From positions 1-64,000 of the forward strand of contig JAPPFM010000056.1 in NCBI GenBank assembly GCA_028821605.1: 64,000 nt of DNA, given 5' to 3'. Shown here piece after piece: positions 1 through 64,000 of the stretch. The notes under the pieces are model-generated. The model was not told where the DNA came from. It saw nothing but the letters and a program-made list of their open reading frames with translations, and did no database searches. Position 1 is the first letter of the stretch; each line of letters starts with the position of its first letter. This DNA comes from Candidatus Poribacteria bacterium. Lineage in GTDB: Bacteria > Poribacteria > WGA-4E > WGA-3G. The position numbers and the translations under genes were made by a program.

Positions 1-90
1 GCGTATGTGGCGTGTCAGGAGAAAAGTTCGTTTTTCTATGATTTTCACGGTTTTGATGGTATCCGTTCAACCCAACCTACGATGCTATGA

Positions 91-117
91 GGCGGTTTTT
101 TCTAAAATTGACAGTTA
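91..117 (-). repeat. Fragment of dispersed intergenic repeat (inverted)
   Basis: This stretch is the reverse complement of the core of the repeat seen at 1333-1413 and 8957-9034, sharing the segment that reads TGTCAATTTTAGA in those copies. The adjoining bases 116-210 resemble the stretch at 5616-5700 (GGGTAATTC, then TCCTGTAAATC/TCCTGCGAATC). The remainder of 1-230 holds no convincing gene. Confidence 0.6.
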
Positions 118-230
118 TGGGTAATTCTATAAAGGACACCTCTCAATCAAAGAAATCCTATAATCCTGTAAATCATTGAATCACAGAAATCACAGTTCAG
201 ACAATCAACACCGCACATCACACAAAAACA

Positions 231-259
231 TTGAGATATACCCGAAAATCTTGTATAAT
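231..259 (+). promoter_or_regulatory. Sigma-70 type promoter for the Gfo/Idh/MocA gene
   Basis: TTGAGA at 231-236 and TATAAT at 254-259 are separated by 17 bases. The start codon lies at 295, preceded by a GAGGT ribosome-binding site near 281. This fits a sigma-70 class promoter driving the oxidoreductase. It is a sequence match only. Confidence 0.6.
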
Positions 260-294
260 GTAATACCAAATAAAACAACCGAGGTCCAAAAACA

Positions 295-1290
295 ATGCAC
301 TTAAAATGGGGTGTGTTAGGCGCAGGAAGCGTCGCACAACGGAGAGCAATGCCCGCCATCGAAAAAGCGAATGGCGCAGAACTCCACGCCCTGCTCTCAC
401 GCGACACCGCGCGCGCAGAACGATTAGCAAACGAATACGGCGCCACCAATGCCTACACCACCGTCGATGCGCTTTTCGCAGATAATGCCCTTGACGCAAT
501 TTACGTCTCAACACCGGTCCATTTACACTGTGAGCAGGTAATCGCTGCGGCGGAACGCGGCTTGCACGTGCTTTGCGATAAACCCATGGCGCTCACGCCA
601 CAAGAATGTACCGAGATGATCGCCGCCTGTGAAGCAAACGGCGTACACCTCCAGATATGCTTTCTCTTTCGTTTCCACTCCTGCTTCCAGCAGCTCCGAA
701 CGTGGATAGACGACGGTCGTTTTGGAGAAATCGTCCACGGACGTATGCCGTTTCTGAAGCAGTACCAACTCACACCGGACGAGTGGCGCGCCCAACCCGA
801 AAAAGGCGGTGGTGGATGCTTTATGGACCTGGGTCCGCATAGTGTTGATCTGCTCCGTTATCTCATCGGCGAAGTCAACGCCGTCAGCGCGTTCTACAGC
901 AGCACAACGCAGGGCACCGCCGTTGAAGAAACCGGCGGCATCTTCATGCGTTTCGATAATGGCGCACAAGCCTTCACAGACCTCAGTTTTTCAGTTCCAC
1001 AGTGCGACATCGTTTTAGAACTCTACGGGACAGAAGGGACGGTCTGGGTCTACAATGACGACGGCTGGAAAATCAAAACCTACTTCGATGGCGAACAACA
1101 ATTAATCCCCTCACAATACGAGGACCTGTATCAACATCAATTTGAGCATTTCGCCGAATGTGTGGAGAAACGCGTAACCCCGATCACCACTGGGATTGAT
1201 GGGTTAAGGGCAAACGAGATTCTCGCCGCCGCCTACCGCTCAGGCCAAACGGGACAAGTCATTCCCTGTCCCCCCGCAGACGAGGATTGA
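295..1290 (+). CDS. Gfo/Idh/MocA family NAD(P)-dependent oxidoreductase
   Basis: A cytoplasmic sugar-type dehydrogenase of 331 residues, the usual family length. Residues 5-15 form the Rossmann dinucleotide loop (GVLGAGSVAQ). The conserved Lys-Pro pair of the family appears near residue 98 in LCDKPMA, where the Lys takes part in catalysis. The C-terminal half has the GFO_IDH_MocA alpha/beta domain, including a GPHSVDLLRYL segment typical of family members acting on sugars or inositols. The ATG at 295 has a GAGGT site and a good promoter upstream. It appears monocistronic, since a 600-base repeat-rich gap follows. The substrate cannot be read from sequence. This family is often expanded in bacteria that degrade complex carbohydrates. 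Confidence 0.9.
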   Translation: MHLKWGVLGAGSVAQRRAMPAIEKANGAELHALLSRDTARAERLANEYGATNAYTTVDALFADNALDAIYVSTPVHLHCEQVIAAAERGLHVLCDKPMALTPQECTEMIAACEANGVHLQICFLFRFHSCFQQLRTWIDDGRFGEIVHGRMPFLKQYQLTPDEWRAQPEKGGGGCFMDLGPHSVDLLRYLIGEVNAVSAFYSSTTQGTAVEETGGIFMRFDNGAQAFTDLSFSVPQCDIVLELYGTEGTVWVYNDDGWKIKTYFDGEQQLIPSQYEDLYQHQFEHFAECVEKRVTPITTGIDGLRANEILAAAYRSGQTGQVIPCPPADED

Positions 1291-1332
1291 TGAAATTTAA
1301 TTATGTAAATCGGTAATTTTAATTCACCCCCA

Positions 1333-1620
1333 GGTCCGGTAGGTGCGGTTTCCTAACCGCACCATAACTGTCAATTTTAGAGAAAATAACCGTTGCAGAT
1401 CCAGGTCCGGTAGGGTTTTTGCTGGGGTGTTTCTTTACTGTTTCCAACTGCGCCGGGTTTTAGCCATAAACTTTGTACACGCCAGAAACCCTCTTTAGTC
1501 CCGTAGGGTTTATTTGCTTGGGTATTTCTGCAACATCTGTGTAGCAGCTTCGGTAATGTTATCCGAAAAAAATGTTGTAGGGGCAGGTCTTGTACCTGCC
1601 CGCAATTACCGAATTAATTA
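1333..1620. repeat. Dispersed intergenic repeat cluster, copy 1
   Basis: Positions 1342-1363 form a palindrome (GGTGCGGTT and AACCGCACC around four bases). Bases 1338-1413 match 8958-9033 almost exactly. A second block around 1466-1545 (CCCGTAGGG, CTTGGGTATTTCTGC, CATCTGTGTAG) matches 9100-9225. A third palindrome at about 1576-1603 pairs GGGCAGGT with ACCTGCCC. Weak reading frames across this area are by-products of the repeats. No gene is visible between 1291 and 1640. Confidence 0.8.
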
Positions 1621-1640
1621 TTTAATCTTCATCTGTATAG

Positions 1641-1750
1641 TGTCAAAATGGCACAATATATTCAAACACCATTTTCGCAGACGACAATTTGTCACCCCAA
1701 AAAACCTGCCAAAATGGCACATTATCGCGTAAAACCCTGATGAAATGGCA
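1641..1750. promoter_or_regulatory. Repeated palindromes, likely activator sites for the groESL sigma-54 promoter
   Basis: Three related elements occur: TGTCAAAATGGCA at 1641-1653, a perfect palindrome TGCCAAAATGGCA at 1707-1719, and a degenerate TGATGAAATGGCA at 1738-1750. A separate perfect palindrome GACAATTTGTC lies at 1683-1693. The first and second sites lie about 55-120 bases upstream of the sigma-54 element, where enhancer-binding proteins normally bind. The identity of the activator is unknown. The sites do not match the TGT-N10-ACA site of NifA. Confidence 0.55.
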
Positions 1751-1761
1751 GTTTCGGGAAT

Positions 1762-1777
1762 TGGCACGAAAATTGCT
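1762..1777 (+). promoter_or_regulatory. Sigma-54 (-24/-12) promoter of groESL
   Basis: TGGCAC, five bases, then TTGCT matches the RpoN consensus, with the invariant GG and GC separated by exactly ten bases. Transcription would start near 1788, giving a leader of about 115 bases before groES. I see no CIRCE element (TTAGCACTC inverted repeat) and no equally good sigma-70 promoter in the gap. Confidence 0.7.
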
Positions 1778-1837
1778 ACTATTTTACGATGACACAATGA
1801 CGGCGTTTTCATACCGTCTTATGAGTAAAAAAAGAAA

Positions 1838-1865
1838 TTGGGCAAAGGCACAGATGCCTGCCCAA
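1838..1865 (+). promoter_or_regulatory. Stem-loop in the groES 5' leader
   Basis: TTGGGCA at 1838-1844 pairs with TGCCCAA at 1859-1865. Inside it, GGCA at 1847-1850 pairs with TGCC at 1855-1858 around a CAGA loop, leaving a two-base AA bulge. The stem lies about 20 bases upstream of the groES ribosome-binding site (GGAGGA near 1887) and does not cover it. It may stabilise the mRNA or take part in leader regulation. Confidence 0.5.
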
Positions 1866-1902
1866 CAATTTTCATGCCAAACTGAAGGAGGAATTCAGCG
1901 AC

Positions 1903-3835
<1,933 letters not shown>

Positions 3836-3859
3836 ACCACAGGCTCTCGTACCAAACAA

Positions 3860-3884
3860 GGCGGGCATCAAGCCCGCCTTTTTT
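3860..3884 (+). terminator. Rho-independent terminator of groESL
   Basis: GGCGGGC, a five-base loop, GCCCGCC, then six T. This is a perfect seven-pair GC stem 25 bases after the groEL stop, and it also separates groEL from the convergent gene at 3902. Confidence 0.92.
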
Positions 3885-3901
3885 ATTTCCCGAAAACAGC
3901 C

Positions 3902-4312
3902 TTACCAAAATGACTTAATCAGCGATATGATAGCCGCAAGAGCCGATCCGAGTGCTATCCAGATAGCAGATTTTACATCTTTATTTGAGATTGCTTCCTG
4001 TTTGCCTTCAAATGTGCCCTTAATCCAGGCAACATCTGTTTCTACACTTCGGAGCCCAGTGTCTATATTTTTCGTGTTATGTTTAATTTCTTCAAAAGAG
4101 CGTTCGTTAGTCCGTTTGACCTCTGCAATAGATTCCTTGACCTCTTCAATGGAACGTTCATTAGTCCGTTTGACCTCTTCAATGGATCGTTCGGTAGTCT
4201 GTTTGAGATCTGCAATAGATTCCTTGACCTCTTCAACGGAGCGTTCATTAGTCCGTTTGAGATCCTCAATCGCATTTAACACCCGCTCTCTGAAATCTTG
4301 ATCTGACATCAT
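3902..4312 (-). CDS. Coiled-coil protein with C-terminal membrane anchor
   Basis: A 136-residue protein of unknown function. Most of it is an internally repeated coiled coil: units of KRTNERSxEEV (11 residues) alternate with KESIAxx (7 residues), so the same phrases recur about four times, visible also as DNA repeats. The last 20 residues (AIWIALGSALAAIISLI) form one membrane helix followed by KSFW. The chosen start at 4312 has GAGGAGGG just upstream; an adjacent ATG at 4309 gives better spacing. An upstream ATG at 4351 would overlap the end of the neighbouring glycosyltransferase. The layout suggests an anchored rod or oligomerisation module. It resembles other small bacterial coiled-coil/tail-anchor proteins, but I cannot name a family. 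Confidence 0.7.
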   Translation of the reverse strand: MMSDQDFRERVLNAIEDLKRTNERSVEEVKESIADLKQTTERSIEEVKRTNERSIEEVKESIAEVKRTNERSFEEIKHNTKNIDTGLRSVETDVAWIKGTFEGKQEAISNKDVKSAIWIALGSALAAIISLIKSFW

Positions 4313-4347
4313 TTTACCCTCCTCTGCTTGCAAGTTTAACATAACAA

Positions 4348-5496
4348 TCATGAAAAGTCAAACCTATTTTTATCCGCAAGCAGCCGTTCACACTCTCGAA
4401 GTACAGCCGTAACCTCAATCGTATGCATACACGGTGAAGTCCCGTCAGGCAATGCTTGGCACCCATACTCAAACCCCAAATTGAGGCACGGACTACACGG
4501 GATTCGCGCGCACACAACACCTGCATTCCGATGCCAAGGACCCCACTGCACAAAATTCGTGGGACCGTGCAACCCAACAACCGGTGTCCCTGTTGCCGCT
4601 GCAAGGTGCATCGGACCGCAGTTGCCGCTCACGACCAGCGTCGCATCCGAAAAAAGCGCAGCAAGCTGATTAACATCCGTCCTCCCCGCCAGCACGACTG
4701 ACCGGTGCTTTGTCCGCGCCGCAATCTCTTCAGAAACCGCCACCTCATCAGGCGCGCCCGTCAAAACGATCTCCGCGTCATACTGTTCAACAAGCGCATT
4801 CGCCAACGCGACGTAGCGTCCCTGTGGCCATCGTCTACGCGGTTCACCGCGTCTACCTGCCTCTGGATGCAACACGATAAGCGGCTGATCAAGCGAGATC
4901 CCCTCTTTCGCCAAGGTTTCACGTATCCACCTACGCGCTTTCTCATCGCACCACACCTCAAGCCCGAGTTCGTGTATTGGGCACGCTAACTGCGCCGCCA
5001 GACCCAAGAAATTTCGGACTTCATGCCGTCCTTGAACGTGTGGCACCGTCTCTGTAAAGAGGGAATGACGGTGCTGTCCCTTTGTCGAAAACCCAATTCG
5101 CCTCGGGGCACCAGTTGCGTAGGCAAGCAGCGCGCTCAATCGGGGCCAATGCTCCAAGTCAATCACCCAGTCGAACCCCTCGCGACGAAGTGACCAAATC
5201 AACTGAGGTCTTGGTTGACGGAATGGGATATGTCTGTCAATATAAGGACACGCTGCCAAATAATTCAAGTTCGTCGGCGACGCTAATATCGTAAATTCAG
5301 TATTGGGGAAAGTGTGTCGTATCGCTCGAATGGCGGGGATCGCCAGAATTGTGTCACCCAAGGCAGAGAGTTGGATGAAAAGAACTTTTTTGGGAGTAGG
5401 CGTTACCGGTGCCTGCCTACAAAATAGACCCAGTATAACACAAAGCGGGATGCCGAGGTACCGGTCTAAATACTGTTGAACCCGAGTGGACTGCAT
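4348..5496 (-). CDS. Glycosyltransferase family 9 (heptosyltransferase-like)
   Basis: A 382-residue cytoplasmic or membrane-associated enzyme of the ADP-heptose:LPS heptosyltransferase family. After a short hydrophobic N-terminus, residues 35-55 give KKVLFIQLSALGDTILAIPA, the GT9 opening. WVIDLEHWPRLSALL lies in the first Rossmann domain. The second domain carries the nucleotide-sugar motif region LVVSGNCGPMHLAAATGTPVVGLHGPT. ATG at 5496 was preferred to a TTG at 5505. The likely role is adding heptose or another sugar to a lipid-linked surface glycan. Acceptor and donor cannot be fixed. No other LPS core genes adjoin it; the coiled-coil gene at 3902 lies 35 bases downstream. Confidence 0.88.
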   Translation of the reverse strand: MQSTRVQQYLDRYLGIPLCVILGLFCRQAPVTPTPKKVLFIQLSALGDTILAIPAIRAIRHTFPNTEFTILASPTNLNYLAACPYIDRHIPFRQPRPQLIWSLRREGFDWVIDLEHWPRLSALLAYATGAPRRIGFSTKGQHRHSLFTETVPHVQGRHEVRNFLGLAAQLACPIHELGLEVWCDEKARRWIRETLAKEGISLDQPLIVLHPEAGRRGEPRRRWPQGRYVALANALVEQYDAEIVLTGAPDEVAVSEEIAARTKHRSVVLAGRTDVNQLAALFSDATLVVSGNCGPMHLAAATGTPVVGLHGPTNFVQWGPWHRNAGVVCARIPCSPCLNLGFEYGCQALPDGTSPCMHTIEVTAVLRECERLLADKNRFDFS

Positions 5497-5540
5497 AAAT
5501 CCCAAAAATAATCAATGCGGTTGGCGAGCACTTTTGTAGG

Positions 5541-5813
5541 AATGAGTGTTTTTGCGTGGGTGTTTCCTTTAGGAAACCGCACCTACCAATCCCCGAATGA
5601 AGTGAAATAAAATATTGTGGGTAATTCAATAAAGCGCAGTTTCCTCTCAAGAAGACTCCCTAATCCTGCGAATCCTTAGAATCCAGTAAATCCAGCTTCA
5701 GACAATATTAAATTCTGAATTCTCTTCTAACCTCGCCGCTTCCTGTAGAAGGGAACTCCGATTCCCGACTTCTTACTCTTAACTGACAACTGACAACTGA
5801 TAACTGACAACTA
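5541..5813. repeat. Repeat-rich intergenic stretch
   Basis: Contains an inverted partial copy of the GGTAGGTGCGGTTTCC element at 5572-5587, a block at 5616-5700 resembling 116-210, and a near-tandem run of the CTGACAA unit at 5781-5813. That run ends immediately before the stop codon of the leftward lipoprotein gene. No gene is visible between 5497 and 5814. Confidence 0.65.
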
Positions 5814-5814
5814 A

Positions 5815-6426
5815 TTACCGCGACGTTGGCGCGTATCCGTACAACTCAATCTCCGAAATCTTCGCGAGGGCTGTTGTCGGTCCCGTTATATAATAACGGT
5901 AACGCCCACGTCTCACCTGTCCTTCTCCAATTTCCACGTTTTCACGCCTGATCTGGACATTCTCCCGCCGCCGAGCAGCATCCTCCGTCGTCCGGTGAAC
6001 GACGAGTTTAACGCCCGTCGTCGTAACCGCTTTGTTGAGACGGATGTCAATCACCGGCTCCTTATTACTCCGCTGGTCATAGATTTTGTCCCACTCTCCA
6101 CGCGTGTTGAACACCATCAACTCAAACTCTTCCAAATTCGTAGAGTGAATCACAATCCGATAGAGGGACTTCTTTTCCGGTAAATAGACAATCGCCTCCG
6201 ATGGAATATTAAGGTCGGTTGCCGCACTGCCCGACCCCTTTTTACGTTGGGATTCTCCGATAGTCTCAGGTTTTCCATCAATGAATGACGGATCGCTGGC
6301 GGTTACACCCGGTAGAAGGGCATAGTTCTCACTCCACTCCTGACCGAGGCTGCAACCATAGCATAAACACATCAGCACTAATAACAGGGGTACCTGCCTC
6401 GTCCATGCTCTGAATTTAACGCTCAT
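5815..6426 (-). CDS. Putative lipoprotein, discoidin-like
   Basis: A 203-residue exported protein of unknown function. Residues 1-25 form a signal peptide ending in LCYGC, a plausible though imperfect lipobox. The rest looks beta-rich: LYRIVIHSTNLEEFELMVFN, VIDIRLNKAVTTTGVKLVV and AKISEIELYGYAP have the feel of a discoidin/F5-8C-type jelly roll, a fold used for carbohydrate binding. That assignment is inference. Its start codon overlaps the stop of the upstream HExxH peptidase by four bases (ATGA), so the two are translationally coupled. Confidence 0.75.
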   Translation of the reverse strand: MSVKFRAWTRQVPLLLVLMCLCYGCSLGQEWSENYALLPGVTASDPSFIDGKPETIGESQRKKGSGSAATDLNIPSEAIVYLPEKKSLYRIVIHSTNLEEFELMVFNTRGEWDKIYDQRSNKEPVIDIRLNKAVTTTGVKLVVHRTTEDAARRRENVQIRRENVEIGEGQVRRGRYRYYITGPTTALAKISEIELYGYAPTSR

Positions 6427-7493
6427 TGTCGCCTCCGACGCGGCCTATTCTCTGCAATCTGCTCTTCAATCTGCTTAAGGATGTCCTCTTTCGTCAATTT
6501 ACGCACCTTGAAATGCAATTTCCTAAAGAACGGCACCAGATCTTCACCCGCTGCTTCACTGAAATAGTAAACCAGAAAACTCGTCTTCATAGTACCCGCC
6601 AGCTTTTGATGGAGACCATCCCCTTCCATCAACCGAAAGACCCTAATGTAAAAATCGTTGCCGTACTTCTCCCACAACTCCGCAACGAGTGTGTATGAAT
6701 ATCTATATCGCCACTGCGTCAGTGGATCGTTATCCGTATGTCCACCCCAACCCTCCAATTCATTCACGCCGTCGAGATCAACCCGCAAATCCGCCTGAAG
6801 GCTATCAAATTTAGGATGTAATCCCCCTTCCGCATACTCCGACTGAATCAGAACAGCAATGCCCTCTGAGAACCATACCGGCAGAAAATAGATATTCGTA
6901 AAGGCGTGTGTCAACTCGTGGACGCGCACCCCGTGTTTTTCATACATCCGTATCGGGAAATCCATCTGAATACCGTTAACAAACTTCACATACCGTCCGT
7001 CTGCCTGAACACCTGAACGATACTCCGTGTTCGTAAACGCTGCGAGATTGCTGCCTCTGTAAAGGTGATGCAGTGTCACGTGAATTTTATGCTTCGGCTT
7101 AAAACCGAAAAGTCGATTCATCGCGTCGTAAAGACTTTCCATGTAACCGAGCGCACTGTCGGCGAACAATTTCCGTTCCTCGACCTCGTCAAAGTCTTCA
7201 AGAACTCGTAAATCTTCAGCAAATTTGAGGGTATAGTGATCGCTCTCGCCGAACAGACCGTCATCTCTAATATCAATTTTTGCATTCGAGGGGCTAAGCA
7301 TAAGCGAAGTCGCATCCCGTTTTTCAAGTATCCGCTTCTCGCGGCGTCGCTGCGCTTCCTCCAACGCAGCGCAACTCGTGAAAACGAACATCATCGCAAG
7401 CAGCACGAAGGCTACTTGCATTCGTATCAGGCTATTATAGAAGGAGCGGCTGAAAACCGCACTCATAGGATACAATTTACCTCTATATCTCAC
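6423..7493 (-). CDS. HExxH zinc metallopeptidase-like lipoprotein
   Basis: A 356-residue exported protein. A hydrophobic segment ends in the lipobox FTSC at about residue 41. Around residue 190 VHELTHAF supplies the HExxH zinc site, and about 15 residues later WFSEGIAVL supplies the Glu ligand, the gluzincin arrangement seen in collagenase-like and M61-type peptidases. A basic tail (RPRRRRQ) closes the protein. The GTG at 7493 has an ideal AGAGGG site seven bases upstream. A later ATG at 7466 is possible. It is in an operon with the upstream sulfatase-fold gene (12-base gap) and the downstream lipoprotein. Substrate unknown. Confidence 0.82.
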   Translation of the reverse strand: MRYRGKLYPMSAVFSRSFYNSLIRMQVAFVLLAMMFVFTSCAALEEAQRRREKRILEKRDATSLMLSPSNAKIDIRDDGLFGESDHYTLKFAEDLRVLEDFDEVEERKLFADSALGYMESLYDAMNRLFGFKPKHKIHVTLHHLYRGSNLAAFTNTEYRSGVQADGRYVKFVNGIQMDFPIRMYEKHGVRVHELTHAFTNIYFLPVWFSEGIAVLIQSEYAEGGLHPKFDSLQADLRVDLDGVNELEGWGGHTDNDPLTQWRYRYSYTLVAELWEKYGNDFYIRVFRLMEGDGLHQKLAGTMKTSFLVYYFSEAAGEDLVPFFRKLHFKVRKLTKEDILKQIEEQIAENRPRRRRQ

Positions 7494-7504
7494 GATGTTT
7501 CCCT

Positions 7505-8872
7505 CTAAAGCGGCACTGCTTTGGACTTATCACCGATGCGCCGCATGGTAATGTCTTGTTCAACCGTTGGATCGGGCAGCCCCGTCTCAGCAAGTCGACG
7601 TTGCAGAAACGCCGCCATATCCGCTTTCAAACGTTCAACGACATCATCCGCTTCCTCAGCCAGATTGTAAACCTCATCTGGATCCTCTTCGAGATCGTAA
7701 AGTTCTAAATCCGGCGTATTATAAACAGCCGGTGTACCACCGGTTTCAACGATCAATTTCCATTTCTGCGTCTGCCACCCGCGCTTTTTCATCCATCCAC
7801 ACTCAGTAAGATAGACCCCTTCTGTCGTTCCATCGTGCGTACCGTTCTCCATCAAGGCACGCAGACTTGCACCTTCCATCTTTTCACGTTCCGCCACTGC
7901 AGTCAATCCTGAATAATCAAGGATCGTCGGGACAATATCGGTAAGGCGGACAAGTCCTCCAAGCCGCTGTCCCTCATGAAGAAGCGCGGGGCAGTGAACG
8001 ATCAACGGCACATGGCAATTGGTCTCATAAAGCCCATGGTGATCGTACCAGAGTTGGTGTTCATCGAGTTCTTCACCGTGGTCAGCAGTGATAATCAGTA
8101 GCGTCTCCTCAAGCTGCCCACTGTCGTGTAGGTATCGGAACAGCTGCGCCAGGCATGCGTCCATATAGGCGATCGAGGCATCGTATTGCGCGTTCACATA
8201 CTGTCTATCCGTCCAGAGTCGTTTCTTCGCAATGTTGTCCGGATCTGCCGGGTCCGGTGTACACATCCACTGCCGGAAATAATCTGTAAAAGGCTCACAT
8301 GCATAGACAGCGTCCATGCTTCGATTGTTCGGATTACATTCGTCCCCGCTATAAAACATGCGCTCGAATGGCAGCGGTGGCAGATAAGGCGTATGTGGAT
8401 CCCAGTAGTGAAGAAAGGCGAACCAAGGTTTGTCTTGTGCTTGTGCGATGTCCAAAAGTTCAATCGCTGTTTGGTTAACCGCTTCCGCCTTCCGAGCATT
8501 GCGGTAGCCCGTCTCCCACTGGTAACCGCGATACTGTGATTCAGGAAAGCCACGTTGGAACCAACGTCCCAAATTGTCCGCTGCAACGGTGAAATAGCCC
8601 GCCTCACTCAGTAATTCTGGAATCGTCTTCACACCTGTTGCGAGGTTGAGTCTTCCACCCTGCGTAATAATTTGGTGCGACAAAACATCCTTGCCAGTGA
8701 ACATCGTTGTATGGGCAGGATGCGTGGGGATATGCGGACTGATACATTTCTCAAAAAGCACCGATCTCTCCGCAAGCGCATCGAGATGTGGTGTCGTCAA
8801 GTTGCGATGTCCGTAACAACTCATACTGGATGCCCGCAACGTATCCAATGAGATAAGAATGATATTACGCAA
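7505..8872 (-). CDS. Sulfatase/alkaline-phosphatase superfamily hydrolase with altered active site
   Basis: A 455-residue member of the sulfatase fold. The N-terminal metal site (IILISLDTLRASSMSCYG), the WDPHTPY segment and the C-terminal ITADHGEEL metal site are all present. At the position of the formylglycine motif CxPxR it reads T50-H-P-A-H, so the modifiable Cys is replaced by Thr and the Arg by His, with spacing to the following TG preserved. It probably uses Thr directly as nucleophile, like phosphatases and phosphotransferases of the superfamily, and may not be a sulfatase. No signal peptide is apparent. Translation likely starts at a TTG (8872) with AAGGA upstream. First gene of a three-gene leftward operon. 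Confidence 0.85.
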   Translation of the reverse strand: MRNIILISLDTLRASSMSCYGHRNLTTPHLDALAERSVLFEKCISPHIPTHPAHTTMFTGKDVLSHQIITQGGRLNLATGVKTIPELLSEAGYFTVAADNLGRWFQRGFPESQYRGYQWETGYRNARKAEAVNQTAIELLDIAQAQDKPWFAFLHYWDPHTPYLPPLPFERMFYSGDECNPNNRSMDAVYACEPFTDYFRQWMCTPDPADPDNIAKKRLWTDRQYVNAQYDASIAYMDACLAQLFRYLHDSGQLEETLLIITADHGEELDEHQLWYDHHGLYETNCHVPLIVHCPALLHEGQRLGGLVRLTDIVPTILDYSGLTAVAEREKMEGASLRALMENGTHDGTTEGVYLTECGWMKKRGWQTQKWKLIVETGGTPAVYNTPDLELYDLEEDPDEVYNLAEEADDVVERLKADMAAFLQRRLAETGLPDPTVEQDITMRRIGDKSKAVPL

Positions 8873-8956
8873 GACGCTGTTCCTTTCACTAAAGGGGATT
8901 GATTCTCCGCAGGATTTTGTAGTGAAACCTAAAAATAAATAGACACTTCCGTCCCC

Positions 8957-9230
8957 TGGTAGGTGCGGTTTCCTAACCGCACCATAAGTGTCAATTTTAG
9001 AAAAAACAACCGTCGCAGACCCAGGCCGGTAGGTTCGGAATGTAATACAAGGAATGGATTTAGTCTATTCCCAGACTAAATCCCCTAACCGAACCGAGTT
9101 TGACACAGAAACCTCTTGAATCCCGTAGGGATGGTATCTCTGTAGAAAAACGGGACCTCACAGACCCAAGCCCCGTAGGGGGTTTTTGCTTGGGTATTTC
9201 TGCAGCATCTGTGTAGAATTGGGTTATGCT
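8957..9230. repeat. Dispersed intergenic repeat cluster, copy 2
   Basis: Bases 8958-9033 reproduce 1338-1413 with few changes, including the palindrome at 8962-8983. Bases 9100-9225 resemble 1466-1545 (CCCGTAGGG, CTTGGGTATTTCTGCAGC, ATCTGTGTAG). The whole gap 8873-9341 contains no convincing gene. Confidence 0.8.
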
Positions 9231-9341
9231 AACGTTCCTTGCAAATCTGTAACGTTTTTATCCGCGTTACGGATGACACTTTTCAAATTTTTTTGGAAAT
9301 TCCTCTCTTAAACCCCTAAGGACTGAGACCTATATGGAATA

Positions 9342-10487
9342 CTAATCCCCCGCCGCAACGTCTGCCGAACTCACCTGTGCCGCGCGAATAGCCTCACACA
9401 GATAAGTAATCCCTTCAGGAATATCGTCCACGTGGCAGTAAGCATAAGCAAGTCGAATCGCTTTCACAGGTTCGTTTGCATAGTGAAACGCGCTTCCATT
9501 ACTATAGCCAACCCCTTTCGCCGAAGCGAGTTCCTGTAATTTGTTAAGATCGGTTGTTTCCGGCAAATCTATCCAAAGGAAAAGTCCACCGCGAGGTCGT
9601 GTCCACGTGCAGATGTCGCTGACATGCTTATCAAGTGTATCTACCACTGCGCGACATTTCGCACCAACAGCAGCGTTCGTCTTCACAAGGTGTGATTCGA
9701 GGTGTTCCATGAAGAATTCAGCAACGATCGCACTCGCAAGGGCACTCGTTCCACCGTCCCAGCGGTTCTGGTGGATTTGTCCATAATAGGGCTGTCTCGC
9801 CACGAAATAACCTTGACGAACACCCGCACCCAAGATTTTCGAGAAAGTGGCAATAAAGATCACCCGATTTGCAGTATCTAACTTAAAAAGCGCAGCAGGC
9901 GTGGGCGTTGATGTGAAGTCGATATCGCCGTAGCAATCGTCTTCAACGATTAATGTATCATATTCTTCCGCTAAAGCCAACATCCGATGTCGGCGTTCAA
10001 GCGAGAGAATCGCCCCTGTTGGGTTCTGATGGTTTGATGTCGTGTAAATCAACGACGGACGGATATTTTTCTCCTTGAGTTCCTTGAGTTTCGCTTCCAG
10101 ACCATCCATGTCCATCCCGTCAATATAATCCATCGGCACACCAACGATGTTTGCTTTGAAATGGCGCATGATACCCAGGGTCCCACTATAAGTGTATTCC
10201 TCTGTCAGGACCGTATCACCGGGGTTAATAAGCGTCCCCAGTACCAATTCCAACGCCTGCATGGAGCCGGAGGTAATTGAAATGTTATCTATCGGGAGCG
10301 GGACACCTTCACGTCGTTCAAACCGCATTGAGGCCAGTTCACGCAAACCCTCATAACCGGATTCACCCGGGTAGTTAACCAGATCGCCGCCCAACTTACG
10401 GAGTGCCTTTTCACTCGCCGCAATTAAACCCTCTGTCGGAAATGTATACGGATCCGGACGCCCGCCTGTAAAACCAAAGTCTTTCAT
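9342..10487 (-). CDS. PLP-dependent aminotransferase, class I/II (LysN/2-aminoadipate type)
   Basis: A 381-residue fold-type I aminotransferase. Residues 35-50 (YPGESGYEGLREL) and ITSGSMQALELVLGTLINPGD match the cofactor-binding region of the 2-aminoadipate/MocR-like clade. TTSNHQNPTGAILS carries the conserved Asn-Pro-Thr-Gly. LIVEDDCYGDIDF supplies the Asp that contacts the pyridine nitrogen. FSKILGAGVRQGYF supplies the Schiff-base Lys. There is no N-terminal GntR domain, so it is an enzyme and not a MocR regulator. The ATG at 10487 has an AAGGAG site. The amino acid substrate is undetermined. Monocistronic. Confidence 0.9.
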   Translation of the reverse strand: MKDFGFTGGRPDPYTFPTEGLIAASEKALRKLGGDLVNYPGESGYEGLRELASMRFERREGVPLPIDNISITSGSMQALELVLGTLINPGDTVLTEEYTYSGTLGIMRHFKANIVGVPMDYIDGMDMDGLEAKLKELKEKNIRPSLIYTTSNHQNPTGAILSLERRHRMLALAEEYDTLIVEDDCYGDIDFTSTPTPAALFKLDTANRVIFIATFSKILGAGVRQGYFVARQPYYGQIHQNRWDGGTSALASAIVAEFFMEHLESHLVKTNAAVGAKCRAVVDTLDKHVSDICTWTRPRGGLFLWIDLPETTDLNKLQELASAKGVGYSNGSAFHYANEPVKAIRLAYAYCHVDDIPEGITYLCEAIRAAQVSSADVAAGD

Positions 10488-10593
10488 GATATGCTCCTTC
10501 TTCTACACAGATTCCACATAAGCAAATTATAACAGACTTCCTGAAAAAAAACAACACCGAAAAACCGCTGAATCAAAGGCACTCAGTTCTTCT

Positions 10594-10618
10594 GTAGGAG
10601 CGATCTCCTGATCGCGCT
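10594..10618. repeat. Small palindromic element in a 630-base gene-free gap
   Basis: GTAGGAGCGAT, a short loop and ATCGCGCT form a REP-like palindrome. The rest of 10488-11020 is AT-rich and shows no credible coding region. Confidence 0.45.
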
Positions 10619-11023
10619 TTATCCCATGCAACTGACAGGACGAGGTATATTCTAATACCATATCTATACGCATTATGATAGTTAACTTATAGTATGTTTA
10701 TAATTCACATGTTAGTTTTATTTGCCTCTCAAAGTTGCTAACATCTTCTACTTCTATCACCTTAAAGGACGCAATGACGTGTCGAATTCACCACAGATTC
10801 ACAACAGAAATTTGACCGATTTAATCGCCTATGAAATTTTCAAAATCGCTTCTCATCCCTTTGGTAGCTTAGGTTCTCGGTCAATTTTGAGAGAATCGAA
10901 AATTCTGTTATTTTCTGTGGTGTTTGATGTTGTTGTTTTTTCACCACTGCGTTCATAAAGTGGATCAGGCGTTTTTGGTGTTGTGTAAGCAACATCCAAA
11001 TAGAGTGATATAACTCTAATCGT

Positions 11024-11053
11024 TTGACATCTGTTCCTACACTGTGCTATACT
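11024..11053 (+). promoter_or_regulatory. Sigma-70 type promoter upstream of rimI
   Basis: TTGACA at 11024-11029 and TATACT at 11048-11053 with an 18-base spacer, about 65 bases ahead of the rimI ATG. Confidence 0.65.
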
Positions 11054-11120
11054 TTCGCTATCTTTATGGAAGCGAAATCAACTGTGATGCTCTTCAATTT
11101 TCCTACATCGATTTACACAA

Positions 11121-11588
11121 ATGACGACCCAAACGCTCACATTTGAACCCATGTGCCTGTGCGACCTACAGAAGGTCCTGGAAATCGAAAATGAATGCTT
11201 TGACAATCCGTGGAGCGAAACCCACTTCATGTTGTCTCTGAAGCAACCCAAGTCGTACGAACATGTTTACGTCGCACGGCGCGAGAATACCGTCGTTGGC
11301 TACATTGTGTTCACTGTCCTCTATGAAGAAGCACATATCTTGAACCTCGCGGTGCCGGCTGCCTATCGGCGGCAAGGTATCGGCAAATACCTGCTCGCCT
11401 CCGCCTTGGAAACGATACAGACATACGATGGACACAAGGTTTTCTTGGAAGTCGCTGTCAGCAATCTACCAGCACAATATCTCTACCGGCAGTTCGGGTT
11501 CCGCATCTGTGGCATCCGAAAAAATTACTACGGACGTTATAAAGACGCTTATGTTTTACGAAAAGGAGTAGAAACCGATGCTACTTAA
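11121..11588 (+). CDS. rimI: Ribosomal protein S18 alanine N-acetyltransferase RimI-like
   Basis: A 155-residue GNAT acetyltransferase that transfers acetyl from acetyl-CoA to a protein N-terminus. The RimI hallmarks are present: ENECFDNPWSETHF near residue 25, ILNLAVPAAYRRQGIGKYLL (motif A, the CoA pyrophosphate loop RRQGIG) near residue 72, and the terminal LYRQFGFRICGIRKNYYG with the catalytic Tyr region. It starts at the ATG at 11121 about 65 bases after a good promoter. Its 3' end overlaps the next gene by 11 bases, indicating cotranscription. Specificity for S18 is inferred from the family; other N-termini are possible. Confidence 0.88.
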   Translation: MTTQTLTFEPMCLCDLQKVLEIENECFDNPWSETHFMLSLKQPKSYEHVYVARRENTVVGYIVFTVLYEEAHILNLAVPAAYRRQGIGKYLLASALETIQTYDGHKVFLEVAVSNLPAQYLYRQFGFRICGIRKNYYGRYKDAYVLRKGVETDAT

Positions 11589-12357
11589 CCTACTAAGCCA
11601 TACCTTTTCAGCAACTGAAACGCTATCGCTCTCAACCCGTCGACAGGAAGCACGGACAGTCGGCAGAAACGGCTGGCGCGTCATTGAAGAAGAAGTCAAT
11701 TGGAACATCTCTGAAACAGCTATCGTTGTTGTTGATATGTGGAATGAACACTGGTCGTGGGGCGCAACGGAGCGCGTGAACATCATGGCACCTCGGATGA
11801 ACATCGTACTTGACCGGGCAAGGCAGAGCGGTGTACAGATTATCCATGCCCCTTCCGATACGATGGATTTCTACGAGGCACACCCGGCACGGCGTTCAGT
11901 ATTAGAGCTGCCCCATGCCGATACACCCTCTGAACGTGAGATACCCGACCCACCCTTACCCGTTGATGCCTCCGATGGCGGCTCAGACACCGGCGAAACC
12001 GATGGCTACAAGGCGTGGCACCGTCAGCATCCAGCCATTGAAATCTCTGATACGGATGCCATCAGCGACAACGGGCAGGAGGTTTACAACCTGTTGAACC
12101 ACAGGGGTATCAAGAACATCATCTTCATGGGCGTTCACACGAATATGTGCGTTCTGGGGCGTTCTTTCGCGATTAAACAGATGGTGCGCTGGGGTGTCAA
12201 TGCTGTTCTCGCACGTGATCTCACCGATGCGATGTACAATCCTTTCAAACCGCCTTATGTCAGCCATGAAGAGGGAACCCAGTTAATCATTGAATATATT
12301 GAGAAATTCTGGTGTCCCACAATCCTAAGCGGCGATTTGACAACACCGAAGATTTAA
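11578..12357 (+). CDS. Isochorismatase-family cysteine hydrolase
   Basis: A 259-residue alpha/beta hydrolase of the isochorismatase/nicotinamidase superfamily. The catalytic triad elements are visible: Asp in VVVDMWNEHW (about residue 52), a Lys at the expected distance in the GYKAWHRQHP region, and nucleophilic Cys in GVHTNMCVLGRSFAI (about residue 188). The central part (residues 100-150) is longer than in small nicotinamidases. The start overlaps the end of rimI and has AAGGAG nine bases upstream. Family members hydrolyse amides or vinyl ethers; the substrate here is unknown. A strong terminator follows. Confidence 0.85.
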   Translation: MLLNLLSHTFSATETLSLSTRRQEARTVGRNGWRVIEEEVNWNISETAIVVVDMWNEHWSWGATERVNIMAPRMNIVLDRARQSGVQIIHAPSDTMDFYEAHPARRSVLELPHADTPSEREIPDPPLPVDASDGGSDTGETDGYKAWHRQHPAIEISDTDAISDNGQEVYNLLNHRGIKNIIFMGVHTNMCVLGRSFAIKQMVRWGVNAVLARDLTDAMYNPFKPPYVSHEEGTQLIIEYIEKFWCPTILSGDLTTPKI

Positions 12358-12414
12358 TAGTTATCAGTTACCAGTAAGCGCGGTTTTATGAAGACCGACA
12401 ACCATATAACAAAA

Positions 12415-12448
12415 AGCCCACGGTAAAGAGAATACCGCGGGCTTTTTT
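12415..12448. terminator. Bidirectional terminator between convergent genes
   Basis: AGCCCACGGTA pairs with TACCGCGGGCT around seven bases with one mismatch. It is flanked by A-run and T-run, so it can serve both the rightward hydrolase and the leftward malectin-like gene. A short copy of the TTATCAGTTACCAG element lies just before, at 12359-12374. Confidence 0.85.
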
Positions 12449-12464
12449 AGATTGAGTGGGTGTT

Positions 12465-13112
12465 TTATTGACGGTTGCTTTTCAACGCGCCCCACGTTGT
12501 TGTGAGTTTCTGCTTCGGATCGACAGCGGTGCTCACAGCGGGCATGACTTCCAAGGCACTGAACATCGCGTTGAGGTCGCCTGCGCCGGTCTCTGCATTC
12601 CCAGCGAAGTCAAAATCAAGTGTGCCATCGTTCACTTGAATCCCTGGATAAGTTTTGATGTCGATCTCGTCTTTGCCCGGTGTCACATAGAGCGGCTCAA
12701 CGATCTCGTCTTCAATGATAATGTCGAAGCCACGGTTGTTCGGGGACCAGTGTTCGCCGACGAGATAGGTAACATCAAAAGCACCGTCGCCGGTTTTAAA
12801 CTGATACTTAACAGTGTCAGGGAACTGTGCCCAGCTGACAGCATAGAAAAGTTCCACATCGTAGCCAGCGGCTTCTGCTTGTGCTTGCGCGTCCCCAGTC
12901 AAGGTTCGGACTTCAGCAGTGCGGGGAGCTTTTTCAATCCATCCACCCCACGACTGGTTCTCCTGCTGCGCGCCGTGCCAGACACGTCCTTCTGAGTCGG
13001 TGTAGTCATCCGTCTTGCCGCCCCACACACGAAATTCCTCCGCTGATAGCAGCGTCGGTAGTGCAAACATAGCAAGGAAAAACACTGTTGTTAAAACACT
13101 AAGTAGTCTCAT
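12465..13112 (-). CDS. Secreted malectin-like domain protein (copy 1)
   Basis: A 215-residue exported protein. Residues 1-19 form a signal peptide ending before AEEFRVWGG. The body matches the malectin layout: VWGGKTDDYTDSEGRVWHG, ELFYAVSWAQFPDTV, FDVTYLVGEHWSPNNRGFDIIIEDEIV, then FDFAGN and LNAMFSALEVMPA. Malectin-like domains bind sugars, so surface glycan binding is likely. The extreme C-terminus, DPKQKLTTTWGALKSNRQ, is nearly identical to the neighbouring paralogue. The start at 13112 has a GGAGG site and was preferred to 13127. It lies 21 bases after the upstream paralogue, so both form an operon. Confidence 0.8.
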   Translation of the reverse strand: MRLLSVLTTVFFLAMFALPTLLSAEEFRVWGGKTDDYTDSEGRVWHGAQQENQSWGGWIEKAPRTAEVRTLTGDAQAQAEAAGYDVELFYAVSWAQFPDTVKYQFKTGDGAFDVTYLVGEHWSPNNRGFDIIIEDEIVEPLYVTPGKDEIDIKTYPGIQVNDGTLDFDFAGNAETGAGDLNAMFSALEVMPAVSTAVDPKQKLTTTWGALKSNRQ

Positions 13113-13133
13113 TAAAGTTGCCTCCATCTATTA

Positions 13134-13784
13134 TCAGTTTTGCCGTTCCGATTTCAGCGCACCCCATGTCGTCGTGACTTTCTGCTTCGGATCAACGGCT
13201 AATGCGGGAACCACTTCTATCCCGCTGAACATCGCGTTGAGGTCTCCAGCACCGGTCTTTGGATTGCCAGCAAACTCAAAGCTCATCACCTTGTCTTTAA
13301 CCTCAATGCCCTCATACCGCTTAATATCTATCTCATGATGACCCGGTGTCACATATTCCTCTTCAACAATCTCGTCTTCAATAATAATATCGAAACCGCG
13401 GTTTTTGGGAGACCAGTGTTCACCGACGAGATAGGTAACATTGAACATGCCTTTGCCGGTATTCAGTTCCATCTTGACGACATCAGGAAACTGTGCCCAA
13501 CTGACGGCATAAAAGAGCTCTTTATCGTAGCCTTCCGCTTTCGCCAGTTTTTCGGCATCTTTCGTGAGTTGTACAACCTCTGCCGTGCGCGGCAACTTTT
13601 CAATCCAGCCGCCCCAGGCTTTTTTCTCGTTCTGTCCACCGTGCCAGATACGACCATCGGAATCTTTGAAATCCTGTGCCTTGCCGCCCCATACCCGAAT
13701 CTCTTCGGCAGAACTGACATCGTGGATCATCGTTCCGGTAGCAAATACGGTGAGTAAAATTACCAAGAATAAACTCTGTCGCAT
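13134..13784 (-). CDS. Secreted malectin-like domain protein (copy 2)
   Basis: A 216-residue paralogue of the adjacent downstream gene, alignable end to end without large gaps: signal peptide (residues 1-25), AEEIRVWGGKAQDFKDSDGRIWHG, YAVSWAQFPDVVKME, LVGEHWSPKNRGFDIIIEDE, and the tail DPKQKVTTTWGALKSERQ. The start at 13784 is set by an AAGGAGG site; the frame is open further upstream to 13892, but that extension lacks a ribosome site and a signal-like start. Tandem duplication with clear divergence suggests two related carbohydrate ligands or surface locations. Binding function is inferred from the malectin-like pattern. Confidence 0.8.
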   Translation of the reverse strand: MRQSLFLVILLTVFATGTMIHDVSSAEEIRVWGGKAQDFKDSDGRIWHGGQNEKKAWGGWIEKLPRTAEVVQLTKDAEKLAKAEGYDKELFYAVSWAQFPDVVKMELNTGKGMFNVTYLVGEHWSPKNRGFDIIIEDEIVEEEYVTPGHHEIDIKRYEGIEVKDKVMSFEFAGNPKTGAGDLNAMFSGIEVVPALAVDPKQKVTTTWGALKSERQN

Positions 13785-13866
13785 ACTTTCCTCCTTGGAT
13801 TGTAATAAAAAATGTGAACATATTAAGAATAACACATTCACAATGCGATTTGCAAGTTTTTTCCGC

Positions 13867-15474
13867 TCACTCTGCTGGCTCAACAACAACAAGCCGCTGA
13901 TTCGCTTTTACATCGGTCAACGTTTGCACAATTCCGCTTGGCCACTGAATAGTAATCTTGTCCACCACTTTGTGGTGTGCAAGCCCAAATTCGACATCAA
14001 GACTGTTCTGCGAAAGGTAACTGTCCCCTGCTGTTACCTGTTGAATCTGATGCAGGTCGCCTGCACTTACTTTCACGAGTGCGCCAATACCATCACGGTT
14101 GCTTACCGTGCCGACTGTACGGATATGAAGCCACTGGTGTCGGTTGCCTCCATCGTTTCGGAGCAGCATCGGTTTCGATCCGCTATTGACAATAAAAATG
14201 TCCAAATCACCATCAGCGTCATAATCTCCGACCGCTACGCCTCTACTAACACCATACGAACCGAATTTCCGTAGTCCTGCAGCTTCAGAAACATCAACGA
14301 AGGTGCCATCACCTCTGTTGTCAAGAAAGACATCAGGTTGCCCGTGCGCCTCCCACGAAGCCGGATCAATGTGACCCGCCGCGAAAAAGAGATCTAAATC
14401 ACCGTCGTTATCCGCGTCAAACAGTGCGGTGCCCCAGCATGTTTTACCAAGCCCAGACTCAAAAATACCGCTCTGCGCGGAAACGTCAGCAAAGGTGCCA
14501 TCGCCGTTATTTCTATAAAGGACATTGTTTTCATCCAACCAATTTGTAACAAAGAGATCTAAATCGCCATCGGTATCGTAATCGCCCCAAGCAACGCCCA
14601 TACTGCTTCGGATATCGCCGGTATGACTCCGTGCGTCTGGACGGTTTGTATTTGTGAAGGTTAGTTCTCCGTCGTTACGGTAGAGGATATTCTGGTCAGT
14701 ATCATTGGCGAGATAGAGATCCAGATCGCCATCGGTATCGTAATCTGCTGCAGCGACCCCAAGAGTTAAATGAAACCCACCGTTCGCTTTAGCGGCATTT
14801 GTAATATCGATGAACCCGCCGTCCCCCTTGTTCACGTAGAGCACGTTTGCCTGTCCAAAGAAATCGTAAGGAAAAAAGACTTCATCTCCCTGCGGCACTT
14901 TGGTATATTCAATGTAGTTGCCGACGTAAAGGTCAAGATAGCCATCGGTATCGTAATCGCCCCACGCAATACCAGCACCAAAGCCGTTGTGAGCAATGCC
15001 TCCCGCACCAGATGAGAAGCGTTTGAAGGTGCCGTCACCGTTGTTCCGATAGAACAGATTTGCTTTATAGTTCGTGACATAGAGGTCGGCATCACCGTCG
15101 TTATCGTAATCTGCGAAAGCGCATCCCATACCCCAACCGGTGTCGCCCACCCTGGCGATATCGGTTACATCGGTGAAGGTTCCGTCGCCGTTATTTCGAT
15201 AGAGTGTGTTTTTTGGTAAGATCGCATCCGCTGCAGGGCGAACTAAGGAACCGTTGACAATGTAGAGGTCTAATCTACCGTCGTTATCGTAGTCGCACCA
15301 CGCTGCACCTGAACCGACGAGTGCAGGCAGCACACGTAAGTCGATACCGCCAGCGTGCTTGAAATGGATACCTGCCTGTTCGGTGACATCGACAAATTGG
15401 ATATCAGATGCATAACTGCTCAAGGTAAACCCAAGGCTCAAGATGACAACGGCTTTCCGTAACCTATTGTGCAT
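13867..15474 (-). CDS. Secreted FG-GAP/VCBS repeat protein with ASPIC/UnbV domain (CRTAC1-like)
   Basis: A 535-residue exported beta-propeller protein. Residues 1-22 are a signal peptide. Then come about eight repeats of the form WGDYDTDGDLDLY(V)xN...NNGDGTF, each with a calcium-binding DxDxDG-type loop, as in integrin-like FG-GAP/VCBS repeats. The last 80 residues (GIGALVKVSAGDLHQIQQVTAGDSYLSQ and IQWPSGIVQTL) are an ASPIC/UnbV domain. Such proteins are extracellular, calcium-dependent adhesion or matrix proteins. The ATG at 15474 has GAGGAG upstream. It precedes the malectin-like pair on the same strand, and all three may be involved in surface or matrix interaction. Confidence 0.92.
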   Translation of the reverse strand: MHNRLRKAVVILSLGFTLSSYASDIQFVDVTEQAGIHFKHAGGIDLRVLPALVGSGAAWCDYDNDGRLDLYIVNGSLVRPAADAILPKNTLYRNNGDGTFTDVTDIARVGDTGWGMGCAFADYDNDGDADLYVTNYKANLFYRNNGDGTFKRFSSGAGGIAHNGFGAGIAWGDYDTDGYLDLYVGNYIEYTKVPQGDEVFFPYDFFGQANVLYVNKGDGGFIDITNAAKANGGFHLTLGVAAADYDTDGDLDLYLANDTDQNILYRNDGELTFTNTNRPDARSHTGDIRSSMGVAWGDYDTDGDLDLFVTNWLDENNVLYRNNGDGTFADVSAQSGIFESGLGKTCWGTALFDADNDGDLDLFFAAGHIDPASWEAHGQPDVFLDNRGDGTFVDVSEAAGLRKFGSYGVSRGVAVGDYDADGDLDIFIVNSGSKPMLLRNDGGNRHQWLHIRTVGTVSNRDGIGALVKVSAGDLHQIQQVTAGDSYLSQNSLDVEFGLAHHKVVDKITIQWPSGIVQTLTDVKANQRLVVVEPAE

Positions 15475-15631
15475 TCAAACTCCTCTTTTGGAACTCGATT
15501 CGCGTTCTCCTTAACATTATACACAAAACCGTAAATCGGGTGTGCCTTAATTTCAGAGCGATGCAGTTTTCGGTTTTTGTCCGTTATGCGGACTAAGTCG
15601 GAATCGTAGCCAGTGGATATGGAGATTTTAG

Positions 15632-15660
15632 TTGCAATTACGCTGAAAATGTGTTAAAAT
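15632..15660 (+). promoter_or_regulatory. Promoter for the HNH-rnpA-yidD-yidC-jag-mnmE block
   Basis: TTGCAA at 15632-15637 and TAAAAT at 15655-15660 with a 17-base spacer, about 50 bases before the first start codon of the rightward block. Confidence 0.55.
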
Positions 15661-15712
15661 ACATAAGTGTTAATGTGGTTAAAGCCAGTTGTTCAGGTTA
15701 GAGGGCTTGCAA

Positions 15713-16225
15713 GTGGAAATGTCTGTCTTGGTACTCAACGCCAGTTACGAAGCGATCAACGTTTGCAACCTCCGGCGCGCGATGAAAATGGTTTTCAAAG
15801 GCACCGCACAGACTGAAGAAGTCTCTGATGTTGAAATTCATTCGCCGAGTGCTGCGATAAAAGTACCACATGTAATTCGATTAGTAAATTACGTTCACGT
15901 TCCGCGCAGTGTCGTCAAATTTTCACGAAGGAATGTCCTGGTCCGCGACCAGTATACGTGCCAATACTGTCACTCGGAATTCCCTACAGCGCAACTCACG
16001 ATCGACCATGTGGTGCCGCTCTCTCGCGGCGGGGAAACAACATGGGAGAACGTCGTGACGGCTTGCAAAAAATGTAATAACAAAAAAGGCAGTAAAATGC
16101 TTTACGAGGCGCGACTGAAACTGGAACGTCAACCCAAAACACCCTCAATTTTAACCTATCTGCAACTCAACCGTCATTTTCGCGGGTGCCACCCGTCGTG
16201 GAGAAAATATTTGTATATCAACTAA
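15713..16225 (+). CDS. HNH endonuclease family protein
   Basis: A 170-residue protein. The N-terminal half begins VLVLNASYEAINVCNLRRAM, a conserved opening of a widespread HNH family of unknown biological role. The C-terminal half carries the nuclease site: CQYC (zinc Cys pair), LTIDHVVPLSRGG with the catalytic HH-type His, NVVTACKKCNNKKG with the central Asn and second Cys pair. The start chosen is GTG at 15713, seven bases after GAGGG; ATG at 15719 is an alternative. It sits three bases before rnpA, in the place where rpmH usually lies. Whether it cuts DNA in vivo is unknown. Confidence 0.85.
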   Translation: MEMSVLVLNASYEAINVCNLRRAMKMVFKGTAQTEEVSDVEIHSPSAAIKVPHVIRLVNYVHVPRSVVKFSRRNVLVRDQYTCQYCHSEFPTAQLTIDHVVPLSRGGETTWENVVTACKKCNNKKGSKMLYEARLKLERQPKTPSILTYLQLNRHFRGCHPSWRKYLYIN

Positions 16226-16228
16226 ATC

Positions 16229-16600
16229 ATGCAAGATCCAAAAAAACTGAAAAAGCGTTGGGAATTCCAACGTGCCTATCAGAAGGGCAGTAAGTATTGG
16301 AATCGCTACTTTGTGATATACGTGTTCCACACCCGTTTTGATAACCTCCGATTGGGAATAACCGTCAGCAAAAAGGTCGGAAAAAGTGTCCAAAGAAATC
16401 GCGTCAAACGACTAATTCGTGAATCGTTCCGGCAGTTACGCCCGCGGATAAAGGTCGCATACGATATTGTGGTCGTCGGCAGAACAGAAGCGTGTCGGCT
16501 CACGTGTCAGGAAGCAAGAAAAGGATTGTCAAGTCTACTGCGGAAAGCATCTATTTTAAACCATCCAACCCACGACGGTGCAAAGTGCAGTAAAAACTAA
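16229..16600 (+). CDS. rnpA: Ribonuclease P protein component
   Basis: The 123-residue protein subunit that assists RNase P RNA in removing tRNA 5' leaders. It shows FQRAYQKGSKYWNRYFVIYV and the RNA-binding signature RLGITVSKKVGKSVQRNRVKRLIRESFR (residues 41-68), followed by YDIVVVGR. The length is typical. It is embedded in the rnpA-yidD-yidC-jag-mnmE order common near replication origins, but rpmH is missing upstream. Confidence 0.95.
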   Translation: MQDPKKLKKRWEFQRAYQKGSKYWNRYFVIYVFHTRFDNLRLGITVSKKVGKSVQRNRVKRLIRESFRQLRPRIKVAYDIVVVGRTEACRLTCQEARKGLSSLLRKASILNHPTHDGAKCSKN

Positions 16601-16623
16601 AGCGGTCAATGAGGAGTTGAGGT

Positions 16624-16905
16624 GTGCCACATTGTAAGCATCACGAGGAAGATATAGAGCAGCGTGGAAACAGGCGAGAGTGTGCCAAGTCAGGCGTAGC
16701 GGTGGTGTTCGCACAACCTATCCGCTTTTATCGACGCTTTATTTCGCCGTTGTTACCACCTTCTTGTCGTTTCTACCCGACTTGCTCGCAATACGCACTC
16801 CAAGCGTTAGAACGGTACGGGATGTTCAAAGGATGCTGGTTAGTAATTAAAAGACTTTCAAAATGCCATCCGTATCATCCGGGTGGCTTTGATCCGCTAA
16901 AATAG
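16624..16905 (+). CDS. yidD: Membrane protein insertion efficiency factor YidD
   Basis: A 93-residue member of the YidD family, which supports YidC-mediated membrane insertion. The core from residue 33 reads [24 protein letters not shown] with the three conserved Cys region, then [23 protein letters not shown], the family signature. The first 30 residues are an extra charged, His/Cys-containing N-terminus. Translation starts with GTG at 16624 behind GAGGAG. It lies 23 bases after rnpA and 63 before yidC. Confidence 0.93.
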
Positions 16906-16968
16906 TGGATGCAAATTTTTAAAAATTAATATCTGGGAAACAGGACAGATGAGGAGCACCTAATTTCG

Positions 16969-18810
16969 ATGGGAGCACGTTACATTCTCGCATTGGTTCT
17001 AATGGTTGCTGTAATAGTTATATGGACCATAGTTAGTCCTTATATTTTCAAAGATAGTTTTGTACCCCAACCGAACGAACCAACAACTACCGAAACACCG
17101 ATAGCAACAAGTCCAAGCGAAACACAACCCGATGCCGAAACGCAAGCAGCATCGGATGGAACCGATGCATCCGTCAACCCTGATCTCTGGACACCAATTC
17201 AGGAAACCCCGGAGGATGCAAAAGTCAACGTCCGGACTGATAACTATAGTGTTGTCTTTAACGAAAAACTTGCAATCGCTAGGAAGTGGCAATTAAATCA
17301 TTTTCCAGACCGGTCAAATGTGGATAAAATGCCCTTGAACTTAATTCCGGAGAATGCGCTGAGCTGTCTCGCTCTCCGGTTCGCGAATTCACAGTTGGAA
17401 CTTGACGCGCTTCGAGCGACGTGGAGGGCTGACAAATCTGAAATTGACATTACAAATGGACAAAAGAGTGAGACGCTTACTTTCAGGGCACTCATTGGAG
17501 AAAAACTACAGGTCACAAAGCAGTTCACGTTCAACCCTGGGACCTATTTTGTTGACATGGTGGTAACCTTCCAAAACGTCTCTAACGAGCCGTTGCTCAT
17601 GGGCGGGAACGAACCCGCAAATGGATACCAACTTCAGTGGGGACGAGGTATCAGTGCTGATCTGCTGCCACACGAAAAGAGAAGTGGTAACCGCGGGCGA
17701 CATGGCGAGGAGGGCGCGAAAGCTTATATCAGTGGGGGCAAACCGAAACGTGAACTCAAGCCAGAGCAAGCTATGGCGACAGTTCTCTGGGCAGGGATGG
17801 ATAGCAAGTACTTCAGTGCACTGATGATACCTGACCAGCAACTTGGAGCGACCTATAAATTTATAGAAACACCGGAGGCAAACACTGATATCACTGTCAG
17901 CGCGCCAACACAAACGGCCGCGCTCGTGGTACCGAACTTTGTTCTCCCAGCACAGCAGAAAAGGGTAGATGCTTTCCGTCTCTACGTTGGACCGAAGAAC
18001 GACACAATTCTAAAGAGTATAGAAGCACCGAATGCGCCAGAGGACCCGATCCGCCTCTCCAAAATCATTGACTTCGGATTCTTTTGGCCCCTTGCGTGGG
18101 GGATGCTCTGGATATTCAAAGGCGTGCACGGAATCTTTGGGAACTATGGTATTTCGATTATCCTTCTAACGGCTTTGGTGAAGATCATCTCTTATCCCTT
18201 CACCCATAAAGCGCACAAATCTATGAAGGAGATGCAGAAGCTGCAACCGCAGCTTGTGGAGTTGAAGGAGAAATATAGAGATGACCCACAGAAACTCAAC
18301 CGTGCGACAATGCGACTTTACAAGGAGCACGGTGTCAACCCGTTAGGGGGATGCATACCGTGGCTGCCACAAATCCCAATTTTTTGGGCACTCTTCGCAC
18401 TTCTTGGGAGTGCGGTGGAACTCCGCGGGGCACCTTTCCTGTTATGGATTGATGACCTCTCGGCACCTGACACTTTAGTCGAACTGCCTTTCACGATTCC
18501 ACTGATTTTCATGGAGATAGATGCTATCCGTCTGCTACCGATAATAAACGGTTTGACAACTTGGCTCCAGCAGAAATTTGTTGGTAATATGACACCGACA
18601 ACCGACAACATGCAAGCAAAATTGATGCAGTTTATGCCCCTTATTTTTGTTTTTATCTTCTACAACTGGGCATCTGGGTTTGTGTTGTATTGGTTGTGCA
18701 ACAATGTATTTACAGTGGCACAACAATATTTACAGAATCGAAGTGAGACTGATGAGGATCAGTCCGCATCAGCAGATACGAAAAAACGGAACAATTCTAA
18801 ACGGAAATAG
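16969..18810 (+). CDS. yidC: Membrane protein insertase YidC (Gram-negative type)
   Basis: A 613-residue inner-membrane insertase acting alone or with SecYEG. The first membrane helix (residues 4-25) is followed by a Thr/Pro/Glu-rich linker and a large periplasmic P1 domain (about 70-350). The conserved insertase core follows: WPLAWGMLWIFKGVHGIFGNYGISIILLTALVKIISYPFT, the cytoplasmic helical hairpin (EMQKLQPQLVELKEKYRDDPQKLN), and three further helices ending in FVLYWLCNNVFTVAQQY. A basic tail (TKKRNNSKRK) could contact ribosomes. The P1 domain argues for a diderm cell. A GAGGAG site precedes the ATG. Confidence 0.97.
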   Translation: MGARYILALVLMVAVIVIWTIVSPYIFKDSFVPQPNEPTTTETPIATSPSETQPDAETQAASDGTDASVNPDLWTPIQETPEDAKVNVRTDNYSVVFNEKLAIARKWQLNHFPDRSNVDKMPLNLIPENALSCLALRFANSQLELDALRATWRADKSEIDITNGQKSETLTFRALIGEKLQVTKQFTFNPGTYFVDMVVTFQNVSNEPLLMGGNEPANGYQLQWGRGISADLLPHEKRSGNRGRHGEEGAKAYISGGKPKRELKPEQAMATVLWAGMDSKYFSALMIPDQQLGATYKFIETPEANTDITVSAPTQTAALVVPNFVLPAQQKRVDAFRLYVGPKNDTILKSIEAPNAPEDPIRLSKIIDFGFFWPLAWGMLWIFKGVHGIFGNYGISIILLTALVKIISYPFTHKAHKSMKEMQKLQPQLVELKEKYRDDPQKLNRATMRLYKEHGVNPLGGCIPWLPQIPIFWALFALLGSAVELRGAPFLLWIDDLSAPDTLVELPFTIPLIFMEIDAIRLLPIINGLTTWLQQKFVGNMTPTTDNMQAKLMQFMPLIFVFIFYNWASGFVLYWLCNNVFTVAQQYLQNRSETDEDQSASADTKKRNNSKRK

Positions 18811-18900
18811 ATCTGATAAATCAGTACTATATAGCAAAGTCTCCAGACCGCATTGACGACTCCATCGCTGGAAACGACTATGTAAGGAGGATATTAACCT

Positions 18901-19524
18901 GTGCAAAACTACATTGAAACCGAAGGCGATACAGTGGAGGAAGCAATTGAACATGCGCTGAACGAACTCGAGGCAACTCGGGAGCAGGTTACAATTGACA
19001 TCATCAGTGAACCGACAAAAGGAATTTTAAATTTCGGCGCAAAACCTGCAAAAATCCGAGCGACACTCAAGCAGGATGTCTCTTCCGCACCGGAAACGAT
19101 CCTAAAGGAGATTCTCAGTCGGATGGGGATTGAGGCGGAGGTTGAATCGGATTTTGTTGACGGAAGCACACATCTTAATATTGCCACTGAGAGTCCCGCC
19201 TTGCTCATCGGAAAACACGGACAGACACTTGACGCGATTGAACGCCTGCTTAATTGTATCATCAATAAAGCTTCGCTTGTAAAAAAACGTGTTTTTGTTG
19301 ATACCGAAGGCTACCGAGCACGTCGGGAAGAACGGCTTGTCGAAATGGCGCGTCAAGTAGCAGAAAAGGTCAAGTATACTGACCGAGAGGTTGTCCTCGC
19401 ACCTATGTCCGCACGCGATCGGCGCGTTATTCATGTTGCATTAAAAGAGGACGATGTTGTGTCTACTTATAGCCAAGGTGAAGGTGAAATGCGGCGTGTC
19501 GTTGTTACAACGCAACACCCTTAA
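18901..19524 (+). CDS. jag: Jag/KhpB-type RNA-binding protein
   Basis: A 207-residue cytoplasmic protein with three domains: an N-terminal Jag_N domain (residues 1-58, ending ILNFGAKPAKIRATL), a KH domain (about 65-145, with LLIGKHGQTLDAIERLLN as its GxxG loop) and an R3H domain (about 150-207, RDRRVIHVALKEDDVVSTYSQGE). It probably binds small RNAs and mRNAs. It uses a GTG start behind AAGGAGG. Position between yidC and mnmE is the standard one. The stop codon abuts a hairpin element that fills the gap to mnmE. Confidence 0.93.
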   Translation: MQNYIETEGDTVEEAIEHALNELEATREQVTIDIISEPTKGILNFGAKPAKIRATLKQDVSSAPETILKEILSRMGIEAEVESDFVDGSTHLNIATESPALLIGKHGQTLDAIERLLNCIINKASLVKKRVFVDTEGYRARREERLVEMARQVAEKVKYTDREVVLAPMSARDRRVIHVALKEDDVVSTYSQGEGEMRRVVVTTQHP

Positions 19525-19622
19525 AATGGCTATCAGCAGTCGGTAGTCAGTAACAAGAGACGTTAGTATTATCGAAACCGTCTTGTAACTGACAACTGAC
19601 ACCTGATGGCTGATGGCTATCC
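19525..19622. repeat. MITE-like hairpin element between jag and mnmE
   Basis: The left arm (from about 19527: GGCTATCAGC...GTCAGTAACAAGA) and the reverse complement of the right arm (from about 19620: AGCCATCAGC...GTCAGTTACAAGA) form imperfect terminal inverted repeats of 30-40 bases. The element begins at the jag stop codon and ends just before the mnmE start. Related CTGACAA/TTATCAGTTA pieces occur at 5781-5813 and 12359-12374, also next to stop codons. Confidence 0.6.
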
Positions 19623-19623
19623 T

Positions 19624-21012
19624 ATGAATTTCCATGATACGATTGCTGCCATCGCGACAGCACGGGGCGAAGCTGGTATCGGCATCGTCCGAGTGAGCGG
19701 TTCGCTTGCCCTGCCAATTGCCTCTGAATTGTTCCGGTCCCCGCGCGCAGTGTCCCTCGCAGAACTGTCAACGCATACACTTACATACGGGCACGTCGTA
19801 GATATTACCGCATCTGATGAGATTATTGATGAAGTTCTGCTCGGCATCATGCACGCGCCTAAGACGTATACGGGTGAAGACATTGTCGAATTTAACTGCC
19901 ACGGTGGAATGGTAACGCTCACAGCAGTGTTGGATTTGGTAGTCAAAAGCGGGGCACGGATTGCAGAACCGGGGGAATTCACAAAGCGTGCTTTCCTTAA
20001 CGGAAGATTGGATTTGGCACAGGCTGAAGCGGTTGCCGAACTCATTGCCTCAAAGACAGATCTAAGTCGGAAAATCGCTATAGAAACACTCGCTGGGAGA
20101 CTTTCTGATACCGTAAATCGTCTGAGCGACAGACTCGCGGGCTTACTCGCAGAAATCGAGGCGTCTGTCGACTTTCCTGAAGAAGACTTGGATTTCATGA
20201 AGGTGGAGACACAGCTTGAAACCGCACGTACGGTTCAGTCAGACTTAGTGGATCTGCTTGAAACCGCTACCGAAGGCAGGATTATCACGGAAGGGGTCAA
20301 CGTCGCGATTTTGGGTAAGCCCAATGTCGGGAAATCGAGTCTGCTCAATACCCTTGTTGGAACGAAACGCGCTATCGTCACAGATACACCGGGCACGACA
20401 CGCGATACAATTGAGGAACCAGTTAATATCAGTGGCATTCCGTTGAAGCTCATTGATACTGCTGGTATTCGACCAACATCTGACATCGTTGAACAAGAAG
20501 GCGTTGAACGGAGCAAGGCGGTACTCGACAGGGCAGAGTTGTTATTGCTGATGTTTGACGCATCACAACCCTTAAACGATGCCGATTTAGACCTTTTACA
20601 AACGGCACAGTCATCTAAGGCAATTCTTATTCTGAACAAGATTGACTTACCGGTTGTGACACCATCAGCGGCACTACTTGCACACTGCTCGAAAAAGCGA
20701 ATTGTTGAAACAGTGATTCCAGAGGGTAAAGGGCTTGACAAGTTAAAAGCAGCCGTCTGTGAGGAACTGCTTGGCGGCGAATTCGTCATCGGCGAATCGC
20801 CGATTGTGACAAACGCTCGCCATCAAGAGGCACTCCGCCGTGCTAACGAAGGACTTAATTACGCGATAGAAAGCCTCAAAAACGGTATGCCTCCGGATCT
20901 CGTTGCTGTCGATTTGCGAATTAGTTTGGATGGACTCGGGGACATCGTTGGTAAGACAACGACTGAAGACATTCTGGATAGAATCTTCTCCCAATTCTGT
21001 GTTGGAAAGTGA
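19624..21012 (+). CDS. mnmE: tRNA modification GTPase MnmE
   Basis: A 462-residue GTPase that, with MnmG, makes the cmnm5U/nm5U modification at wobble U34. Order: N-terminal tetrahydrofolate-binding domain (residues 1-118, ARGEAGIGIVRVSG and PKTYTGEDIVEFNCHGG), a helical domain split around a G domain (GKPNVGKSSLLN near 231, DTPGTTRDT, DTAGIR, LNKID), and the C-terminal FCVGK with the catalytic Cys. Start at 19624 was preferred because homologues begin just before HDTIAAIAT; an in-frame ATG at 19606 lies inside the hairpin element. No ribosome-binding site is visible. MnmG is not in the window. Confidence 0.95.
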   Translation: MNFHDTIAAIATARGEAGIGIVRVSGSLALPIASELFRSPRAVSLAELSTHTLTYGHVVDITASDEIIDEVLLGIMHAPKTYTGEDIVEFNCHGGMVTLTAVLDLVVKSGARIAEPGEFTKRAFLNGRLDLAQAEAVAELIASKTDLSRKIAIETLAGRLSDTVNRLSDRLAGLLAEIEASVDFPEEDLDFMKVETQLETARTVQSDLVDLLETATEGRIITEGVNVAILGKPNVGKSSLLNTLVGTKRAIVTDTPGTTRDTIEEPVNISGIPLKLIDTAGIRPTSDIVEQEGVERSKAVLDRAELLLLMFDASQPLNDADLDLLQTAQSSKAILILNKIDLPVVTPSAALLAHCSKKRIVETVIPEGKGLDKLKAAVCEELLGGEFVIGESPIVTNARHQEALRRANEGLNYAIESLKNGMPPDLVAVDLRISLDGLGDIVGKTTTEDILDRIFSQFCVGK

Positions 21013-21126
21013 GATTTATTAAGACGAACTACAAAAGTGGAACTTTTACCGTGATAAGGTGTGTCTATTTTCTGCAAACGGGCAGAGGGCATTAATTCTG
21101 GACACAATATCACAAAGGAGTCAGCC

Positions 21127-21333
21127 GTGTTAGGAGCAAAACAACAGTGGTGCCCTCGCTGCCAAAGGCACGTACAAACAGAGCAAAAGCAGTCCTTTGT
21201 TGGCAGACAGAAAGAGCTCGTCAGAATTATTATTACCTGCTTCAAGTGTCGTACAACGCTATCAAGCAAAACAACCAGCGCAGCGGTGCTTGAACAAAAC
21301 GAAGACGCTTCGACTGAACAGACGGAACAGTAG
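21127..21333 (+). CDS. Small zinc-ribbon protein
   Basis: A 68-residue protein with two CxxC pairs (WCPRC near residue 9 and CFKC near residue 37), arranged like a zinc ribbon, and an acidic Gln/Glu/Thr-rich tail. GTG at 21127 is supported by AAAGGAG six bases upstream; earlier in-frame starts lack such a site. Function unknown: similar ribbons occur in RNA-binding proteins and regulators. It lies 114 bases after mnmE and 75 before the selenoprotein. Confidence 0.7.
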   Translation: MLGAKQQWCPRCQRHVQTEQKQSFVGRQKELVRIIITCFKCRTTLSSKTTSAAVLEQNEDASTEQTEQ

Positions 21334-21408
21334 TGCAGGTGTGCTAATGATACTCCTGAAATTAATGGAATCGTAAATTAAAACGTTATTTAAAAAAGGA
21401 GAGAACCT

Positions 21409-22317
21409 ATGTTTAATTCTGTTTTTCGCCGCATTTCACTCGGTGTCTTACTACTGATGGTAGGCACAGTCCCCGCGCTTATTGCGAGCGAAGGGGTTAA
21501 ATGGGAAAAATCGCTTGAGGATGGCATGAAGGAAGCCGCGAAGACGGGCAAACCGGTTATGCTGGACTTCTACACTGACTGGTGAGGCTCATGCAGTCGG
21601 CTGGATGCCGAAACATTTACGGACGCTCGCATTGTCGAAATGTCCAAAAAGTTTGTTACCATCAAGGTCAACCCTGAGGATACCGAACACCCCGAAAATC
21701 GGGAAGCCCTTATGCGGTATGAAGTCCGCGGTTATCCGACAATCGTTTTCGCGAGTTCGGACGGTGGCATGATTGCCCAGCAAGAAGGGTTTATCTATCC
21801 GAATGAATTTGCTCCGGTGATAGAGGCTGCTTTGGAGAAAGAGGAAGTTTTCTCGAAAAAACTCGCCAAACTTGAGAAGAAACCGGACGATGCCAAACTT
21901 AACGCGCAAGTTGCGCTTACCTATTTAGAGCGGAAGCAGCTTGAAAAAGCGGTCCCGTTCAGCGAGAAAGCGTTTGAACTTGACCCAAGAAACAAATCAA
22001 GGCTCATCCCAAACTTGCATAACCAATTGGGACTCGCTTACGCCACAGCACTTGGTGCTATGCTTGAAAGTCCTGAAGCAGAGGCGACCTTTGAAAAAGC
22101 AGTCTCTCACTTCAAAACTGTGATAGACAAGTATCCAAAAAGCGATCTCCATGAACACGCTCAGTTTTACCTCGGTGTGACGTACGGCATCAAAGGGCAT
22201 TTTAAAGACGCGATTGCGGTGCTTGAAAAGTTAGCACATCATACCTCGGACGAGGATATGAGACGGAGTGCTGAAGCGAGATTAGAACAGGTCAGAGATT
22301 TGGCGGAGTCCAAATAG
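21409..22317 (+). CDS. Selenocysteine-containing thioredoxin-fold protein with TPR region (probable)
   Basis: Read through one in-frame TGA at 21583-21585, this is a 302-residue exported protein. Residues 1-27 form a signal peptide. The next segment reads KPVMLDFYTDW, then TGA at residue 59, then GSC: exactly a thioredoxin active site WCxxC with selenocysteine for the first Cys. The fold continues across the TGA with LDAETFTDARIVEMSKKFVTIKV and the cis-Pro motif RGYPTIVF (about residue 113). Residues 160-300 contain TPR-like helices (LNAQVALTYLERKQLEKAVPFSEKAFELDP). The ATG at 21409 has AAAAGGAGAG upstream. The likely role is envelope thiol or selenol redox chemistry. Alternatives are a sequencing error or a broken gene. 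Confidence 0.8.
21586..21611 (+). promoter_or_regulatory. Candidate bacterial SECIS hairpin just after the TGA codon
   Basis: TCGGC at 21597-21601 pairs with GCCGA at 21607-21611 around the loop TGGAT. The loop starts 16 bases after the TGA and has a G in its first two positions, as in published bacterial SECIS models. An alternative fold pairs CAG (21594-21596) with CTG (21601-21603) and GGC (21586-21588) with GCC (21607-21609). It is a manual fold without energy calculation. Confidence 0.5.
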
Positions 22318-22326
22318 CAATCTTCA

Positions 22327-22353
22327 GTAGGCGCGGTTCCAAACCGCGCCTAC
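22327..22353. repeat. Palindrome between convergent genes, overlapping a stop codon
   Basis: GTAGGCGCGGTT and AACCGCGCCTAC form a perfect 12-pair stem around three bases. It lies just after the selenoprotein stop and contains the stop codon of the leftward pseudouridine synthase. It belongs to the same GGTGCGGTT-type palindrome family found elsewhere and could act as a transcription barrier for both genes. Confidence 0.7.
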
Positions 22354-23063
22354 AACAACATTAACTCAGAAATTTCCTCTGGTGTCAGAAATCGATACTC
22401 TCCAGATGGAAGGTTGCCCAACCGCAAACTACCGATTCGGACCCGCTTTAAACGGATTACCGAATATCCTACGGCTTTAAACATTAGGCGCACCTGCCGT
22501 TTTTTCCCTTCATGAATTACGACCTCAAACTTCGTTGACGCGCCATCTTTACTTACCTTTAAACGCTTAACGCTTGCCGGTGCCGTTGTTCCGCTCGGAA
22601 TCGTAACGCCCTGACGTAACCGTTGAACCGCGTCGTCATGTGGCACTCCCTTCGCCCACACGAGATAGGTTTTCTCTATCTCATGGCTTGGATGTAGCAA
22701 CTGATGGGTGAAGTCTCCATCGTTTGTGAAGAGGAGAAGCCCTTCGGTCTCCAAGTCTAAGCGTCCGACGGGATAGATGGTATTGGCAAGGTCTGCGACG
22801 AGGTCCATGACAGTGGGTCGCCCGCGTTCATCGTGCCGTGTCGTCACGTAGCCCGCGGGTTTGTTCAGCATCAGGTAGATGTGTTCTGTTAGCGGTTCAA
22901 CCCGTTTCCCTTCAAATTCAACAGAATCGGTTTCTACGTTAATCGGGTGTCCGGGAACCAAAACGGGTTCTCCGTTGACGGTAACAGCCCCCGTTTGGAT
23001 GCTCTTTTTCGCTGCCCGTCGGGAGGCGATTCCTGATGTGGCAATATATTTTTCAAGTCGCAT
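22350..23063 (-). CDS. RsuA/RluB-family 23S/16S rRNA pseudouridine synthase
   Basis: A 237-residue enzyme that isomerises a specific rRNA uridine. Residues 1-60 are an S4 RNA-binding domain (RLEKYIATSGIASRRAAKKSIQTGAVTVNG). The catalytic domain shows MLNKPAGYVTTRHDERGRPTV and YPVGRLDLETEGLLLFTNDG, where the Asp is the nucleophile. The end, EGKKRQVRLMFKAVGY, is the RluB/RsuA signature. Which rRNA position it modifies cannot be read; RluB is most likely. Its stop lies inside the 22327-22353 palindrome. Confidence 0.9.
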   Translation of the reverse strand: MRLEKYIATSGIASRRAAKKSIQTGAVTVNGEPVLVPGHPINVETDSVEFEGKRVEPLTEHIYLMLNKPAGYVTTRHDERGRPTVMDLVADLANTIYPVGRLDLETEGLLLFTNDGDFTHQLLHPSHEIEKTYLVWAKGVPHDDAVQRLRQGVTIPSGTTAPASVKRLKVSKDGASTKFEVVIHEGKKRQVRLMFKAVGYSVIRLKRVRIGSLRLGNLPSGEYRFLTPEEISELMLL

Positions 23064-23091
23064 TGTTATATTAGGTGTGGATTCTTCACAT

Positions 23092-23652
23092 TCATTTTCT
23101 GAAGTTGTTTGTTTTTTCGTTCTTCATGTCCTCAATTGCGTAAACTCGGTCTGGATGTGTGTAACCTTCAAACATAACGTCTTTTTCATAATGCATGCCG
23201 AGTTTCTCTGCAACGCGAATTGAACGAGCGTTGAGCGGATCGATGATTGAAATCAACCGTGGCAAACATAAAATGTTGAATGCATAATTGAGCACCGCCC
23301 GTGAGGCTTCAGTTGCATAACCGCGTCCCCAATAGGGACGCGCCAATCGGTAGCCGATCTCTGTTTCTGAGTGTCCGCAGACATCAGGAAAGTGGAACAG
23401 TCCACAGTAACCAACCACTTCTTCGCTGCTTTTTTGAACCACTGCCCACGGTCCGATTCCTGACTTCTGGCGATAGTTCTCAAGGCAACGGCAGAGCCAA
23501 TCATGGACCCATTCAGGTGTCTGAACGCCGTTTCCAAAATGCATCACTTCTGGGTCTCCAAAGATACGATTCATAGCCTCAACATCGGAGAGACGGAACA
23601 ATCTAATAATTAGCCGATCCGTTTCGACAATAACCGCAGTAGAGTGGATCAT
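23092..23652 (-). CDS. GNAT family N-acetyltransferase (RimJ/RimL type)
   Basis: A 186-residue acetyl-CoA-dependent transferase. It begins VIVETDRLIIRLFRLSDVEAMNRIF, the standard opening of the Acetyltransf_3 family, and has GYRLARPYWGRGYATEASRAVLNYAF as the CoA-binding motif A, then NARSIRVAEKLGM. Substrate unknown: members acetylate ribosomal protein N-termini or small molecules. Its start overlaps the stop of the upstream HAD gene by four bases, so it is part of a coupled leftward operon. Confidence 0.88.
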   Translation of the reverse strand: MIHSTAVIVETDRLIIRLFRLSDVEAMNRIFGDPEVMHFGNGVQTPEWVHDWLCRCLENYRQKSGIGPWAVVQKSSEEVVGYCGLFHFPDVCGHSETEIGYRLARPYWGRGYATEASRAVLNYAFNILCLPRLISIIDPLNARSIRVAEKLGMHYEKDVMFEGYTHPDRVYAIEDMKNEKTNNFRK

Positions 23653-24290
23653 TTTTCTATTTGCCAGCTCTTTTCCGTCGCGGTGCGCCTAAGCTGCCGG
23701 TCCGGGTTAACGGCAACCGGATGCCCGAACAATTTCAGTTTGTGGGCATCTGTGTGGTGGTTTCCATAGGCATAAGAGCGGCTCAAATCAAATCCGTGTT
23801 CGGTTGCGAGTTTTTGGGCGAGTTTCGCTTTGTTTTCCGCAAAAGGATGTAATCCGACGCGCTGTCCCGTAAACTTTCCGTCAACTACCTCTAATTCGTG
23901 TGCGACCATCATATCGGTTTGGAAATGCTCATGAAACGGCTGAACAAGAAACGACAACGAACCTGACATGAGAACGACTGTGCGTCCTTCGGCGCGGTGG
24001 GCATGTATCAATTCGGCAATATGAAATGCGATGCTTGAACGCAGCGTATCAACGAAACAGCGGTGGGCAATCTCATGGATATGATCCCGTTCCAAACCGC
24101 GAAGGTAAACTTTGTTGGATTTCGCCACAGGTAGGGACTTAACCTTCAGGAAATTGGAGGTCCACGCAAGCAAATTTGGTATCGGAATCTCGCCGTGGTT
24201 TAACAGATACGCCAGAAAGACCTGCTCTGATGAAAGACGGATAATCGTGCCATCCAAATCGAAGACAGCACATGTTTTGGATTCTGTCAT
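23649..24290 (-). CDS. HAD-IB family phosphatase (SerB-like)
   Basis: A 213-residue haloacid-dehalogenase phosphatase. Motif I is FDLDGTII (nucleophile Asp near residue 10), motif II is MSGSLS (about residue 109), the Lys of motif III lies in NKAKLAQKLA, and motif IV is YGNHHTDAHKL. The cap is alpha-helical, as in HAD-IB enzymes such as phosphoserine phosphatase and acyl-lipid phosphatases. Substrate not determinable. It overlaps pdxJ upstream and the GNAT gene downstream by four bases each, so all three are translated together. Confidence 0.88.
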   Translation of the reverse strand: MTESKTCAVFDLDGTIIRLSSEQVFLAYLLNHGEIPIPNLLAWTSNFLKVKSLPVAKSNKVYLRGLERDHIHEIAHRCFVDTLRSSIAFHIAELIHAHRAEGRTVVLMSGSLSFLVQPFHEHFQTDMMVAHELEVVDGKFTGQRVGLHPFAENKAKLAQKLATEHGFDLSRSYAYGNHHTDAHKLKLFGHPVAVNPDRQLRRTATEKSWQIEK

Positions 24291-25039
24291 GTCGTCTGCT
24301 GCCCCAATGCGCGTCGGTACGCTTTAACGGCAGGTTCCAATCCTATATAAAGCGCATCCGCCATCAGATGGTGTCCGATGGAGACTTCAAGCAGTCCGGG
24401 TAATTTTTGCATCAGCGGGAGGTTGTCAAGATTCAGATCGTGTCCCGCGTTGATTCCAAGTCCTAAATCCATTGCCTTCGTCGCTGCCTTTTCCAATAAC
24501 GCGAACTCACGTTCAATCTCTGCCTCCGTTTCTGCCATGGCGTAAGGCGCAGTATAGAGTTCAATTCTATCCGCGCCGATGTCACGCGTCATCACTATCT
24601 GATCGACATCCGTTCCACTAAACAGACTCACGCGAATGTCAGCATTTTTCAACGCTGCGATGATCGGTTTCAATGTATCGCCATCTTTACGGATATCCCA
24701 AACGGTATGGCTTGTTATCTCGCCTTCTACAACTGGAACGAGCGTGCATTGGGTTGGTTTCGTGCGCAAGACCCTATCGATGAGGTCAGGTCTCGGATCG
24801 CCTTCAATATTATATTCAATGGTGGGTGATTTTTGGGTATTGATTTCTATTAAGCGTTCGGCGATATCCTGTACATCTCCTGGTCTGATATGGCGTTCAT
24901 CTTCACGCGGGTGCACGGTGATACCCTGCGCGCCTGCAGCGATACAGGTATCAACTGCGGTAAGTACGTCTGGAATATCGCCGCCGCGCGAGTTTCGTAG
25001 TGTTGCGATTTTGTTGACATTAACACTGAGAGAAATCAT
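24287..25039 (-). CDS. pdxJ: Pyridoxine 5'-phosphate synthase PdxJ
   Basis: A 250-residue TIM-barrel enzyme that condenses 1-deoxyxylulose 5-phosphate with 3-amino-2-oxopropyl phosphate to form pyridoxine 5'-phosphate. It shows SVNVNKIATLRNSRGGDIPDVL at the N-terminus, GITVHPREDERHI with catalytic residues near 41, and GINAGHDLNLDNLPL near 195 with the conserved His. Full length. First gene of the pdxJ-HAD-GNAT unit. Confidence 0.95.
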   Translation of the reverse strand: MISLSVNVNKIATLRNSRGGDIPDVLTAVDTCIAAGAQGITVHPREDERHIRPGDVQDIAERLIEINTQKSPTIEYNIEGDPRPDLIDRVLRTKPTQCTLVPVVEGEITSHTVWDIRKDGDTLKPIIAALKNADIRVSLFSGTDVDQIVMTRDIGADRIELYTAPYAMAETEAEIEREFALLEKAATKAMDLGLGINAGHDLNLDNLPLMQKLPGLLEVSIGHHLMADALYIGLEPAVKAYRRALGQQTT

Positions 25040-25089
25040 TTTTTCTTCCTTTTCTGTGTTTTTATTTTCTTGAAAGTTGGCGTTATGAA

Positions 25090-26511
25090 TTAGGGGAAAA
25101 TACCGAGCTGCATATAGGATTTTGCGATTCTATGGATGGCATTGATAAATGCCGCTGTTCGACAGTTTACATCATCGTTTTTACTTCTGTGTTGCATACG
25201 CGTCTCTCGCAGCTCCTGATAGGCTCTTATCATGGTATCTTGGAGTCCAGAGTTCACCAAATCTTCTTCATCAGCACCGTGTATTGACTGACGTTCATCT
25301 TCCGAAAACTGATAGCCGGTTGCTTTCTCAACAGCATGGAGCATTGCATGTTGGGTACTATCTTCAAAACGTTTGCCGAGCCGTCCGAGTTGCACGTGAG
25401 AGAGGTTCCGAAGCCACTCGAAATAGGAGACGGTGACACCACCAGCGTTGAGGTAGGTATCTGGGATAATCATAACCCCCCGTTCTTGGAGGATCTCATC
25501 CGCTTCTGGGGTTGTCGGCCCATTCGCTGCTTCAGCGACGATAGCGGCTTTGATTCGGGGCGCGTTTTCTGCTGTGAGTTGGTTTTCAAGTGCGGCTGGG
25601 ACGAGGATATCGCATGCTAACTCCAAACCGTCGCTCGGATTCTCAATAAGTGTGGTGCCCGGATACCCTCGGATTGACCCGGTTTCTGCACGATGCATGG
25701 CGACTTTCTCGATATCAAACCCTCGTGGATCATAGATGCCACCCTTTCGCTCAATAATCCCGATGACACGTGCATCCGCCTCCATTAGGAACTTAGCAGC
25801 ATGATACCCAACGTTACCGAAACCTTGAATAATGATGCTTTTTCCGTGTAGGCCGGGGGGTAGCCCGAGCGGTTTCATATCCTCAGGAATACTACATACC
25901 TCTTCTAAACCGAAGACGACCCCGCGTCCGGTAGCACCTTTCCGTCCATGAATCCCGTTTTGTTCGATCGGTTTGCCTGTTACGCATGCAGTAGCATTGA
26001 GTTTATCAGGCGCCATTGTGATATAGGTATCCAGAATCCATGCCATCTCAGTTTCACTCGTCCCGAAATCCGGTGCTGGCACGTCTACACCGGGTCCAAT
26101 GTAATTCTTCTGGATCAATTCATAGGTATAACGGCGGGTGATACGCTCCAATTCAGTTTCTGAATATTCGCGTCTATCCAGTTGAATACCACCCTTGGCA
26201 CCACCAAACGGGACGTCAACGATCGCGCACTTGTACGTCATCAACGCCGCAAGTGCCATTATCTCATCCTCATTGACGAGCGTGCTGTAGCGAATGCCAC
26301 CTTTCGTCGGGAGACTGTGGTGGCTGTGTTCCGCGCGCCATCCATGAATGGTTTGGATAGTTCCGTCATCCCGCTTTATCGGGAACGTGAAATGGCAGGA
26401 GTTATTACAGATTTTTATCTGCTCCAAAAGCCCACGCGGATAGTCGGTGAATCGGGCAGCCTTGTCAAAATCCCTATTCACTTTCTGGAAAAACGAGAAA
26501 CTTTCTGCCAT
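25090..26511 (-). CDS. Glu/Leu/Phe/Val dehydrogenase
   Basis: A 473-residue NAD(P)-dependent amino acid dehydrogenase, probably glutamate dehydrogenase, linking 2-oxoglutarate, ammonia and glutamate. The catalytic segment VPFGGAKGGIQLD (active Lys near residue 105) and the PAPDFGTSETEMAWI region are intact. The nucleotide domain opens with SIIIQGFGNVGYHAAKFL. NAGGVTVSYFEWLRNL is also diagnostic. The C-terminal 80 residues are longer than in compact family members. Shared strand with pdxJ (50-base gap). glnE downstream on the same strand gives the area a nitrogen-metabolism flavour. Confidence 0.92.
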   Translation of the reverse strand: MAESFSFFQKVNRDFDKAARFTDYPRGLLEQIKICNNSCHFTFPIKRDDGTIQTIHGWRAEHSHHSLPTKGGIRYSTLVNEDEIMALAALMTYKCAIVDVPFGGAKGGIQLDRREYSETELERITRRYTYELIQKNYIGPGVDVPAPDFGTSETEMAWILDTYITMAPDKLNATACVTGKPIEQNGIHGRKGATGRGVVFGLEEVCSIPEDMKPLGLPPGLHGKSIIIQGFGNVGYHAAKFLMEADARVIGIIERKGGIYDPRGFDIEKVAMHRAETGSIRGYPGTTLIENPSDGLELACDILVPAALENQLTAENAPRIKAAIVAEAANGPTTPEADEILQERGVMIIPDTYLNAGGVTVSYFEWLRNLSHVQLGRLGKRFEDSTQHAMLHAVEKATGYQFSEDERQSIHGADEEDLVNSGLQDTMIRAYQELRETRMQHRSKNDDVNCRTAAFINAIHRIAKSYMQLGIFP

Positions 26512-26536
26512 AGTGCTTTAACCTGAATGTAGTAAC

Positions 26537-26560
26537 GGGCGAGGCACGGAGACCTCGCCC
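26537..26560. repeat. REP-like palindrome
   Basis: GGGCGAGG, eight bases, CCTCGCCC, in the short gap between the dehydrogenase and the NHL gene. Confidence 0.6.
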
Positions 26561-26618
26561 TACAATGCTTTAGATTAACAATGATACGGTGCGAAAAATT
26601 CATTCTGGAAAACCGATG

Positions 26619-27479
26619 CTACCGTTGCCGAATGAATTTTTGGAGTCGTGCATCCTCTTGAACTTCGCCAACATATATATCGCCGTGTGAATCCAGCCAG
26701 ATGCCGTGTGGACATGCCATAAATTCACCAGGGACGGAACTGCCGCGTTCGCTACCCCACTGCGAAACGACCTCGCCATCCAACGTCATGATGGTGATAC
26801 GCTGGTCCAGTTCAGCGATATAAACAAAATCTTCTTCATCAATATAGATAGTGTCTGGATGCAACAGATCTCCCCACTCTTCAATGTATTCTCCATCAAG
26901 GGTGAAGAACTGGATCCGATTGTTCTCTCGGTCGGCGACCATGAGTCTATTGCGGGGATCGACTCTGACGCAATGCGGGAGATCGAATTCGCCAGGACCG
27001 GTGCCGGGCTGCCCCCACGATTTAATCAGTTCACCATCAGGTGAATATTTATGGACACGGGCATTGCCGTACCCGTCGGTGATAAACATTTCGCCATCGG
27101 GTCCGAGTGCCAAATCTGTCGGTTTATTGAAGGGTTCTCCGTCTGCGCCGGGTTCATCGGGTGTGCCGAGTGTCATCAGCAGTTCGCCTTTAGGTGTAAA
27201 CTTCCGCACGACGTGTGTGTCACGTTCCGTACAATAGATATTATCGTCGGCATCAATAAAAATTCCGTGTGCGTCCTTGAGAATATCATCGCCCCAAGAA
27301 TCAATAAAGTTCCCGTTCCGATCGAAGACGACCATCGGGTGCTCACTCCGACTGTAAACATAAACGCGGTCCTGTGAATCAACAGCGACGGCGGGCACCC
27401 AGCCAAATTCCCAACTTTCTGGGAGCGTCCACCAATTTTCTTCCACAGTATATTGATGTGTTCCTTGTCCAAAAGCCAT
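26619..27479 (-). CDS. NHL-repeat six-bladed beta-propeller protein
   Basis: A 286-residue protein built almost wholly of NHL repeats: units such as VAVDSQDRVYVYSRSEHPMVVFDRNGNFIDSWG, ALGPDGEMFITDGYGNARVHKYSPDGELIKSWG and VDPRNRLMVADRENNRIQFF recur about six times, enough for one propeller. It resembles the peptidylamidoglycolate-lyase-like family. No signal peptide is seen, so location is uncertain. The start at 27479 has an AGGGAG site; an upstream in-frame codon at 27512 does not. Function not assignable. Confidence 0.83.
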   Translation of the reverse strand: MAFGQGTHQYTVEENWWTLPESWEFGWVPAVAVDSQDRVYVYSRSEHPMVVFDRNGNFIDSWGDDILKDAHGIFIDADDNIYCTERDTHVVRKFTPKGELLMTLGTPDEPGADGEPFNKPTDLALGPDGEMFITDGYGNARVHKYSPDGELIKSWGQPGTGPGEFDLPHCVRVDPRNRLMVADRENNRIQFFTLDGEYIEEWGDLLHPDTIYIDEEDFVYIAELDQRITIMTLDGEVVSQWGSERGSSVPGEFMACPHGIWLDSHGDIYVGEVQEDARLQKFIRQR

Positions 27480-27640
27480 AAGTTTTCTCCCTACTCCTAA
27501 AAGAATTGACATCTATTTTAGCAGGTTTATCGCGATATCTCAAGGGAAATTTCGGGCGCATGATTCTCTTAGCCGCTGGAATCGGTTGGTATATGGGAGA
27601 CAGGATTTTCGATTAAATAATAATGGGAATGTTTATAGCT

Positions 27641-30600
27641 TCAATCAACAAGAATCTGGTTGAAAAGCGCGCGGGTCATTTCGGTCCACTTCCCGTAATC
27701 CTGCAAAAACGCTTCCACAGCGGGTATATCGGCATCGCCCGTGTATCCGAGACGGCGTGCCAACTGTCCCAATTCTGCCCGATTTTTTGGAAGCGCGTCC
27801 AGTGCCCGGTCATGGACGATCCGTAACGCATTTTCGACGCGCCGCAGGAATTGATACGCTTCGGTTAATCCATCGCGTTGTTCTTCTGTCAGGACACCGA
27901 TATTGTGCAGCCTGTCGATCGCGAGCGGGGTGTTTTGCACACGCACAGAAGGCTCCTTTCCGCCATGCACCAGTTGAAGCGTTTGGACAGCGAATTCAAT
28001 ATCCACAAGCCCGCCATATCCCGATTTTACGTTGGTAGTAGGTGTCTGGGTTTTGCCGCTCCGTCTACGCCGAGTAGATGTTCTGCGAGTCGCTTGTGCC
28101 TCTTTCCGTTGGCGCGTATGCACAATTTGAGCAATCTCTTCAGGCGTTAGAGATGTCCCGTAACAAAAATCGTGAGCGATTTCCAAAAATTGGTTTCCGA
28201 GCTGTTCCGTATCCCTGACTGCGACACGTGCGCGCGTGAGTGCCTGACGTTCCCAGACTTCCGCAGCGTTATCGTAGTAATTCTGATATCCCTCCAATGA
28301 CAGGGCGATCGCACCACCGGTTCCGTATGGTCGGAGTCGTAGGTCGATTTCATAGATACCCATTCCCTGATTTCCCGCAAGTCGATTTACTAACTCCAAA
28401 CCGACGGCTGAGAAATATTCCGCGTTTGGCATGCCTTGCGTCGTTTCGCCATCTGCTGAATAGACGTACATAACATCTAAGTCTGAGCTGAAGTTCAATT
28501 CACGACCGCCAAACTTACCCATTGCAACGATCGCGAACGTGACGGGTGTCCCATCAGGAGCAAGTGGCGTGCCGTGTGCCTCGCTGAACTCTGCTTCAAT
28601 TTCTGGGTAAATGGCTTGCAGAATCGCTTCGGCTAAATCAGAGAGTTCCTGCGTTGTGTCCGGCAGTGTTGCGTTACCGAGAATGTTCCGTAAGGCAATA
28701 CGCCAAATTTCGTCGTTCTTATATCGCCGCAACATAGACAGCATCCTTCCGTCTGGTGCCTCCGCTGCAATTTTTAACGCCTCTTCCTGTTTCTCAGTAA
28801 GCGTCTTGGTACGTTCTACCAACGTCGGGACGGTGAGTAGATCAAAGAGTTCGGGGCTTACGATGAGCATATCAGCGAGATACAGGCTCGTGCCACAGAC
28901 ACGGGTCAACGCTTCAAGCGTTGATGGCTTTTCCGCGAACATCGTGTAGTAGCTGCTGCGCGCACCGACCTTGTCTGTAAATGCCGAAAGGTAACGGAGT
29001 GCCATGTCTGGATTCGGGGAATCTCGTAAAACATTTAGGAGCGTCGGCGCGAGTTTAAAGAAGGTTCGTCTGACACCGGGGGAGAATTGGATGCCGTCGC
29101 CACCGTTTGCGAGTCGTTTTAGTAGGCGTTGTGCCTCCCTCACATTTTCAAATCGGAATGTGCTCAAGAAATTCTCCAACTGCTGTGGATCTTCTTCAGA
29201 AAGCAGAACGGCGATGTCGAGTCCATCTGCAGATTCAATGGAAGTTGTGGTGACTTTCCGAAAAATGGAGCGCACCCGTTCGGTATGTGCACGGTAATCC
29301 GCACGGAATGTTTCCAGCGCATCAGTTTCTACGGTGTGTTGATATCCCACACGTCGCGCGAGTTCGCGTGCTTCAGCTTCTCCAGCTGGAATCGAATAGC
29401 GTTGCTGGTCGGCCTCAATTTGAATGCCATTCTCAACGGTGCGTAAGAACCGGTAGGCAGTCGAAAGTGCGTCCGCATCCTCTGGGTCGAGAAACTCGTT
29501 TTCCTTTAGTGCCGCGAGTGTTTCCAAAGTATTGTGTGAACACAACGATTTTCGCTTAGCACCATGAATCATCTGGAGGCATTGCACGGTGAATTCGATA
29601 TCACGAATGGCACCAGGACCGAGTTTCACGTGCCGTTCAAGACTTGTATTTTCACTGATGAGCCGTTCCTCGATTCGTGCTTTGGTGCGCCGAATGTCCG
29701 CTTTAATCTCAGTGAGCGTCACACCATCTAAGTAGCGTTGATACACAAACGGCTGAATCATGCGCATGAATTCATCGCCAAATTCCATATCTCCAGCAAC
29801 AGGTCGCGCTTTGATTAAAGCCTGACGTTCCCATAAATCGCCCCAACCTTCATAGTAGCTTTCGTAACTTTCCATAGAACGGATAATAACGCCCGCGCTG
29901 CTTTCAGGACGCAAACGGATGTCAACCCGAAAGACGTAACCCTCCGGTGTTATCTCACTCATCGCCTTGATGATGAATTCACAGAGGCGTGAGAAATATT
30001 CGCTGTTGTCGGTCCCCATATCCGTGCGTGCATCGTCTGAATAGACAAAAATGAGGTCGATATCGGAGCTGAAGTTGAGTTCATAGCCGCCGAGTTTCCC
30101 CATCCCGATGATGGCGAAGTGGCAAGGCGCGTCGCCGTCTTCATTGAGGGGCGTGCCGAACTTCGGTTTCATGACCTGATCGCGCCCGATCTCGTAGCAG
30201 TGTTGCAAGGCTGCCTCTGCCAAATTGCTCAACTCCAACGTTGTTGTGGCGACATCTGCCGTTTTAAGCAGGTCACGTAGACCGATGCGGAGCGTCTCGC
30301 GTCGTTTGTATCGCCGCAAGATGCGGAGTTTCTGCTCGACCGAAGCGAACCGCGAGATTGATTGCTTTAGTTCCTGATACATCGTCTCGGAGGTCTTCTG
30401 CAGCTCCATCACATCTGGATCAATGATGTCATGGAAGTATTCAGGCGTGCGAATCAATATCTCGGACAGGTAGTTGGAGGCACCGAAGCAAAAGATCACG
30501 GGACGTATGAGAGACTGGGTATCTCGCAACAATTGATAGAGCCATCTGCGATTAAATGTGACGTGTGCAAAGCGTGAAAAACGACTTAAGGCAGCTTCAG

Positions 30601-30808
30601 GGTTGGGTGCGTCTATGGTGGCTTCCAGCAAGGGGATGGCAATGTCTGCAAAGCATGCTTGAAGGTCTACATCGTCGGTGATGAGTTCTTGTAGGCTTCG
30701 CAGTATGGATTCGTTATCTATGCCACCGATTCTCTCGGAAGCGTCAGTTAGAATCCGATGGATTTTTTCTCTCTGATCTTGTGGAATCGACAATTCTGTG
30801 TAATTCAT
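27641..30808 (-). CDS. glnE: Bifunctional glutamine synthetase adenylyltransferase/deadenylase GlnE
   Basis: A 1055-residue enzyme that adds and removes AMP on glutamine synthetase in response to nitrogen status. Two nucleotidyltransferase domains are clear, each with the GSD-like metal motif: GMGKLGGYELNFSSDIDLIF in the N-terminal half and AMGKFGGRELNFSSDLDVMY in the C-terminal half. Each is followed by a GlnD/GlnE helical domain (GPGAIRDIEFTVQCLQMIHG and GGLVDIEFAVQTLQLVHGG). A Lys/Arg-rich insert precedes the last helical segment. It is somewhat longer than the E. coli enzyme. The start at 30808 (or 30811) follows GCGGAGAAA; the open frame to 30904 seems untranslated. Glutamine synthetase and PII are not in this window. 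Confidence 0.95.
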   Translation of the reverse strand: MNYTELSIPQDQREKIHRILTDASERIGGIDNESILRSLQELITDDVDLQACFADIAIPLLEATIDAPNPEAALSRFSRFAHVTFNRRWLYQLLRDTQSLIRPVIFCFGASNYLSEILIRTPEYFHDIIDPDVMELQKTSETMYQELKQSISRFASVEQKLRILRRYKRRETLRIGLRDLLKTADVATTTLELSNLAEAALQHCYEIGRDQVMKPKFGTPLNEDGDAPCHFAIIGMGKLGGYELNFSSDIDLIFVYSDDARTDMGTDNSEYFSRLCEFIIKAMSEITPEGYVFRVDIRLRPESSAGVIIRSMESYESYYEGWGDLWERQALIKARPVAGDMEFGDEFMRMIQPFVYQRYLDGVTLTEIKADIRRTKARIEERLISENTSLERHVKLGPGAIRDIEFTVQCLQMIHGAKRKSLCSHNTLETLAALKENEFLDPEDADALSTAYRFLRTVENGIQIEADQQRYSIPAGEAEARELARRVGYQHTVETDALETFRADYRAHTERVRSIFRKVTTTSIESADGLDIAVLLSEEDPQQLENFLSTFRFENVREAQRLLKRLANGGDGIQFSPGVRRTFFKLAPTLLNVLRDSPNPDMALRYLSAFTDKVGARSSYYTMFAEKPSTLEALTRVCGTSLYLADMLIVSPELFDLLTVPTLVERTKTLTEKQEEALKIAAEAPDGRMLSMLRRYKNDEIWRIALRNILGNATLPDTTQELSDLAEAILQAIYPEIEAEFSEAHGTPLAPDGTPVTFAIVAMGKFGGRELNFSSDLDVMYVYSADGETTQGMPNAEYFSAVGLELVNRLAGNQGMGIYEIDLRLRPYGTGGAIALSLEGYQNYYDNAAEVWERQALTRARVAVRDTEQLGNQFLEIAHDFCYGTSLTPEEIAQIVHTRQRKEAQATRRTSTRRRRSGKTQTPTTNVKSGYGGLVDIEFAVQTLQLVHGGKEPSVRVQNTPLAIDRLHNIGVLTEEQRDGLTEAYQFLRRVENALRIVHDRALDALPKNRAELGQLARRLGYTGDADIPAVEAFLQDYGKWTEMTRALFNQILVD

Positions 30809-30951
30809 CATTTTCTCCGCTATGTACAACGCTACAATTAATGCTATTTTAGCACGATTTTTGCCTTTGTGCAAACCAATTTCCCATAGTGGGAAGTGTT
30901 CCATACTTATAAAACAAGGATGTAAAATTAAGGGACTCTAAAATCTTTTTA

Positions 30952-31017
30952 GATGGGTGTGTAAATATTTTGTCAGAAGTTTAAGTTGAGCGAGTAGAAA
31001 ACAGGAAGGATAGAAGG
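30952..31017. repeat. Direct repeat upstream of the restriction-modification gene, copy A
   Basis: About 65 bases (starting GATGGGTGTGTAAATATTTTG) that recur 345 bases downstream with roughly four in five bases the same. The gap 30905-31503 has no gene; between the copies it is AT-rich with several short TTTCAGAGTA/ACTCTGAAA inverted segments. Confidence 0.65.
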
Positions 31018-31295
31018 TGGGAAGTCTGAGAGAAACACGATTGTATACCATAGCAGTGGTATGTTTATATCAGCGTCAAGGAAATGGGATTTTTTCAGAG
31101 TATTTCAGAGTAAATCGTGAAATGCGATAATTTTTAAAAAGGTTGGAAGCCTATACAGTGACTGGGTTGCATGCGGTTTTCTCTAATGCCACTGAAAAGC
31201 GTACTCTGAAAATTTCACATTTGTGTGGTATATGGTGAGAAAACATACTTAACATATAGTTGAATAAAATATACCACTAACGATATAAAATTGTT

Positions 31296-31360
31296 GATGA
31301 GGTGTGTGTACATATTTTGTTAGAAGTTTAGGTTAGGTGGGTAGAAGATAGGAAGAATGG
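31296..31360. repeat. Direct repeat upstream of the restriction-modification gene, copy B
   Basis: The second copy (GATGAGGTGTGTGTACATATTTTG...) of the repeat at 30952-31017. The pair brackets about 280 bases and may be a relic of insertion or a regulatory duplication. Confidence 0.65.
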
Positions 31361-31503
31361 GGTTCCCTGATGGGATTGTCAGCATCAGGATTTTCAGTAT
31401 GATAGCGTTTGTAGGAGTGAAGGGCAAATCGAGGTTAGAACCCCTCATAAAAGAACGAGAAGGCATAATGCCAAAAACTTTACACACCCCGTTTCCTATT
31501 TTC

Positions 31504-31532
31504 TTGACTATCTGTCCAAAACCTGCTATCAT
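31504..31532 (+). promoter_or_regulatory. Promoter placing transcription start at the start codon (leaderless mRNA)
   Basis: TTGACT at 31504-31509 and TATCAT at 31527-31532 with a 17-base spacer. Transcription would begin about six bases later, at or next to the ATG at 31539. No ribosome-binding site precedes that ATG and no earlier in-frame start exists. Confidence 0.6.
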
Positions 31533-31538
31533 GCTGTC

Positions 31539-34500
31539 ATGCCACAACTGAATCTTAAACCCACTCATAAAGCAATTCGGGACTATTATACCACGCTTCA
31601 GCAATATGACCAGCATGACATCAGACACGAAGGTGCGGTTAGTAACCCTTTCGCCTTTTTACTTGATGCATGTGCAAAGCAGACGGATGCTACTCTCGTT
31701 CCTCAATACTCTATGCGTACCCCAAAGGGCAATCGTATTGTTCTTGACGGCGTGATACTCGACGCTTACGGGCTCCCATTCGCTTACTGGGAAGCTAAGG
31801 ATATGGACGATAATCTCCACAGAGCCGTACATCAGAAACGGGATGCAGGCTATCCGTTCGACAACATCCTCTTCCAAACCCCGCGGCGCGGTATTCTCTA
31901 TCAGAACGAAGAGCAGGTCTTTGACGTAGACATCACCGACCCGACCCGCTTGATTGCGGCACTCCAACACCTCTTCGCTGCGCCTCCAGTTGCACTTGAA
32001 AACTGGCACGCGGCTGTCGCTGAATTCAAAGAGAAGGTTCCTGCCCTCGGTAGAAGGCTTGCGGAATTGATAGCGGAACAGCACGAGACGAACGCTCGAT
32101 TTGTCGCTGCTTTTACTGACTTTTATGAACAGTGCCGTGCTGCAATCAATCCTAATCTCTCTGCGGCTGCGGTTGAGGAGATGCTTATCCAACATTTGCT
32201 GACGGAGCGCATTTTTCGGACGATCTTCGACAACCCGGATTTCACCCGCCGAAATATCATCGCGCGGGAGATTGAAAACGTCATTGAGATCCTCATCCAA
32301 AACGCCTTTAGTCGTGACGAATTCCTCACGCCGCTGAACCCGTTCTATACCGCTATTGAAAACGCCGCAACCCTCTGCAAAGACTTCACCCAAAAACAAC
32401 ACTTCCTCAACACAGTCTATGAGCAGTTTTTTCAGGGCTTCTCTGTGGAAGTGGCAGACACGCACGGCATCGTCTACACCCCGCAACCGATTGTTAATTT
32501 CATGGTGAACAGCGTTGAACACATACTCGAAACCGAGTTCAACCGGTCGCTGTCGGATACCGATGTCCACATCATTGATCCGTTTGTCGGTACGGGCAAC
32601 TTCATCGTCCGACTGATGCAAGACATCCAAGGTCCAATGTTGGAGGAAAAGTATAAAAATGAACTGCATTGCAATGAGATTCTGCTGCTGCCCTACTACA
32701 TTGCAAGTCTGAACATTGAGCACGAATTCTTTCAACGTACGCGGACGTATCGACCGTTTGAAGGGATCGCACTTGCGGATACCTTCGAGCTGCTTGAGGA
32801 ACAGCAGGTAAGGCTTTTCACGCAGGAGAACACAGAACGCGTCAAGCGACAGAAGGCAGCGGATATGTTCGTCGTCATCGGCAATCCGCCTTACAACGTT
32901 GGACAGGCGAACGAGAACGATAATAACAAGAATCGGAAGTATCCGATGATGGACAAACTGATTGAGGAGACGTATGTACAAGACTCCACAGCGCAGTTAA
33001 AAAATAAGTTGTACGATCCGTATGTAAAGGCTATATTATGGGCATCTAAGCGGATTGGAGAGGAGGGCGTTGTCGCATTTGTGACGAATAACGGTTTTCT
33101 TGATGGGACAGCATTTGACGGGATGCGGAAGCACCTTGCACAAGATTTTACCAAGATTTATCACATTGATCTCAAGGGAAACGCACGTACCTCTGGCGAG
33201 CGTCGTCGTAAAGAAGGTGGTAACGTTTTTGATGACCAGATTCGGGTTGGTGTCGGAATCAGTTTTTTTATCAAGAAGGCAGAAACGACATCAGAGATGA
33301 TAGAGGTTTGGCTCTATTCGGTTGACGATTATCTTAAAGCGCGCGAGAAACAGAAATTTTTGGGGGACTTCGGGGATTATACGAATGTACCTATGAAACA
33401 GGTAACAGTTGATGCAAAGCATACATGGCTCACCGAAAGTCTACACGCCGAATTTGACACTTTTATCCCAATGTGCGGCAAGGGTGTAAGAGATGAACCA
33501 GCGAATGTAATTTTCAAAACCTATAGTCTCGGCGTGTCAACGAATCGCGATACATGGGCTTACAATTTCAATCAAAGCACTCTTAATCGGAATATCCAAC
33601 AGATGATTGAAACTTACAATACAGAAGTCGCGCGATGGACGCAACGAACAAACTGGGATATAAGCGTTGATACTTTTGTCATGTCTGACGAGACAAAAAT
33701 CAAATGGAGTTCGGGCTTAAAAAACAAGTTGAAAGGCGGAAAAGTTGCTCATTTTTTACCAGAAAAAATAAGAGCGGCACACTACCGTCCATTTACCAAA
33801 TTGAGCCTCTACTTTGATCCCAGAATGATGACAGAGCGCGCAGCCGTTTTTCCATCTATCTATCCAACGCCTGATACAGAATCAGAAAATCGGGCAATCT
33901 GTGTCAGCGGCATTGGAAGTAACAAACCTTTCCAATCGTTGATGGTTGATGTCATTCCAGACCTCCATCTTACTGGTGATTCCCAATGCTTCCCGTTCTA
34001 TACCTATGACGAAGACGGTACGAACCAACAAGAGAACATCACCGACTGGGCATTGGCACAGTTCCGAGATCACTATGGCGATGACACCATCACCAAGTGG
34101 GACATTTTTCACTACAATTACGCTGTTCTGCACCACCCCGACTATCGCGAAAAGTATCAGGCGAACCTCAAGCGTGACCTCCCGCATATTCCATTTGTAG
34201 AAGATTTCTGGGGTTTTGCCAACGCGGGCGCGGCATTGGCAGACCTCCACGTCAACTACGAATCGGTTCCGAAGTACGACCAACTGAAATATATCGAAAC
34301 GCCGGGGCTGCCGATAGACTGGCGCGTTGAGAAGATGAAATTATCTAAAGACAAGACGCAGCTAAAATACAATGACTACTTGGTGGTGGATGGCCTCCCT
34401 GTCGAAACGTATGACTATCGGTTAGGAAACCGTTCTGCGTTGGAGTGGGTCGTCGACCAATATCGTGTTAAAACAGACAAACGGAGCGGGATTGTGAACG

Positions 34501-34607
34501 ATCCGAACCGTACCAATCAACCGCGATATATTGTAGATTTGATTGCGCGTGTTATTAATGTGAGCGTAAAGACGGTGGAGCTTGTTAAGAACTTACCCGC
34601 GTTGTAA
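31539..34607 (+). CDS. Single-polypeptide restriction-modification enzyme (type IIG / helicase-less ISP-like)
   Basis: A 1022-residue fused nuclease and adenine methyltransferase. The N-terminal 130 residues have a PD-(D/E)xK pattern: LDGVILDAYGLPFAYWEAKD, with Asp near residue 69 and Glu-Ala-Lys near 84. A helical connector follows. The gamma-class N6-adenine methylase domain has motif I DPFVGTGNFIV (about 350) and motif IV NPPYNVG (about 451). The C-terminal 400 residues include the region found in type ISP and type IIG enzymes that recognises DNA. No helicase motifs are present, unlike true type ISP enzymes. It stands alone, flanked by repeat-rich gaps, so horizontal acquisition as a defence gene is likely. 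Confidence 0.88.
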   Translation: MPQLNLKPTHKAIRDYYTTLQQYDQHDIRHEGAVSNPFAFLLDACAKQTDATLVPQYSMRTPKGNRIVLDGVILDAYGLPFAYWEAKDMDDNLHRAVHQKRDAGYPFDNILFQTPRRGILYQNEEQVFDVDITDPTRLIAALQHLFAAPPVALENWHAAVAEFKEKVPALGRRLAELIAEQHETNARFVAAFTDFYEQCRAAINPNLSAAAVEEMLIQHLLTERIFRTIFDNPDFTRRNIIAREIENVIEILIQNAFSRDEFLTPLNPFYTAIENAATLCKDFTQKQHFLNTVYEQFFQGFSVEVADTHGIVYTPQPIVNFMVNSVEHILETEFNRSLSDTDVHIIDPFVGTGNFIVRLMQDIQGPMLEEKYKNELHCNEILLLPYYIASLNIEHEFFQRTRTYRPFEGIALADTFELLEEQQVRLFTQENTERVKRQKAADMFVVIGNPPYNVGQANENDNNKNRKYPMMDKLIEETYVQDSTAQLKNKLYDPYVKAILWASKRIGEEGVVAFVTNNGFLDGTAFDGMRKHLAQDFTKIYHIDLKGNARTSGERRRKEGGNVFDDQIRVGVGISFFIKKAETTSEMIEVWLYSVDDYLKAREKQKFLGDFGDYTNVPMKQVTVDAKHTWLTESLHAEFDTFIPMCGKGVRDEPANVIFKTYSLGVSTNRDTWAYNFNQSTLNRNIQQMIETYNTEVARWTQRTNWDISVDTFVMSDETKIKWSSGLKNKLKGGKVAHFLPEKIRAAHYRPFTKLSLYFDPRMMTERAAVFPSIYPTPDTESENRAICVSGIGSNKPFQSLMVDVIPDLHLTGDSQCFPFYTYDEDGTNQQENITDWALAQFRDHYGDDTITKWDIFHYNYAVLHHPDYREKYQANLKRDLPHIPFVEDFWGFANAGAALADLHVNYESVPKYDQLKYIETPGLPIDWRVEKMKLSKDKTQLKYNDYLVVDGLPVETYDYRLGNRSALEWVVDQYRVKTDKRSGIVNDPNRTNQPRYIVDLIARVINVSVKTVELVKNLPAL

Positions 34608-35034
34608 TCCTAAAGCCAGTAACGCGAGTTTGAAAGTAAAAATTGAAGCGTCTTGTAGGTTGGGTTGAACGCAGACCTCCTAAAAATTGCACATGCCACA
34701 GCGTTTTCAACGCAACAGAGACACCTGAAATCACCAAGAACCGAGTGAAACCCAACGTCCTATGATACCGGTCCCATTTAGGATGTTGGGTTTCGCTACA
34801 CCTATTTCCCCGAAAGGTTCATTGAAGGACGGACTGCTATGTATAGCGAAAATGCGCTTGTGGTTTTACCGCTCAACCCAACCTACAGAAACCACATTCG
34901 GATTTTTAATTATCAAACTCACGTCTAAAAAAAACCTTGTCAATGAAGATGAAAGGGCAAAATTCGCTTGCTATTAGCACCCCTCTATAGTATGATTATG
35001 CCAACCAGTTTTGTATTTGTAAGGAGACACAATT
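34608..35034. other. Repeat-derived intergenic region
   Basis: Contains fragments such as GTAGGTTGGGTTGAACGC near 34656, GATGTTGGGTTTCGCTACACC near 34782 and CTCAACCCAACCTAC near 34872. The TTCAACCCAACCTACG phrase near 65-80 at the window start matches. An apparent 71-codon frame here is a by-product. AAGGAG at 35021-35026 belongs to the next gene. Confidence 0.6.
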
Positions 35035-35907
35035 ATGTTTAAACTCGGCGTTATCAACGACGAAGTTTCACAAGACTTCGCTACTGTTGTCAATTTTGTG
35101 AAGGAATTCAATCTACACTCTATCGAAATTCGCTCGGTCTGGGATAAACTGCCACATGAACTTACTGACACCGACATTGAGGAAATGAAACGCCTGCTCG
35201 ATGGCACTGACATTGAGATTATCGGTGTTGCTTCACCGTTCTTTAAATGCGATATGGACAATGCTGCGGAGCGGAAAGAGCATCTCGGTATATTGGAGGG
35301 GTGCATCCGAACGGCAAAGGCGTTTGACACCAATCTCATTCGGACCTTCGTCTTTTGGGATACCGGTGAAACGGAGGCGCGATGGGATGAGATTATTGCT
35401 TCCTACGATGAACCGCGCAGGATGATAGATGGTGAAGGCATTGTGCTCGGCATGGAAAACGAATCTACCACCTCGCTCCGCACTGCCAAACTCACAGCAG
35501 AGTTTATCGAACAGATTGATTCGCCGAATATCCGCGGCATCTGGGATCCCGCCAATGAGGCACACGCAAAGGGGGGCGAAACCCCGTATCCCGATGCTTA
35601 CAATCGTATGAAATCAACGATGATCCACGCGCACCTCAAGGACGCGGATGCGAATCCCGACACAGGCGAAATAGAATCTGTGCCCGTCGGCGATGGTATA
35701 ATTGACTGGGAAGGGCAGCTGCAAGCCTTCATTGATGATGGATATGAGGGACATCTCACCCTTGAGACGCATTGGCGACCCTCACTTAAAATTGACGATG
35801 CCATCCTCAACCGTCCAGCAGGACAAGCGTTCTCTGAAGCTGGTGAGGAAGCCTCGCGCATCTGTATCGAAAAGTTATTGGCGATGATGGAAAACTTAAA
35901 GCAATAG
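35035..35907 (+). CDS. Sugar phosphate isomerase/epimerase (xylose isomerase-like TIM barrel)
   Basis: A 290-residue TIM-barrel protein of the AP-endonuclease-2/IolE/IolI family. It starts FKLGVINDEVSQDFATVVNFV. Metal-binding residues can be placed in GMENES (Glu near residue 141), GIWDPANEAHA (Asp/His near 170), HAHLKDAD (His near 201) and LTLETHW (Glu near 245). The reaction is probably isomerisation of a keto sugar or inositol derivative. An AAGGAG site lies nine bases before the ATG. The neighbouring MR/MLE enzyme and SDR on the same strand suggest a small sugar-acid catabolic cluster. Confidence 0.88.
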   Translation: MFKLGVINDEVSQDFATVVNFVKEFNLHSIEIRSVWDKLPHELTDTDIEEMKRLLDGTDIEIIGVASPFFKCDMDNAAERKEHLGILEGCIRTAKAFDTNLIRTFVFWDTGETEARWDEIIASYDEPRRMIDGEGIVLGMENESTTSLRTAKLTAEFIEQIDSPNIRGIWDPANEAHAKGGETPYPDAYNRMKSTMIHAHLKDADANPDTGEIESVPVGDGIIDWEGQLQAFIDDGYEGHLTLETHWRPSLKIDDAILNRPAGQAFSEAGEEASRICIEKLLAMMENLKQ

Positions 35908-35961
35908 TTTTCTATTGAAATAGTAATCTCACCTTGTTTAACCGCAAGGAAAATTTAAAAA

Positions 35962-37047
35962 ATGAAAATTAAAGCAGTTCGTACATCTCTTTACGATATC
36001 CCACCCCAAGTGGAGCGCGTCGATGCCATCCAAACTTTTGTCTCTATGGAGTTCCCTTTCATTGAGATTGAAGACGCAGATGGAGTCGTAGGCATTGGGT
36101 TTTCCTATACCATCGGCAAAGGTGGAGAAGCGATTAAACAGATTATGGATGCCTACCTCACGCCCATCCTCCTTGAAGAGGATGCCTCCAACATTGACCG
36201 GATTTGGAATCGGATGTGGATGGACACACACTGGGTCGGCAGAGGTGGTATCGTCACTTTAGGTATGGCAGCGGTGGACATTGCTCTCTGGGACCTCATG
36301 GCAAAACGTGCCGAATTGCCCCTCTATCAGCTCCTCGGTGGTGCGAGACCTGCCGTTCCCGTCTACAACACGGATGGTGGTTGGCTGCACCTTTCTGAAG
36401 ATGAACTTGTCAGGCAATCTGTAGCGTTTGTTGAGCAGGGTTTCAAGGGTATCAAGATTAAAGTGGGACGCGATAGCCTTCACGAAGATGTGGCACGCAT
36501 CTTCGCGGTCAGGAAAGCGATTGGGCAGGAACCCTATCTTATGATTGATGCCAATATGAAGTGGAACGCCCGCGAAGCCATTCAACTTGCATGTCGTGTT
36601 GAGGAAGCGGGTCTCTTCTGGTTTGAGGAACCGATCGAAGCGGACGATGTGGATAGCCACGTGAACTTACGAGAGAAAACGACGATTCCGATCGCTGTTG
36701 GTGAGACGATTTATAATAAGTATGTTTTTAAGGAATACATCGCACAAGGCGCAGCGGACATCCTTCAGCCAGATGCAGTCCGTGTCGGTGGTATCTCTGA
36801 GTGGATGAAGGTTGCGCATACGGCAGAGTGCTTCGGACTTTCGGTCTCTCCGCATTTCTTGATGGATCTTCACGTGCATCTCTCTGCAGCGGTGCCGCAC
36901 TCGCTTTTTGTGGAATATATTCCGTCGCTGGATCCGGTGCTTGATGACACCTTGCAGCTCAAGGATGGACACTTCTCGCCACCTGAACGTCCGGGGCACG
37001 GGATTCTGTTCAACAAGCAGAAACTGGCAGCGTATCAAATATCGTAG
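35962..37047 (+). CDS. Mandelate racemase/muconate lactonizing enzyme family protein
   Basis: A 361-residue enolase-superfamily enzyme that abstracts the proton alpha to a carboxylate using a divalent metal. The capping domain is at the N-terminus. In the barrel: MAAVDIALWDLMAKRAELPLYQLLGG, the KxK base GIKIKVGR (about residue 168), the metal ligands in LMIDANMKW (Asp near 194), FEEPIEADD (Glu near 220) and AVGETIY (Glu near 246), and SPHFLMDLHVHL with a possible His base near 300. It is most likely an acid-sugar dehydratase. A 54-base gap separates it from the isomerase. Confidence 0.9.
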   Translation: MKIKAVRTSLYDIPPQVERVDAIQTFVSMEFPFIEIEDADGVVGIGFSYTIGKGGEAIKQIMDAYLTPILLEEDASNIDRIWNRMWMDTHWVGRGGIVTLGMAAVDIALWDLMAKRAELPLYQLLGGARPAVPVYNTDGGWLHLSEDELVRQSVAFVEQGFKGIKIKVGRDSLHEDVARIFAVRKAIGQEPYLMIDANMKWNAREAIQLACRVEEAGLFWFEEPIEADDVDSHVNLREKTTIPIAVGETIYNKYVFKEYIAQGAADILQPDAVRVGGISEWMKVAHTAECFGLSVSPHFLMDLHVHLSAAVPHSLFVEYIPSLDPVLDDTLQLKDGHFSPPERPGHGILFNKQKLAAYQIS

Positions 37048-37148
37048 GTGAACGGATTTTTAATTATACCTTGCGGTTCGTTCAGGTGATGAACAAACTA
37101 CCTGATCTAACGCCTTACGAAGAATTAAAAAAACTTTGAGGAGAACTT

Positions 37149-37859
37149 GTGAAACTTGAAAACCGTATCGCGATTATCACAGGAGGTGGGCGCGGGATCG
37201 GTCGCTCAACCGCCTTAGCATTTGCCAAAGAAGGTGCTGATGTCGTCCTTGCCGCACGGACAGATACCGAGATAAATGCTGTCGCCGAAGAGGTGAAGCA
37301 GCTCGGCAGACAGGCACTCGCCATTAAAACCGATATTCAGTTGAAAGCCGATGTTGATGCGATGGTTGCTCAGACGCTTGACACCTTCGGCAAGGTGGAC
37401 ATTCTCGTTAACAACGCAGGCGTGGCGATCCACAACCCAATTCCAAAGATTCGGGAAGAGGACTGGGACCTGACAATGGCAGTCAATCTCAAGGGTGTAT
37501 TTCTCGGTACGCAAGCCGTTTTCAGCCATTTATGTGAACAGAAGTATGGACATATCGTCAATGTTTCTTCGGTCTCCGGTAAATTTGGGCATGTCAACGG
37601 CGGCGCGTATTGTGCCTCCAAATTTGCCGTTATCGGTTTCACTGAGACAACGAACAATGAAGGTAGACCACACGGCGTGAAAGCCTCGGTTGTTTGTCCA
37701 GGTCCTGTAGACACCAAGATGCGTCGTGATAACCACCCAGATGACGTGATTGAACATCTCACACTTCCAGAGGATGTGGCAGACTTAATTCTGTTTCTGG
37801 TGACACAGCCACCCCGTGCGCATACACTTGAAACTGTTATCCGAACGCCTTTGATGTAA
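37149..37859 (+). CDS. Short-chain dehydrogenase/reductase
   Basis: A 236-residue NAD(P)-dependent oxidoreductase. The nucleotide loop TGGGRGIGRSTALAFA is at residue 11, the NNAG motif near 88, the catalytic Ser in VNVSSVSGKFG near 140 and the YCASK Tyr-Lys pair near 154. It carries AARTDTE after the second strand, leaving cofactor choice open. GTG start at 37149 with GAGGAG upstream. It lies about 100 bases after the MR/MLE gene. Substrate not known, but a sugar or acid sugar is plausible in context. Confidence 0.9.
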   Translation: MKLENRIAIITGGGRGIGRSTALAFAKEGADVVLAARTDTEINAVAEEVKQLGRQALAIKTDIQLKADVDAMVAQTLDTFGKVDILVNNAGVAIHNPIPKIREEDWDLTMAVNLKGVFLGTQAVFSHLCEQKYGHIVNVSSVSGKFGHVNGGAYCASKFAVIGFTETTNNEGRPHGVKASVVCPGPVDTKMRRDNHPDDVIEHLTLPEDVADLILFLVTQPPRAHTLETVIRTPLM

Positions 37860-37880
37860 TTGAATCTGTCTTTTAAATTC

Positions 37881-37901
37881 GGTGCGGTTATAGACCGCAC
37901 C
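37881..37901. repeat. Palindrome between SDR and tatD
   Basis: GGTGCGGT, five bases, ACCGCACC, the same core as the palindromes at 1342 and 8962. Confidence 0.65.
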
Positions 37902-37921
37902 TACTGGGGTTAGGGGTCGGA

Positions 37922-38683
37922 ATGTTTATTGATTCGCATGCGCACATTCAACTCTCCCAATTCAATCAAGATCGCGAAGCAGTGCTAAAGCGCGCGGAAG
38001 AAGCCGATGTTTCCAACATCCTCGTCATAGGGTTTGATATGGAGACGAGCTTGGGTGCTGTGAAATTGGCGGAGAAACACACGCATATCTATGCCACCGT
38101 CGGGATGCATCCGCATGATGCAAAAGACCTGACCCCCGACGTGCTAAAAACGTTTCGTGAACTCGCCACACATCCGAAAGTCCTTGCGCTCGGCGAAATG
38201 GGATTGGATTACTACCGCAACCTCTCGCCGCGTCCGTTACAAAAAGAGGCGTTTGAACAACAGTTGGACCTCGCCGAAGAGCTGCAGCTGCCTATTGTTA
38301 TCCACAACCGCGATGCCTACATGGACATTTTACCTATTTTAGAGACACGGCAGGGGCGGATCCAAGGTGTGCTGCACTGCTTTACCGGTGATGTAGCGTT
38401 GATGCATAGAAGCCTTGCGATCGGATTCCATATCGGTATCGGTGGAATTGTGACCTATCCGAATGCCAAGGATATCCAAGCCGTCGCGCGGGAAGTACCT
38501 GAGGATCGACTGCTGATAGAGACCGATTGTCCATGGCTTGCTCCCCAATTCCGACGTGGCAAACGGAATGAACCGGCTTATGTCCGCGCTGTGGCGGAAA
38601 AGATTGCAGATCTTCGTAATACTTCCATAGAAGCAATCGGCGAGATAACGACGAAAAATTTTCAGGATCTCTTTACATGTTAG
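37922..38683 (+). CDS. tatD: TatD family metal-dependent deoxyribonuclease
   Basis: A 253-residue amidohydrolase-fold nuclease. Metal sites: FIDSHAHIQL (HxH near residue 5), ALGEMGLDYYR (Glu near 93), VIHNRDAYMD (His near 127), LHCFTGD (His near 152) and LLIETDCPWLAP (Asp near 203), all signatures of the TatD/YcfH family. Length is typical. The role is probably DNA repair or nucleic-acid turnover in the cytoplasm. A GTAGG-rich palindrome precedes it; no strong ribosome-binding site is seen except GGGGTCGG. Confidence 0.93.
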   Translation: MFIDSHAHIQLSQFNQDREAVLKRAEEADVSNILVIGFDMETSLGAVKLAEKHTHIYATVGMHPHDAKDLTPDVLKTFRELATHPKVLALGEMGLDYYRNLSPRPLQKEAFEQQLDLAEELQLPIVIHNRDAYMDILPILETRQGRIQGVLHCFTGDVALMHRSLAIGFHIGIGGIVTYPNAKDIQAVAREVPEDRLLIETDCPWLAPQFRRGKRNEPAYVRAVAEKIADLRNTSIEAIGEITTKNFQDLFTC

Positions 38684-38715
38684 TAGAAAATTATAGTTTT
38701 CGCTTCCGGAGAGTT

Positions 38716-39543
38716 ATGATGAAACGGAATAGTAGGTTATGGATCGCGAAGCACAAATTAGGCAGGGGAGTTCCTATCCTTTGCTTGCTTCTTTGTTGTC
38801 TTTCATTGACCACATTTCTCGGTTGTGGTGCTATAAGAACGATAAAGTCTACCGCTGAAACGGTAGGATTCATGAAGGATATGACAGCACAACTTAAGGA
38901 GCGAGAGGCATCCTTGATGGAAGCTGCGCGAAAACCTCTAACAGAAGACCAGGAAAAACTCCTCATCCGACTTCTTCAACAAGAAAAAGATTTGGACGCG
39001 GTTTTGTCAAGTCAATCCTATTTGACTTATCTTGAAGCGCAAGTCGGCGCAGCTCATAAAGATTATCCGACGTATCTTGCTGCAGTCCCCACCACTGAAC
39101 AAAAATCAGTTACCACGTTCGCGCTTAAAGAGATTCTTCCGTCAGAGGCAACGGATGAGCAAATCCAAATCTGCACAGATTTCTATTTCCAATTCCGTGA
39201 GCTGATCGTGAAGGAACCGCATATTACCGCCGACTCAGAAGAAATGAAACCTTTCATAGAGGAGCACTTAGTCCGCCCGTTAATGGATACGTGGCCATCG
39301 GAACCGTCCACTTCCGAAATAACGGCGGTCATACAAATGTCAGTGGTGCCTGCTCCTATGGCTCTGACGGATAGGGATGCCTATCGTCAAATCTGGCTTG
39401 AGCAGCTGGAGGTTTACGGTTCTCGGGAGGGACTGCTGCGTTGTGCTATCTTAACTCCTGACGAATTTGCCTTTACGCGTTCATTTTTTCACAATATTGA
39501 TGCCTTTGAAAGATGGATTAAACGACCACCCGAACAAAAGTGA
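38716..39543 (+). CDS. Putative lipoprotein of unknown function
   Basis: A 275-residue exported protein. A basic N-terminus and hydrophobic stretch (VPILCLLLCCLSLTTFLGC) end in the lipobox FLGC near residue 38. The remainder is mostly helical and charged with no recognised motif; notable segments are LTEDQEKLLIRLLQQEKDL and SFFHNIDAFERWIKRPPEQK. The start at 38716 follows CCGGAGAG; an open frame extends upstream into tatD without a ribosome site. Its end lies nine bases before the permease gene, so they may be cotranscribed. Confidence 0.75.
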   Translation: MMKRNSRLWIAKHKLGRGVPILCLLLCCLSLTTFLGCGAIRTIKSTAETVGFMKDMTAQLKEREASLMEAARKPLTEDQEKLLIRLLQQEKDLDAVLSSQSYLTYLEAQVGAAHKDYPTYLAAVPTTEQKSVTTFALKEILPSEATDEQIQICTDFYFQFRELIVKEPHITADSEEMKPFIEEHLVRPLMDTWPSEPSTSEITAVIQMSVVPAPMALTDRDAYRQIWLEQLEVYGSREGLLRCAILTPDEFAFTRSFFHNIDAFERWIKRPPEQK

Positions 39544-39552
39544 TTCCTGAAG

Positions 39553-40668
39553 ATGGAACGTCTTAATCTCCGTATGTATGCGATGGTGCTTGCGCTTGTC
39601 TGTGTCTGGGTGATTTTCACACTCCTGACCGGTGGCACCTTCCTTAGCACTCGGAATCTATCCAACCTTTCCCGCCAAGCCGCGGTCACAGCCATCCTCG
39701 CTGTCGGCATGACGCTGGTCATCGTCTCTGCCAACATTGATTTGTCTGTCGGTTACGGTGCTGGGCTGCTCGGTGCTATCGGCGCGATTGTGCACGTCTG
39801 GTGGGACCAACCGATTGTTGTGACACTCCTTGCCGTTATCTGTATCGGTATCCTGATGGGGCTGATGCAAGGATATCTCGTGGCGTATCAGCGCATCCCG
39901 GCGTTTATCGTCACACTGGGCGGGTTTTTAGTCTATCGCGGCTTGATGTTAGCCTTTACCAAAGGCGAGACCATCCTGCTTCCAGACAATTGGCTTAAAG
40001 CAATTGGCAACGCGTATCTCTCACCGACACTTGGATGGACCCTCATGATTGCCGGGTTAGGCATCAGCGGTTACGGTTTCTATCGGCAGCGCGCTGCACG
40101 AATAAAATACGGCACAGAACAAACCTCTCTCCATATATTTCTATTGAAAGTAGCCGGAATATCCGCATTAATTGTGGCGTTCATCGTCGTGATGAATGCC
40201 CATAAAGGGATTCCATTTCCTGTATGTATTCTGTTCGGGTTAGCGTTCGTGTTTCATTTCGTTGCGAACCGCACCCGTTTCGGACGTTATGTGTATGCAG
40301 TCGGCGGGAACGCCGAAGCGGCGTACCTCTCCGGTGTCAACGTCCGCAGTATTACGTTGCGGGTGTTCGCGACAATGGGTGCCTTGATGGCGGTTGCTGG
40401 TATTGTCATGACAGCGCGCGTCGGAAGTGCCAGTCCAGAAGCCGGACGACTACTGGAGTTGGATGCCATCGCCGCGTGTGTCATCGGTGGTGCCAGTTTA
40501 ATGGGTGGACGCGGGAGTATCTTCGGTGCAATTCTGGGTGCGTTTGTGATGGAGAGCCTCAATAACGGCATGAGTATGGCGAACATGGATGCCTCGTGGC
40601 AGGATATAATCAAAGGGATTGTGCTTGTTGCAGCAGTCGGATTCGACATGGCATCCCGGCGGCGATGA
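39553..40668 (+). CDS. Sugar ABC transporter permease (XylH/RbsC family)
   Basis: A 371-residue polytopic inner-membrane protein with about ten helices, matching ABC permeases for ribose, xylose and similar sugars. Key segments: QAAVTAILAVGMTLVIVSANIDLSVGYGAGLLGA near residue 40, FIVTLGGFLVYRGLML near 118, and the cytoplasmic EAA-like loop ACVIGGASLMGGRGSIFGAILGAFVMESLNNGM near 310. The ATPase and binding protein are not adjacent. The upstream lipoprotein is not a recognisable periplasmic binding protein. Confidence 0.9.
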   Translation: MERLNLRMYAMVLALVCVWVIFTLLTGGTFLSTRNLSNLSRQAAVTAILAVGMTLVIVSANIDLSVGYGAGLLGAIGAIVHVWWDQPIVVTLLAVICIGILMGLMQGYLVAYQRIPAFIVTLGGFLVYRGLMLAFTKGETILLPDNWLKAIGNAYLSPTLGWTLMIAGLGISGYGFYRQRAARIKYGTEQTSLHIFLLKVAGISALIVAFIVVMNAHKGIPFPVCILFGLAFVFHFVANRTRFGRYVYAVGGNAEAAYLSGVNVRSITLRVFATMGALMAVAGIVMTARVGSASPEAGRLLELDAIAACVIGGASLMGGRGSIFGAILGAFVMESLNNGMSMANMDASWQDIIKGIVLVAAVGFDMASRRR

Positions 40669-40766
40669 AGGTTCCCTTTACCGAATTCCGCGATTCAGAA
40701 AAAATTTTAAACCCTTTTCCCAAAATTTTCCCTCTTTATAACTGAAATCTTATTGGGGATTTGTCT

Positions 40767-43700
40767 ATGCGATATGATTCATCAACGTACACAGACTTGA
40801 CAGATGAAGAACTCATTCGGCTCGTGCAATCGGGGGATGAGAAAGCATTTGCGCAACTCGCAGCCCGCTATAGTTCGAGAATTTGGCAATTGGTCGTCTG
40901 GAACTCCCGCCAAGCCCGCGATGCTGAAGAGATCTTTCAGGACATTTGGGTAGCCGTCTGGGAAAACATCGGCGGTCTCCGAGAGGTCAGTAGTTTCGGT
41001 GCATGGCTTCGGAAGATAGCCTATACTACCTGCAGAAGGTACTACACCCGCAACACGCGTGCAAGCAGTGAAATCCTTCAGAGTGCGGAGCAGCTGGCTG
41101 AAACTATTGATCGAAATGCGATTGCTCGTTTTCGAGAGACAGAATTTCGCGCAGCTGTAGCGGAGGCAGTGTATGACCTTCCTGAGAAGGTGCGTACTGT
41201 CGCAGTACTGTATTACTTAGAGATGTGGACCATCAAAGAGATTGCGGAGGAGATCGGCTTGGCAGTTGGTACCGTCAAGACGAGGCTCAGAGAGATTCGG
41301 GCACTCCTGCGTAAGGAATTTGGTGTTGAAGAGGTTAAGAGGGAAACAACTATGACGCAAAAAAAAGAGGTATCCAAGTCGTCGCAAAACATCATTAAAG
41401 TCTTCGGTGTCGGCGACGCGGGTGGCAACGCCATCAAACGGATGATTGCGGCCGGTTTGAAAGAAATTGAGTTTTACGCTGTGAATACGGATTTAGAAGC
41501 ACTCCGCACGTGTGATGGGGCAACACAGGTGCAAATCGGTGCTGAAATCACGCAAGGACTTGGTGCAGATGCGAATCCAGAGGTAGGCAGAGGGGCGGCT
41601 GAAGAAGATTTGGAAACGCTCAATACCGTCGTTGCGGATGCGCGCCTGGTTTTTGTTGCTGCCGGCATGGGTGGCGGGACAGGGACAGGTGCAGCACCTT
41701 TAATCGCATCTCTCGCCCGGGAGCAGGGGGCTTTAACAATAGGCGTTGCAACAAGCCCGTTCGATTTTGAGGGACAACGCCGCGCCGAGCAAGCAGGATA
41801 CGGACTTCAGGAACTCCGAGACAACACTGATGCCGTTATCGTGATCCCGAATCAGCGACTCCTTGATACTGTGGATGTGGAGCCCTCAACGAGCGAAGCG
41901 TTCAGCATGAGCGATGAAACCGTGGTGCTCGGCATTAAAACTATCGCCGATATTATTGTGGAGTCGGGCGAGATTAACGTTGACTTTGCCGATATAGAGA
42001 GCATCATGAACGATGCTGGCACGGTGATGATGGGTGTAGGACAAGCGAAAGGTGAAAACCGGGCGCGAATCGCTATGGAAAACGCTATGACCTCACCACT
42101 GCTGGATGGGAAAAGCATTGGAGGTGCAACTGGGTTGATCACTACAATTAGTGCCCCACAAGACTTCATGATGAATGAGTTGGATGCATCAATGAGTGTG
42201 CTTCAAGATGAGGCATTCGACGCACAGATTATTTTTGGACTCGCCTATAGGGACGATGATGATCCTGAACCTGATGACACGGTTATCGTCACTATCCTTG
42301 CAAACAAGGTTGAACCACAGCGTGGATCGACCACTCCACTCTCGACTCAGAAGAGCGATACCTCTCCCGAAGGTGGTACTTCTGTTCCGTCCACAACCGG
42401 TTCCGAATTTGTTCATCTACACAACCATAGCGAATACAGCATGCTCGATGGGGCATGCCGTATTCCGGATATGGTGGATTGGGCGGTTGAAAACAGCGTT
42501 CCTGCTGTCGCACTCACCGACCACGGCAACATGTTCGGCGCATGGGAACTCTACAACAAGGCAACAGAGGCGGGGGTTAACCCGATCATCGGTTGTGAGG
42601 TGTATGTCGCACAGGGGAGTCGAAAGACGCGTGAGCAGGAACAGGGAGATCCCTATCACCTTACACTGCTTGCAGAGGATGCAACCGGCTATAGGAATCT
42701 CTTAGAGCTGGTATCACTCGGATACACGGAGGGTTTCAATCGCAAGCCGCGGATTGACATGGAAATCCTGCGCGAATACCGTGATGGGATTATCGCGCTG
42801 ACGGGGTGTATCCAAGGACAGGTACCGCAACTCATCTGTGCAGATCGGCGAGACGAAGCGATTCAGAATTTCAAAACCTTGATGGAGATCATGGGGAAAC
42901 GGAACCTCTACGTTGAGGTGCAGAATCACTACATTGACAAGGAACTTGAGGCGTATCCGGTGATGGTCGAATTGGCGAAAGAGTTCAATCTTCCACTCGT
43001 CGGCACAAACGATTGCCACTATCTGCGCAAATCTGACCACGGGATGCACGATGTACTCCTCTGTATCCAGACCAAGAAAACTGTCAATGACCAGGAACGG
43101 CTCCGCTATGACAACCACTTCTACTTTAAAAGCGTTGACGAAATGCGAGAGGCACTGAAGGATTATCCACCGGAGGCGATCAGCAACACGTTTGAAATTG
43201 CGAATCGGTGCAACCTTGAACTCGACTCTCAACGCGACCCGATGCCGAAATACGAGGTCCCCGCAGGGTACACACACGACAGTTATCTCAAAGAGTTGTG
43301 CTACCAAGGCTTACGCGAGAAATATGGCGAACTCTCTGAACCTATCCGACAGCGGATTGATTACGAGTTGGGGATTATTAAACAAAGAGGGCACGCCAAC
43401 TATTTTTTGATTGTTGGAGATTATGTCAACTACGCCCAAAAACAGGGATACCCACTTTCTGCCCGCGGTTCTGCAGCTGGTAGTCTCGCGCTGTATGCGC
43501 TTGGTGTGATTAGTTTCAATCCGATGGATCACGGTTGTCTGTTTGAACGGTTCTTAAACCTTGAACGTCTTGCTCCACCGGATATTGATGTTGATTTCGC
43601 CGACCGCGCCCGTGAACATGTGGTTGAGTATTTAACAAAAAAATATGGCGCGGATTCCGTGGGTAAAGTCGCTACCTTTGCCACATTGGGGGCGAAAGCG

Positions 43701-44795
43701 GCTATCAAGGATGTCGGACGCGCGCTTGAGGTGCCGCTTAAAAATGTCGAAAAGTTGACCGAACTTATTCCGTCTATTCCCGGTATAACACTTGATGAAG
43801 TTTTGGAACGGATGCCCGAATTTCAGACACTTGCGGAGCTCCCTGAAAATCGGGAGTTGATGGATTTCAGCAAAGCGGTGGAAGGTATGAAACGGCACGT
43901 TTCCTGTCATGCCTCCGGAATCGCGATTTCAGACGGTCCGCTGACAAATTACGTTCCACTCTTCAAGGATAGACACGACCAAGTGGCAACGCAGTTTGAG
44001 GGTAAAGCCGTTGAAGATGTCGGCATCGTCAGACTTGATTCCCTCGGTTTACGGAGTCTTAGCGAGATACACGACTGTCTTCAGATGATTGAGACGAACC
44101 ACGGTGTTAAGCTTAAACTGGAAGAGATTCCTTTTGACGATAGGGAAACCTACTCCCTCGTTAGCAACGGACTTATTGCCGGTTTATTCCAGTTGGAAGG
44201 CTCCGAGGGTATGCTTCGCGTTGTCACAGAACTCAAACCGGACAATTTTGAGGAGTTCTCCGCTATTCCGGCACTCTATCGTCCCGGACCGATAGAAAAT
44301 GGAGATATGCAACAGTACATAGATCGGAAGAACAGATTGCAGTCCGTAGCGTATATACATCCTTCGCTTGAAGGTGTGCTTAAAAGCACTTATGGGGTCT
44401 GTATCTACCAAGAACAGGTGATGCAAATCGCACACGATATCGCAGGCTTTACGCTCGGTGAAGCGGATATCCTTCGCAATGCAATGGGGAAGAAAAACGA
44501 GGTATTGATTGCCGCGCAGCGTGAGAAATTCGTTGAGGGTGCGGTGAAAAAGACAAACCTCGCTAAAAGCGAGGCTGAAGAGGTGTTTGATTGGTTGGAG
44601 TCAGTTGGGTACTATGCCTTTAATAAGTCGCATACTGTCGCTTACTCAATGTTGGCGTACCTAAAAACGCATTATCCAAGTGAATTCATGGCGGCAGTGA
44701 CAACCGGGGAGGCAGGCGATTCAACGAAAATTGCCCGCTACCGAGAAGAGTGTGCGAAACTCTCTGATTTCTTGGGTGTAGCAGTCAATGTGTAG
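40767..44795 (+). CDS. ECF sigma factor - FtsZ - truncated DnaE polymerase in one reading frame
   Basis: A single 1342-codon frame. Residues 1-195 are an ECF sigma factor: region 2 (RDAEEIFQDIWVAVWENI) and region 4 (LPEKVRTVAVLYYLEM and GTVKTRLREIRALLRKEFG). Residues 196-513 are FtsZ: IKVFGVGDAGGNAIKRMI, AVNTDLEAL, the GTP loop GGGTGTG (about 301) and the T7 loop NVDFADI (about 404). Residues 514-547 are a Ser/Thr/Pro-rich linker. Residues 548-1342 are DnaE: a PHP domain (FVHLHNHSEYSMLDGA), GSAAGSLALYALG, catalytic PDIDVDF (about 938) and LDSLGLRSL (about 1090), ending after SHTVAYSMLAYLKTHYPSEFMAA. The helix-hairpin-helix, beta-clamp, OB and tau-binding parts are absent, about 330 residues short of E. 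coli DnaE. ATG 40767 has GGGGA upstream. An internal start for FtsZ-DnaE exists at 41352. Confidence 0.85.
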   Translation: MRYDSSTYTDLTDEELIRLVQSGDEKAFAQLAARYSSRIWQLVVWNSRQARDAEEIFQDIWVAVWENIGGLREVSSFGAWLRKIAYTTCRRYYTRNTRASSEILQSAEQLAETIDRNAIARFRETEFRAAVAEAVYDLPEKVRTVAVLYYLEMWTIKEIAEEIGLAVGTVKTRLREIRALLRKEFGVEEVKRETTMTQKKEVSKSSQNIIKVFGVGDAGGNAIKRMIAAGLKEIEFYAVNTDLEALRTCDGATQVQIGAEITQGLGADANPEVGRGAAEEDLETLNTVVADARLVFVAAGMGGGTGTGAAPLIASLAREQGALTIGVATSPFDFEGQRRAEQAGYGLQELRDNTDAVIVIPNQRLLDTVDVEPSTSEAFSMSDETVVLGIKTIADIIVESGEINVDFADIESIMNDAGTVMMGVGQAKGENRARIAMENAMTSPLLDGKSIGGATGLITTISAPQDFMMNELDASMSVLQDEAFDAQIIFGLAYRDDDDPEPDDTVIVTILANKVEPQRGSTTPLSTQKSDTSPEGGTSVPSTTGSEFVHLHNHSEYSMLDGACRIPDMVDWAVENSVPAVALTDHGNMFGAWELYNKATEAGVNPIIGCEVYVAQGSRKTREQEQGDPYHLTLLAEDATGYRNLLELVSLGYTEGFNRKPRIDMEILREYRDGIIALTGCIQGQVPQLICADRRDEAIQNFKTLMEIMGKRNLYVEVQNHYIDKELEAYPVMVELAKEFNLPLVGTNDCHYLRKSDHGMHDVLLCIQTKKTVNDQERLRYDNHFYFKSVDEMREALKDYPPEAISNTFEIANRCNLELDSQRDPMPKYEVPAGYTHDSYLKELCYQGLREKYGELSEPIRQRIDYELGIIKQRGHANYFLIVGDYVNYAQKQGYPLSARGSAAGSLALYALGVISFNPMDHGCLFERFLNLERLAPPDIDVDFADRAREHVVEYLTKKYGADSVGKVATFATLGAKAAIKDVGRALEVPLKNVEKLTELIPSIPGITLDEVLERMPEFQTLAELPENRELMDFSKAVEGMKRHVSCHASGIAISDGPLTNYVPLFKDRHDQVATQFEGKAVEDVGIVRLDSLGLRSLSEIHDCLQMIETNHGVKLKLEEIPFDDRETYSLVSNGLIAGLFQLEGSEGMLRVVTELKPDNFEEFSAIPALYRPGPIENGDMQQYIDRKNRLQSVAYIHPSLEGVLKSTYGVCIYQEQVMQIAHDIAGFTLGEADILRNAMGKKNEVLIAAQREKFVEGAVKKTNLAKSEAEEVFDWLESVGYYAFNKSHTVAYSMLAYLKTHYPSEFMAAVTTGEAGDSTKIARYREECAKLSDFLGVAVNV
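41337..41354 (+). promoter_or_regulatory. Internal ribosome-binding site and ATG at the sigma/FtsZ junction
   Basis: AAGAGGG at 41337-41343 is followed eight bases later by an in-frame ATG (41352-41354), exactly where FtsZ homology begins. This would allow the FtsZ-DnaE part to be made separately as a protein of about 1147 residues, besides the full fusion. Confidence 0.6.
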
Positions 44796-44807
44796 CGTCC
44801 GTGCCCG

Positions 44808-46172
44808 TTATCTTGCCAGATCCCGCGCCTCTTTGAACTTGTCCTTAGCGAACTGTCCCCACTCCTTTCTTTTCTCGTTGCGGACTGTTGGGTCTTTCCA
44901 AGCACTAACTGCCATCTCCATCGCCTCTTCTTCAGTTATCGGCATCTTCGTTAAAGCTGCAATCGCAGCATCGCGCTTTGCTGGGTCTTTACACTTTCGG
45001 ATTGCTTTCCACGCGTTGACGAGATCCTTATGAGAATCGATAATCAAAACGCCGAAGAGGCCATTGACAATATCCCATCGGGTGCTGCCTTTATCGGAGT
45101 TGTATAGAAACAGATTCCCTGCTGTACTGAATGGGTTTGGGACGATGCATCTTTCTCCCAATTCATCGTAGAGTGCTGGCAACACACTCGCTCGGTTTAA
45201 GCCACCCTTCCATTCGGGGCCCTCTGGATCGGTGTCGCGGAGCATCCAGAGTTTCTGAGCATCTTCCGATAAAACGAATTCAAGAAACTTTTGCGCGACG
45301 GGTAAGTTCGGCGCGCCTTTGAGAATTGCAATTGGATCGGCAGTGATAACCGTGCCATCGGCTGGAACAACATATTTGATCTTGTCTGACCCGACGATAG
45401 CAATTTGACCGTAGGCGTAAAAATCGATTGCAAGCCCGTAAATAGCTTGTCCAGCGACAACATCTGTCGGGATGGCGTTAGCACCAGCGGAGAAGCCGCG
45501 GACATTCGCGCCGATTTTCGTCAGGAGTGAGAAACCTTCTTCCCATCCAAGGGTTTGAAGTATAATTTCATAGACCATGTGTGCGGAACCGCTTTCTCTC
45601 GGATCCGCTGCGCCAATTCTACCGAGCAACGCCGAGTCTCCCAAATCCTGCCATCCCGAGGCTTTCGGGAGTTGTAGCATTTCACGCAGCTGCTCATTGT
45701 ACATGATACCGAAACTGGATAACGCTGCGCCATACCACTGATGTTCGGCATCATAGAGCGGAATCCCTTGAAACGATTGGGTCATCTGCTCAAGTTGCGC
45801 TTCGGGTAGTTTGTAGGCGTGTAACCATCCATTATTTGACAGGCGGAGGTAGTTGTCCGTACCGCCACCGAAGAAAATGTCAATATTGATACCTTCGGGC
45901 ACCCGTTTAAATTCCGATTCGATGAATCGGTAGTTAGAAGAGGTTCCTCCAACATCTCGCCAATCGGTTTTGACGGTTCTGCCGGTCTGTACCTCATACC
46001 ATTGCTCGAAATTTTTGCCAAATTCTGCCTCAATGCCCTCTGGATGCGGGGAGATAATGATGAGTTCATCTTGGGCAAACAAGACAGCGGGCAGTGCCAG
46101 AAGACATAGCACAATTCCCCATGTTACAATATGCACGCTGCAACGTCTTAGGGATTTTTTTAAATAGGACAT
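44808..46172 (-). CDS. ABC transporter substrate-binding protein (family 1, iron/thiamine/spermidine-like)
   Basis: A 454-residue periplasmic binding protein. A signal peptide (about residues 1-33, ending LFAQ) precedes ELIIISPHPEGIEAEFGKNFEQWYEVQTG, the opening found in AfuA/FbpA-type ferric and related solute receptors. NIDIFFGGGTDNYLRL and WYGAALSSFGIMYN follow in order, as in that family. The last 90 residues (KRDAAIAALTKMPITEEEAMEMA) are a helical extension. No permease or ATPase is adjacent, so ligand and partners are unknown. It converges on the sigma/FtsZ/DnaE gene with a 12-base gap. Confidence 0.88.
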   Translation of the reverse strand: MSYLKKSLRRCSVHIVTWGIVLCLLALPAVLFAQDELIIISPHPEGIEAEFGKNFEQWYEVQTGRTVKTDWRDVGGTSSNYRFIESEFKRVPEGINIDIFFGGGTDNYLRLSNNGWLHAYKLPEAQLEQMTQSFQGIPLYDAEHQWYGAALSSFGIMYNEQLREMLQLPKASGWQDLGDSALLGRIGAADPRESGSAHMVYEIILQTLGWEEGFSLLTKIGANVRGFSAGANAIPTDVVAGQAIYGLAIDFYAYGQIAIVGSDKIKYVVPADGTVITADPIAILKGAPNLPVAQKFLEFVLSEDAQKLWMLRDTDPEGPEWKGGLNRASVLPALYDELGERCIVPNPFSTAGNLFLYNSDKGSTRWDIVNGLFGVLIIDSHKDLVNAWKAIRKCKDPAKRDAAIAALTKMPITEEEAMEMAVSAWKDPTVRNEKRKEWGQFAKDKFKEARDLAR

Positions 46173-46222
46173 GTTTTTAATTCTCCTTCTTTTATCCGTG
46201 CGGGAATACTGAAGACTTACAA

Positions 46223-47191
46223 TTATGGTGAAAATGTTGGTTGTTGGTCGAGGATATAATTAATCGGGTTCACCCATTTCTCTCTTTTCGCGTCATAAAC
46301 TCCGTAGTGGAGATGCGAACCGGTGCTGCGTCCCGTGTTTCCGACGTAGCCGATAATATCGCCACGCACCACTTCGTGCTCGACTTTGAGACCATCGGCG
46401 TAACCTTCCAAATGCGCGTATAATGTTTTAAACTGGTCTCCTCCATGGGTGATCTCAACTGTTTTTCCGAAATAACCGTTACTTTCAATTTTTGAGACTG
46501 TTCCATCAGCGGCAGCGATAACAGGAACGCCAGCACGGGTTTTAATATCCAATCCTTGGTGGAATTCGCGCTTCTTCGTCAACGGGTGAATACGCCATCC
46601 ATAGGGTGAAGAGTACCAATAACCGTATTTCTCCCCGTTCTCCTGTTGGAGTTTCACCGGTAGAATTGAAGGATACCCATCAATTTGTTTTTGGTGCGTG
46701 CTGGTATAGTCGTAGAGAGGCAGAATCTCTTCTCTCAGGACGCGAGGTGTTAGTGGTTTTAACATCTCGTTTTCATGGGCTGCGGCATCGGTAGTCGCTT
46801 CGGCGTTTTCCTGTTGGGCATCAGTTTGGTTCTCAGTTCCTTCGGATTCCCAAGGGGTACTGTCTCCGCCGCCTTGCCCAAGAATCCCCAAAGCCTCCTG
46901 AATCGTTTTTGCCATCTGGCGAATATCTTTCATCTCTTCATTAACATCAGCGAGTTCCGATTCGACCTGAAGTTTTGCCTGCATTAATTTATCATTTTCT
47001 TCCAGACTCGCTTGTAGTCTTTTTTCGGCACCAGTTTCATGGAACTTCTGGAAGAGCCCGTAGCCAATCCCGCTGATCCCTATTAATAATAAAACTAAAA
47101 CAGTGAGGGCGAAAAGTAAGATGTGCCCTTTGCTGATTATATGTTGGCGAACTGAGTTTCCACGAGACGAGGTAAAAACGAGGATATTCAT
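46223..47191 (-). CDS. M23 family metallopeptidase with coiled coil
   Basis: A 322-residue membrane-anchored peptidoglycan hydrolase or division-associated factor. A membrane helix lies at about residues 25-50, then a coiled coil (ASLEENDKLMQAKLQVESELADVNEEMKDI) and a Gln/Glu/Thr-rich linker. The C-terminal LytM domain has the zinc ligands in HQGLDIKT (H and D) and GSHLHYGVYD (HxH). All catalytic residues are present, so it may be an active endopeptidase and not only an EnvC/NlpD-like activator. It is about 30 bases downstream of the binding-protein gene's promoter side and transcribed leftwards with it. Confidence 0.92.
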   Translation of the reverse strand: MNILVFTSSRGNSVRQHIISKGHILLFALTVLVLLLIGISGIGYGLFQKFHETGAEKRLQASLEENDKLMQAKLQVESELADVNEEMKDIRQMAKTIQEALGILGQGGGDSTPWESEGTENQTDAQQENAEATTDAAAHENEMLKPLTPRVLREEILPLYDYTSTHQKQIDGYPSILPVKLQQENGEKYGYWYSSPYGWRIHPLTKKREFHQGLDIKTRAGVPVIAAADGTVSKIESNGYFGKTVEITHGGDQFKTLYAHLEGYADGLKVEHEVVRGDIIGYVGNTGRSTGSHLHYGVYDAKREKWVNPINYILDQQPTFSP

Positions 47192-47352
47192 CCAATCAAT
47201 CCTCCTTTATGATTAGGACGACTTACGCATTTCCTCTTAAAGCCCTCTGATAAGAGGGATTTAGGGGGTTAAAACACCAAAATACTCTCACTGTGAGGCA
47301 TTTTTCAGCAAAATATACCCTTCTCATTTTCGCGGTGTGGCATTAGATTGTC

Positions 47353-47487
47353 TTACAACCGCGAGACGATTGCTGGCATTTTCCAAACAAGGATGATGAT
47401 ACCACCAAGCAAAATGAGATACCACACAACCAATGCTCGAATACGCGTTCTTTTGAAAATGCGAGGACGAGAGCGTTTCAACTTCAT
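47353..47487 (-). CDS. Candidate 44-residue single-span membrane protein
   Basis: A small frame with a basic N-terminus (MKLKRSRPRIFKRTRIR) and one strongly hydrophobic helix (ALVVWYLILLGGIIILVW) before MPAIVSRL. Charge layout predicts an N-in membrane protein. Its ATG overlaps the TGA of a preceding short frame by four bases (ATGA). The ribosome-binding site is weak (GAGAAAG). It lies in an otherwise gene-free gap of 470 bases between the CBS and M23 genes. Expression is unproven. Confidence 0.45.
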   Translation of the reverse strand: MKLKRSRPRIFKRTRIRALVVWYLILLGGIIILVWKMPAIVSRL

Positions 47488-47662
47488 GAGTTCTTTCTCG
47501 TTTCTTTTTCTAAAACTTTGTTTGGGTGTTTCTTCATGCTCGCGATTTCTATACCTATCAACTTAGACGTGACAAAATAGTAATTGAAAAACGCGAAATT
47601 TGCATAAATTCTGAATACACATCCCCTTCTAAAAGATCTACTTGATATTAAACGCAATGTCT

Positions 47663-48595
47663 TCACCGCCGAGTTTTCCCTACGACTTTTTTCGTAACTC
47701 GGATACCAGAAATACGGTATTTGAGTACCTGATCCATATTAAATTCAAGGTCTTCATATTCAACTTTTTCGCCTTGCTGTGGCAATCGCCCGAGTAACAT
47801 GAGCATAAAGCCACCAATGGTATCACACCGATCTGTGGGAATTTGGATATCTAACGCGGTATTGACTTCAGAAATTAACACGCGTGCATCAATGTGCCAT
47901 TCGTTCCTGCTGAGCTGTTCAACGCGAGGCATATCGCGTTTCCGATTAGCTGCTATTTCGCCAATAACTTTTTCCAAAATATCCATTAATTCTACAATCC
48001 CGACGCAACTTCCATGCTCGTTAACCACAATTGCAGCGGGGATTTCGGATTGCCGCAGCTCGTTCAATAAAGCCAAGGCAGGTTTCAGTGTGGGTACATA
48101 ACAAACCTCCCTTACAAATCGTGATAAGTTCTCGTCATTGTGCTCGCTTGTGAGGATTTCCATCGCATCAATTACTCCGAGCAAACAGTCAACGCGCTCA
48201 TTATAAACAGGGATGTAACAGTAGTTGGAAGCGCGATAGTATTTCGAGATTTCAGAGCACGGCGATTCCACTGTTAGCGGAATTATCTCTGACAAGGGAA
48301 TCATCACCTCCTGCACCGTCAATGTTTTCAAATCAAAAATTGCACGGAACAGTTGAACCTCGTCTTCGGAAAAGGTCTCGATGTTCTCCAGAAGTAATTG
48401 CACAAGTTGTCCGTGAGACGGTGTCGACTTACGTCTCGGTTTCCGGAAGAACCCCTTTTTTTCAGCAGCGATTTCCTGTTGCTCATAAACAACGAGGGCG
48501 TTAGATTGTGCCAGTTCTACTTTTGTTCCATCCTGCTTGCTAACAACAGCCACCTGGCTCTTGTTTTCTTTCATCTCTTTGGTAATTTCGTCCAT
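47663..48595 (-). CDS. CorC/HlyC-like CBS-domain protein without membrane domain
   Basis: A 310-residue protein. Residues 1-70 are a charged, probably flexible N-terminus. A CBS pair follows (TVQEVMIPLSEIIPL..., YIPVYNERVDCLLGVIDAMEIL, then EIPAAIVVNEHGSCVGIVELMDILEKVIGEI). The C-terminal 80 residues are a CorC_HlyC domain (ARVLISEVNTALDIQIP...DTIGGFMLMLLGRLPQQGEKVEYEDLEF). The DUF21 membrane domain of CorB-type transporters is absent, as in cytoplasmic CorC. It probably modulates divalent cation efflux or transport; the partner is not visible nearby. Confidence 0.87.
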   Translation of the reverse strand: MDEITKEMKENKSQVAVVSKQDGTKVELAQSNALVVYEQQEIAAEKKGFFRKPRRKSTPSHGQLVQLLLENIETFSEDEVQLFRAIFDLKTLTVQEVMIPLSEIIPLTVESPCSEISKYYRASNYCYIPVYNERVDCLLGVIDAMEILTSEHNDENLSRFVREVCYVPTLKPALALLNELRQSEIPAAIVVNEHGSCVGIVELMDILEKVIGEIAANRKRDMPRVEQLSRNEWHIDARVLISEVNTALDIQIPTDRCDTIGGFMLMLLGRLPQQGEKVEYEDLEFNMDQVLKYRISGIRVTKKVVGKTRR

Positions 48596-48813
48596 AGTGA
48601 TAGCAGTACAGCCCTCCGTAAGAAGTGAAATTTCTCCTTAATCCTTGTAGCACCGGATCATCTCGTCGTTCCTAAGGGCAAACATATCCGCGTACAAACG
48701 TTTTTATGCCATAGGAGTAGAGGTCACGCCTTCTCTCAAAACACGAAATTGAAAACCACAATCTTAGAATTCTGTGAATACCTTCGCGTATTTTCTGGTC
48801 GTTTGAAGATTCT

Positions 48814-49635
48814 CTATGTTTGAGCAACAAGCGTCAGTTCCGTTTTACCACCAAGTCCAGCAACAACCGGAAATGTTTTCTCGCCCGGCTTTCCGTCTCT
48901 CGGTACATATCGAACCTTCGGCGAGAAGTAGGCATACAACGCCGTATTCCGAGGGTTAGGTGTCGTATTCGGACCGGAACCGTGTACCATCAAACTATGG
49001 AAGAATAGAGCACTTCCTGCCGAAAGCGGAACATCCGCCTGTTGGTCCCCGACCTCTTTCCGATCGGTGAGTTCTGCACCCTGCTCCCGCGCAATGTGTC
49101 CCCAAGACTGCATTCCCCACAAGTGACTTCTCGGGATTACCTTGAAACAGCCATTTTCTGGTGTCGCATCGTTGAGCGCAATGCTGACGGTAACGAGGTT
49201 GGGCGGTTCCATGGGCCAATATGCTGAGTCTTGATGCAGTCCATGCGAAGACCCGTGGAATGCTGGTTTGAACATCAGTGTGCTTCTAAAGAGTAGCAGG
49301 TCTTCTTCACCAATGAGCTCTTGAACGACAGCAATTAGTTTCGGATGCTGTGCGAGGTCCCGAAAGACTTCGGAGTACTGACGCGTATTTTCTGCTTTCC
49401 GTAGCACCGGCAACCGATCTCCTTGTGTTTCGTCTTTGGCAAAGGGTTCGCGTTGCACGTGCCGACGTGCGGTTTCTGCTTGCTCTTTTTCTATATCGGA
49501 CTCCTGTCCTGCAGCGAATTGGTGCAAACGATGGATCTCTGCTTGGCACGTTTCAATCTCTGCTGCCGATAACAGGTTCTCAACAACGAGGTAGCCTTCC
49601 TTTTCAAAAAATGCTTTTCGCTCCTTCAAATCCAT
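48814..49635 (-). CDS. Phytanoyl-CoA dioxygenase (PhyH) family protein
   Basis: A 273-residue non-haem Fe(II)/2-oxoglutarate oxygenase. It opens FFEKEGYLVVENLLSAAEIE, typical of PhyH. The iron facial triad is HQD (HGLHQDSAYW near residue 140) and the distal His of MVHGSGPNTTPNPRNTALYAYF near 215, with Arg for 2-oxoglutarate shortly after. The substrate is unknown; family members hydroxylate diverse small molecules. The ATG at 49635 has GGAGG upstream and is one base after the stop of the Nramp-like gene, so the two are coupled. Confidence 0.9.
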   Translation of the reverse strand: MDLKERKAFFEKEGYLVVENLLSAAEIETCQAEIHRLHQFAAGQESDIEKEQAETARRHVQREPFAKDETQGDRLPVLRKAENTRQYSEVFRDLAQHPKLIAVVQELIGEEDLLLFRSTLMFKPAFHGSSHGLHQDSAYWPMEPPNLVTVSIALNDATPENGCFKVIPRSHLWGMQSWGHIAREQGAELTDRKEVGDQQADVPLSAGSALFFHSLMVHGSGPNTTPNPRNTALYAYFSPKVRYVPRDGKPGEKTFPVVAGLGGKTELTLVAQT

Positions 49636-49636
49636 T

Positions 49637-51067
49637 TTAGCCTCCAATCAATTGTTTGGCTTCCCAGATGATACTTGAAATCGCAAATCCGATATAGACG
49701 CATGAAGCGATTACCATCATGAAGGTAGAAAGCCGTTTCGGTTTTGCGAAGTCAGGTAGAAAGCGGTAGTTCATGTAAAGCGTAAGCGGCACGTAAATCG
49801 CCATCGCGAAACCGCCCATGTATGCTGCATTAAAGAGAAATCCTAATTCACTGACGTTTAACTGCTCCATCACGAAGGTTATGACGCAGCCCCCAACGAT
49901 CCAGATACCCGCGATGAGGAGATACCACCAATTCAAATCTCGGTTTTGAGCCCCTTGGAAATTGGTGTAGATAATATCAGAAATGGAGCGTGATACGCCG
50001 TCAACAAGTGCGAGTTGTGTCCCGAAAAGTGTCGCTACACCAACCAACAGGAAAATTTTCTGTCCCGCCACGCCCCAGATTTCACCTAAGATGTTCGCCT
50101 CATCGTAAATAAGTCTACCAGACTCAGGGACAATCCCGTTTGGGTGTAAAACCGCGAGTGCGCCGAAAATAAAGAGCAGAATCGTAAGTGTGTTGAGTGC
50201 CCAGAAGAAAAGCATCTGGTCGTTTTTCACATACTGCCACCATGCGGTGAAGCGTTTACGATTTTCCTCTGTTACTTCAAAGAGAAAGCCTGTTGCGGGT
50301 ACCTTTTCGCTCCTGCCGCGAAGTGGGTTCTGTAACCCTGGCAGCTGCGCCCCCATTCCGATATTTTTGTCACGTAGATAGAAAGTGTAAAAAAGGTTTG
50401 CTGTCCCCCCGGCACCCGCGAAGACTAATGCGATAAACAGTTGTTTCACGGACATCCCCGGGTCTTTGTAACCAACGTTTATCAACCCTGCTCCGAGTTC
50501 TTTCCACGTATCCATTGAACCGACCATGATTGCAACTAAAATCAACCCAATGGTAACGATAGCGACGAGTACCTCAACCGTGTTTTCGACGGATTGGTAG
50601 ATCATTTTCGGTCCAAAAAGGATGAGCGCGACCGCTGCGAATGTCACTATCGTCCAAAAGGTATCGGAACCCCAACCGCCGGGTCCAAGCACCAGTGCTT
50701 TGAGAGCAAGTCCTGATGTTCGTGCCCATCCCGGTGCTATCCAACCCACTACTGTGAGTAGAATAAACAACGGTGCGAATCCTCGCCAGATGCGGCTGTA
50801 GCCTGTATATACCGTTTCACCTGTAGCGATTGTCCAACGTCCTACTTCAAAATTAATCCAGAGTTGGAGGAATACACCGAGGACAGCCGCCCAAATCATA
50901 CTCCCACCATATTCCGCGACGATGCGGGGCCAAATCACACTCTCACCCGCACCGATCGATAAACCAACCAAGATAGCACCGGGACCCGCAATTTTCCAAA
51001 AAGGTAACTGTTTTTCTGGTAATTCGACGACTTTAAAATCGTCCAGCGGTTGATAAATTTTGGACAT
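49637..51067 (-). CDS. Nramp-like divalent metal/organic transporter
   Basis: A 476-residue membrane protein with about eleven helices. It begins with KIAGPGAILVGLSIGAGESVIWPRIVAEYG, aligning with TM1 of Nramp proteins, but the metal-binding DPGN is replaced by SIGAGES. Later GTQLALVDGVSRSISDIIY fits the TM8/TM9 region. It therefore belongs to the Nramp-related group of which the substrate is not established as Mn or Fe. It sits between an FAD/Fe-S oxidoreductase (31 bases upstream) and PhyH (one base downstream), suggesting uptake of a compound that those enzymes oxidise, although metal supply for them is also possible. Confidence 0.83.
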   Translation of the reverse strand: MSKIYQPLDDFKVVELPEKQLPFWKIAGPGAILVGLSIGAGESVIWPRIVAEYGGSMIWAAVLGVFLQLWINFEVGRWTIATGETVYTGYSRIWRGFAPLFILLTVVGWIAPGWARTSGLALKALVLGPGGWGSDTFWTIVTFAAVALILFGPKMIYQSVENTVEVLVAIVTIGLILVAIMVGSMDTWKELGAGLINVGYKDPGMSVKQLFIALVFAGAGGTANLFYTFYLRDKNIGMGAQLPGLQNPLRGRSEKVPATGFLFEVTEENRKRFTAWWQYVKNDQMLFFWALNTLTILLFIFGALAVLHPNGIVPESGRLIYDEANILGEIWGVAGQKIFLLVGVATLFGTQLALVDGVSRSISDIIYTNFQGAQNRDLNWWYLLIAGIWIVGGCVITFVMEQLNVSELGFLFNAAYMGGFAMAIYVPLTLYMNYRFLPDFAKPKRLSTFMMVIASCVYIGFAISSIIWEAKQLIGG

Positions 51068-51098
51068 GTGTCTTCCTCCGGTGCGTAAGGTGTAATGT

Positions 51099-54023
51099 TT
51101 ATATCATTGCTTCACGTAATACCTCGATTGGATGCTTTGGTTGCACACCCGTTCCGTGTTCGAGCTGATGTCTACAAGAAAACCCGGCAGCACTAAGTGT
51201 GAAACTGTCCGGCGGTTTTTCACGGACAGCTCCGAAAAGCCGCAATTCGCCGATCTTCATGGACAGGTCGTAGTGAGCCTTTTCATATCCGAACGCGCCT
51301 GCCATCCCGCAACAACTCGAATCGATCACTGTGACATTATGTTCCGCTGGTAAACTTAGCATCTTCACAGTTGGTTGGATACCGACGAGTGCCCGCTGAT
51401 GGCAGTGTCCGTGCAGCAAGATGTCCCGCGGTTCTACCGAAAATTCCAGCGGCAGTTTGTTTTCTGTTAGTTGTGTAAAGAATTCTTCAAACGAATAGGT
51501 TGCCTCAGCAACGCGTTTCGCGTCAGCGGTACCGATTAACTCAACGTAATCGTCGGTGAGGGTAGAGGTACAACTCGGTTCGCATCCAACGATTGGAATT
51601 CCTTCATTAGCATAGTCCCGAAGCGCGTCAATGTTGTAAAGCGCGTTCTCAACGGCTCGGTCGAGCATCCCCTCTGATATGAGAGGACGTCCGCAACATC
51701 GCTTCTTAGGGAGTAACACTTCAAAACCGCACGCTTCGAGCAGTTCCACCGCGGCTTTACCGATAGCCGGTTCACTGTAATTCATAAAGGTATCGGGGAA
51801 GATGACAACTTTCTTGTCCGATTTTCGTCGGGAATTACGCTTTTGGAACCACTGTTCATAGGTAGGACGTACGAAGGTGGGCATGTCCCGCCGCCGGTCT
51901 ACACCGACTAATTTCTCAGCAATCCATTTGGAAAGTCCATTGTTGACTGCCCAGTTAGAAAAAGGGGAAAACATTGACCCTAAAGGCGCGAGTGTGCCGA
52001 TTTCACCAAACATTCGACGATGCAAGGGCAAGCCGTTTGCTTTGTGGTAATGCGCGAGTACCTCGTACTTAATCTTCGCCATATCTACATTCGACGGACA
52101 CTCTGCCTTACATGCTTTGCATCCGAGACACAAATCCAGGACTTCCTGAAGCCGCTCACTTGTGAGTTCGGTATGTGGCAACGCCCCTGAAATAATAGAA
52201 CGCAACGCGTTCGCGCGTCCACGTGTTGAGTGTTCCTCTTCGCGTGTGCCAATGAAGGATGGACACATCGTGCCGGTTAACGTCTTTCGACACGCGCCGA
52301 CACCGTTACACATTTCAATCGCTCTACCAAATCCATCTTGACTGGAAAAATCGAAATAGGTGTCAATTTTAATGGTGTTGTAGTCTGTCCCGAAGCGGAG
52401 GTTTTCTGTCATCGGTGGGGCATCAACGATTTTACCCGGGTTCATGATACCGGCTGGGTCAAACGCCTTTTTGACTTCGGTGAGTGCCTGATATATCTGC
52501 GGACCGAACATGCTCTCTATCCACTCGCTACGGACAAGCCCGTCGCCGTGTTCTCCGCTCATCGCACCGTCCAAATCCATGAGTAGGTCCCGGACTTCGC
52601 GGGCGATGTCATGCATTTTTTGAATATCGGTCTCGGATTTGAGGTTGACAATGGGACGATTGTGCAGTAGCCCAACGCTTGCATGCGCGTAGTAGGCGGC
52701 AGTTGTATCGTGTGCCGTAACAATCTCGTCAAATCGACGGACGTATTCTGGCAGATTTTCTATCGGGACCGCGGCATCTTCAACGAAACCGACCGGTTTG
52801 GCATCACCTTTCATACCCATCAACAAGCCAAGTCCGGCTTTCCGAGTCTCCCAGACGCGTGCTTTTTCTTCAGTAGTGAAACAACGGACTAACGCATAAC
52901 CAAAACCTGTGCGTTTCAATCTTTCTTCAAGTTTATCCAGCTGCGCCTTCAATTCCGCTTCTGTCTCGCCGTAAAATTCAACCGCCAGCAGCGCGTCGGG
53001 TTCACCTTGTATGAAGGTGGTCAGCCGTGAAAATTCTAACGAACCTCGCGCCATATTAAGGATTGTCTTGTCTATGAGTTCTACAGCGGTGGGATTGCAC
53101 TCTAAGATAGGTTGCATCGCTTCCATAGAGGCAATGAGCGATTTGAAGTGAACGACACATAGAGCCGTCAGTTTGGGAATCGGAACGAGGTTTATTGTTG
53201 CCTCAAGAGTCGTTGCGAGTGTCCCTTCGGAGCCAACAAGGATTTTCGTCAGGCTAAAGGGATGATTTTCATCGCATCCGTCGCGGCGATACGGAGTAAC
53301 TTCTTTTGAACCGGCGTTCGGGATAAACTCATCGAGGTTGTAACCAGCGACACGGCGTAAGATGCGCGGGTAGCGTTTACGAATTTCTTCTTCGTTATTT
53401 GCACAGATTCGACAAAGCTCGCGATAGATGTTTGCCTCTAATGTATCTCCTTGTTTTTTGGTTTCTAATTCTTCAGGTGAAATCGGTGATGCTGTGATTT
53501 CATCAGCGTTGGAGAGTACTAAATCAAGCGACATGACATGATCGATGGTTTTGCCGTAAATGAGCGAATGCGAACCAGCGGAGTTGTTTCCAATGGTGCC
53601 ACCGACGTTTGCTCGACTGCTGGTAGCAACATCAGGGGCGTACATCAAACCGTGTGGTTTCAACTTGTGGTTCAACTCATCTAAGACAATGCCGGGCTGT
53701 ACACGTGCCCAACACTCAGCAACATTCACTTCAAGCAGCTGATTCATGTATTTGGACATGTCTATCACGATTGCCTCACCGACGCTCTGTCCTGCAAGGC
53801 TCGTGCCGCCGCCACGTGGAAGGAGCGGGACGTTACGTTCTGACGCGATTTGCACCGTCTTGATGACATCTTGGCTGTTTTTCGGAATTACAACACCTAT
53901 TGGTTGTACTTGGTAGAGGCTCGCGTCTGTGCTATAGAGTGCTTTAGAATACAGGTCAAAACGCACCTCTCCTGCAAGATTATCCGATAGTTGTTGCTCA
54001 AGTCCCGATTCGGAAGTGTTCAT
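51099..54023 (-). CDS. FAD-linked oxidase fused to Fe-S/CCG-domain reductase (D-2-hydroxyacid dehydrogenase-like)
   Basis: A 974-residue fusion resembling GlcD/DLD joined to GlpC/LutA. Residues 1-480 hold the FAD-binding PCMH domain (LPRGGGTSLAGQSVGEAIVIDMS) and the FAD-oxidase C-terminal domain (GEHGDGLVR). Then come Fe-S motifs: CNGVGACRKTLTGTMCPSF and CLGCKACKAECPSN. The end has two CCG motifs (KKRCCGRPLISEG, GHCHQRALVG and DSSCCGMAGAFG). It likely oxidises lactate, glycolate or another 2-hydroxy acid and passes electrons to quinone. ATG 54023 was preferred to GTG 54062; neither has a strong ribosome-binding site. First gene of the FAD-Nramp-PhyH operon. Confidence 0.9.
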   Translation of the reverse strand: MNTSESGLEQQLSDNLAGEVRFDLYSKALYSTDASLYQVQPIGVVIPKNSQDVIKTVQIASERNVPLLPRGGGTSLAGQSVGEAIVIDMSKYMNQLLEVNVAECWARVQPGIVLDELNHKLKPHGLMYAPDVATSSRANVGGTIGNNSAGSHSLIYGKTIDHVMSLDLVLSNADEITASPISPEELETKKQGDTLEANIYRELCRICANNEEEIRKRYPRILRRVAGYNLDEFIPNAGSKEVTPYRRDGCDENHPFSLTKILVGSEGTLATTLEATINLVPIPKLTALCVVHFKSLIASMEAMQPILECNPTAVELIDKTILNMARGSLEFSRLTTFIQGEPDALLAVEFYGETEAELKAQLDKLEERLKRTGFGYALVRCFTTEEKARVWETRKAGLGLLMGMKGDAKPVGFVEDAAVPIENLPEYVRRFDEIVTAHDTTAAYYAHASVGLLHNRPIVNLKSETDIQKMHDIAREVRDLLMDLDGAMSGEHGDGLVRSEWIESMFGPQIYQALTEVKKAFDPAGIMNPGKIVDAPPMTENLRFGTDYNTIKIDTYFDFSSQDGFGRAIEMCNGVGACRKTLTGTMCPSFIGTREEEHSTRGRANALRSIISGALPHTELTSERLQEVLDLCLGCKACKAECPSNVDMAKIKYEVLAHYHKANGLPLHRRMFGEIGTLAPLGSMFSPFSNWAVNNGLSKWIAEKLVGVDRRRDMPTFVRPTYEQWFQKRNSRRKSDKKVVIFPDTFMNYSEPAIGKAAVELLEACGFEVLLPKKRCCGRPLISEGMLDRAVENALYNIDALRDYANEGIPIVGCEPSCTSTLTDDYVELIGTADAKRVAEATYSFEEFFTQLTENKLPLEFSVEPRDILLHGHCHQRALVGIQPTVKMLSLPAEHNVTVIDSSCCGMAGAFGYEKAHYDLSMKIGELRLFGAVREKPPDSFTLSAAGFSCRHQLEHGTGVQPKHPIEVLREAMI

Positions 54024-54099
54024 ATTTGCTGTCCGGGAAACCGTAAGTGTCGCGAGGCGCACTCGCGGTCGCTGAGAATTAAAAGATCCCTAAAAAAAT

Positions 54100-54129
54100 T
54101 TGACAATTGCTATCTAAGTAAAGTATAAT
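54100..54129 (+). promoter_or_regulatory. Promoter upstream of tRNA-Leu
   Basis: TTGACA at 54100-54105 and TATAAT at 54124-54129, both perfect consensus hexamers, 18 bases apart and about 150 bases before tRNA-Leu. Confidence 0.65.
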
Positions 54130-54281
54130 TAACCCAAGTTGCTACTTACAAGATTTTAGACAGATATATACCGTTTTTGATTGAAAATACAAAGAATTTC
54201 TTATAATTCTGGTGTTCTGCCCTTACAATTCTTGTTTATTTAACGTAAGATAGCAACTTAGATTATAGTTAATCATGTAAT

Positions 54282-54363
54282 GCCCCCGTGGTGGAATTTG
54301 GTATACACAGCAGGTTGAGGGCTTGTGCCTAACGGCATACTGGTTCGAGTCCAGTCGGGGGCA
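54282..54363 (+). tRNA. tRNA-Leu (anticodon GAG)
   Basis: An 82-base class II tRNA. The acceptor pairs GCCCCCG with CGGGGGC. The anticodon stem is GCAGG/CTTGT around TTGAGGG, giving GAG. A long variable arm (TGCC TAAC GGCA) follows, then TGGTTCGAGTCCA as the T arm. No encoded CCA. Confidence 0.93.
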
Positions 54364-54394
54364 TCTTCCTTTTGGACTGCCTTCAAACACCACC

Positions 54395-55546
54395 CTACGA
54401 AGGATCTTCAAGCAATTCCTGATATACCTGATACGTCTTTTCCGCAATTGTCTCCCACGTGAAATCTTTGATGCGAGTAAGCCCACGCTCGACCAGGTCA
54501 TCTTGAAGACCTACATCGTTTGCAATGCGATGTATTCGTTCTACCAAAGCGTCTGCGTCACCTTCGGGAAAAACAAGTCCCGCACCATCAATTACATGTG
54601 GAATTTCACCAGAATCCGAACCGATAACAGGTACTTCGCACGCCATTCCCTCGATAAGCACTCTGCCAAAGAATTCAACCCATCCTGCTGTCGTTCGGGA
54701 TGGCAGGACGAGTGTGTCCATACAATTGATATAGGCGGCTACCTCTTCAGGCGGCACCGCATCTATCCACACAATCTGTTCAGCAATTCCGAGGGTTTCA
54801 GCAGTTTTTTGAAAACCCGGTTTATCTTCACCTTGGCCGACGATTAAGAGTCTATATGCGCGGGTTGCGTCGTGGTTTACGAGGTGTGCTACAGCCTTAA
54901 GGAGTGTGTCTATTCCCTTCATCTGGAGCAATCTACCGACATAACCGATGACGAAGCAGTCGCCGAGTCGCAATGAATTCCGCAACTCACGGACATCCAT
55001 CTTATAGAAATGGCGCACGTCAACGCCATTTGGGAAGGGTGTCTGTTTTCCAGTGTATCCTCGATCAGTTAGAATCTTGCCGGCATTGATACTGAGTGGA
55101 AAGGCTCTGTCTGTTTCTCGAAAGACCCTGCGTTCGATCCAGACGGGTAAAACCCCAAACCGCTGTTTGCTTGGTATGCTAAGTGACGTGCGAAAAATAA
55201 AACGACTGTTCGGACAATACTTTCGTTTCAGCCAAACGGTCTGTAACGCGTTGAGGCTCCACGCCTCTTCTTCTAAGTGAATAATATCCGGCTGGAAATC
55301 CTTGAAGTGGGACTTTACACCTCGGCGATAGTAGAAACGGCTACCGTACCCTGAGAATCGGATTGGACACGGAAATTCCTCACACGGCGTGTCTGATTCC
55401 GGTTCAAAGACAATATCTTGGAAACTTTCATACCAACGTGCAGGTGTCACAACGCGCAGCGTAACAGCCGGACGTTCCGCGATGAGTGCGAACTTTCGTC
55501 GATACGGTTTCATGATATAGGAATGAGAAAGGACTAAAACACGCAC
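54395..55546 (-). CDS. Glycosyltransferase family 4 (GT-B)
   Basis: A 383-residue retaining glycosyltransferase. The N-terminal half includes DIIHLEEEAW and the central NGVDVRHF. The C-terminal Rossmann domain shows FVIGYVGRLLQMKGIDTLLKAVAHL (about residue 200) and the E-x7-E signature region EFFGRVLIEGMACEVPVIGSDSGEIPHVI near 290. It makes a glycosidic link in a surface polysaccharide, glycolipid or glycoprotein. Translation likely begins at GTG 55546. It is the last gene on this strand before tRNA-Leu and converges with it. Confidence 0.9.
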   Translation of the reverse strand: MRVLVLSHSYIMKPYRRKFALIAERPAVTLRVVTPARWYESFQDIVFEPESDTPCEEFPCPIRFSGYGSRFYYRRGVKSHFKDFQPDIIHLEEEAWSLNALQTVWLKRKYCPNSRFIFRTSLSIPSKQRFGVLPVWIERRVFRETDRAFPLSINAGKILTDRGYTGKQTPFPNGVDVRHFYKMDVRELRNSLRLGDCFVIGYVGRLLQMKGIDTLLKAVAHLVNHDATRAYRLLIVGQGEDKPGFQKTAETLGIAEQIVWIDAVPPEEVAAYINCMDTLVLPSRTTAGWVEFFGRVLIEGMACEVPVIGSDSGEIPHVIDGAGLVFPEGDADALVERIHRIANDVGLQDDLVERGLTRIKDFTWETIAEKTYQVYQELLEDPS

Positions 55547-55597
55547 AGGCGTTAGCTATCACTATTTTACTCAGAACGTACCGAGTTTGATGTTTTA

Positions 55598-55981
55598 CTA
55601 CACCTCAGAGTCGTCTTCCATGTGCTCGGAAGGTGCTGCATTTGGATTACTCTGCGCTGTAAAGGCGATTTCATCATCAGGATCTGCTGCGCCTTCATTT
55701 GATGCAGCAAGAACATCCATTAAATTTTCAAGCCGTTCCCGAACATCTGCTCGTTCTTGGGAAGTGGTTGACCGTTCTAAATCGAGTTCCTCCTTAAGTT
55801 CACTGTTGCGGTTTTCAAGTTCTTGAATCTGGGCATCGCGCTGTAGAACATCACTATTAAGCCGTGCAATTTCAGCCTCAAGATCCAATTTATCTGCTCT
55901 CAGTTGTTGAACAGTTGAAATTGCAAGTTCAACGTGCTCCTCAAGGAGCGATACAATACTTTGTTCAAACGATTCAGACAT
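55598..55981 (-). CDS. Small acidic coiled-coil protein
   Basis: A 127-residue soluble protein of unknown function. Residues 20-90 form a continuous coiled coil (AISTVQQLRADKLDLEAEIARLNSDV...IQELENRNSELKEELDLE), like ZapB or other short scaffold proteins. The last 35 residues are acidic and probably disordered. The ATG at 55981 has GGAGGA upstream. It lies 32 bases after the DNA glycosylase gene on the same strand. Confidence 0.75.
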   Translation of the reverse strand: MSESFEQSIVSLLEEHVELAISTVQQLRADKLDLEAEIARLNSDVLQRDAQIQELENRNSELKEELDLERSTTSQERADVRERLENLMDVLAASNEGAADPDDEIAFTAQSNPNAAPSEHMEDDSEV

Positions 55982-56013
55982 GCTAATTCCTCCACGGTGA
56001 TTTGTTTATTAAT

Positions 56014-56928
56014 TCAGGATGGATTGCGATTTTCTATCGCAGTAGTAATATCTGCTTTGATAAGCGACAAATGTTCAGCATCTGCCCAATTTGGATATTC
56101 ATGAACGTAGTGAAAAAGGTACTGCTGCGCGTACCCTACGCCCTCTCCGAAATAGGTATGTGCAAATTCGCGTATCTCATGGTGTGTAGCGTGCCGACGC
56201 AGATAAAGGGTCTCAAAGATCCGCTTTATCCAGACATCAATCGGCAACGCCGCGAGATGTCCAAGTGAAAACAGACAGATACAATCGGCTACCTTCTCAC
56301 CAATGCCGTTCCGACGCATTAATTCACGCTTTGCCTCAAGATATGGCATTTGCTTCACCGATGTAAGTGTGAGTTCACCACTAACAACTGCTTGTGCAGC
56401 GTCGCGGAGGTAACTTGCTCTATAACCGGTCCCGCATGCAAGGAGTTCATCCTCGGTTGCTGTCGCAAGGGCATCGGGATTCGGAAAGCTGTAATCTACA
56501 TAACCTGCGAGCGTTAATTGTTCACCAAAACGTTCAGAGAGTCGTTGGATAATCCCACGAATCCGAGGGACATTGTTGTTCTGGGACAGGATGAAAGATG
56601 CTACTGTTTCCCAGAGTTCTTGATTCAGAATACGCATCCCCCAAAGTTTCTCAATTGCTCGGTGGATGTAAGCGTCATTGTCAACTTTGGTGAGGATCTT
56701 CGGAACGTCGCGACCGATGTCAAGATAGTGTCGGAGGAATGGCACAAAGGTCGTTTCGTCTTCAGTGGCAGAACTCTCAACACATAAGGTAGTCCCTATT
56801 TGACAAATTTTGAGGAGGCGTCCCTTCACGACCCCGTGGTAGGCATCGTCTATCCGGGTCCATCGAAATGACTGTCCCGATTCTAAGGTATATTTCAAAC
56901 TAAAATCCGTTGCATTCCGAATCTGCAT
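56014..56928 (-). CDS. 8-oxoguanine DNA glycosylase/AlkA-like HhH-GPD protein
   Basis: A 304-residue base-excision repair enzyme. The N-terminal domain has FSLKYTLESGQSFRW, characteristic of OGG1 and AlkA-type enzymes. The HhH-GPD core reads ASFILSQNNNVPRIRGIIQRLSERFG, then ELMRRNGIGEKVADCICLFSLGHLAALPIDVWIKRI, containing the catalytic Lys of OGG1 (in GEKVADC) and the essential Asp (PIDVWIKR). It removes oxidised purine from DNA and cleaves the strand. ATG 56928 gives the expected N-terminus; GTG at 56970 would add 14 residues. It appears to share a transcript with the coiled-coil gene. Confidence 0.88.
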   Translation of the reverse strand: MQIRNATDFSLKYTLESGQSFRWTRIDDAYHGVVKGRLLKICQIGTTLCVESSATEDETTFVPFLRHYLDIGRDVPKILTKVDNDAYIHRAIEKLWGMRILNQELWETVASFILSQNNNVPRIRGIIQRLSERFGEQLTLAGYVDYSFPNPDALATATEDELLACGTGYRASYLRDAAQAVVSGELTLTSVKQMPYLEAKRELMRRNGIGEKVADCICLFSLGHLAALPIDVWIKRIFETLYLRRHATHHEIREFAHTYFGEGVGYAQQYLFHYVHEYPNWADAEHLSLIKADITTAIENRNPS

Positions 56929-57099
56929 TGTGTGTCTTGCCAAGTTTCGATGAGGGTTTGCAAGCGACACCCTTGATTTTTACTAATTAGTATATAGTAT
57001 ATTTGAAAAATTAGCAAATTTTTATTGTGAACCCTTCAAAATCCGTTTCCGGTAGACGTTATCACGCTTCACCGCACGAATTAGTGGCTATGCTGCAAT

Positions 57100-57128
57100 T
57101 TGACATTCACGCTGTTTGCATGTATAAT
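57100..57128 (+). promoter_or_regulatory. Perfect-consensus sigma-70 promoter with long leader
   Basis: TTGACA at 57100-57105, a 17-base spacer and TATAAT at 57123-57128. The next gene starts at 57346, so a leader of about 210 bases would be made. It contains a weak hairpin (GTTGAG/CTCAAC near 57195) and a seven-codon frame at 57306-57329 (ATG to TAG) that ends beside the AGGAG site of the PpiC gene. Confidence 0.65.
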
Positions 57129-57345
57129 ATTAAGGATCTCTTCATACATGAAAGTCTGTTAGTTGATAGAAACGTGAGTTTGATAAAATTAATGTTGAGT
57201 TTCGCTCAACTTAGGTTATAAATAGTGAATTCTTTATTATTTAAATTGTCAAATTATAAAGTCTATATATGACTAATATTATATGGTGTTTTTAGGGAAA
57301 AAGCAATGAGTTTAATAAAAAGAAAATAGGAGATACGTTTAAAAC

Positions 57346-59334
57346 ATGATTATCTTTCTACGCGAAAAATTTATTGCGCAGCTCTTTATGTGGGTAATCG
57401 CCATTGTGTTTCTGGTAGGAACCGTGTTCCTCTATAGCAACACGCGGGGTGGAGGTGAAGGTCCGGAGGGAGAGGTCGTTCTCAGGATTAATAACACAGA
57501 AGTCAAGCGCGGAGAGTTTGAAAACGCTGTTGCCAATGCCATGGAATCTCAAAGACGGAGCCAACAGCGGTTCGGTCCTGCACCTGACTTGGAGCAAACG
57601 CAGAAATCGGTAATTGACCGCTTGGTACAACAAACTATTCTCGGAAGTGTAGATATCGGTTATTCGGAAATAGAACGCTACATCCGAAGCGATGCAACCC
57701 GAGTCAACCAGTACAATCTTTATCAACAATATGGAGCGGTAGACCTGTATACAGAGAATATTCGCTTGCAACTTAGTTCGACTGCACTTCGAGACAGTGT
57801 TCAGGGACTTGAGTTAGTGACTGATATCGAAGCCGAACAGGCGTATCGACTGGAATCAGATAAGGCGAAAGTCAAATTTATTGAATTTAATTACAACGAC
57901 TACGCCTCAATAATTGAGGTTGATGACGCGGAAGCGAAAGCCTATTTTGAAGAAAATCGGGACGATTATAAAATTGAAGAGCAGATAAATGTAAAGTTTG
58001 TTAAGGTGAATCCTGCTGATTTCGTTTCAGATGAAGAGGTCAGGACGTATTACGAGGAAAATCAAGCGGAATTTACAACGCCAGAGGCGGTCAAAGCACG
58101 CCACATCTTAAAAAAGTTCCCTGACAACGCAACCGATGAACAGAAGGTGGAAACCAAAGCCGCTGCGGAGGAGCTCCTTAAAACTATCAATACAGAACTT
58201 GCGGCGGGTGCGGATTTCGCCGAACTTGCAAAGACGCATTCAGAGGGTCCCTCCAGTGTTCAAGGGGGCGCGTTGAGAGGCAGGAACCCGAAACTTCCAC
58301 CCGGTGACTACTTCACACGTGGCGAAATGGTGAAACCCTTTGAGGAAGCGGCTTTTGATACATTGGAGCCGGGAAAAGTCAGCGGCTTAGTTGAAACGGA
58401 TTTTGGGTATCACATCATTAAATTAGAGGAGAGGAGAGCACCAGAGGTTCAACCTTTCGCTCAAGTTCAATATGAGATCCAGCAAAGACTCGTTCAGGTA
58501 AGTGGCGTTGACGAGGCAAAAAGGATCGCGGACGACCTTTTGTTTGAGATTGAGATTCAGGACTATGACGAGGCACTCGCGCTTGAAAGGTATAAGGACC
58601 TCTCCCTTACTGCCTTGGAAACCGGACTCTTCAGCCGAAATGCCACGACTATTCCGCAGATTGGTGCGAGATGGGGATATCAAGGATTAATTGAAGAACT
58701 TTTTGATACGGAAGTAAATGTAATAAAAGTGATTGATGCAAAAAAATCAAATGGGGAACAGGTAGAGGCTTATTTCGTTGCTAAGGTCCTTGAGAAAAAA
58801 CCGGCAGCTATCCCACCCTTTGAAGAGATAAAAACAGAGGTGATTGAGGGAAGAAAAACAGGTGAGACTGACGGACTACGAAGAGAGAAAGCAAAGGAAT
58901 GGGCATTTACGGATGCACAAAATCTGTTCAATCAACGAGTTGACCTCACATCTTTGGATGCTTTGCTTGAGAAGTATGAAACACCCGAAGGATTAGCAGC
59001 AGACCGGCTTTCCGTCCAAGAAAGTAATCTGTTCGTACTGAGTCCAAGCAGTGACTACATCGCTGGTATGGGAAATTCGTCGGAAACCATGTTCGCGGCA
59101 TTTCGTTTGAAAGTAGACGAAATCGGAGGTCCCTTCAAGGGCGGCAATGCTGTCTACATCATTCAACTTGTTGAGCGTGAGGAACCGGATATCGCAACGT
59201 TTGAAACGGATCCAGCCGAGAAAACTCGGCACCGTCAAGCACTTATTCAAGCGAAAAAGCGGGAAGCATATTTGAATTGGTTCGCAGCACGTAAAAAGGA
59301 GAGCGAACTCTGGATCCATCCAGACTATCGTTAG
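57346..59334 (+). CDS. Membrane-anchored PpiC-type peptidyl-prolyl isomerase (SurA/PpiD-like)
   Basis: A 662-residue periplasmic foldase. One membrane helix (residues 10-30: AQLFMWVIAIVFLVGTVFLY) anchors it. A SurA_N-like helical domain follows (NNTEVKRGEFENAVANAM and the VIDRLVQQTIL segment). A parvulin domain spans about 240-365, with ARHILKKF, FAELAKTHSEGPSSVQGGALRG and FGYHIIKLEE. A second large helical region (380-662) may act as another chaperone arm. It probably helps outer-membrane or secreted proteins fold. AGGAG is about a dozen bases upstream. A terminator follows. Confidence 0.9.
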   Translation: MIIFLREKFIAQLFMWVIAIVFLVGTVFLYSNTRGGGEGPEGEVVLRINNTEVKRGEFENAVANAMESQRRSQQRFGPAPDLEQTQKSVIDRLVQQTILGSVDIGYSEIERYIRSDATRVNQYNLYQQYGAVDLYTENIRLQLSSTALRDSVQGLELVTDIEAEQAYRLESDKAKVKFIEFNYNDYASIIEVDDAEAKAYFEENRDDYKIEEQINVKFVKVNPADFVSDEEVRTYYEENQAEFTTPEAVKARHILKKFPDNATDEQKVETKAAAEELLKTINTELAAGADFAELAKTHSEGPSSVQGGALRGRNPKLPPGDYFTRGEMVKPFEEAAFDTLEPGKVSGLVETDFGYHIIKLEERRAPEVQPFAQVQYEIQQRLVQVSGVDEAKRIADDLLFEIEIQDYDEALALERYKDLSLTALETGLFSRNATTIPQIGARWGYQGLIEELFDTEVNVIKVIDAKKSNGEQVEAYFVAKVLEKKPAAIPPFEEIKTEVIEGRKTGETDGLRREKAKEWAFTDAQNLFNQRVDLTSLDALLEKYETPEGLAADRLSVQESNLFVLSPSSDYIAGMGNSSETMFAAFRLKVDEIGGPFKGGNAVYIIQLVEREEPDIATFETDPAEKTRHRQALIQAKKREAYLNWFAARKKESELWIHPDYR

Positions 59335-59466
59335 ACATTCTGGTGTTCTATCCGTTTTGAATTTTGGCGTATGTTTGTAATCGTGCGATTTATCGCAGGT
59401 CAAGAGCGGACGATGAATTATCCTACTACAAACAGGATTGGAATTAGTTTTCCGGTGAAATAGATA

Positions 59467-59494
59467 GGCGAGGTTTTCCGACCTCGCCTTTTTT
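59467..59494. terminator. Terminator between ppiC-like gene and sulfatase
   Basis: GGCGAGGT and ACCTCGCC enclose a six-base loop and precede a run of six T. It lies between two convergent genes and serves mainly the rightward one. Confidence 0.88.
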
Positions 59495-59523
59495 CTCGGA
59501 ATTCTATTCAATCCAACCTCACG

Positions 59524-60969
59524 TTACAAGTAAGGATAGGTGGCGTCGGGTTGATAGTTCGGTAGCAAGGCATCATGTTTTTGCCCGGCTATGAGATTTG
59601 TGCCATCAGTAAAGCCTTCGGGACGGTCGCGGAGAAACTCGATTAAACGATTCCGCCAAGGGGTTAGGTGAGCTTCAGATCCACTCAGGCTTGCCAAGTC
59701 GTGTGTTTCGTGCGGATCGTCCTGTAGATTGAAGAGGTGTTCCCGTCCGGTTTGGGAGTACCATATGTACTTGTGATGTCCATCGGTCACATAGTGGTTA
59801 CCGTGATTGTAATCGTAACAACCGGAATGCTCGCCGTGCAGATAGTCCCTCACTCGGTCGGTATCCCCTCTCATGATGGGTAGTAGACTTTTGCCAGTAC
59901 ATATACTGGGAATCCCAATACCGGCTGCATCCAGAATAGTGGGCATGATGTCTTGCAGACCGACAGGGCTTTGGCAGACTGATTCTTTCGGATAACCCCA
60001 TTTTGCCGGTGCTCGTATCAAAAAAGGCACTCGTGCCGATGCTTCGTAGGGCCAAGTTTTTCGATATAGATTGTGGTCGCCCAGCATCTCACCGTGGTCG
60101 GAAGTGAAAACAATCAAGCAGTCGTTCAACCCACCCATGGACTGGATCAGGCGGCCGATCTGATCGTCAACAAAGTTGATCATCCCGTAATAAGCCGCAC
60201 GGGCACAGTACATATCGTGTTCGTCGAGACAAATTTCCCAAGCGTTTGGATCCAATCCCTTTTGAGCCCCATCGAATTTGGGTGCCCAGTCACCAACCAC
60301 GGGTGAAGGAAGGTCCCGCTGGATGTAACGCTGGTAGTAGTGAACCGGTGGTGTTAGCGGTGGATGTGGATCTATAAAGGAGATGTTGAGAAAGAAAGGC
60401 ACTGTCGGATCACGCTTTTTCAAAAAATTGAGGGTGCGGTCGATGCACCAGAAGGTGTGCATCTGTTCTTCGGGTAGGTGATGGGGACGACCGACCCATC
60501 CGTTGGCAGAGACACCGTGTGCCATACCTGGATGAATATCGTTACGACGGTGGTATTGTTGCAGCCAGTCAACGTAGTCGTTGTGATCTCCTCGGGTGGC
60601 ATCGGCGAGTTGCAGATGGTCAAAACCGTACCGTTTACGCGGTGGGTTCAGATGCAGCTTGCCAATCATCTCGGTTTGATAACCGGCTGCGGACAATTCA
60701 CCTGCCAGTGTGTGGGATGGATTCCACTGCGCTCCTCTAAATCCAACGCCACCGTTGGCGGCTGGTGCGGTGCCGGTCATCAGACTGCGCCGAGCCGGAA
60801 TACAACTCGGACATTCGGCGTATCCACGGCGAAAATGTGTGCCGGTGCGACCGATCCAATCCAAATTTGGTGTCTGCAAACAGTCGGGACCGTCAGGGTC
60901 TAAGCCCACGCAGTCGCCGCGTTGTTGATCGGTGGTGATTAAAAGGATGTTGGGACGGGTATCAGACAT
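59524..60969 (-). CDS. Sulfatase (formylglycine type)
   Basis: A 481-residue arylsulfatase-family enzyme. NILLITTDQQRGDCVG gives the N-terminal metal site. The maturation motif is intact: CIPAR with Cys56 to be oxidised to formylglycine by a sulfatase-modifying enzyme, and LMTG following. FLNISFIDPHPPLTPP and IVFTSDHGEMLGDHNLYRKTWPYE complete the metal and substrate sites. It hydrolyses sulfate esters, probably on sulfated glycans. No signal peptide is visible. ATG 60969 was preferred to a TTG at 60996. No sulfatase-modifying gene is in the window. Contrast the sulfatase-fold gene at 7505, which lacks the Cys. Confidence 0.93.
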   Translation of the reverse strand: MSDTRPNILLITTDQQRGDCVGLDPDGPDCLQTPNLDWIGRTGTHFRRGYAECPSCIPARRSLMTGTAPAANGGVGFRGAQWNPSHTLAGELSAAGYQTEMIGKLHLNPPRKRYGFDHLQLADATRGDHNDYVDWLQQYHRRNDIHPGMAHGVSANGWVGRPHHLPEEQMHTFWCIDRTLNFLKKRDPTVPFFLNISFIDPHPPLTPPVHYYQRYIQRDLPSPVVGDWAPKFDGAQKGLDPNAWEICLDEHDMYCARAAYYGMINFVDDQIGRLIQSMGGLNDCLIVFTSDHGEMLGDHNLYRKTWPYEASARVPFLIRAPAKWGYPKESVCQSPVGLQDIMPTILDAAGIGIPSICTGKSLLPIMRGDTDRVRDYLHGEHSGCYDYNHGNHYVTDGHHKYIWYSQTGREHLFNLQDDPHETHDLASLSGSEAHLTPWRNRLIEFLRDRPEGFTDGTNLIAGQKHDALLPNYQPDATYPYL

Positions 60970-61040
60970 CTCAAACTCTGGGTAGAAAAATCTCAACCTT
61001 GTGATGCAGCACTTTGTCGGGTTGAAGGTTCCGGTGGTAA

Positions 61041-62108
61041 TTAGTTAAGGAGTTCGTAGAAGAAGTTACGGCGTTTGGGAATATATCCGAGTTCCGCTAT
61101 AGTCCGCTCGATTTCCTCGATGGGCATACAGTAAACCGTTCCTGCTTTGCTGACGACATTCTCCTCAATCATCGTGCCGCCCATGTCATTTGCCCCGAAT
61201 TTAAGCGACAGTTGTCCGATCTTCGGACCTTGGGTTACCCACGAGGATTGAAAGTTGTCGAAGTTGTCCAAGAACAATCGCGAAATAGCAAGTGTTTTGA
61301 GATACTCAAAACTTCCGGCGGGTGGTATATGGTCCATACGGGTATTGGCGGGTTGTAGTGACCAACAGATAAAAGCCGTGAATCCGCTTGTTTCATCTTG
61401 CAAATCGCGCAGCCTGATGAGGTGCTCAACACGTTCGGCGTAACTTTCTACATGTCCATACATCATCGTTGCGCTTGACTTGAGTCCGACGAGATGTCCC
61501 TGACGCATGACTTCTAACCATTCGTCGGCGGTGCACTTCTTAGGACTAATCTCGTTGCGTGCATGTTCCGTGAGGATCTCAGCACCACCCCCCGGAATTG
61601 AATCAAGTCCAGCCTCTCGCAAGCGGATAAGCATCTCTCGCAACGACATACGGTTTATCTTGGCGAACCAATCCAACTCCGGTGGGGAGAATCCATGAAT
61701 ATGGATGGGGTAATTCGCTTTAATCCAGCGGAGGAGATCTTCATACCAATCCAGTTTGAGTTTTGGGTGGAGACCTCCCTGCATCAAAATCAACTCACCG
61801 CCAAGATCAAGCGTTTCCTGTATTTTTTTTCCCAGTTCTTCCCGCTCCATAACATAGGCATCGGGGTCCCGGCGATGACGATAGAAAGCACAGAAATCAC
61901 AGTCAACATAACACCAATTGGTGTAGTTGATATTTCGGTCAACAATATAAGTGACATAGCCTTCGGGGTGTTTCCGTTGCCGAACGGCATCCGCAGCGTG
62001 CCCTAACGCAAGTAGGTCATGGCTTTTGAAGAGCGTCAGGCAGTCATCAAAGTCTAACCGTTCTCCTGCAACGGATTTTTCGAGGATAGGTTGGATATTT
62101 GTATCCAT
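61041..62108 (-). CDS. mqnC: Cyclic dehypoxanthinyl futalosine synthase MqnC
   Basis: A 355-residue radical SAM enzyme of the futalosine menaquinone pathway, cyclising dehypoxanthine futalosine. The cluster motif CYVDCDFC (CxxxCxxC, about residue 67) is followed by AFYRHRRD, typical of MqnC and not MqnE. LGGELILMQGGLHPKL and GFSPPELDWFA follow, then IPGGGAEILTEHARNEISPKKC and GANDMGGTMIEENVVSKAGT. It implies the cell uses menaquinone. A good promoter lies at 62162-62190 on the same strand. Other mqn genes are elsewhere. Confidence 0.93.
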   Translation of the reverse strand: MDTNIQPILEKSVAGERLDFDDCLTLFKSHDLLALGHAADAVRQRKHPEGYVTYIVDRNINYTNWCYVDCDFCAFYRHRRDPDAYVMEREELGKKIQETLDLGGELILMQGGLHPKLKLDWYEDLLRWIKANYPIHIHGFSPPELDWFAKINRMSLREMLIRLREAGLDSIPGGGAEILTEHARNEISPKKCTADEWLEVMRQGHLVGLKSSATMMYGHVESYAERVEHLIRLRDLQDETSGFTAFICWSLQPANTRMDHIPPAGSFEYLKTLAISRLFLDNFDNFQSSWVTQGPKIGQLSLKFGANDMGGTMIEENVVSKAGTVYCMPIEEIERTIAELGYIPKRRNFFYELLN

Positions 62109-62161
62109 TTACAAGTTTCCTTAAGGATTTTATCTGAAACAGGTATCAATTTGCTGTTCTA

Positions 62162-62190
62162 ATTCTAACATGTTATAATTTCTTTGTCAA
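62162..62190 (-). promoter_or_regulatory. Promoter of mqnC (leftward)
   Basis: On the minus strand TTGACA (62190-62185) and TAGAAT (62167-62162) are 17 bases apart, about 55 bases before the mqnC start. Confidence 0.65.
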
Positions 62191-62213
62191 CTTTTCTCTT
62201 ATTTTTTTTTAAT

Positions 62214-62241
62214 TTGACTTTCAGGGAAAATTAGGTATAAT
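62214..62241 (+). promoter_or_regulatory. Promoter of rpoZ
   Basis: TTGACT at 62214-62219, 16-base spacer, TATAAT at 62236-62241; a second TATAAT overlaps at 62242-62247. The rpoZ ATG follows at 62288. Together with the mqnC promoter this forms a divergent promoter region. Confidence 0.6.
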
Positions 62242-62287
62242 TATAATACTCTCAATCTGAACCTGTATTTTAATGAGGAGGAATAAA

Positions 62288-62632
62288 ATGAGTGAAGTGA
62301 TTTACAATGAGGACTTAGTGAAACAGGTATCAAATAAATACCTTGCAGTAAATGTTGCCGCGAAACGCGCGAGAGATATAAATGCAAGCGGTTTGCCTGT
62401 CGCACCTGCGAACGCTTCGGACAAAAAGAAAAAACCTGTTGCCGTTGCGACACAAGAATTGATCGATGGTAAACTCCAATTTGAAAAAAGCGAAGCCAAA
62501 GCACCTGTTCCAAATACACCGTCAATTTTTACCGACTCACAGGACTCAGATGACGGGAGTGATATATTCGATGAGGAACTCCTCGCACGTGAACAAGATA
62601 CTGATGCAGAGGAGCGCGAAGAAGGACTTTAG
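62288..62632 (+). CDS. rpoZ: RNA polymerase omega subunit-like protein
   Basis: A 114-residue protein. Residues 15-70 match omega: NKYLAVNVAAKRARDIN near the N-terminus and KKPVAVATQELIDGKLQFE, the conserved helix contacting the beta' subunit. A 15-20-residue insert (ASGLPVAPANASDKKKK) separates the two. The C-terminal 45 residues are acidic and probably disordered (SDDGSDIFDEELL, EEREEGL). An ideal GAGGAGGAAT site precedes the ATG at 62288. Omega assists RNA polymerase assembly. Confidence 0.82.
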   Translation: MSEVIYNEDLVKQVSNKYLAVNVAAKRARDINASGLPVAPANASDKKKKPVAVATQELIDGKLQFEKSEAKAPVPNTPSIFTDSQDSDDGSDIFDEELLAREQDTDAEEREEGL

Positions 62633-62706
62633 ATCTCTCTAACGACGAAAATTGCTTCTCTCCGAACAACCTCTTGCCAAAAAATCGTCAAAAAAATTAA
62701 AGGCAC

Positions 62707-62735
62707 TTGACAATCTCCAATAAAGTGGGTATAAT
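62707..62735 (+). promoter_or_regulatory. Promoter of the tRNA-Thr-Tyr-Gly-Thr-rpmG cluster
   Basis: TTGACA at 62707-62712, 17-base spacer, TATAAT at 62730-62735: a full-consensus promoter placing transcription start next to tRNA-Thr at 62747. Confidence 0.8.
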
Positions 62736-62746
62736 TAAAAAGTGCT

Positions 62747-62818
62747 GCTGACGTGGCTCAATGGTAGAGCAAGTGATTTGTAATCACTAGGTTGGAGGTT
62801 CGATTCCTCTCGTCAGCT
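62747..62818 (+). tRNA. tRNA-Thr (anticodon TGT)
   Basis: 72 bases. The acceptor pairs GCTGACG with CGTCAGC. The anticodon stem AGTGA/TCACT encloses TTTGTAA, giving TGT. The T arm carries GGTTCGATTCC. No encoded CCA. Confidence 0.95.
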
Positions 62819-62827
62819 TTTAATCAT

Positions 62828-62909
62828 GGGGGTATGCTAGAGCGGTCAAATAGGGCAGACTGTAAATCTGTTGGCTATGCCTACGGTGGTTCGAATCCAT
62901 CTGCCCCCA
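62828..62909 (+). tRNA. tRNA-Tyr (anticodon GTA)
   Basis: 82 bases with a class II variable arm. The acceptor pairs GGGGGTA with TGCCCCC. The anticodon arm CAGACTGTAAATCTG yields GTA. The T arm is GGTTCGAATCC. No encoded CCA. Confidence 0.94.
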
Positions 62910-63030
62910 TCAGTTTTTAGCCGAAAGTAACTTTTAGCGAGGTTTGGTCGGACGCTTGATCTGCGGCGCAGCTTGCAGATTTCCCTAAAGTGTTTTGCTG
63001 TAGATTTCAGGTCACCATCCTTGGTATTGT

Positions 63031-63103
63031 GCGGGAGTAGCTCAGCTGGTAGAGCATTGGCCTTCCAAGCCATGCGTCGCGGGTTCGAATCCCGTCTCCC
63101 GCT
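63031..63103 (+). tRNA. tRNA-Gly (anticodon TCC)
   Basis: 73 bases. GCGGGAG pairs with CTCCCGC. The anticodon stem TTGGC/GCCAT encloses CTTCCAA, giving TCC. The T arm is GGGTTCGAATCCC. Confidence 0.95.
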
Positions 63104-63121
63104 TGTGTGAGTTTGTGATTT

Positions 63122-63194
<73 letters not shown>

Positions 63195-63221
63195 CCACTT
63201 ATCGAAAGTAGAGTGTTTATT

Positions 63222-63374
63222 ATGCCTAGAGACATTGTAACATTAGCATGTGATGTATGCAGTCAACGGAATTATGTAACAACTCGGAACCGTCGGACAA
63301 ACCAATCTCGATATGAACGAAAGAAATACTGTCGGTTCTGTCGGAAGCATACCCCCCATAAGGAAACGCGATAG
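63222..63374 (+). CDS. rpmG: Ribosomal protein L33
   Basis: A 50-residue protein of the large ribosomal subunit. It reads MPRDIVTLACDVCSQRNYVTTRN, then KKYCRFCRKHTPHKETR. The two CxxC pairs make it the zinc-binding (C+) form of L33. Location between tRNA-Thr and tRNA-Trp upstream of secE is common, but the tuf gene usually before it is absent. The longer open frame starting at 63153 lies within tRNA-Thr and is not used. Confidence 0.96.
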   Translation: MPRDIVTLACDVCSQRNYVTTRNRRTNQSRYERKKYCRFCRKHTPHKETR

Positions 63375-63438
63375 ATAACTTCGTGAATTAGGTGACGCAG
63401 GTAATGTAAGCACCTTGTCGTCCCTTAAAACATCTTGC

Positions 63439-63512
63439 AGGCCAGTAGCTCCAACGGCTAGAGCGTCGGTCTCCAAAACCGAATGTTGGGGGTTCGAATC
63501 CCTCCTGGCCTG
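63439..63512 (+). tRNA. tRNA-Trp (anticodon CCA)
   Basis: 74 bases. AGGCCAG pairs with CTGGCCT. The anticodon stem TCGGT/ACCGA encloses CTCCAAA, giving CCA. The T arm is GGGTTCGAATCCC. It lies 12 bases before secE. Confidence 0.95.
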
Positions 63513-63524
63513 CCTTTTAATCTT

Positions 63525-63944
63525 ATGATAGCTCGTTTCAAAAACTATATTCAGGGAATTACTCAGGAATGGCAGCGGGTGTCTAAACCGGACGCGAAAG
63601 AGGTCCAAGGGAGTACGATTACCGTCATTGTTGCTTCCGCACTGTTAGGTCTTTTCATCGGGATAGTCGATGGTAACCCCGCTTTTCCAAGATGGGGGAA
63701 CCCCTTAGGTTGGGTTTTTCTGGTAATTCTCCCGATTGCTGTTTTTTTTATTGTAAGAAGTTGGGAAAACCAACCGCAAAGTAGAGGAAAAGAACTGACT
63801 GCCGATGGTCAGACGAATTGGAAAATATTAGCGACAGCAATAGCTTGTATTCCCATAATTGCCGTACTTGTAAGTCAGTACGTCTTGAATAATCCACTTG
63901 AAGGTTTCGGTATGGCTTTTCTGAGAGCTCTTTTTATACGTTAA
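63525..63944 (+). CDS. secE: Preprotein translocase subunit SecE with C-terminal membrane extension
   Basis: A 139-residue subunit that clamps SecY. The conserved SecE core occupies residues 1-50: amphipathic NYIQGITQEWQRVSKPDAKEV then membrane helix TITVIVASALLGLFIGIVD. Core SecE proteins end just after this Asp. Here about 85 more residues follow, with two further hydrophobic segments (GWVFLVILPIAVFFIVRSW and ILATAIACIPIIAVLVSQYVL) joined by a charged loop. In E. coli SecE the extra helices precede the core, so the order is reversed. The ATG at 63525 lies just after tRNA-Trp; nusG follows in 30 bases. Confidence 0.85.
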   Translation: MIARFKNYIQGITQEWQRVSKPDAKEVQGSTITVIVASALLGLFIGIVDGNPAFPRWGNPLGWVFLVILPIAVFFIVRSWENQPQSRGKELTADGQTNWKILATAIACIPIIAVLVSQYVLNNPLEGFGMAFLRALFIR

Positions 63945-63974
63945 TGGCAATGTGACACACTGGTGAATCAGAAT

Positions 63975-64000
63975 ATGGATGGATACTGGTACGTTGTTCA
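63975..64000 (+). CDS. nusG: Transcription antitermination factor NusG (start only)
   Basis: Only the first eight codons fall in the window: MDGYWYVV, followed by a partial codon starting CA. WYVVH/Q is the conserved NusG N-terminus, and position right after secE is canonical. The protein would bind RNA polymerase and control elongation and termination. Confidence 0.85.

Follow-up and report, generated by a model that had tools for sequence, protein, structure and literature searches.

A thioredoxin-like selenoprotein gene with a C-terminal TPR domain and a predicted signal peptide in Candidatus Poribacteria

The gene was found in a 64,000-nt stretch of Candidatus Poribacteria DNA (the window), to which all window coordinates refer. 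When TGA was read as selenocysteine (Sec, U), positions 21409-22317 of the forward strand were translated into 302 aa with one internal TGA only and a TAG stop. The TGA fell at residue 59 in the context DFYTDW-U-GSC; this retranslation agreed with the preliminary description, which had reported a frame open save for one TGA at the first active-site position (W-U-G-S-C). The features of the locus are as follows.

21397..21403, + strand: putative RBS-like AGGAGAG just 5' of the ATG, read from the sequence
21409..22317, + strand: selenoprotein gene, Sec at residue 59, coding for a predicted secreted thioredoxin-like domain and a C-terminal TPR domain (translation, Pfam, orthologues, AlphaFold)
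21409..21486, + strand: predicted signal peptide region, residues 1-26 (hydropathy peak, pLDDT <50)
21502..21750, + strand: Thioredoxin_7 (DsbD-gamma-like) domain, residues about 32-114 (Pfam, structure matches)
21583..21585, + strand: TGA codon 59, selenocysteine, first position of UxxC (TGA in 50/50 aligned genes)
21592..21594, + strand: TGC codon 62, resolving Cys of UGSC (Cys invariant in the alignment)
21598..21610, + strand: SECIS-like hairpin CGGC-TGGAT-GCCG, extended to 21597-21611 by a U-A closing pair (covariation, codon constraint, folding)
21871..22314, + strand: TPR domain, residues about 155-302 (Pfam, AlphaFold model, structure matches)

The 5' neighbours were yidC, jag, mnmE and a small CxxC zinc-ribbon-like ORF, and the 3' neighbour was an rluB-like pseudouridine synthase on the opposite strand (names read from translations). 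In tblastn, mnmE, the small ORF and rluB adjoined the gene in most loci of the genus and in many of the order, so that orthology is supported by position. The small ORF itself (21061-21333, + strand; CPRC...CFKC) was conserved throughout the order in its place between mnmE and the selenoprotein gene. A scan for consensus promoters and terminators yielded nothing of use.

A thioredoxin fold followed by TPR-like repeats, as proposed earlier from the sequence, was confirmed by Pfam models above cut-off and by the predicted fold. Thioredoxin_7 matched residues 32-114 (4.6e-16) and Thioredoxin_2 was also detected (3.2e-15); PF13899 and PF13098 scored 59.2 and 56.8 bits against a gathering cut-off of 27. 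TPR_2 and TPR_8 exceeded their Pfam cut-offs at residues about 163-195, and TPR models spanned residues about 155-290. AlphaFold, run on the family alignment, returned a mean pLDDT of 91.2 and showed a DsbD-gamma-like thioredoxin fold joined to a TPR superhelix, with U59 placed just before helix 60-69 in a thioredoxin-like manner. Low confidence was confined to residues 1-26. The signal peptide claimed for this region is predicted from hydropathy and the low pLDDT only. Among the best structure matches of the thioredoxin domain (Foldseek/VIA) were DsbD-gamma, DsbH and related exported domains, with Z about 15-16. The TPR superhelix of the model matched solved TPR domains, e.g., YbgF 2xev; rows such as LGN for this part were taken as generic TPR similarity.

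The same domain order, N-terminal thioredoxin then C-terminal TPR, is found in CnoX (YbbN), and E. coli YbbN (3qou) was among the Foldseek matches. The protein might therefore be a selenoprotein that acts mainly as a CnoX-like holdase or redox chaperone and not as a general disulfide reductase; Caulobacter CnoX combines holdase and reductase activities in one protein (PMC6282202). We consider this role unlikely, however. The fit to 3qou was poor when whole chains were compared (TM 0.29-0.31, rmsd 20; whole chains only), the thioredoxin domain was nearer to DsbD-gamma, and predicted secretion would part the protein from GroEL and DnaK. CnoX/YbbN also differs in being cytosolic, in occurring in Cys or Ser forms and in belonging to another thioredoxin subfamily. 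An exported thiol-disulfide oxidoreductase is the preferred reading.

The TGA was conserved far beyond the genome of the window. In a search of 60 relatives, one TGA was present in all orthologues from the genus and order that covered the site. With the further searches below, the frame with its single TGA was seen throughout the genus, family and order, showing that it did not arise by chance. When 85 Poribacteria genomes were searched with a profile, an in-frame TGA was present in the orthologue of 73/73 orthologue-bearing genomes: 38 of the genus, 3 others of the same family, 17/18 of the sister genus, 14 of other families of the order and 1 elsewhere in the class. A 74th genome with a profile match (G076) had a DsbD-like protein only. 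The codon was read directly in 56 loci and in eleven further loci (one with two genes), and was taken for the remainder from stop counts reported by the search. TGA was seen in 55 of the 56 directly read loci, a few of which were duplicate records; the exception was L049, with TGC. About six sister-genus genomes carried a second gene copy, also with TGA. A read error does not explain the TGA, which is shared by over 70 genomes from separate assemblies. The residue before Sec varied, T or Y occurring besides Trp (e.g., DT-U-GFC and DY-U-GAC, among L014, L017, L018, L019, L074 and L076), and in L042 and L093 U-PSC replaced U-G-x-C.

Within the phylum, the profile search of 85 Poribacteria genomes turned up no orthologue with Cys. 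Homologues with Cys at residue 59, which the preliminary description had proposed to align, do exist. L049 from Chthonomonadaceae is a full-length thioredoxin-TPR homologue with Cys at the U59 site (WCAFC), and L088 is a Poribacteria paralogue of the Cys form (CYWC) aligned with U59. The latter (G047:C6:52500-56500) is an odd fusion seen in one genome, an 799-codon frame that joins an ECF sigma factor, the Cys-type thioredoxin-TPR part and a TolB-like propeller. Judged from these sequences, the choice of Sec is fixed throughout a bacterial order, without Cys replacement.

A premature stop, leaving either a pseudogene or a truncated protein made from a second start at ATG 21640, would agree with the table 11 ORF listing, in which only a 225-aa ORF starting at 21640 appears for this gene. 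Such a reading is very improbable: over 70 genomes, some at only about 40% identity, retain the frame and its TGA, with conservation at the protein level on both sides of the TGA. Further, the second start (M78) was not conserved in the alignment, and a protein begun there would have neither the active site nor the first half of the thioredoxin fold.

The absence of Sec machinery had been named beforehand as an observation that would refute a selenoprotein; in fact tRNA-Sec, selA, selB and selD were all found in the same genome. The tRNA-Sec gene (C46:127230-127319, anticodon TCA) scored 78.1 bits against a cut-off of 47, and selB (C46:127606-129501) lay 286 bases from it. Complete selA (600 bits) and selD genes were found on C49 and C30. 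The selD gene (L079:1700-2742, - strand, G000) had its own in-frame TGA (CAG-U-ASK), as did all full-scoring Poribacteria selD genes listed; the TGA in GUASK is at the usual Sec site of SelD. Other matches to the tRNA-Sec model in this genome scored below the cut-off and were set aside as ordinary tRNAs; a tRNA-like cluster in the window (62828-63513, + strand), also below the cut-off, is probably of the same kind. Across the phylum, tRNA-Sec was detected in 73/85 genomes, a number equal to the gene count by coincidence, the two sets being different: several genomes of the same class had tRNA-Sec but no gene, and a few had the gene without detected tRNA-Sec or selA, most of these assemblies being fragmented. 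The genome of L049 was not used as a Sec-free control because its SelB match was ambiguous (109.6 bits against a cut-off of 242).

No point was found in favour of another amino acid at the TGA, whether by reassignment of the code or by a suppressor tRNA that inserts Trp or Cys; this reading is likewise highly improbable, as the TCA-anticodon tRNA is a bona fide tRNA-Sec, the TGA aligned with Cys in L049 and L088, and, in keeping with the earlier remark that TGA is an ordinary stop nearby, 5/10 neighbour genes ended in TGA and 0/10 had one internally.

The hairpin CGGC-UGGAU-GCCG, absent from the preliminary description, adds independent support for the selenoprotein reading. It starts 13 bases after the TGA, with the loop from 16 nt after the UGA. 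Codons 64-68 (CGG CTG GAT GCC GAA) were nearly invariant though degenerate; Leu65 was CTG in 50/50 genes, although only 16% of the Leu codons of neighbour genes, and 17% of those in the gene family, were CTG. Synonymous constraint over codons 63-70 was significant (Mann-Whitney p=0.0007, uncorrected for relatedness). The four stem pairs were kept in 97.2% of cells (n=44 sequences). In 7/44, pair 2 changed from G-C to A-U, through an Arg to Gln replacement in one arm and a synonymous Ala change, GCC to GCT, in the opposite arm. Compensatory cells numbered 7 against a mean of 1.1 in shuffles and 0 when the pairing was slid by 1-3 columns; the sequences being related, the 7 cells may represent one or two events. 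Random synonymous recoding of the peptide produced a hairpin of equal strength and SECIS geometry in 0.6% of cases, by a criterion (four G-C pairs) chosen after the hairpin had been seen. The Cys homologues L049, L099 and L081, together with L088, kept the LD peptide, but the hairpin bases were absent.

The published bacterial SECIS model calls for an apical loop of 3-9 nt, an upper stem of 4-16 bp, a G at loop position 1 or 2, a UGA-apical loop distance of 16-37 nt and an energy of at most -7.5 kcal/mol (PMC13188914). The loop of 5 nt and the stem of 4 bp (5 in the window, counting U-A) were within these limits, the second base of the UGGAU loop was an invariant G, and the 16-nt spacing equalled the lower limit. 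The energy was borderline against -7.5: the 15-nt hairpin alone gave -7.4 kcal/mol with the window sequence and -5.9 kcal/mol with variant L013, and 45 nt from the UGA gave -9.5. A conserved longer lower stem was not found below the hairpin (48% of cells paired), and the plain RNAalifold consensus contained part of the apical helix only.

UxxC thioredoxin-like selenoproteins had been called a known class, and the literature agrees: marine metagenomes are rich in them (PMC1088965, PMC2398784), Trx-like 1-3 UxxC selenoproteins having been described there (PMC2398784), and a 2026 review lists the thiol:disulfide interchange protein PF13098 UxxC (PMC13188914). The protein studied here shares with them the DsbD-gamma/PF13098 fold, Sec at the first active-site position and a SECIS, here the SECIS-like hairpin, immediately downstream. 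A TPR domain is unmentioned in those papers (PMC2398784, PMC13188914), whereas the Poribacteria protein has TPR and Sec fixed across the order. The literature searched had no text linking TPR with UxxC thioredoxin-like selenoproteins and no earlier description of such a protein in Poribacteria, and no NCBIfam model fitted, so the TPR extension is indeed unusual. Residues about 28-150 resembled the C-terminal domain of DsbD (TM by target 0.73-0.77, VIA Z about 15); DsbD-gamma, however, terminates a membrane-bound electron carrier, whereas the Poribacteria protein stands alone, with predicted export, Sec and TPR. The best NCBIfam match of the thioredoxin domain was TsoB (NF045694, rhodanese/DsbD fusion-like; 87 bits), far under its 805-bit cut-off and with the DsbD-like end alone aligned. 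NF041199, the Trx7/PDZ (seleno)protein, also combines a Thioredoxin_7 selenoprotein with an interaction module, but this is PDZ rather than TPR, and at 30.4 bits against a cut-off of 300 the protein is not a member. This is a new domain architecture inside an established selenoprotein class and no new class.

The gene is very probably a true bacterial selenoprotein gene, with Sec at U59 in a predicted exported thiol-disulfide oxidoreductase that probably uses its TPR domain for docking. Sec decoding itself is near certain, and the protein is probably secreted to the periplasm. SelB carrying Sec-tRNA(Sec) would bind the hairpin after the UGA, so that selenocysteine is inserted at residue 59, and the product would then be exported. 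U59 would attack a client disulfide and C62 would resolve the intermediate, with a selenenylsulfide in the oxidised state; the most likely work is reduction or isomerisation of oxidised thiols of envelope proteins. Re-reduction of the protein would most likely fall to the membrane DsbD of this genome (C55, motif WCAAC). The TPR superhelix probably serves as a docking site for clients or a partner, which would keep a fast Sec reductase beside its substrates. We infer this cellular role, namely the periplasmic location, the partnership with DsbD and the TPR function, from homology only.

Other selenoprotein candidates were observed in the same genome. The Thioredoxin_7 candidate at L085:1252-2580 (+ strand, G000:C50) has PDZ domains and contains TGA in frame twice (FR-U-VP-U-ESC); at 397 bits it passes the NF041199 cut-off of 300 and belongs to that family. 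At L101:1572-2177 and about 2200-3600 (both + strand, G000:C40), two adjacent genes code for exported thioredoxins that carry dockerin type I repeats; in each, TGA takes the first active-site position (T-U-PFC and G-U-PSC). The first of these had one TGA in most of the genus genomes searched, followed by a GACC-GGT-GGTC hairpin. The dockerin-linked candidate seems more unusual than the TPR one.

Sec and Cys are usually pictured as exchanging frequently, and the retention of Sec across the order without Cys replacement is contrary to that picture. Tentatively, and with somewhat less than even confidence, Poribacteria may possess a set of exported thioredoxin-fold selenoproteins, with a Sec head and varied docking modules (TPR, PDZ, dockerin), that together would make up a selenium-based disulfide system of the envelope or the extracellular space, in which Sec is fixed and has essentially never reverted to Cys. 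For the phylum, the literature searched names only selA and selB, enriched in sponge symbiont bins (PMC5649159), and no products; the gene adds a selenoprotein family of new architecture. Unless they allow for Sec decoding, annotation pipelines will truncate or lose the gene, together with its Sec active site, in Poribacteria genomes.

Follow-up and report, generated by a model that had tools for sequence, protein, structure and literature searches.

According to the available sections of PMC8999054, C-terminal extensions of ECF sigma factors, TPR and WD40 domains included, assume the role of anti-sigma factors. Homologues of antibiotic targets can serve a comparable purpose: the accessible part of PMC8092216 describes a penicillin-binding protein, PbpP, as the beta-lactam sensor for the ECF sigma factor Sigma-P in Bacillus thuringiensis. 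In T4 late transcription, as outlined in the sections available of PMC7892883, a sliding clamp tethers RNA polymerase to DNA. FtsZ and polymerase III are both absent from the main texts of the two reviews that we searched for ECF C-terminal extensions.

Within the window, the 64,000-nucleotide stretch of a Candidatus Poribacteria genome analyzed here, a single reading frame (40767-44795, + strand; 1342 codons, 0 internal stops; a TTG at 40761 is a possible alternative upstream start) encodes, in order, an ECF sigma factor, a nearly full-length FtsZ, a Ser/Thr/Pro linker, and a DnaE that lacks its C-terminal third (Table 1). The initial annotation had described this frame and order, and both the frame and the Pfam and NCBIfam matches agree with it. 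Matches above the curated Pfam cut-offs comprise Sigma70_r2 (residues 32-98) and Sigma70_r4_2 (131-180), the Tubulin/FtsZ GTPase domain (210-369) and FtsZ_C (418-512), and PHP (550-721), DNA_pol3_alpha (839-1094) and DNA_pol3_finger (1098-1262). Among NCBIfam models, the sigma part scores 82.3 bits against TIGR02937, the ftsZ equivalog TIGR00065 reaches 328.1 bits (cut-off 295.2), and the polc superfamily model TIGR00594 reaches 922.4 (cut-off 434.35); the two top-scoring DnaE equivalog models stay below their cut-offs (957.2 vs 1260 and 942 vs 1002). An extra domain following sigma regions 2 and 4 only is, by these matches, the layout of an ECF sigma factor with a C-terminal extension.

Table 1. 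Positions in the window of the fusion gene's parts and of its presumptive control elements
Feature	Positions	Strand	Basis or remark
Putative ECF-type promoter TTAAACC-N18-CTCTT	40707..40736	+	Upstream of fusion gene
ECF sigma factor, regions 2 and 4, residues 1-190	40767..41336	+	Pfam, TIGR02937, dN/dS
Shine-Dalgarno-like AAGAGGGA and in-frame ATG (41352), possible internal start	41337..41354	+	Anti-SD pairing
FtsZ module, residues 196-512	41352..42302	+	TIGR00065, T4/T7 loops, dN/dS
Ser/Thr/Pro linker	42303..42401	+	Mean identity 0.60; low pLDDT
Truncated DnaE (PHP, palm, thumb, fingers), residues 546-1342	42402..44792	+	Pfam, phmmer, dN/dS

The catalytic motifs that had been read as intact were confirmed in both enzymes, with GGGTGTG and NVDFAD in FtsZ and PDIDVDF and LDSLGL in DnaE. 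The fused DnaE matches 2hpi with a phmmer E of 4.4e-204, and its palm aspartates and PHP ligands are present when it is aligned with 2hpi, 3e0d and 12 canonical copies. Inspection of ten fused genes (five of the 21 orthologs introduced below and five divergent ones) found the palm aspartates in 10/10 and the PHP ligands in 9/10, the exception being G040. At 797 residues, compared with 1173 in the canonical copy of the same genome, the fused DnaE is without its C-terminal third, which we take to be the clamp-, OB- and tau-binding region. FtsZ has no free C-terminal tail, the segment that binds division partners, since at that position the chain continues into the linker and DnaE. In an AlphaFold2 model (pTM 0.58), sigma and FtsZ are predicted to form separate domains with a disordered joint and no evidence of docking between them, and linker residues 517-545 fall below a pLDDT of 50. 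A search for stand-alone copies located both a canonical ftsZ and the full-length, 1173-aa dnaE elsewhere in the genome, and by sequence the fused FtsZ and DnaE are paralogs beside these canonical genes. The earlier suggestion of an evolving replicase was not supported, given that full-length dnaE and the truncation of the fused copy.

The gene resembles an ECF sigma factor with a C-terminal extension in that regions 2 and 4 are followed by the extension and in that a related clade carries WD40 repeats on its sigma, a kind of extension found in group ECF57. No separate anti-sigma gene was recognized in the five Pfam-scanned neighbors (TatD, one without a match, BPD_transp_2, SBP and Peptidase_M23), among which the matchless one could hide a divergent example. 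The difference lies in the extension itself, which copies a core enzyme of replication, division or purine metabolism and is not the same in all related species that share the locus. The parallel with Sigma-P is the use of an antibiotic-target homologue as sensor of an ECF sigma factor; unlike PbpP, which stands as its own protein and is required for the anti-sigma factor RsiP to be cleaved, the target copy here would be fused. Sigma-DnaN relatives could, like T4 gp55 with gp45, pair a promoter-specificity factor with a sliding clamp, whereas the phage-encoded T4 proteins are not covalently joined and have no FtsZ or polymerase module. As sequence homologues of FtsZ and DNA polymerase III alpha, the modules keep active-site residues, although the fused DnaE is shorter than the latter. 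The view that this architecture had not been described before is supported: in the literature searched, whose scope lay outside the ECF re-classification paper, we found no description of a sigma factor fused to a division GTPase, a replicative polymerase, a sliding clamp or a purine enzyme.

The fusion is not unique to one assembly, contrary to what the initial annotation said would refute it. It is intact in 21 of 38 genus genomes, including the single-contig chromosomes G004 and G009, and a scan of genome contigs, in which the best 80 of 109 relatives (79 loci) were classified, yielded at least five more divergent Poribacteria loci with the same order. Synteny was examined for 23 of the 30 further genomes that carry the gene at the window locus (leaving out G001, G003, G005, G006, G013, G015 and G019, with G040 covered on the downstream side only). 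In the window lineage (34 genomes), each of the 37 places has the sigma part and the joint within a single open frame, 473-1758 aa long. The FtsZ of the 21 orthologs retains GGGTGTG (T4) and both T7 aspartates in every case and the T7 Asn in 18. Median dN/dS among the FtsZ-DnaE orthologs is 0.095 for sigma, 0.18 for FtsZ, 0.060 for PHP and 0.100 for the polymerase part, from related, not independent, pairs with dS <1.2; the other sets, canonical DnaE included, used dS of 0.05-1.5. With a PHP value of 0.053 in canonical DnaE (5 to 11 pairs underlie the canonical DnaE and DnaN sets), the fused PHP part is about as constrained as that of the canonical copy. All captured modules tested, PurC left out, are under purifying selection.

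Assembly chimerism or functionless, decaying read-through, both raised by the initial annotation, is accordingly a highly improbable account, one that the family taken together already refutes: the orthologs, two of them on single-contig chromosomes, exclude chance and chimerism, and the folded parts have dN/dS values (0.06-0.18) well below 1, which rule out a pseudogene. Decay has nevertheless touched single lineages, as the copies in G014 and G047 are broken and five genomes keep FtsZ alone with a shortened DnaE. Because 7/34 lineage genomes have lost the DnaE part or carry it broken, and six more have DnaN in its place, the part is not always needed. No sign of gene conversion from canonical dnaE was seen, as every one of the 16 fused DnaE rows falls in a single clade (96/99). 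The evidence supports a genuine three-part protein that links a transcription domain to domains of replication and division and that could, as the initial annotation proposed, couple a transcription or division signal to DNA synthesis. The sequence comparisons make it almost certain that this is a single selected gene in which an ECF sigma factor carries a C-terminal captured duplicate of core machinery, with other core proteins in its place at the same locus in relatives.

At the window locus, the module is FtsZ-DnaE, FtsZ, DnaN (the sliding clamp), or a tandem of sigma-FtsZ and sigma-PurC. PurC is also found on a second ECF type in two genomes. The PurC of G022 is complete and shares 86-95% identity with canonical copies. 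DnaN was captured twice, as a second ECF type independently carries it. TDGKRL, which we take to be the clamp pocket motif, is kept in 6/6 clade-A DnaN fusions, and its Arg is replaced by Gln in 12/12 of the second type; the clamp C-terminus MPMRL, seen in most canonical copies shown, is altered in 6/6 clade-A fusions. Because relatives carry DnaN or PurC instead of or beside FtsZ-DnaE, an exchangeable core-protein module on a sigma factor is the better description of the family. In the sigma tree, the forms of one species group that carry DnaN, FtsZ only (G022, G053) or PurC cluster (98/92) in no firm order, so that either a domain swap or replacement of the whole gene may have brought DnaN to the window locus. 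Row L314 of this tree has an absurd branch length of 10, so little weight is placed on its divergent rows. L325 and L326, the two divergent genes with sigma-FtsZ alone, branch within the divergent FtsZ-DnaE set both in the sigma tree and in that of FtsZ (86/64; 196 of 373 columns used), and therefore may have lost DnaE, as opposed to an order in which sigma-FtsZ came first and DnaE later.

Upstream of all 21 FtsZ-DnaE orthologs and the five divergent ones lies AAACC-N18-CTCTT, which also precedes 5/6 sigma-WD40, 20/35 sigma-half-FtsZ and 2/3 other sigma-FtsZ genes, against a background of 5 sites per 351,814 strand-bases that counts in the clade's own sites. Many other ECF genes show, by eye, a different upstream motif. 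This distribution suggests a clade-specific, putative ECF-type promoter at fixed spacing and, with it, autoregulation. Searching the 6-Mb genome for TTAAACC-N17-19-CTCTT returned six sites, a count not above chance given four for the reversed-pattern control, so only their positions speak: three lie before three clade genes, two before other ECF genes, and one has no evident gene. No regulon beyond the gene's own paralogs and two other ECF genes was found by this promoter-pattern search.

The first junction coincides with an in-frame ATG that is the FtsZ methionine and is preceded by a strong Shine-Dalgarno stretch, with an anti-SD pairing of -6.3 kcal/mol here and a mean of -8.0 over the 21 orthologs, which are related and not independent in this test. 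In 15/21 no other in-frame ATG is equally strong, and the Arg codon at the joint is AGG in 19/21, compared with 8.6% of Arg codons in these genes. This arrangement suggests a putative second product without sigma. In the other fusions checked, the stretch ahead of the first Met of the module pairs at -6.6 to -12.6 kcal/mol. L067, an ECF gene with another extension, has a Shine-Dalgarno-like stretch at the same joint (-8.7); since the stretch recurs with other extensions, it may belong to the sigma linker and not to the module. Carry-over of a native leader is not plausible for FtsZ, whose present native gene (L004) has no Shine-Dalgarno (+0.4 kcal/mol), and is plausible for DnaN.

We tentatively favor, with a probability of about 0.4, the reading that the sigma factor is sensed for or regulated on board by the copy it has captured. 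The gene would transcribe itself from the AAACC-N18-CTCTT promoter and the module would replace the anti-sigma factor, its ligands, polymer or partners, or an agent attacking those proteins, deciding whether sigma loads on RNA polymerase; possible inputs are GTP and FtsZ for the FtsZ part, whereas the DnaE part could respond to DNA, dNTP or partners of its PHP domain. Some ribosomes would start at the internal ATG, and the resulting FtsZ-DnaE without sigma would determine how much sensor there is per sigma, while swapping the captured protein would change the input and leave promoter specificity unchanged. Sensing fits better than enzyme supply because the modules are often incomplete: DnaE has no tail, a paralog carries half of FtsZ, and some DnaN are missing a domain (most of domain I in G052). 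Points against it are the full-length G022 PurC, the dispensable DnaE part, the lack of evidence for docking in AlphaFold2 and of a regulon in our search, and, with the catalytic residues of FtsZ and DnaE kept, an enzyme role would be the simpler explanation. Such a role would be that of a stress-induced spare, which we judge unlikely, in which sigma induces its own mRNA and the internal start gives an additional FtsZ, polymerase-exonuclease, clamp or PurC to help out under inhibition or damage of the native protein; the fusion would then be a read-through by-product. The pairing before other modules, the retained palm and PHP residues, the near-canonical PHP constraint and the complete PurC would all fit, but these same truncated modules would not, and internal starts alone would not require the joint to be open throughout the lineage.

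By analogy with plant immune receptors, from which integrated decoys are known, the sigma factor might carry FtsZ, DnaE, DnaN or PurC as bait copies of phage or antibiotic targets, exchanged between species at a fixed locus, with attack on the bait releasing a transcriptional defense; we regard this as rather improbable. Another unlikely reading is a tether, by which the module would bring sigma to the Z-ring or replisome and its promoters would be transcribed in step with division or replication. FtsZ, DnaE and DnaN are parts of localized machines, the predicted disorder of the sigma-FtsZ joint is what a tether would lead one to expect, and the clade-A DnaN fusions keep the pocket motif; PurC, however, stands outside any such machine, the DnaE part is without its C-terminal region, and the altered clamp C-terminus and second-type pocket also count against it. 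The precedent would be gp45-gp55 of T4 late transcription, as far as the available sections of PMC7892883 describe it.

The fusion, with its counterparts in relatives, could represent a novel means of connecting gene regulation to essential machinery. If the captured copy does sense its machine, it would provide a direct, exchangeable route from replication or division to gene expression and could supply ready-made sensors with which to detect inhibitors of FtsZ, DnaE or the clamp. ECF genes have captured core genes repeatedly, and this also makes them a test bed for the origin of regulatory domains.

The reading frame described in the initial annotation is borne out as a single frame of 1342 codons that carries regions 2 and 4 of an ECF sigma factor, an FtsZ part scoring above the ftsZ equivalog cut-off, and a DnaE PHP-plus-polymerase part with PHP, palm, and finger components. 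The fused DnaE part aligns to the solved DnaE 2hpi with an E value of 4.4e-204. Both aspartates replaced by Asn in 3e0d are present, as are the other 2hpi-aligned PHP residues; these positions include metal ligands. The fused part spans 797 residues vs 1173 for the genome's stand-alone canonical DnaE. A longer tail is found in 11 of 21 intact orthologs (total of at least 1420 residues), and that of the G002 ortholog scores as the helix-hairpin-helix domain HHH_6; this G002 fusion extends approximately 330 residues further, a stretch encoded as a separate 344-aa frame in G048. Judged by titles, no prior description of such fusions was found in the literature searched on Poribacteria sigma factors, nor any of sigma-FtsZ or ECF sigma-DnaN fusions. 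Titles on ECF C-terminal extensions and classification, a set that excludes the main re-classification paper, likewise name none.

A search of the remaining genome, suggested in the initial annotation, recovered a canonical stand-alone ftsZ (59% identity to the fused FtsZ) and a canonical full-length dnaE (79% identity to the fused part). The genome also encodes a sigma-WD40 fusion and another sigma-FtsZ fusion, whose FtsZ portion is half of the protein. A survey of 79 match sites on its contigs yielded 77 ECF-like frames, the majority of them extended at the C-terminus; many run to approximately 1000 aa and display by eye a membrane-type segment behind the sigma part. Ten ECF matches lie along one stretch of contig C16. 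On C55, sigma-half-FtsZ, sigma-DnaN, and two extended sigma genes fall within 25 kb; the one extended gene scanned gave no Pfam match beyond sigma, and the surrounding membrane proteins resemble ABC-type permeases.

Coordinates of the fusion gene and of associated features in the window genome (G000) and G002
Feature	Genome	Contig or locus	Position	Strand
sigma-FtsZ-DnaE fusion	G000	JAPPFM010000056.1	40767-44795	+
FtsZ Met (ATG), candidate internal start	G000	JAPPFM010000056.1	41352	+
Clade promoter element before another ECF gene	G000	C13	57530-57559	
Clade promoter element before another ECF gene	G000	C59	25397-25426	
Example stretch of ECF matches	G000	C16	47000-90000	
Cluster of sigma fusions	G000	C55	88000-112000	
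Extended fusion	G002	L127	915-6149	

Among the best 80 of 109 relatives, all 79 loci with a sigma part derive from Poribacteria, which are linked to sponges. The sigma clade occurs in 37 of 38 genus genomes and the window lineage in 34 (at least 72% identity). The FtsZ-DnaE fusion, whose domain order the initial annotation proposed seeking in related genomes, is intact in 21 of these 34 and broken in two (G014, G047). Five retain FtsZ alone, with DnaE gone or cut at its first residues (G007, G022, G023, G046, G053); three carry DnaN at the window-gene locus (G021, G050, G052), with most of domain I missing in G052; and in three (G011, G043, G044) the only fusion found was one to DnaN at a different locus. 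G022 additionally possesses a sigma-PurC in tandem with its FtsZ form, and no second purC was found in this 84% complete genome. Five divergent loci encode sigma-FtsZ-DnaE (approximately 60% identity in sigma, 48-55% in FtsZ, 70% in DnaE), and three others (L297, L325, L326) encode sigma-FtsZ without a DnaE domain. The same permease gene precedes L325 and L326 (70% identical in one genome, by eye in the other).

In the DnaE tree, all 16 fused rows form one clade (support 96/99), which supports a single duplication. Sigma-FtsZ may predate the addition of DnaE or, given that L325 and L326 fall within the group of divergent FtsZ-DnaE genes, these two loci may have lost it. The DnaE tree also places as sisters L338 and L341 (frames of 956 and 1090 aa), additional DnaE paralogs from other Poribacteria that lack a sigma part. 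DnaN is fused to a second ECF type in 12 of 15 genus genomes searched; no such fusion appeared among the matches listed for nine genomes from other genera. Its rows (14) and the window-type rows (8) form two separate clades in the DnaN tree, and DnaN was therefore captured twice. Paired neighboring dnaN matches without a sigma part were also seen in several genus genomes (G003:C91, G013:C5, G005:C14). In G020 and G041, PurC resides on a second-type ECF beside canonical purC, with a sigma part 69-77% identical to those of L074 and L067 and approximately 30% identical to that of the window gene. In L111 the frame contains, close to the fused DnaN, a GGAGGCTT leader resembling that of native dnaN (L140), and by eye the DnaN type retains the short pre-FtsZ linker of the FtsZ type. 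A captured gene would thus have arrived together with its own ribosome-binding site and been inserted into an existing sigma linker. The present-day native ftsZ (L004) has no GGAGGCTT-like leader.

Median dN/dS values for the fusion, calculated over 200 nonindependent pairs with dS <1.2 (197 for the linker), were 0.095 for sigma, 0.18 for FtsZ, 0.38 for the linker, 0.060 for PHP, and 0.100 for the polymerase. Canonical counterparts gave 0.053 for PHP (11 pairs), 0.064 for the polymerase (6), 0.039 for FtsZ (21), and 0.069 for DnaN (5), and the other modules 0.257 and 0.239 (DnaN), 0.175 (half-FtsZ), and 0.195 (WD40). Fused PHP is about as constrained as canonical PHP and the fused polymerase somewhat less so; constraint on fused FtsZ and DnaN is weaker than on the canonical proteins yet clear.

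The motif AAACC-N18-CTCTT precedes the gene in 21/21 orthologs and 5/5 divergent ones, as well as most paralogs in the clade (half-FtsZ, 20/35; WD40, 5/6; other sigma-FtsZ genes, 2/3); seven of the eight half-FtsZ misses shown have CTCAT. The background, which counts sites belonging to the clade itself, is 5 sites in 351,814 strand-bases, and many of the window genome's other ECF genes instead display, by eye, a GCAACC...CGTCA type. Autoregulation by a clade-specific sigma factor would predict this distribution. The element also lies upstream of two other ECF genes in the window genome, possibly reflecting a sigma cascade or a relic; one of the two is a sigma-AhpC/TSA gene.

Within the frame, anti-Shine-Dalgarno pairing at the FtsZ Met averages -8.0 kcal/mol vs a median of about -1.5 for other in-frame ATGs. 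Of the 21 orthologs, 15 have no other in-frame ATG of equal strength and 19 retain AGG as the Arg codon. The same position in other fusions checked gives -6.6 to -12.6, but two ECF genes with a non-core-protein extension show comparable pairing (L067, -8.7). A second product initiated at this Met is plausible.

What the captured core protein does behind its sigma factor can be read in several ways. It might supply a second working copy of the enzyme, for which the intact active sites and the candidate internal start speak; we consider this rather unlikely. It could instead tie sigma to its machine, for which the T4 clamp is a precedent (PMC7892883). The choice of FtsZ, DnaE, and DnaN would suit such a tether, as would a joint predicted to be disordered: an AlphaFold2 model of residues 1-545 (20 sequences; mean pLDDT 74.3, pTM 0.58) folds sigma and FtsZ as two domains, with low confidence at the joint (186-206) and the end (517-545) and no support for sigma-FtsZ docking. 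Tethering nevertheless seems improbable to us.

Integrated decoys are known from plant immunity, and the papers found under that term in connection with bacteria, phages, and sensing concern, judging by titles, immunity in plants or fungi or pathogens of plants. We tentatively prefer, at a probability of roughly 40%, that the module is an on-board sensor built from a duplicate of what it detects, a reading that the incomplete modules favor. PbpP/sigma-P offers a precedent for a target-copy sensor, but a nonfused one, whereas the copy is fused here (PMC8092216). Known C-terminal extensions of ECF sigma factors take the role of the anti-sigma factor (PMC8999054), and the captured FtsZ, DnaE, DnaN, or PurC would stand in for that factor in the same manner.
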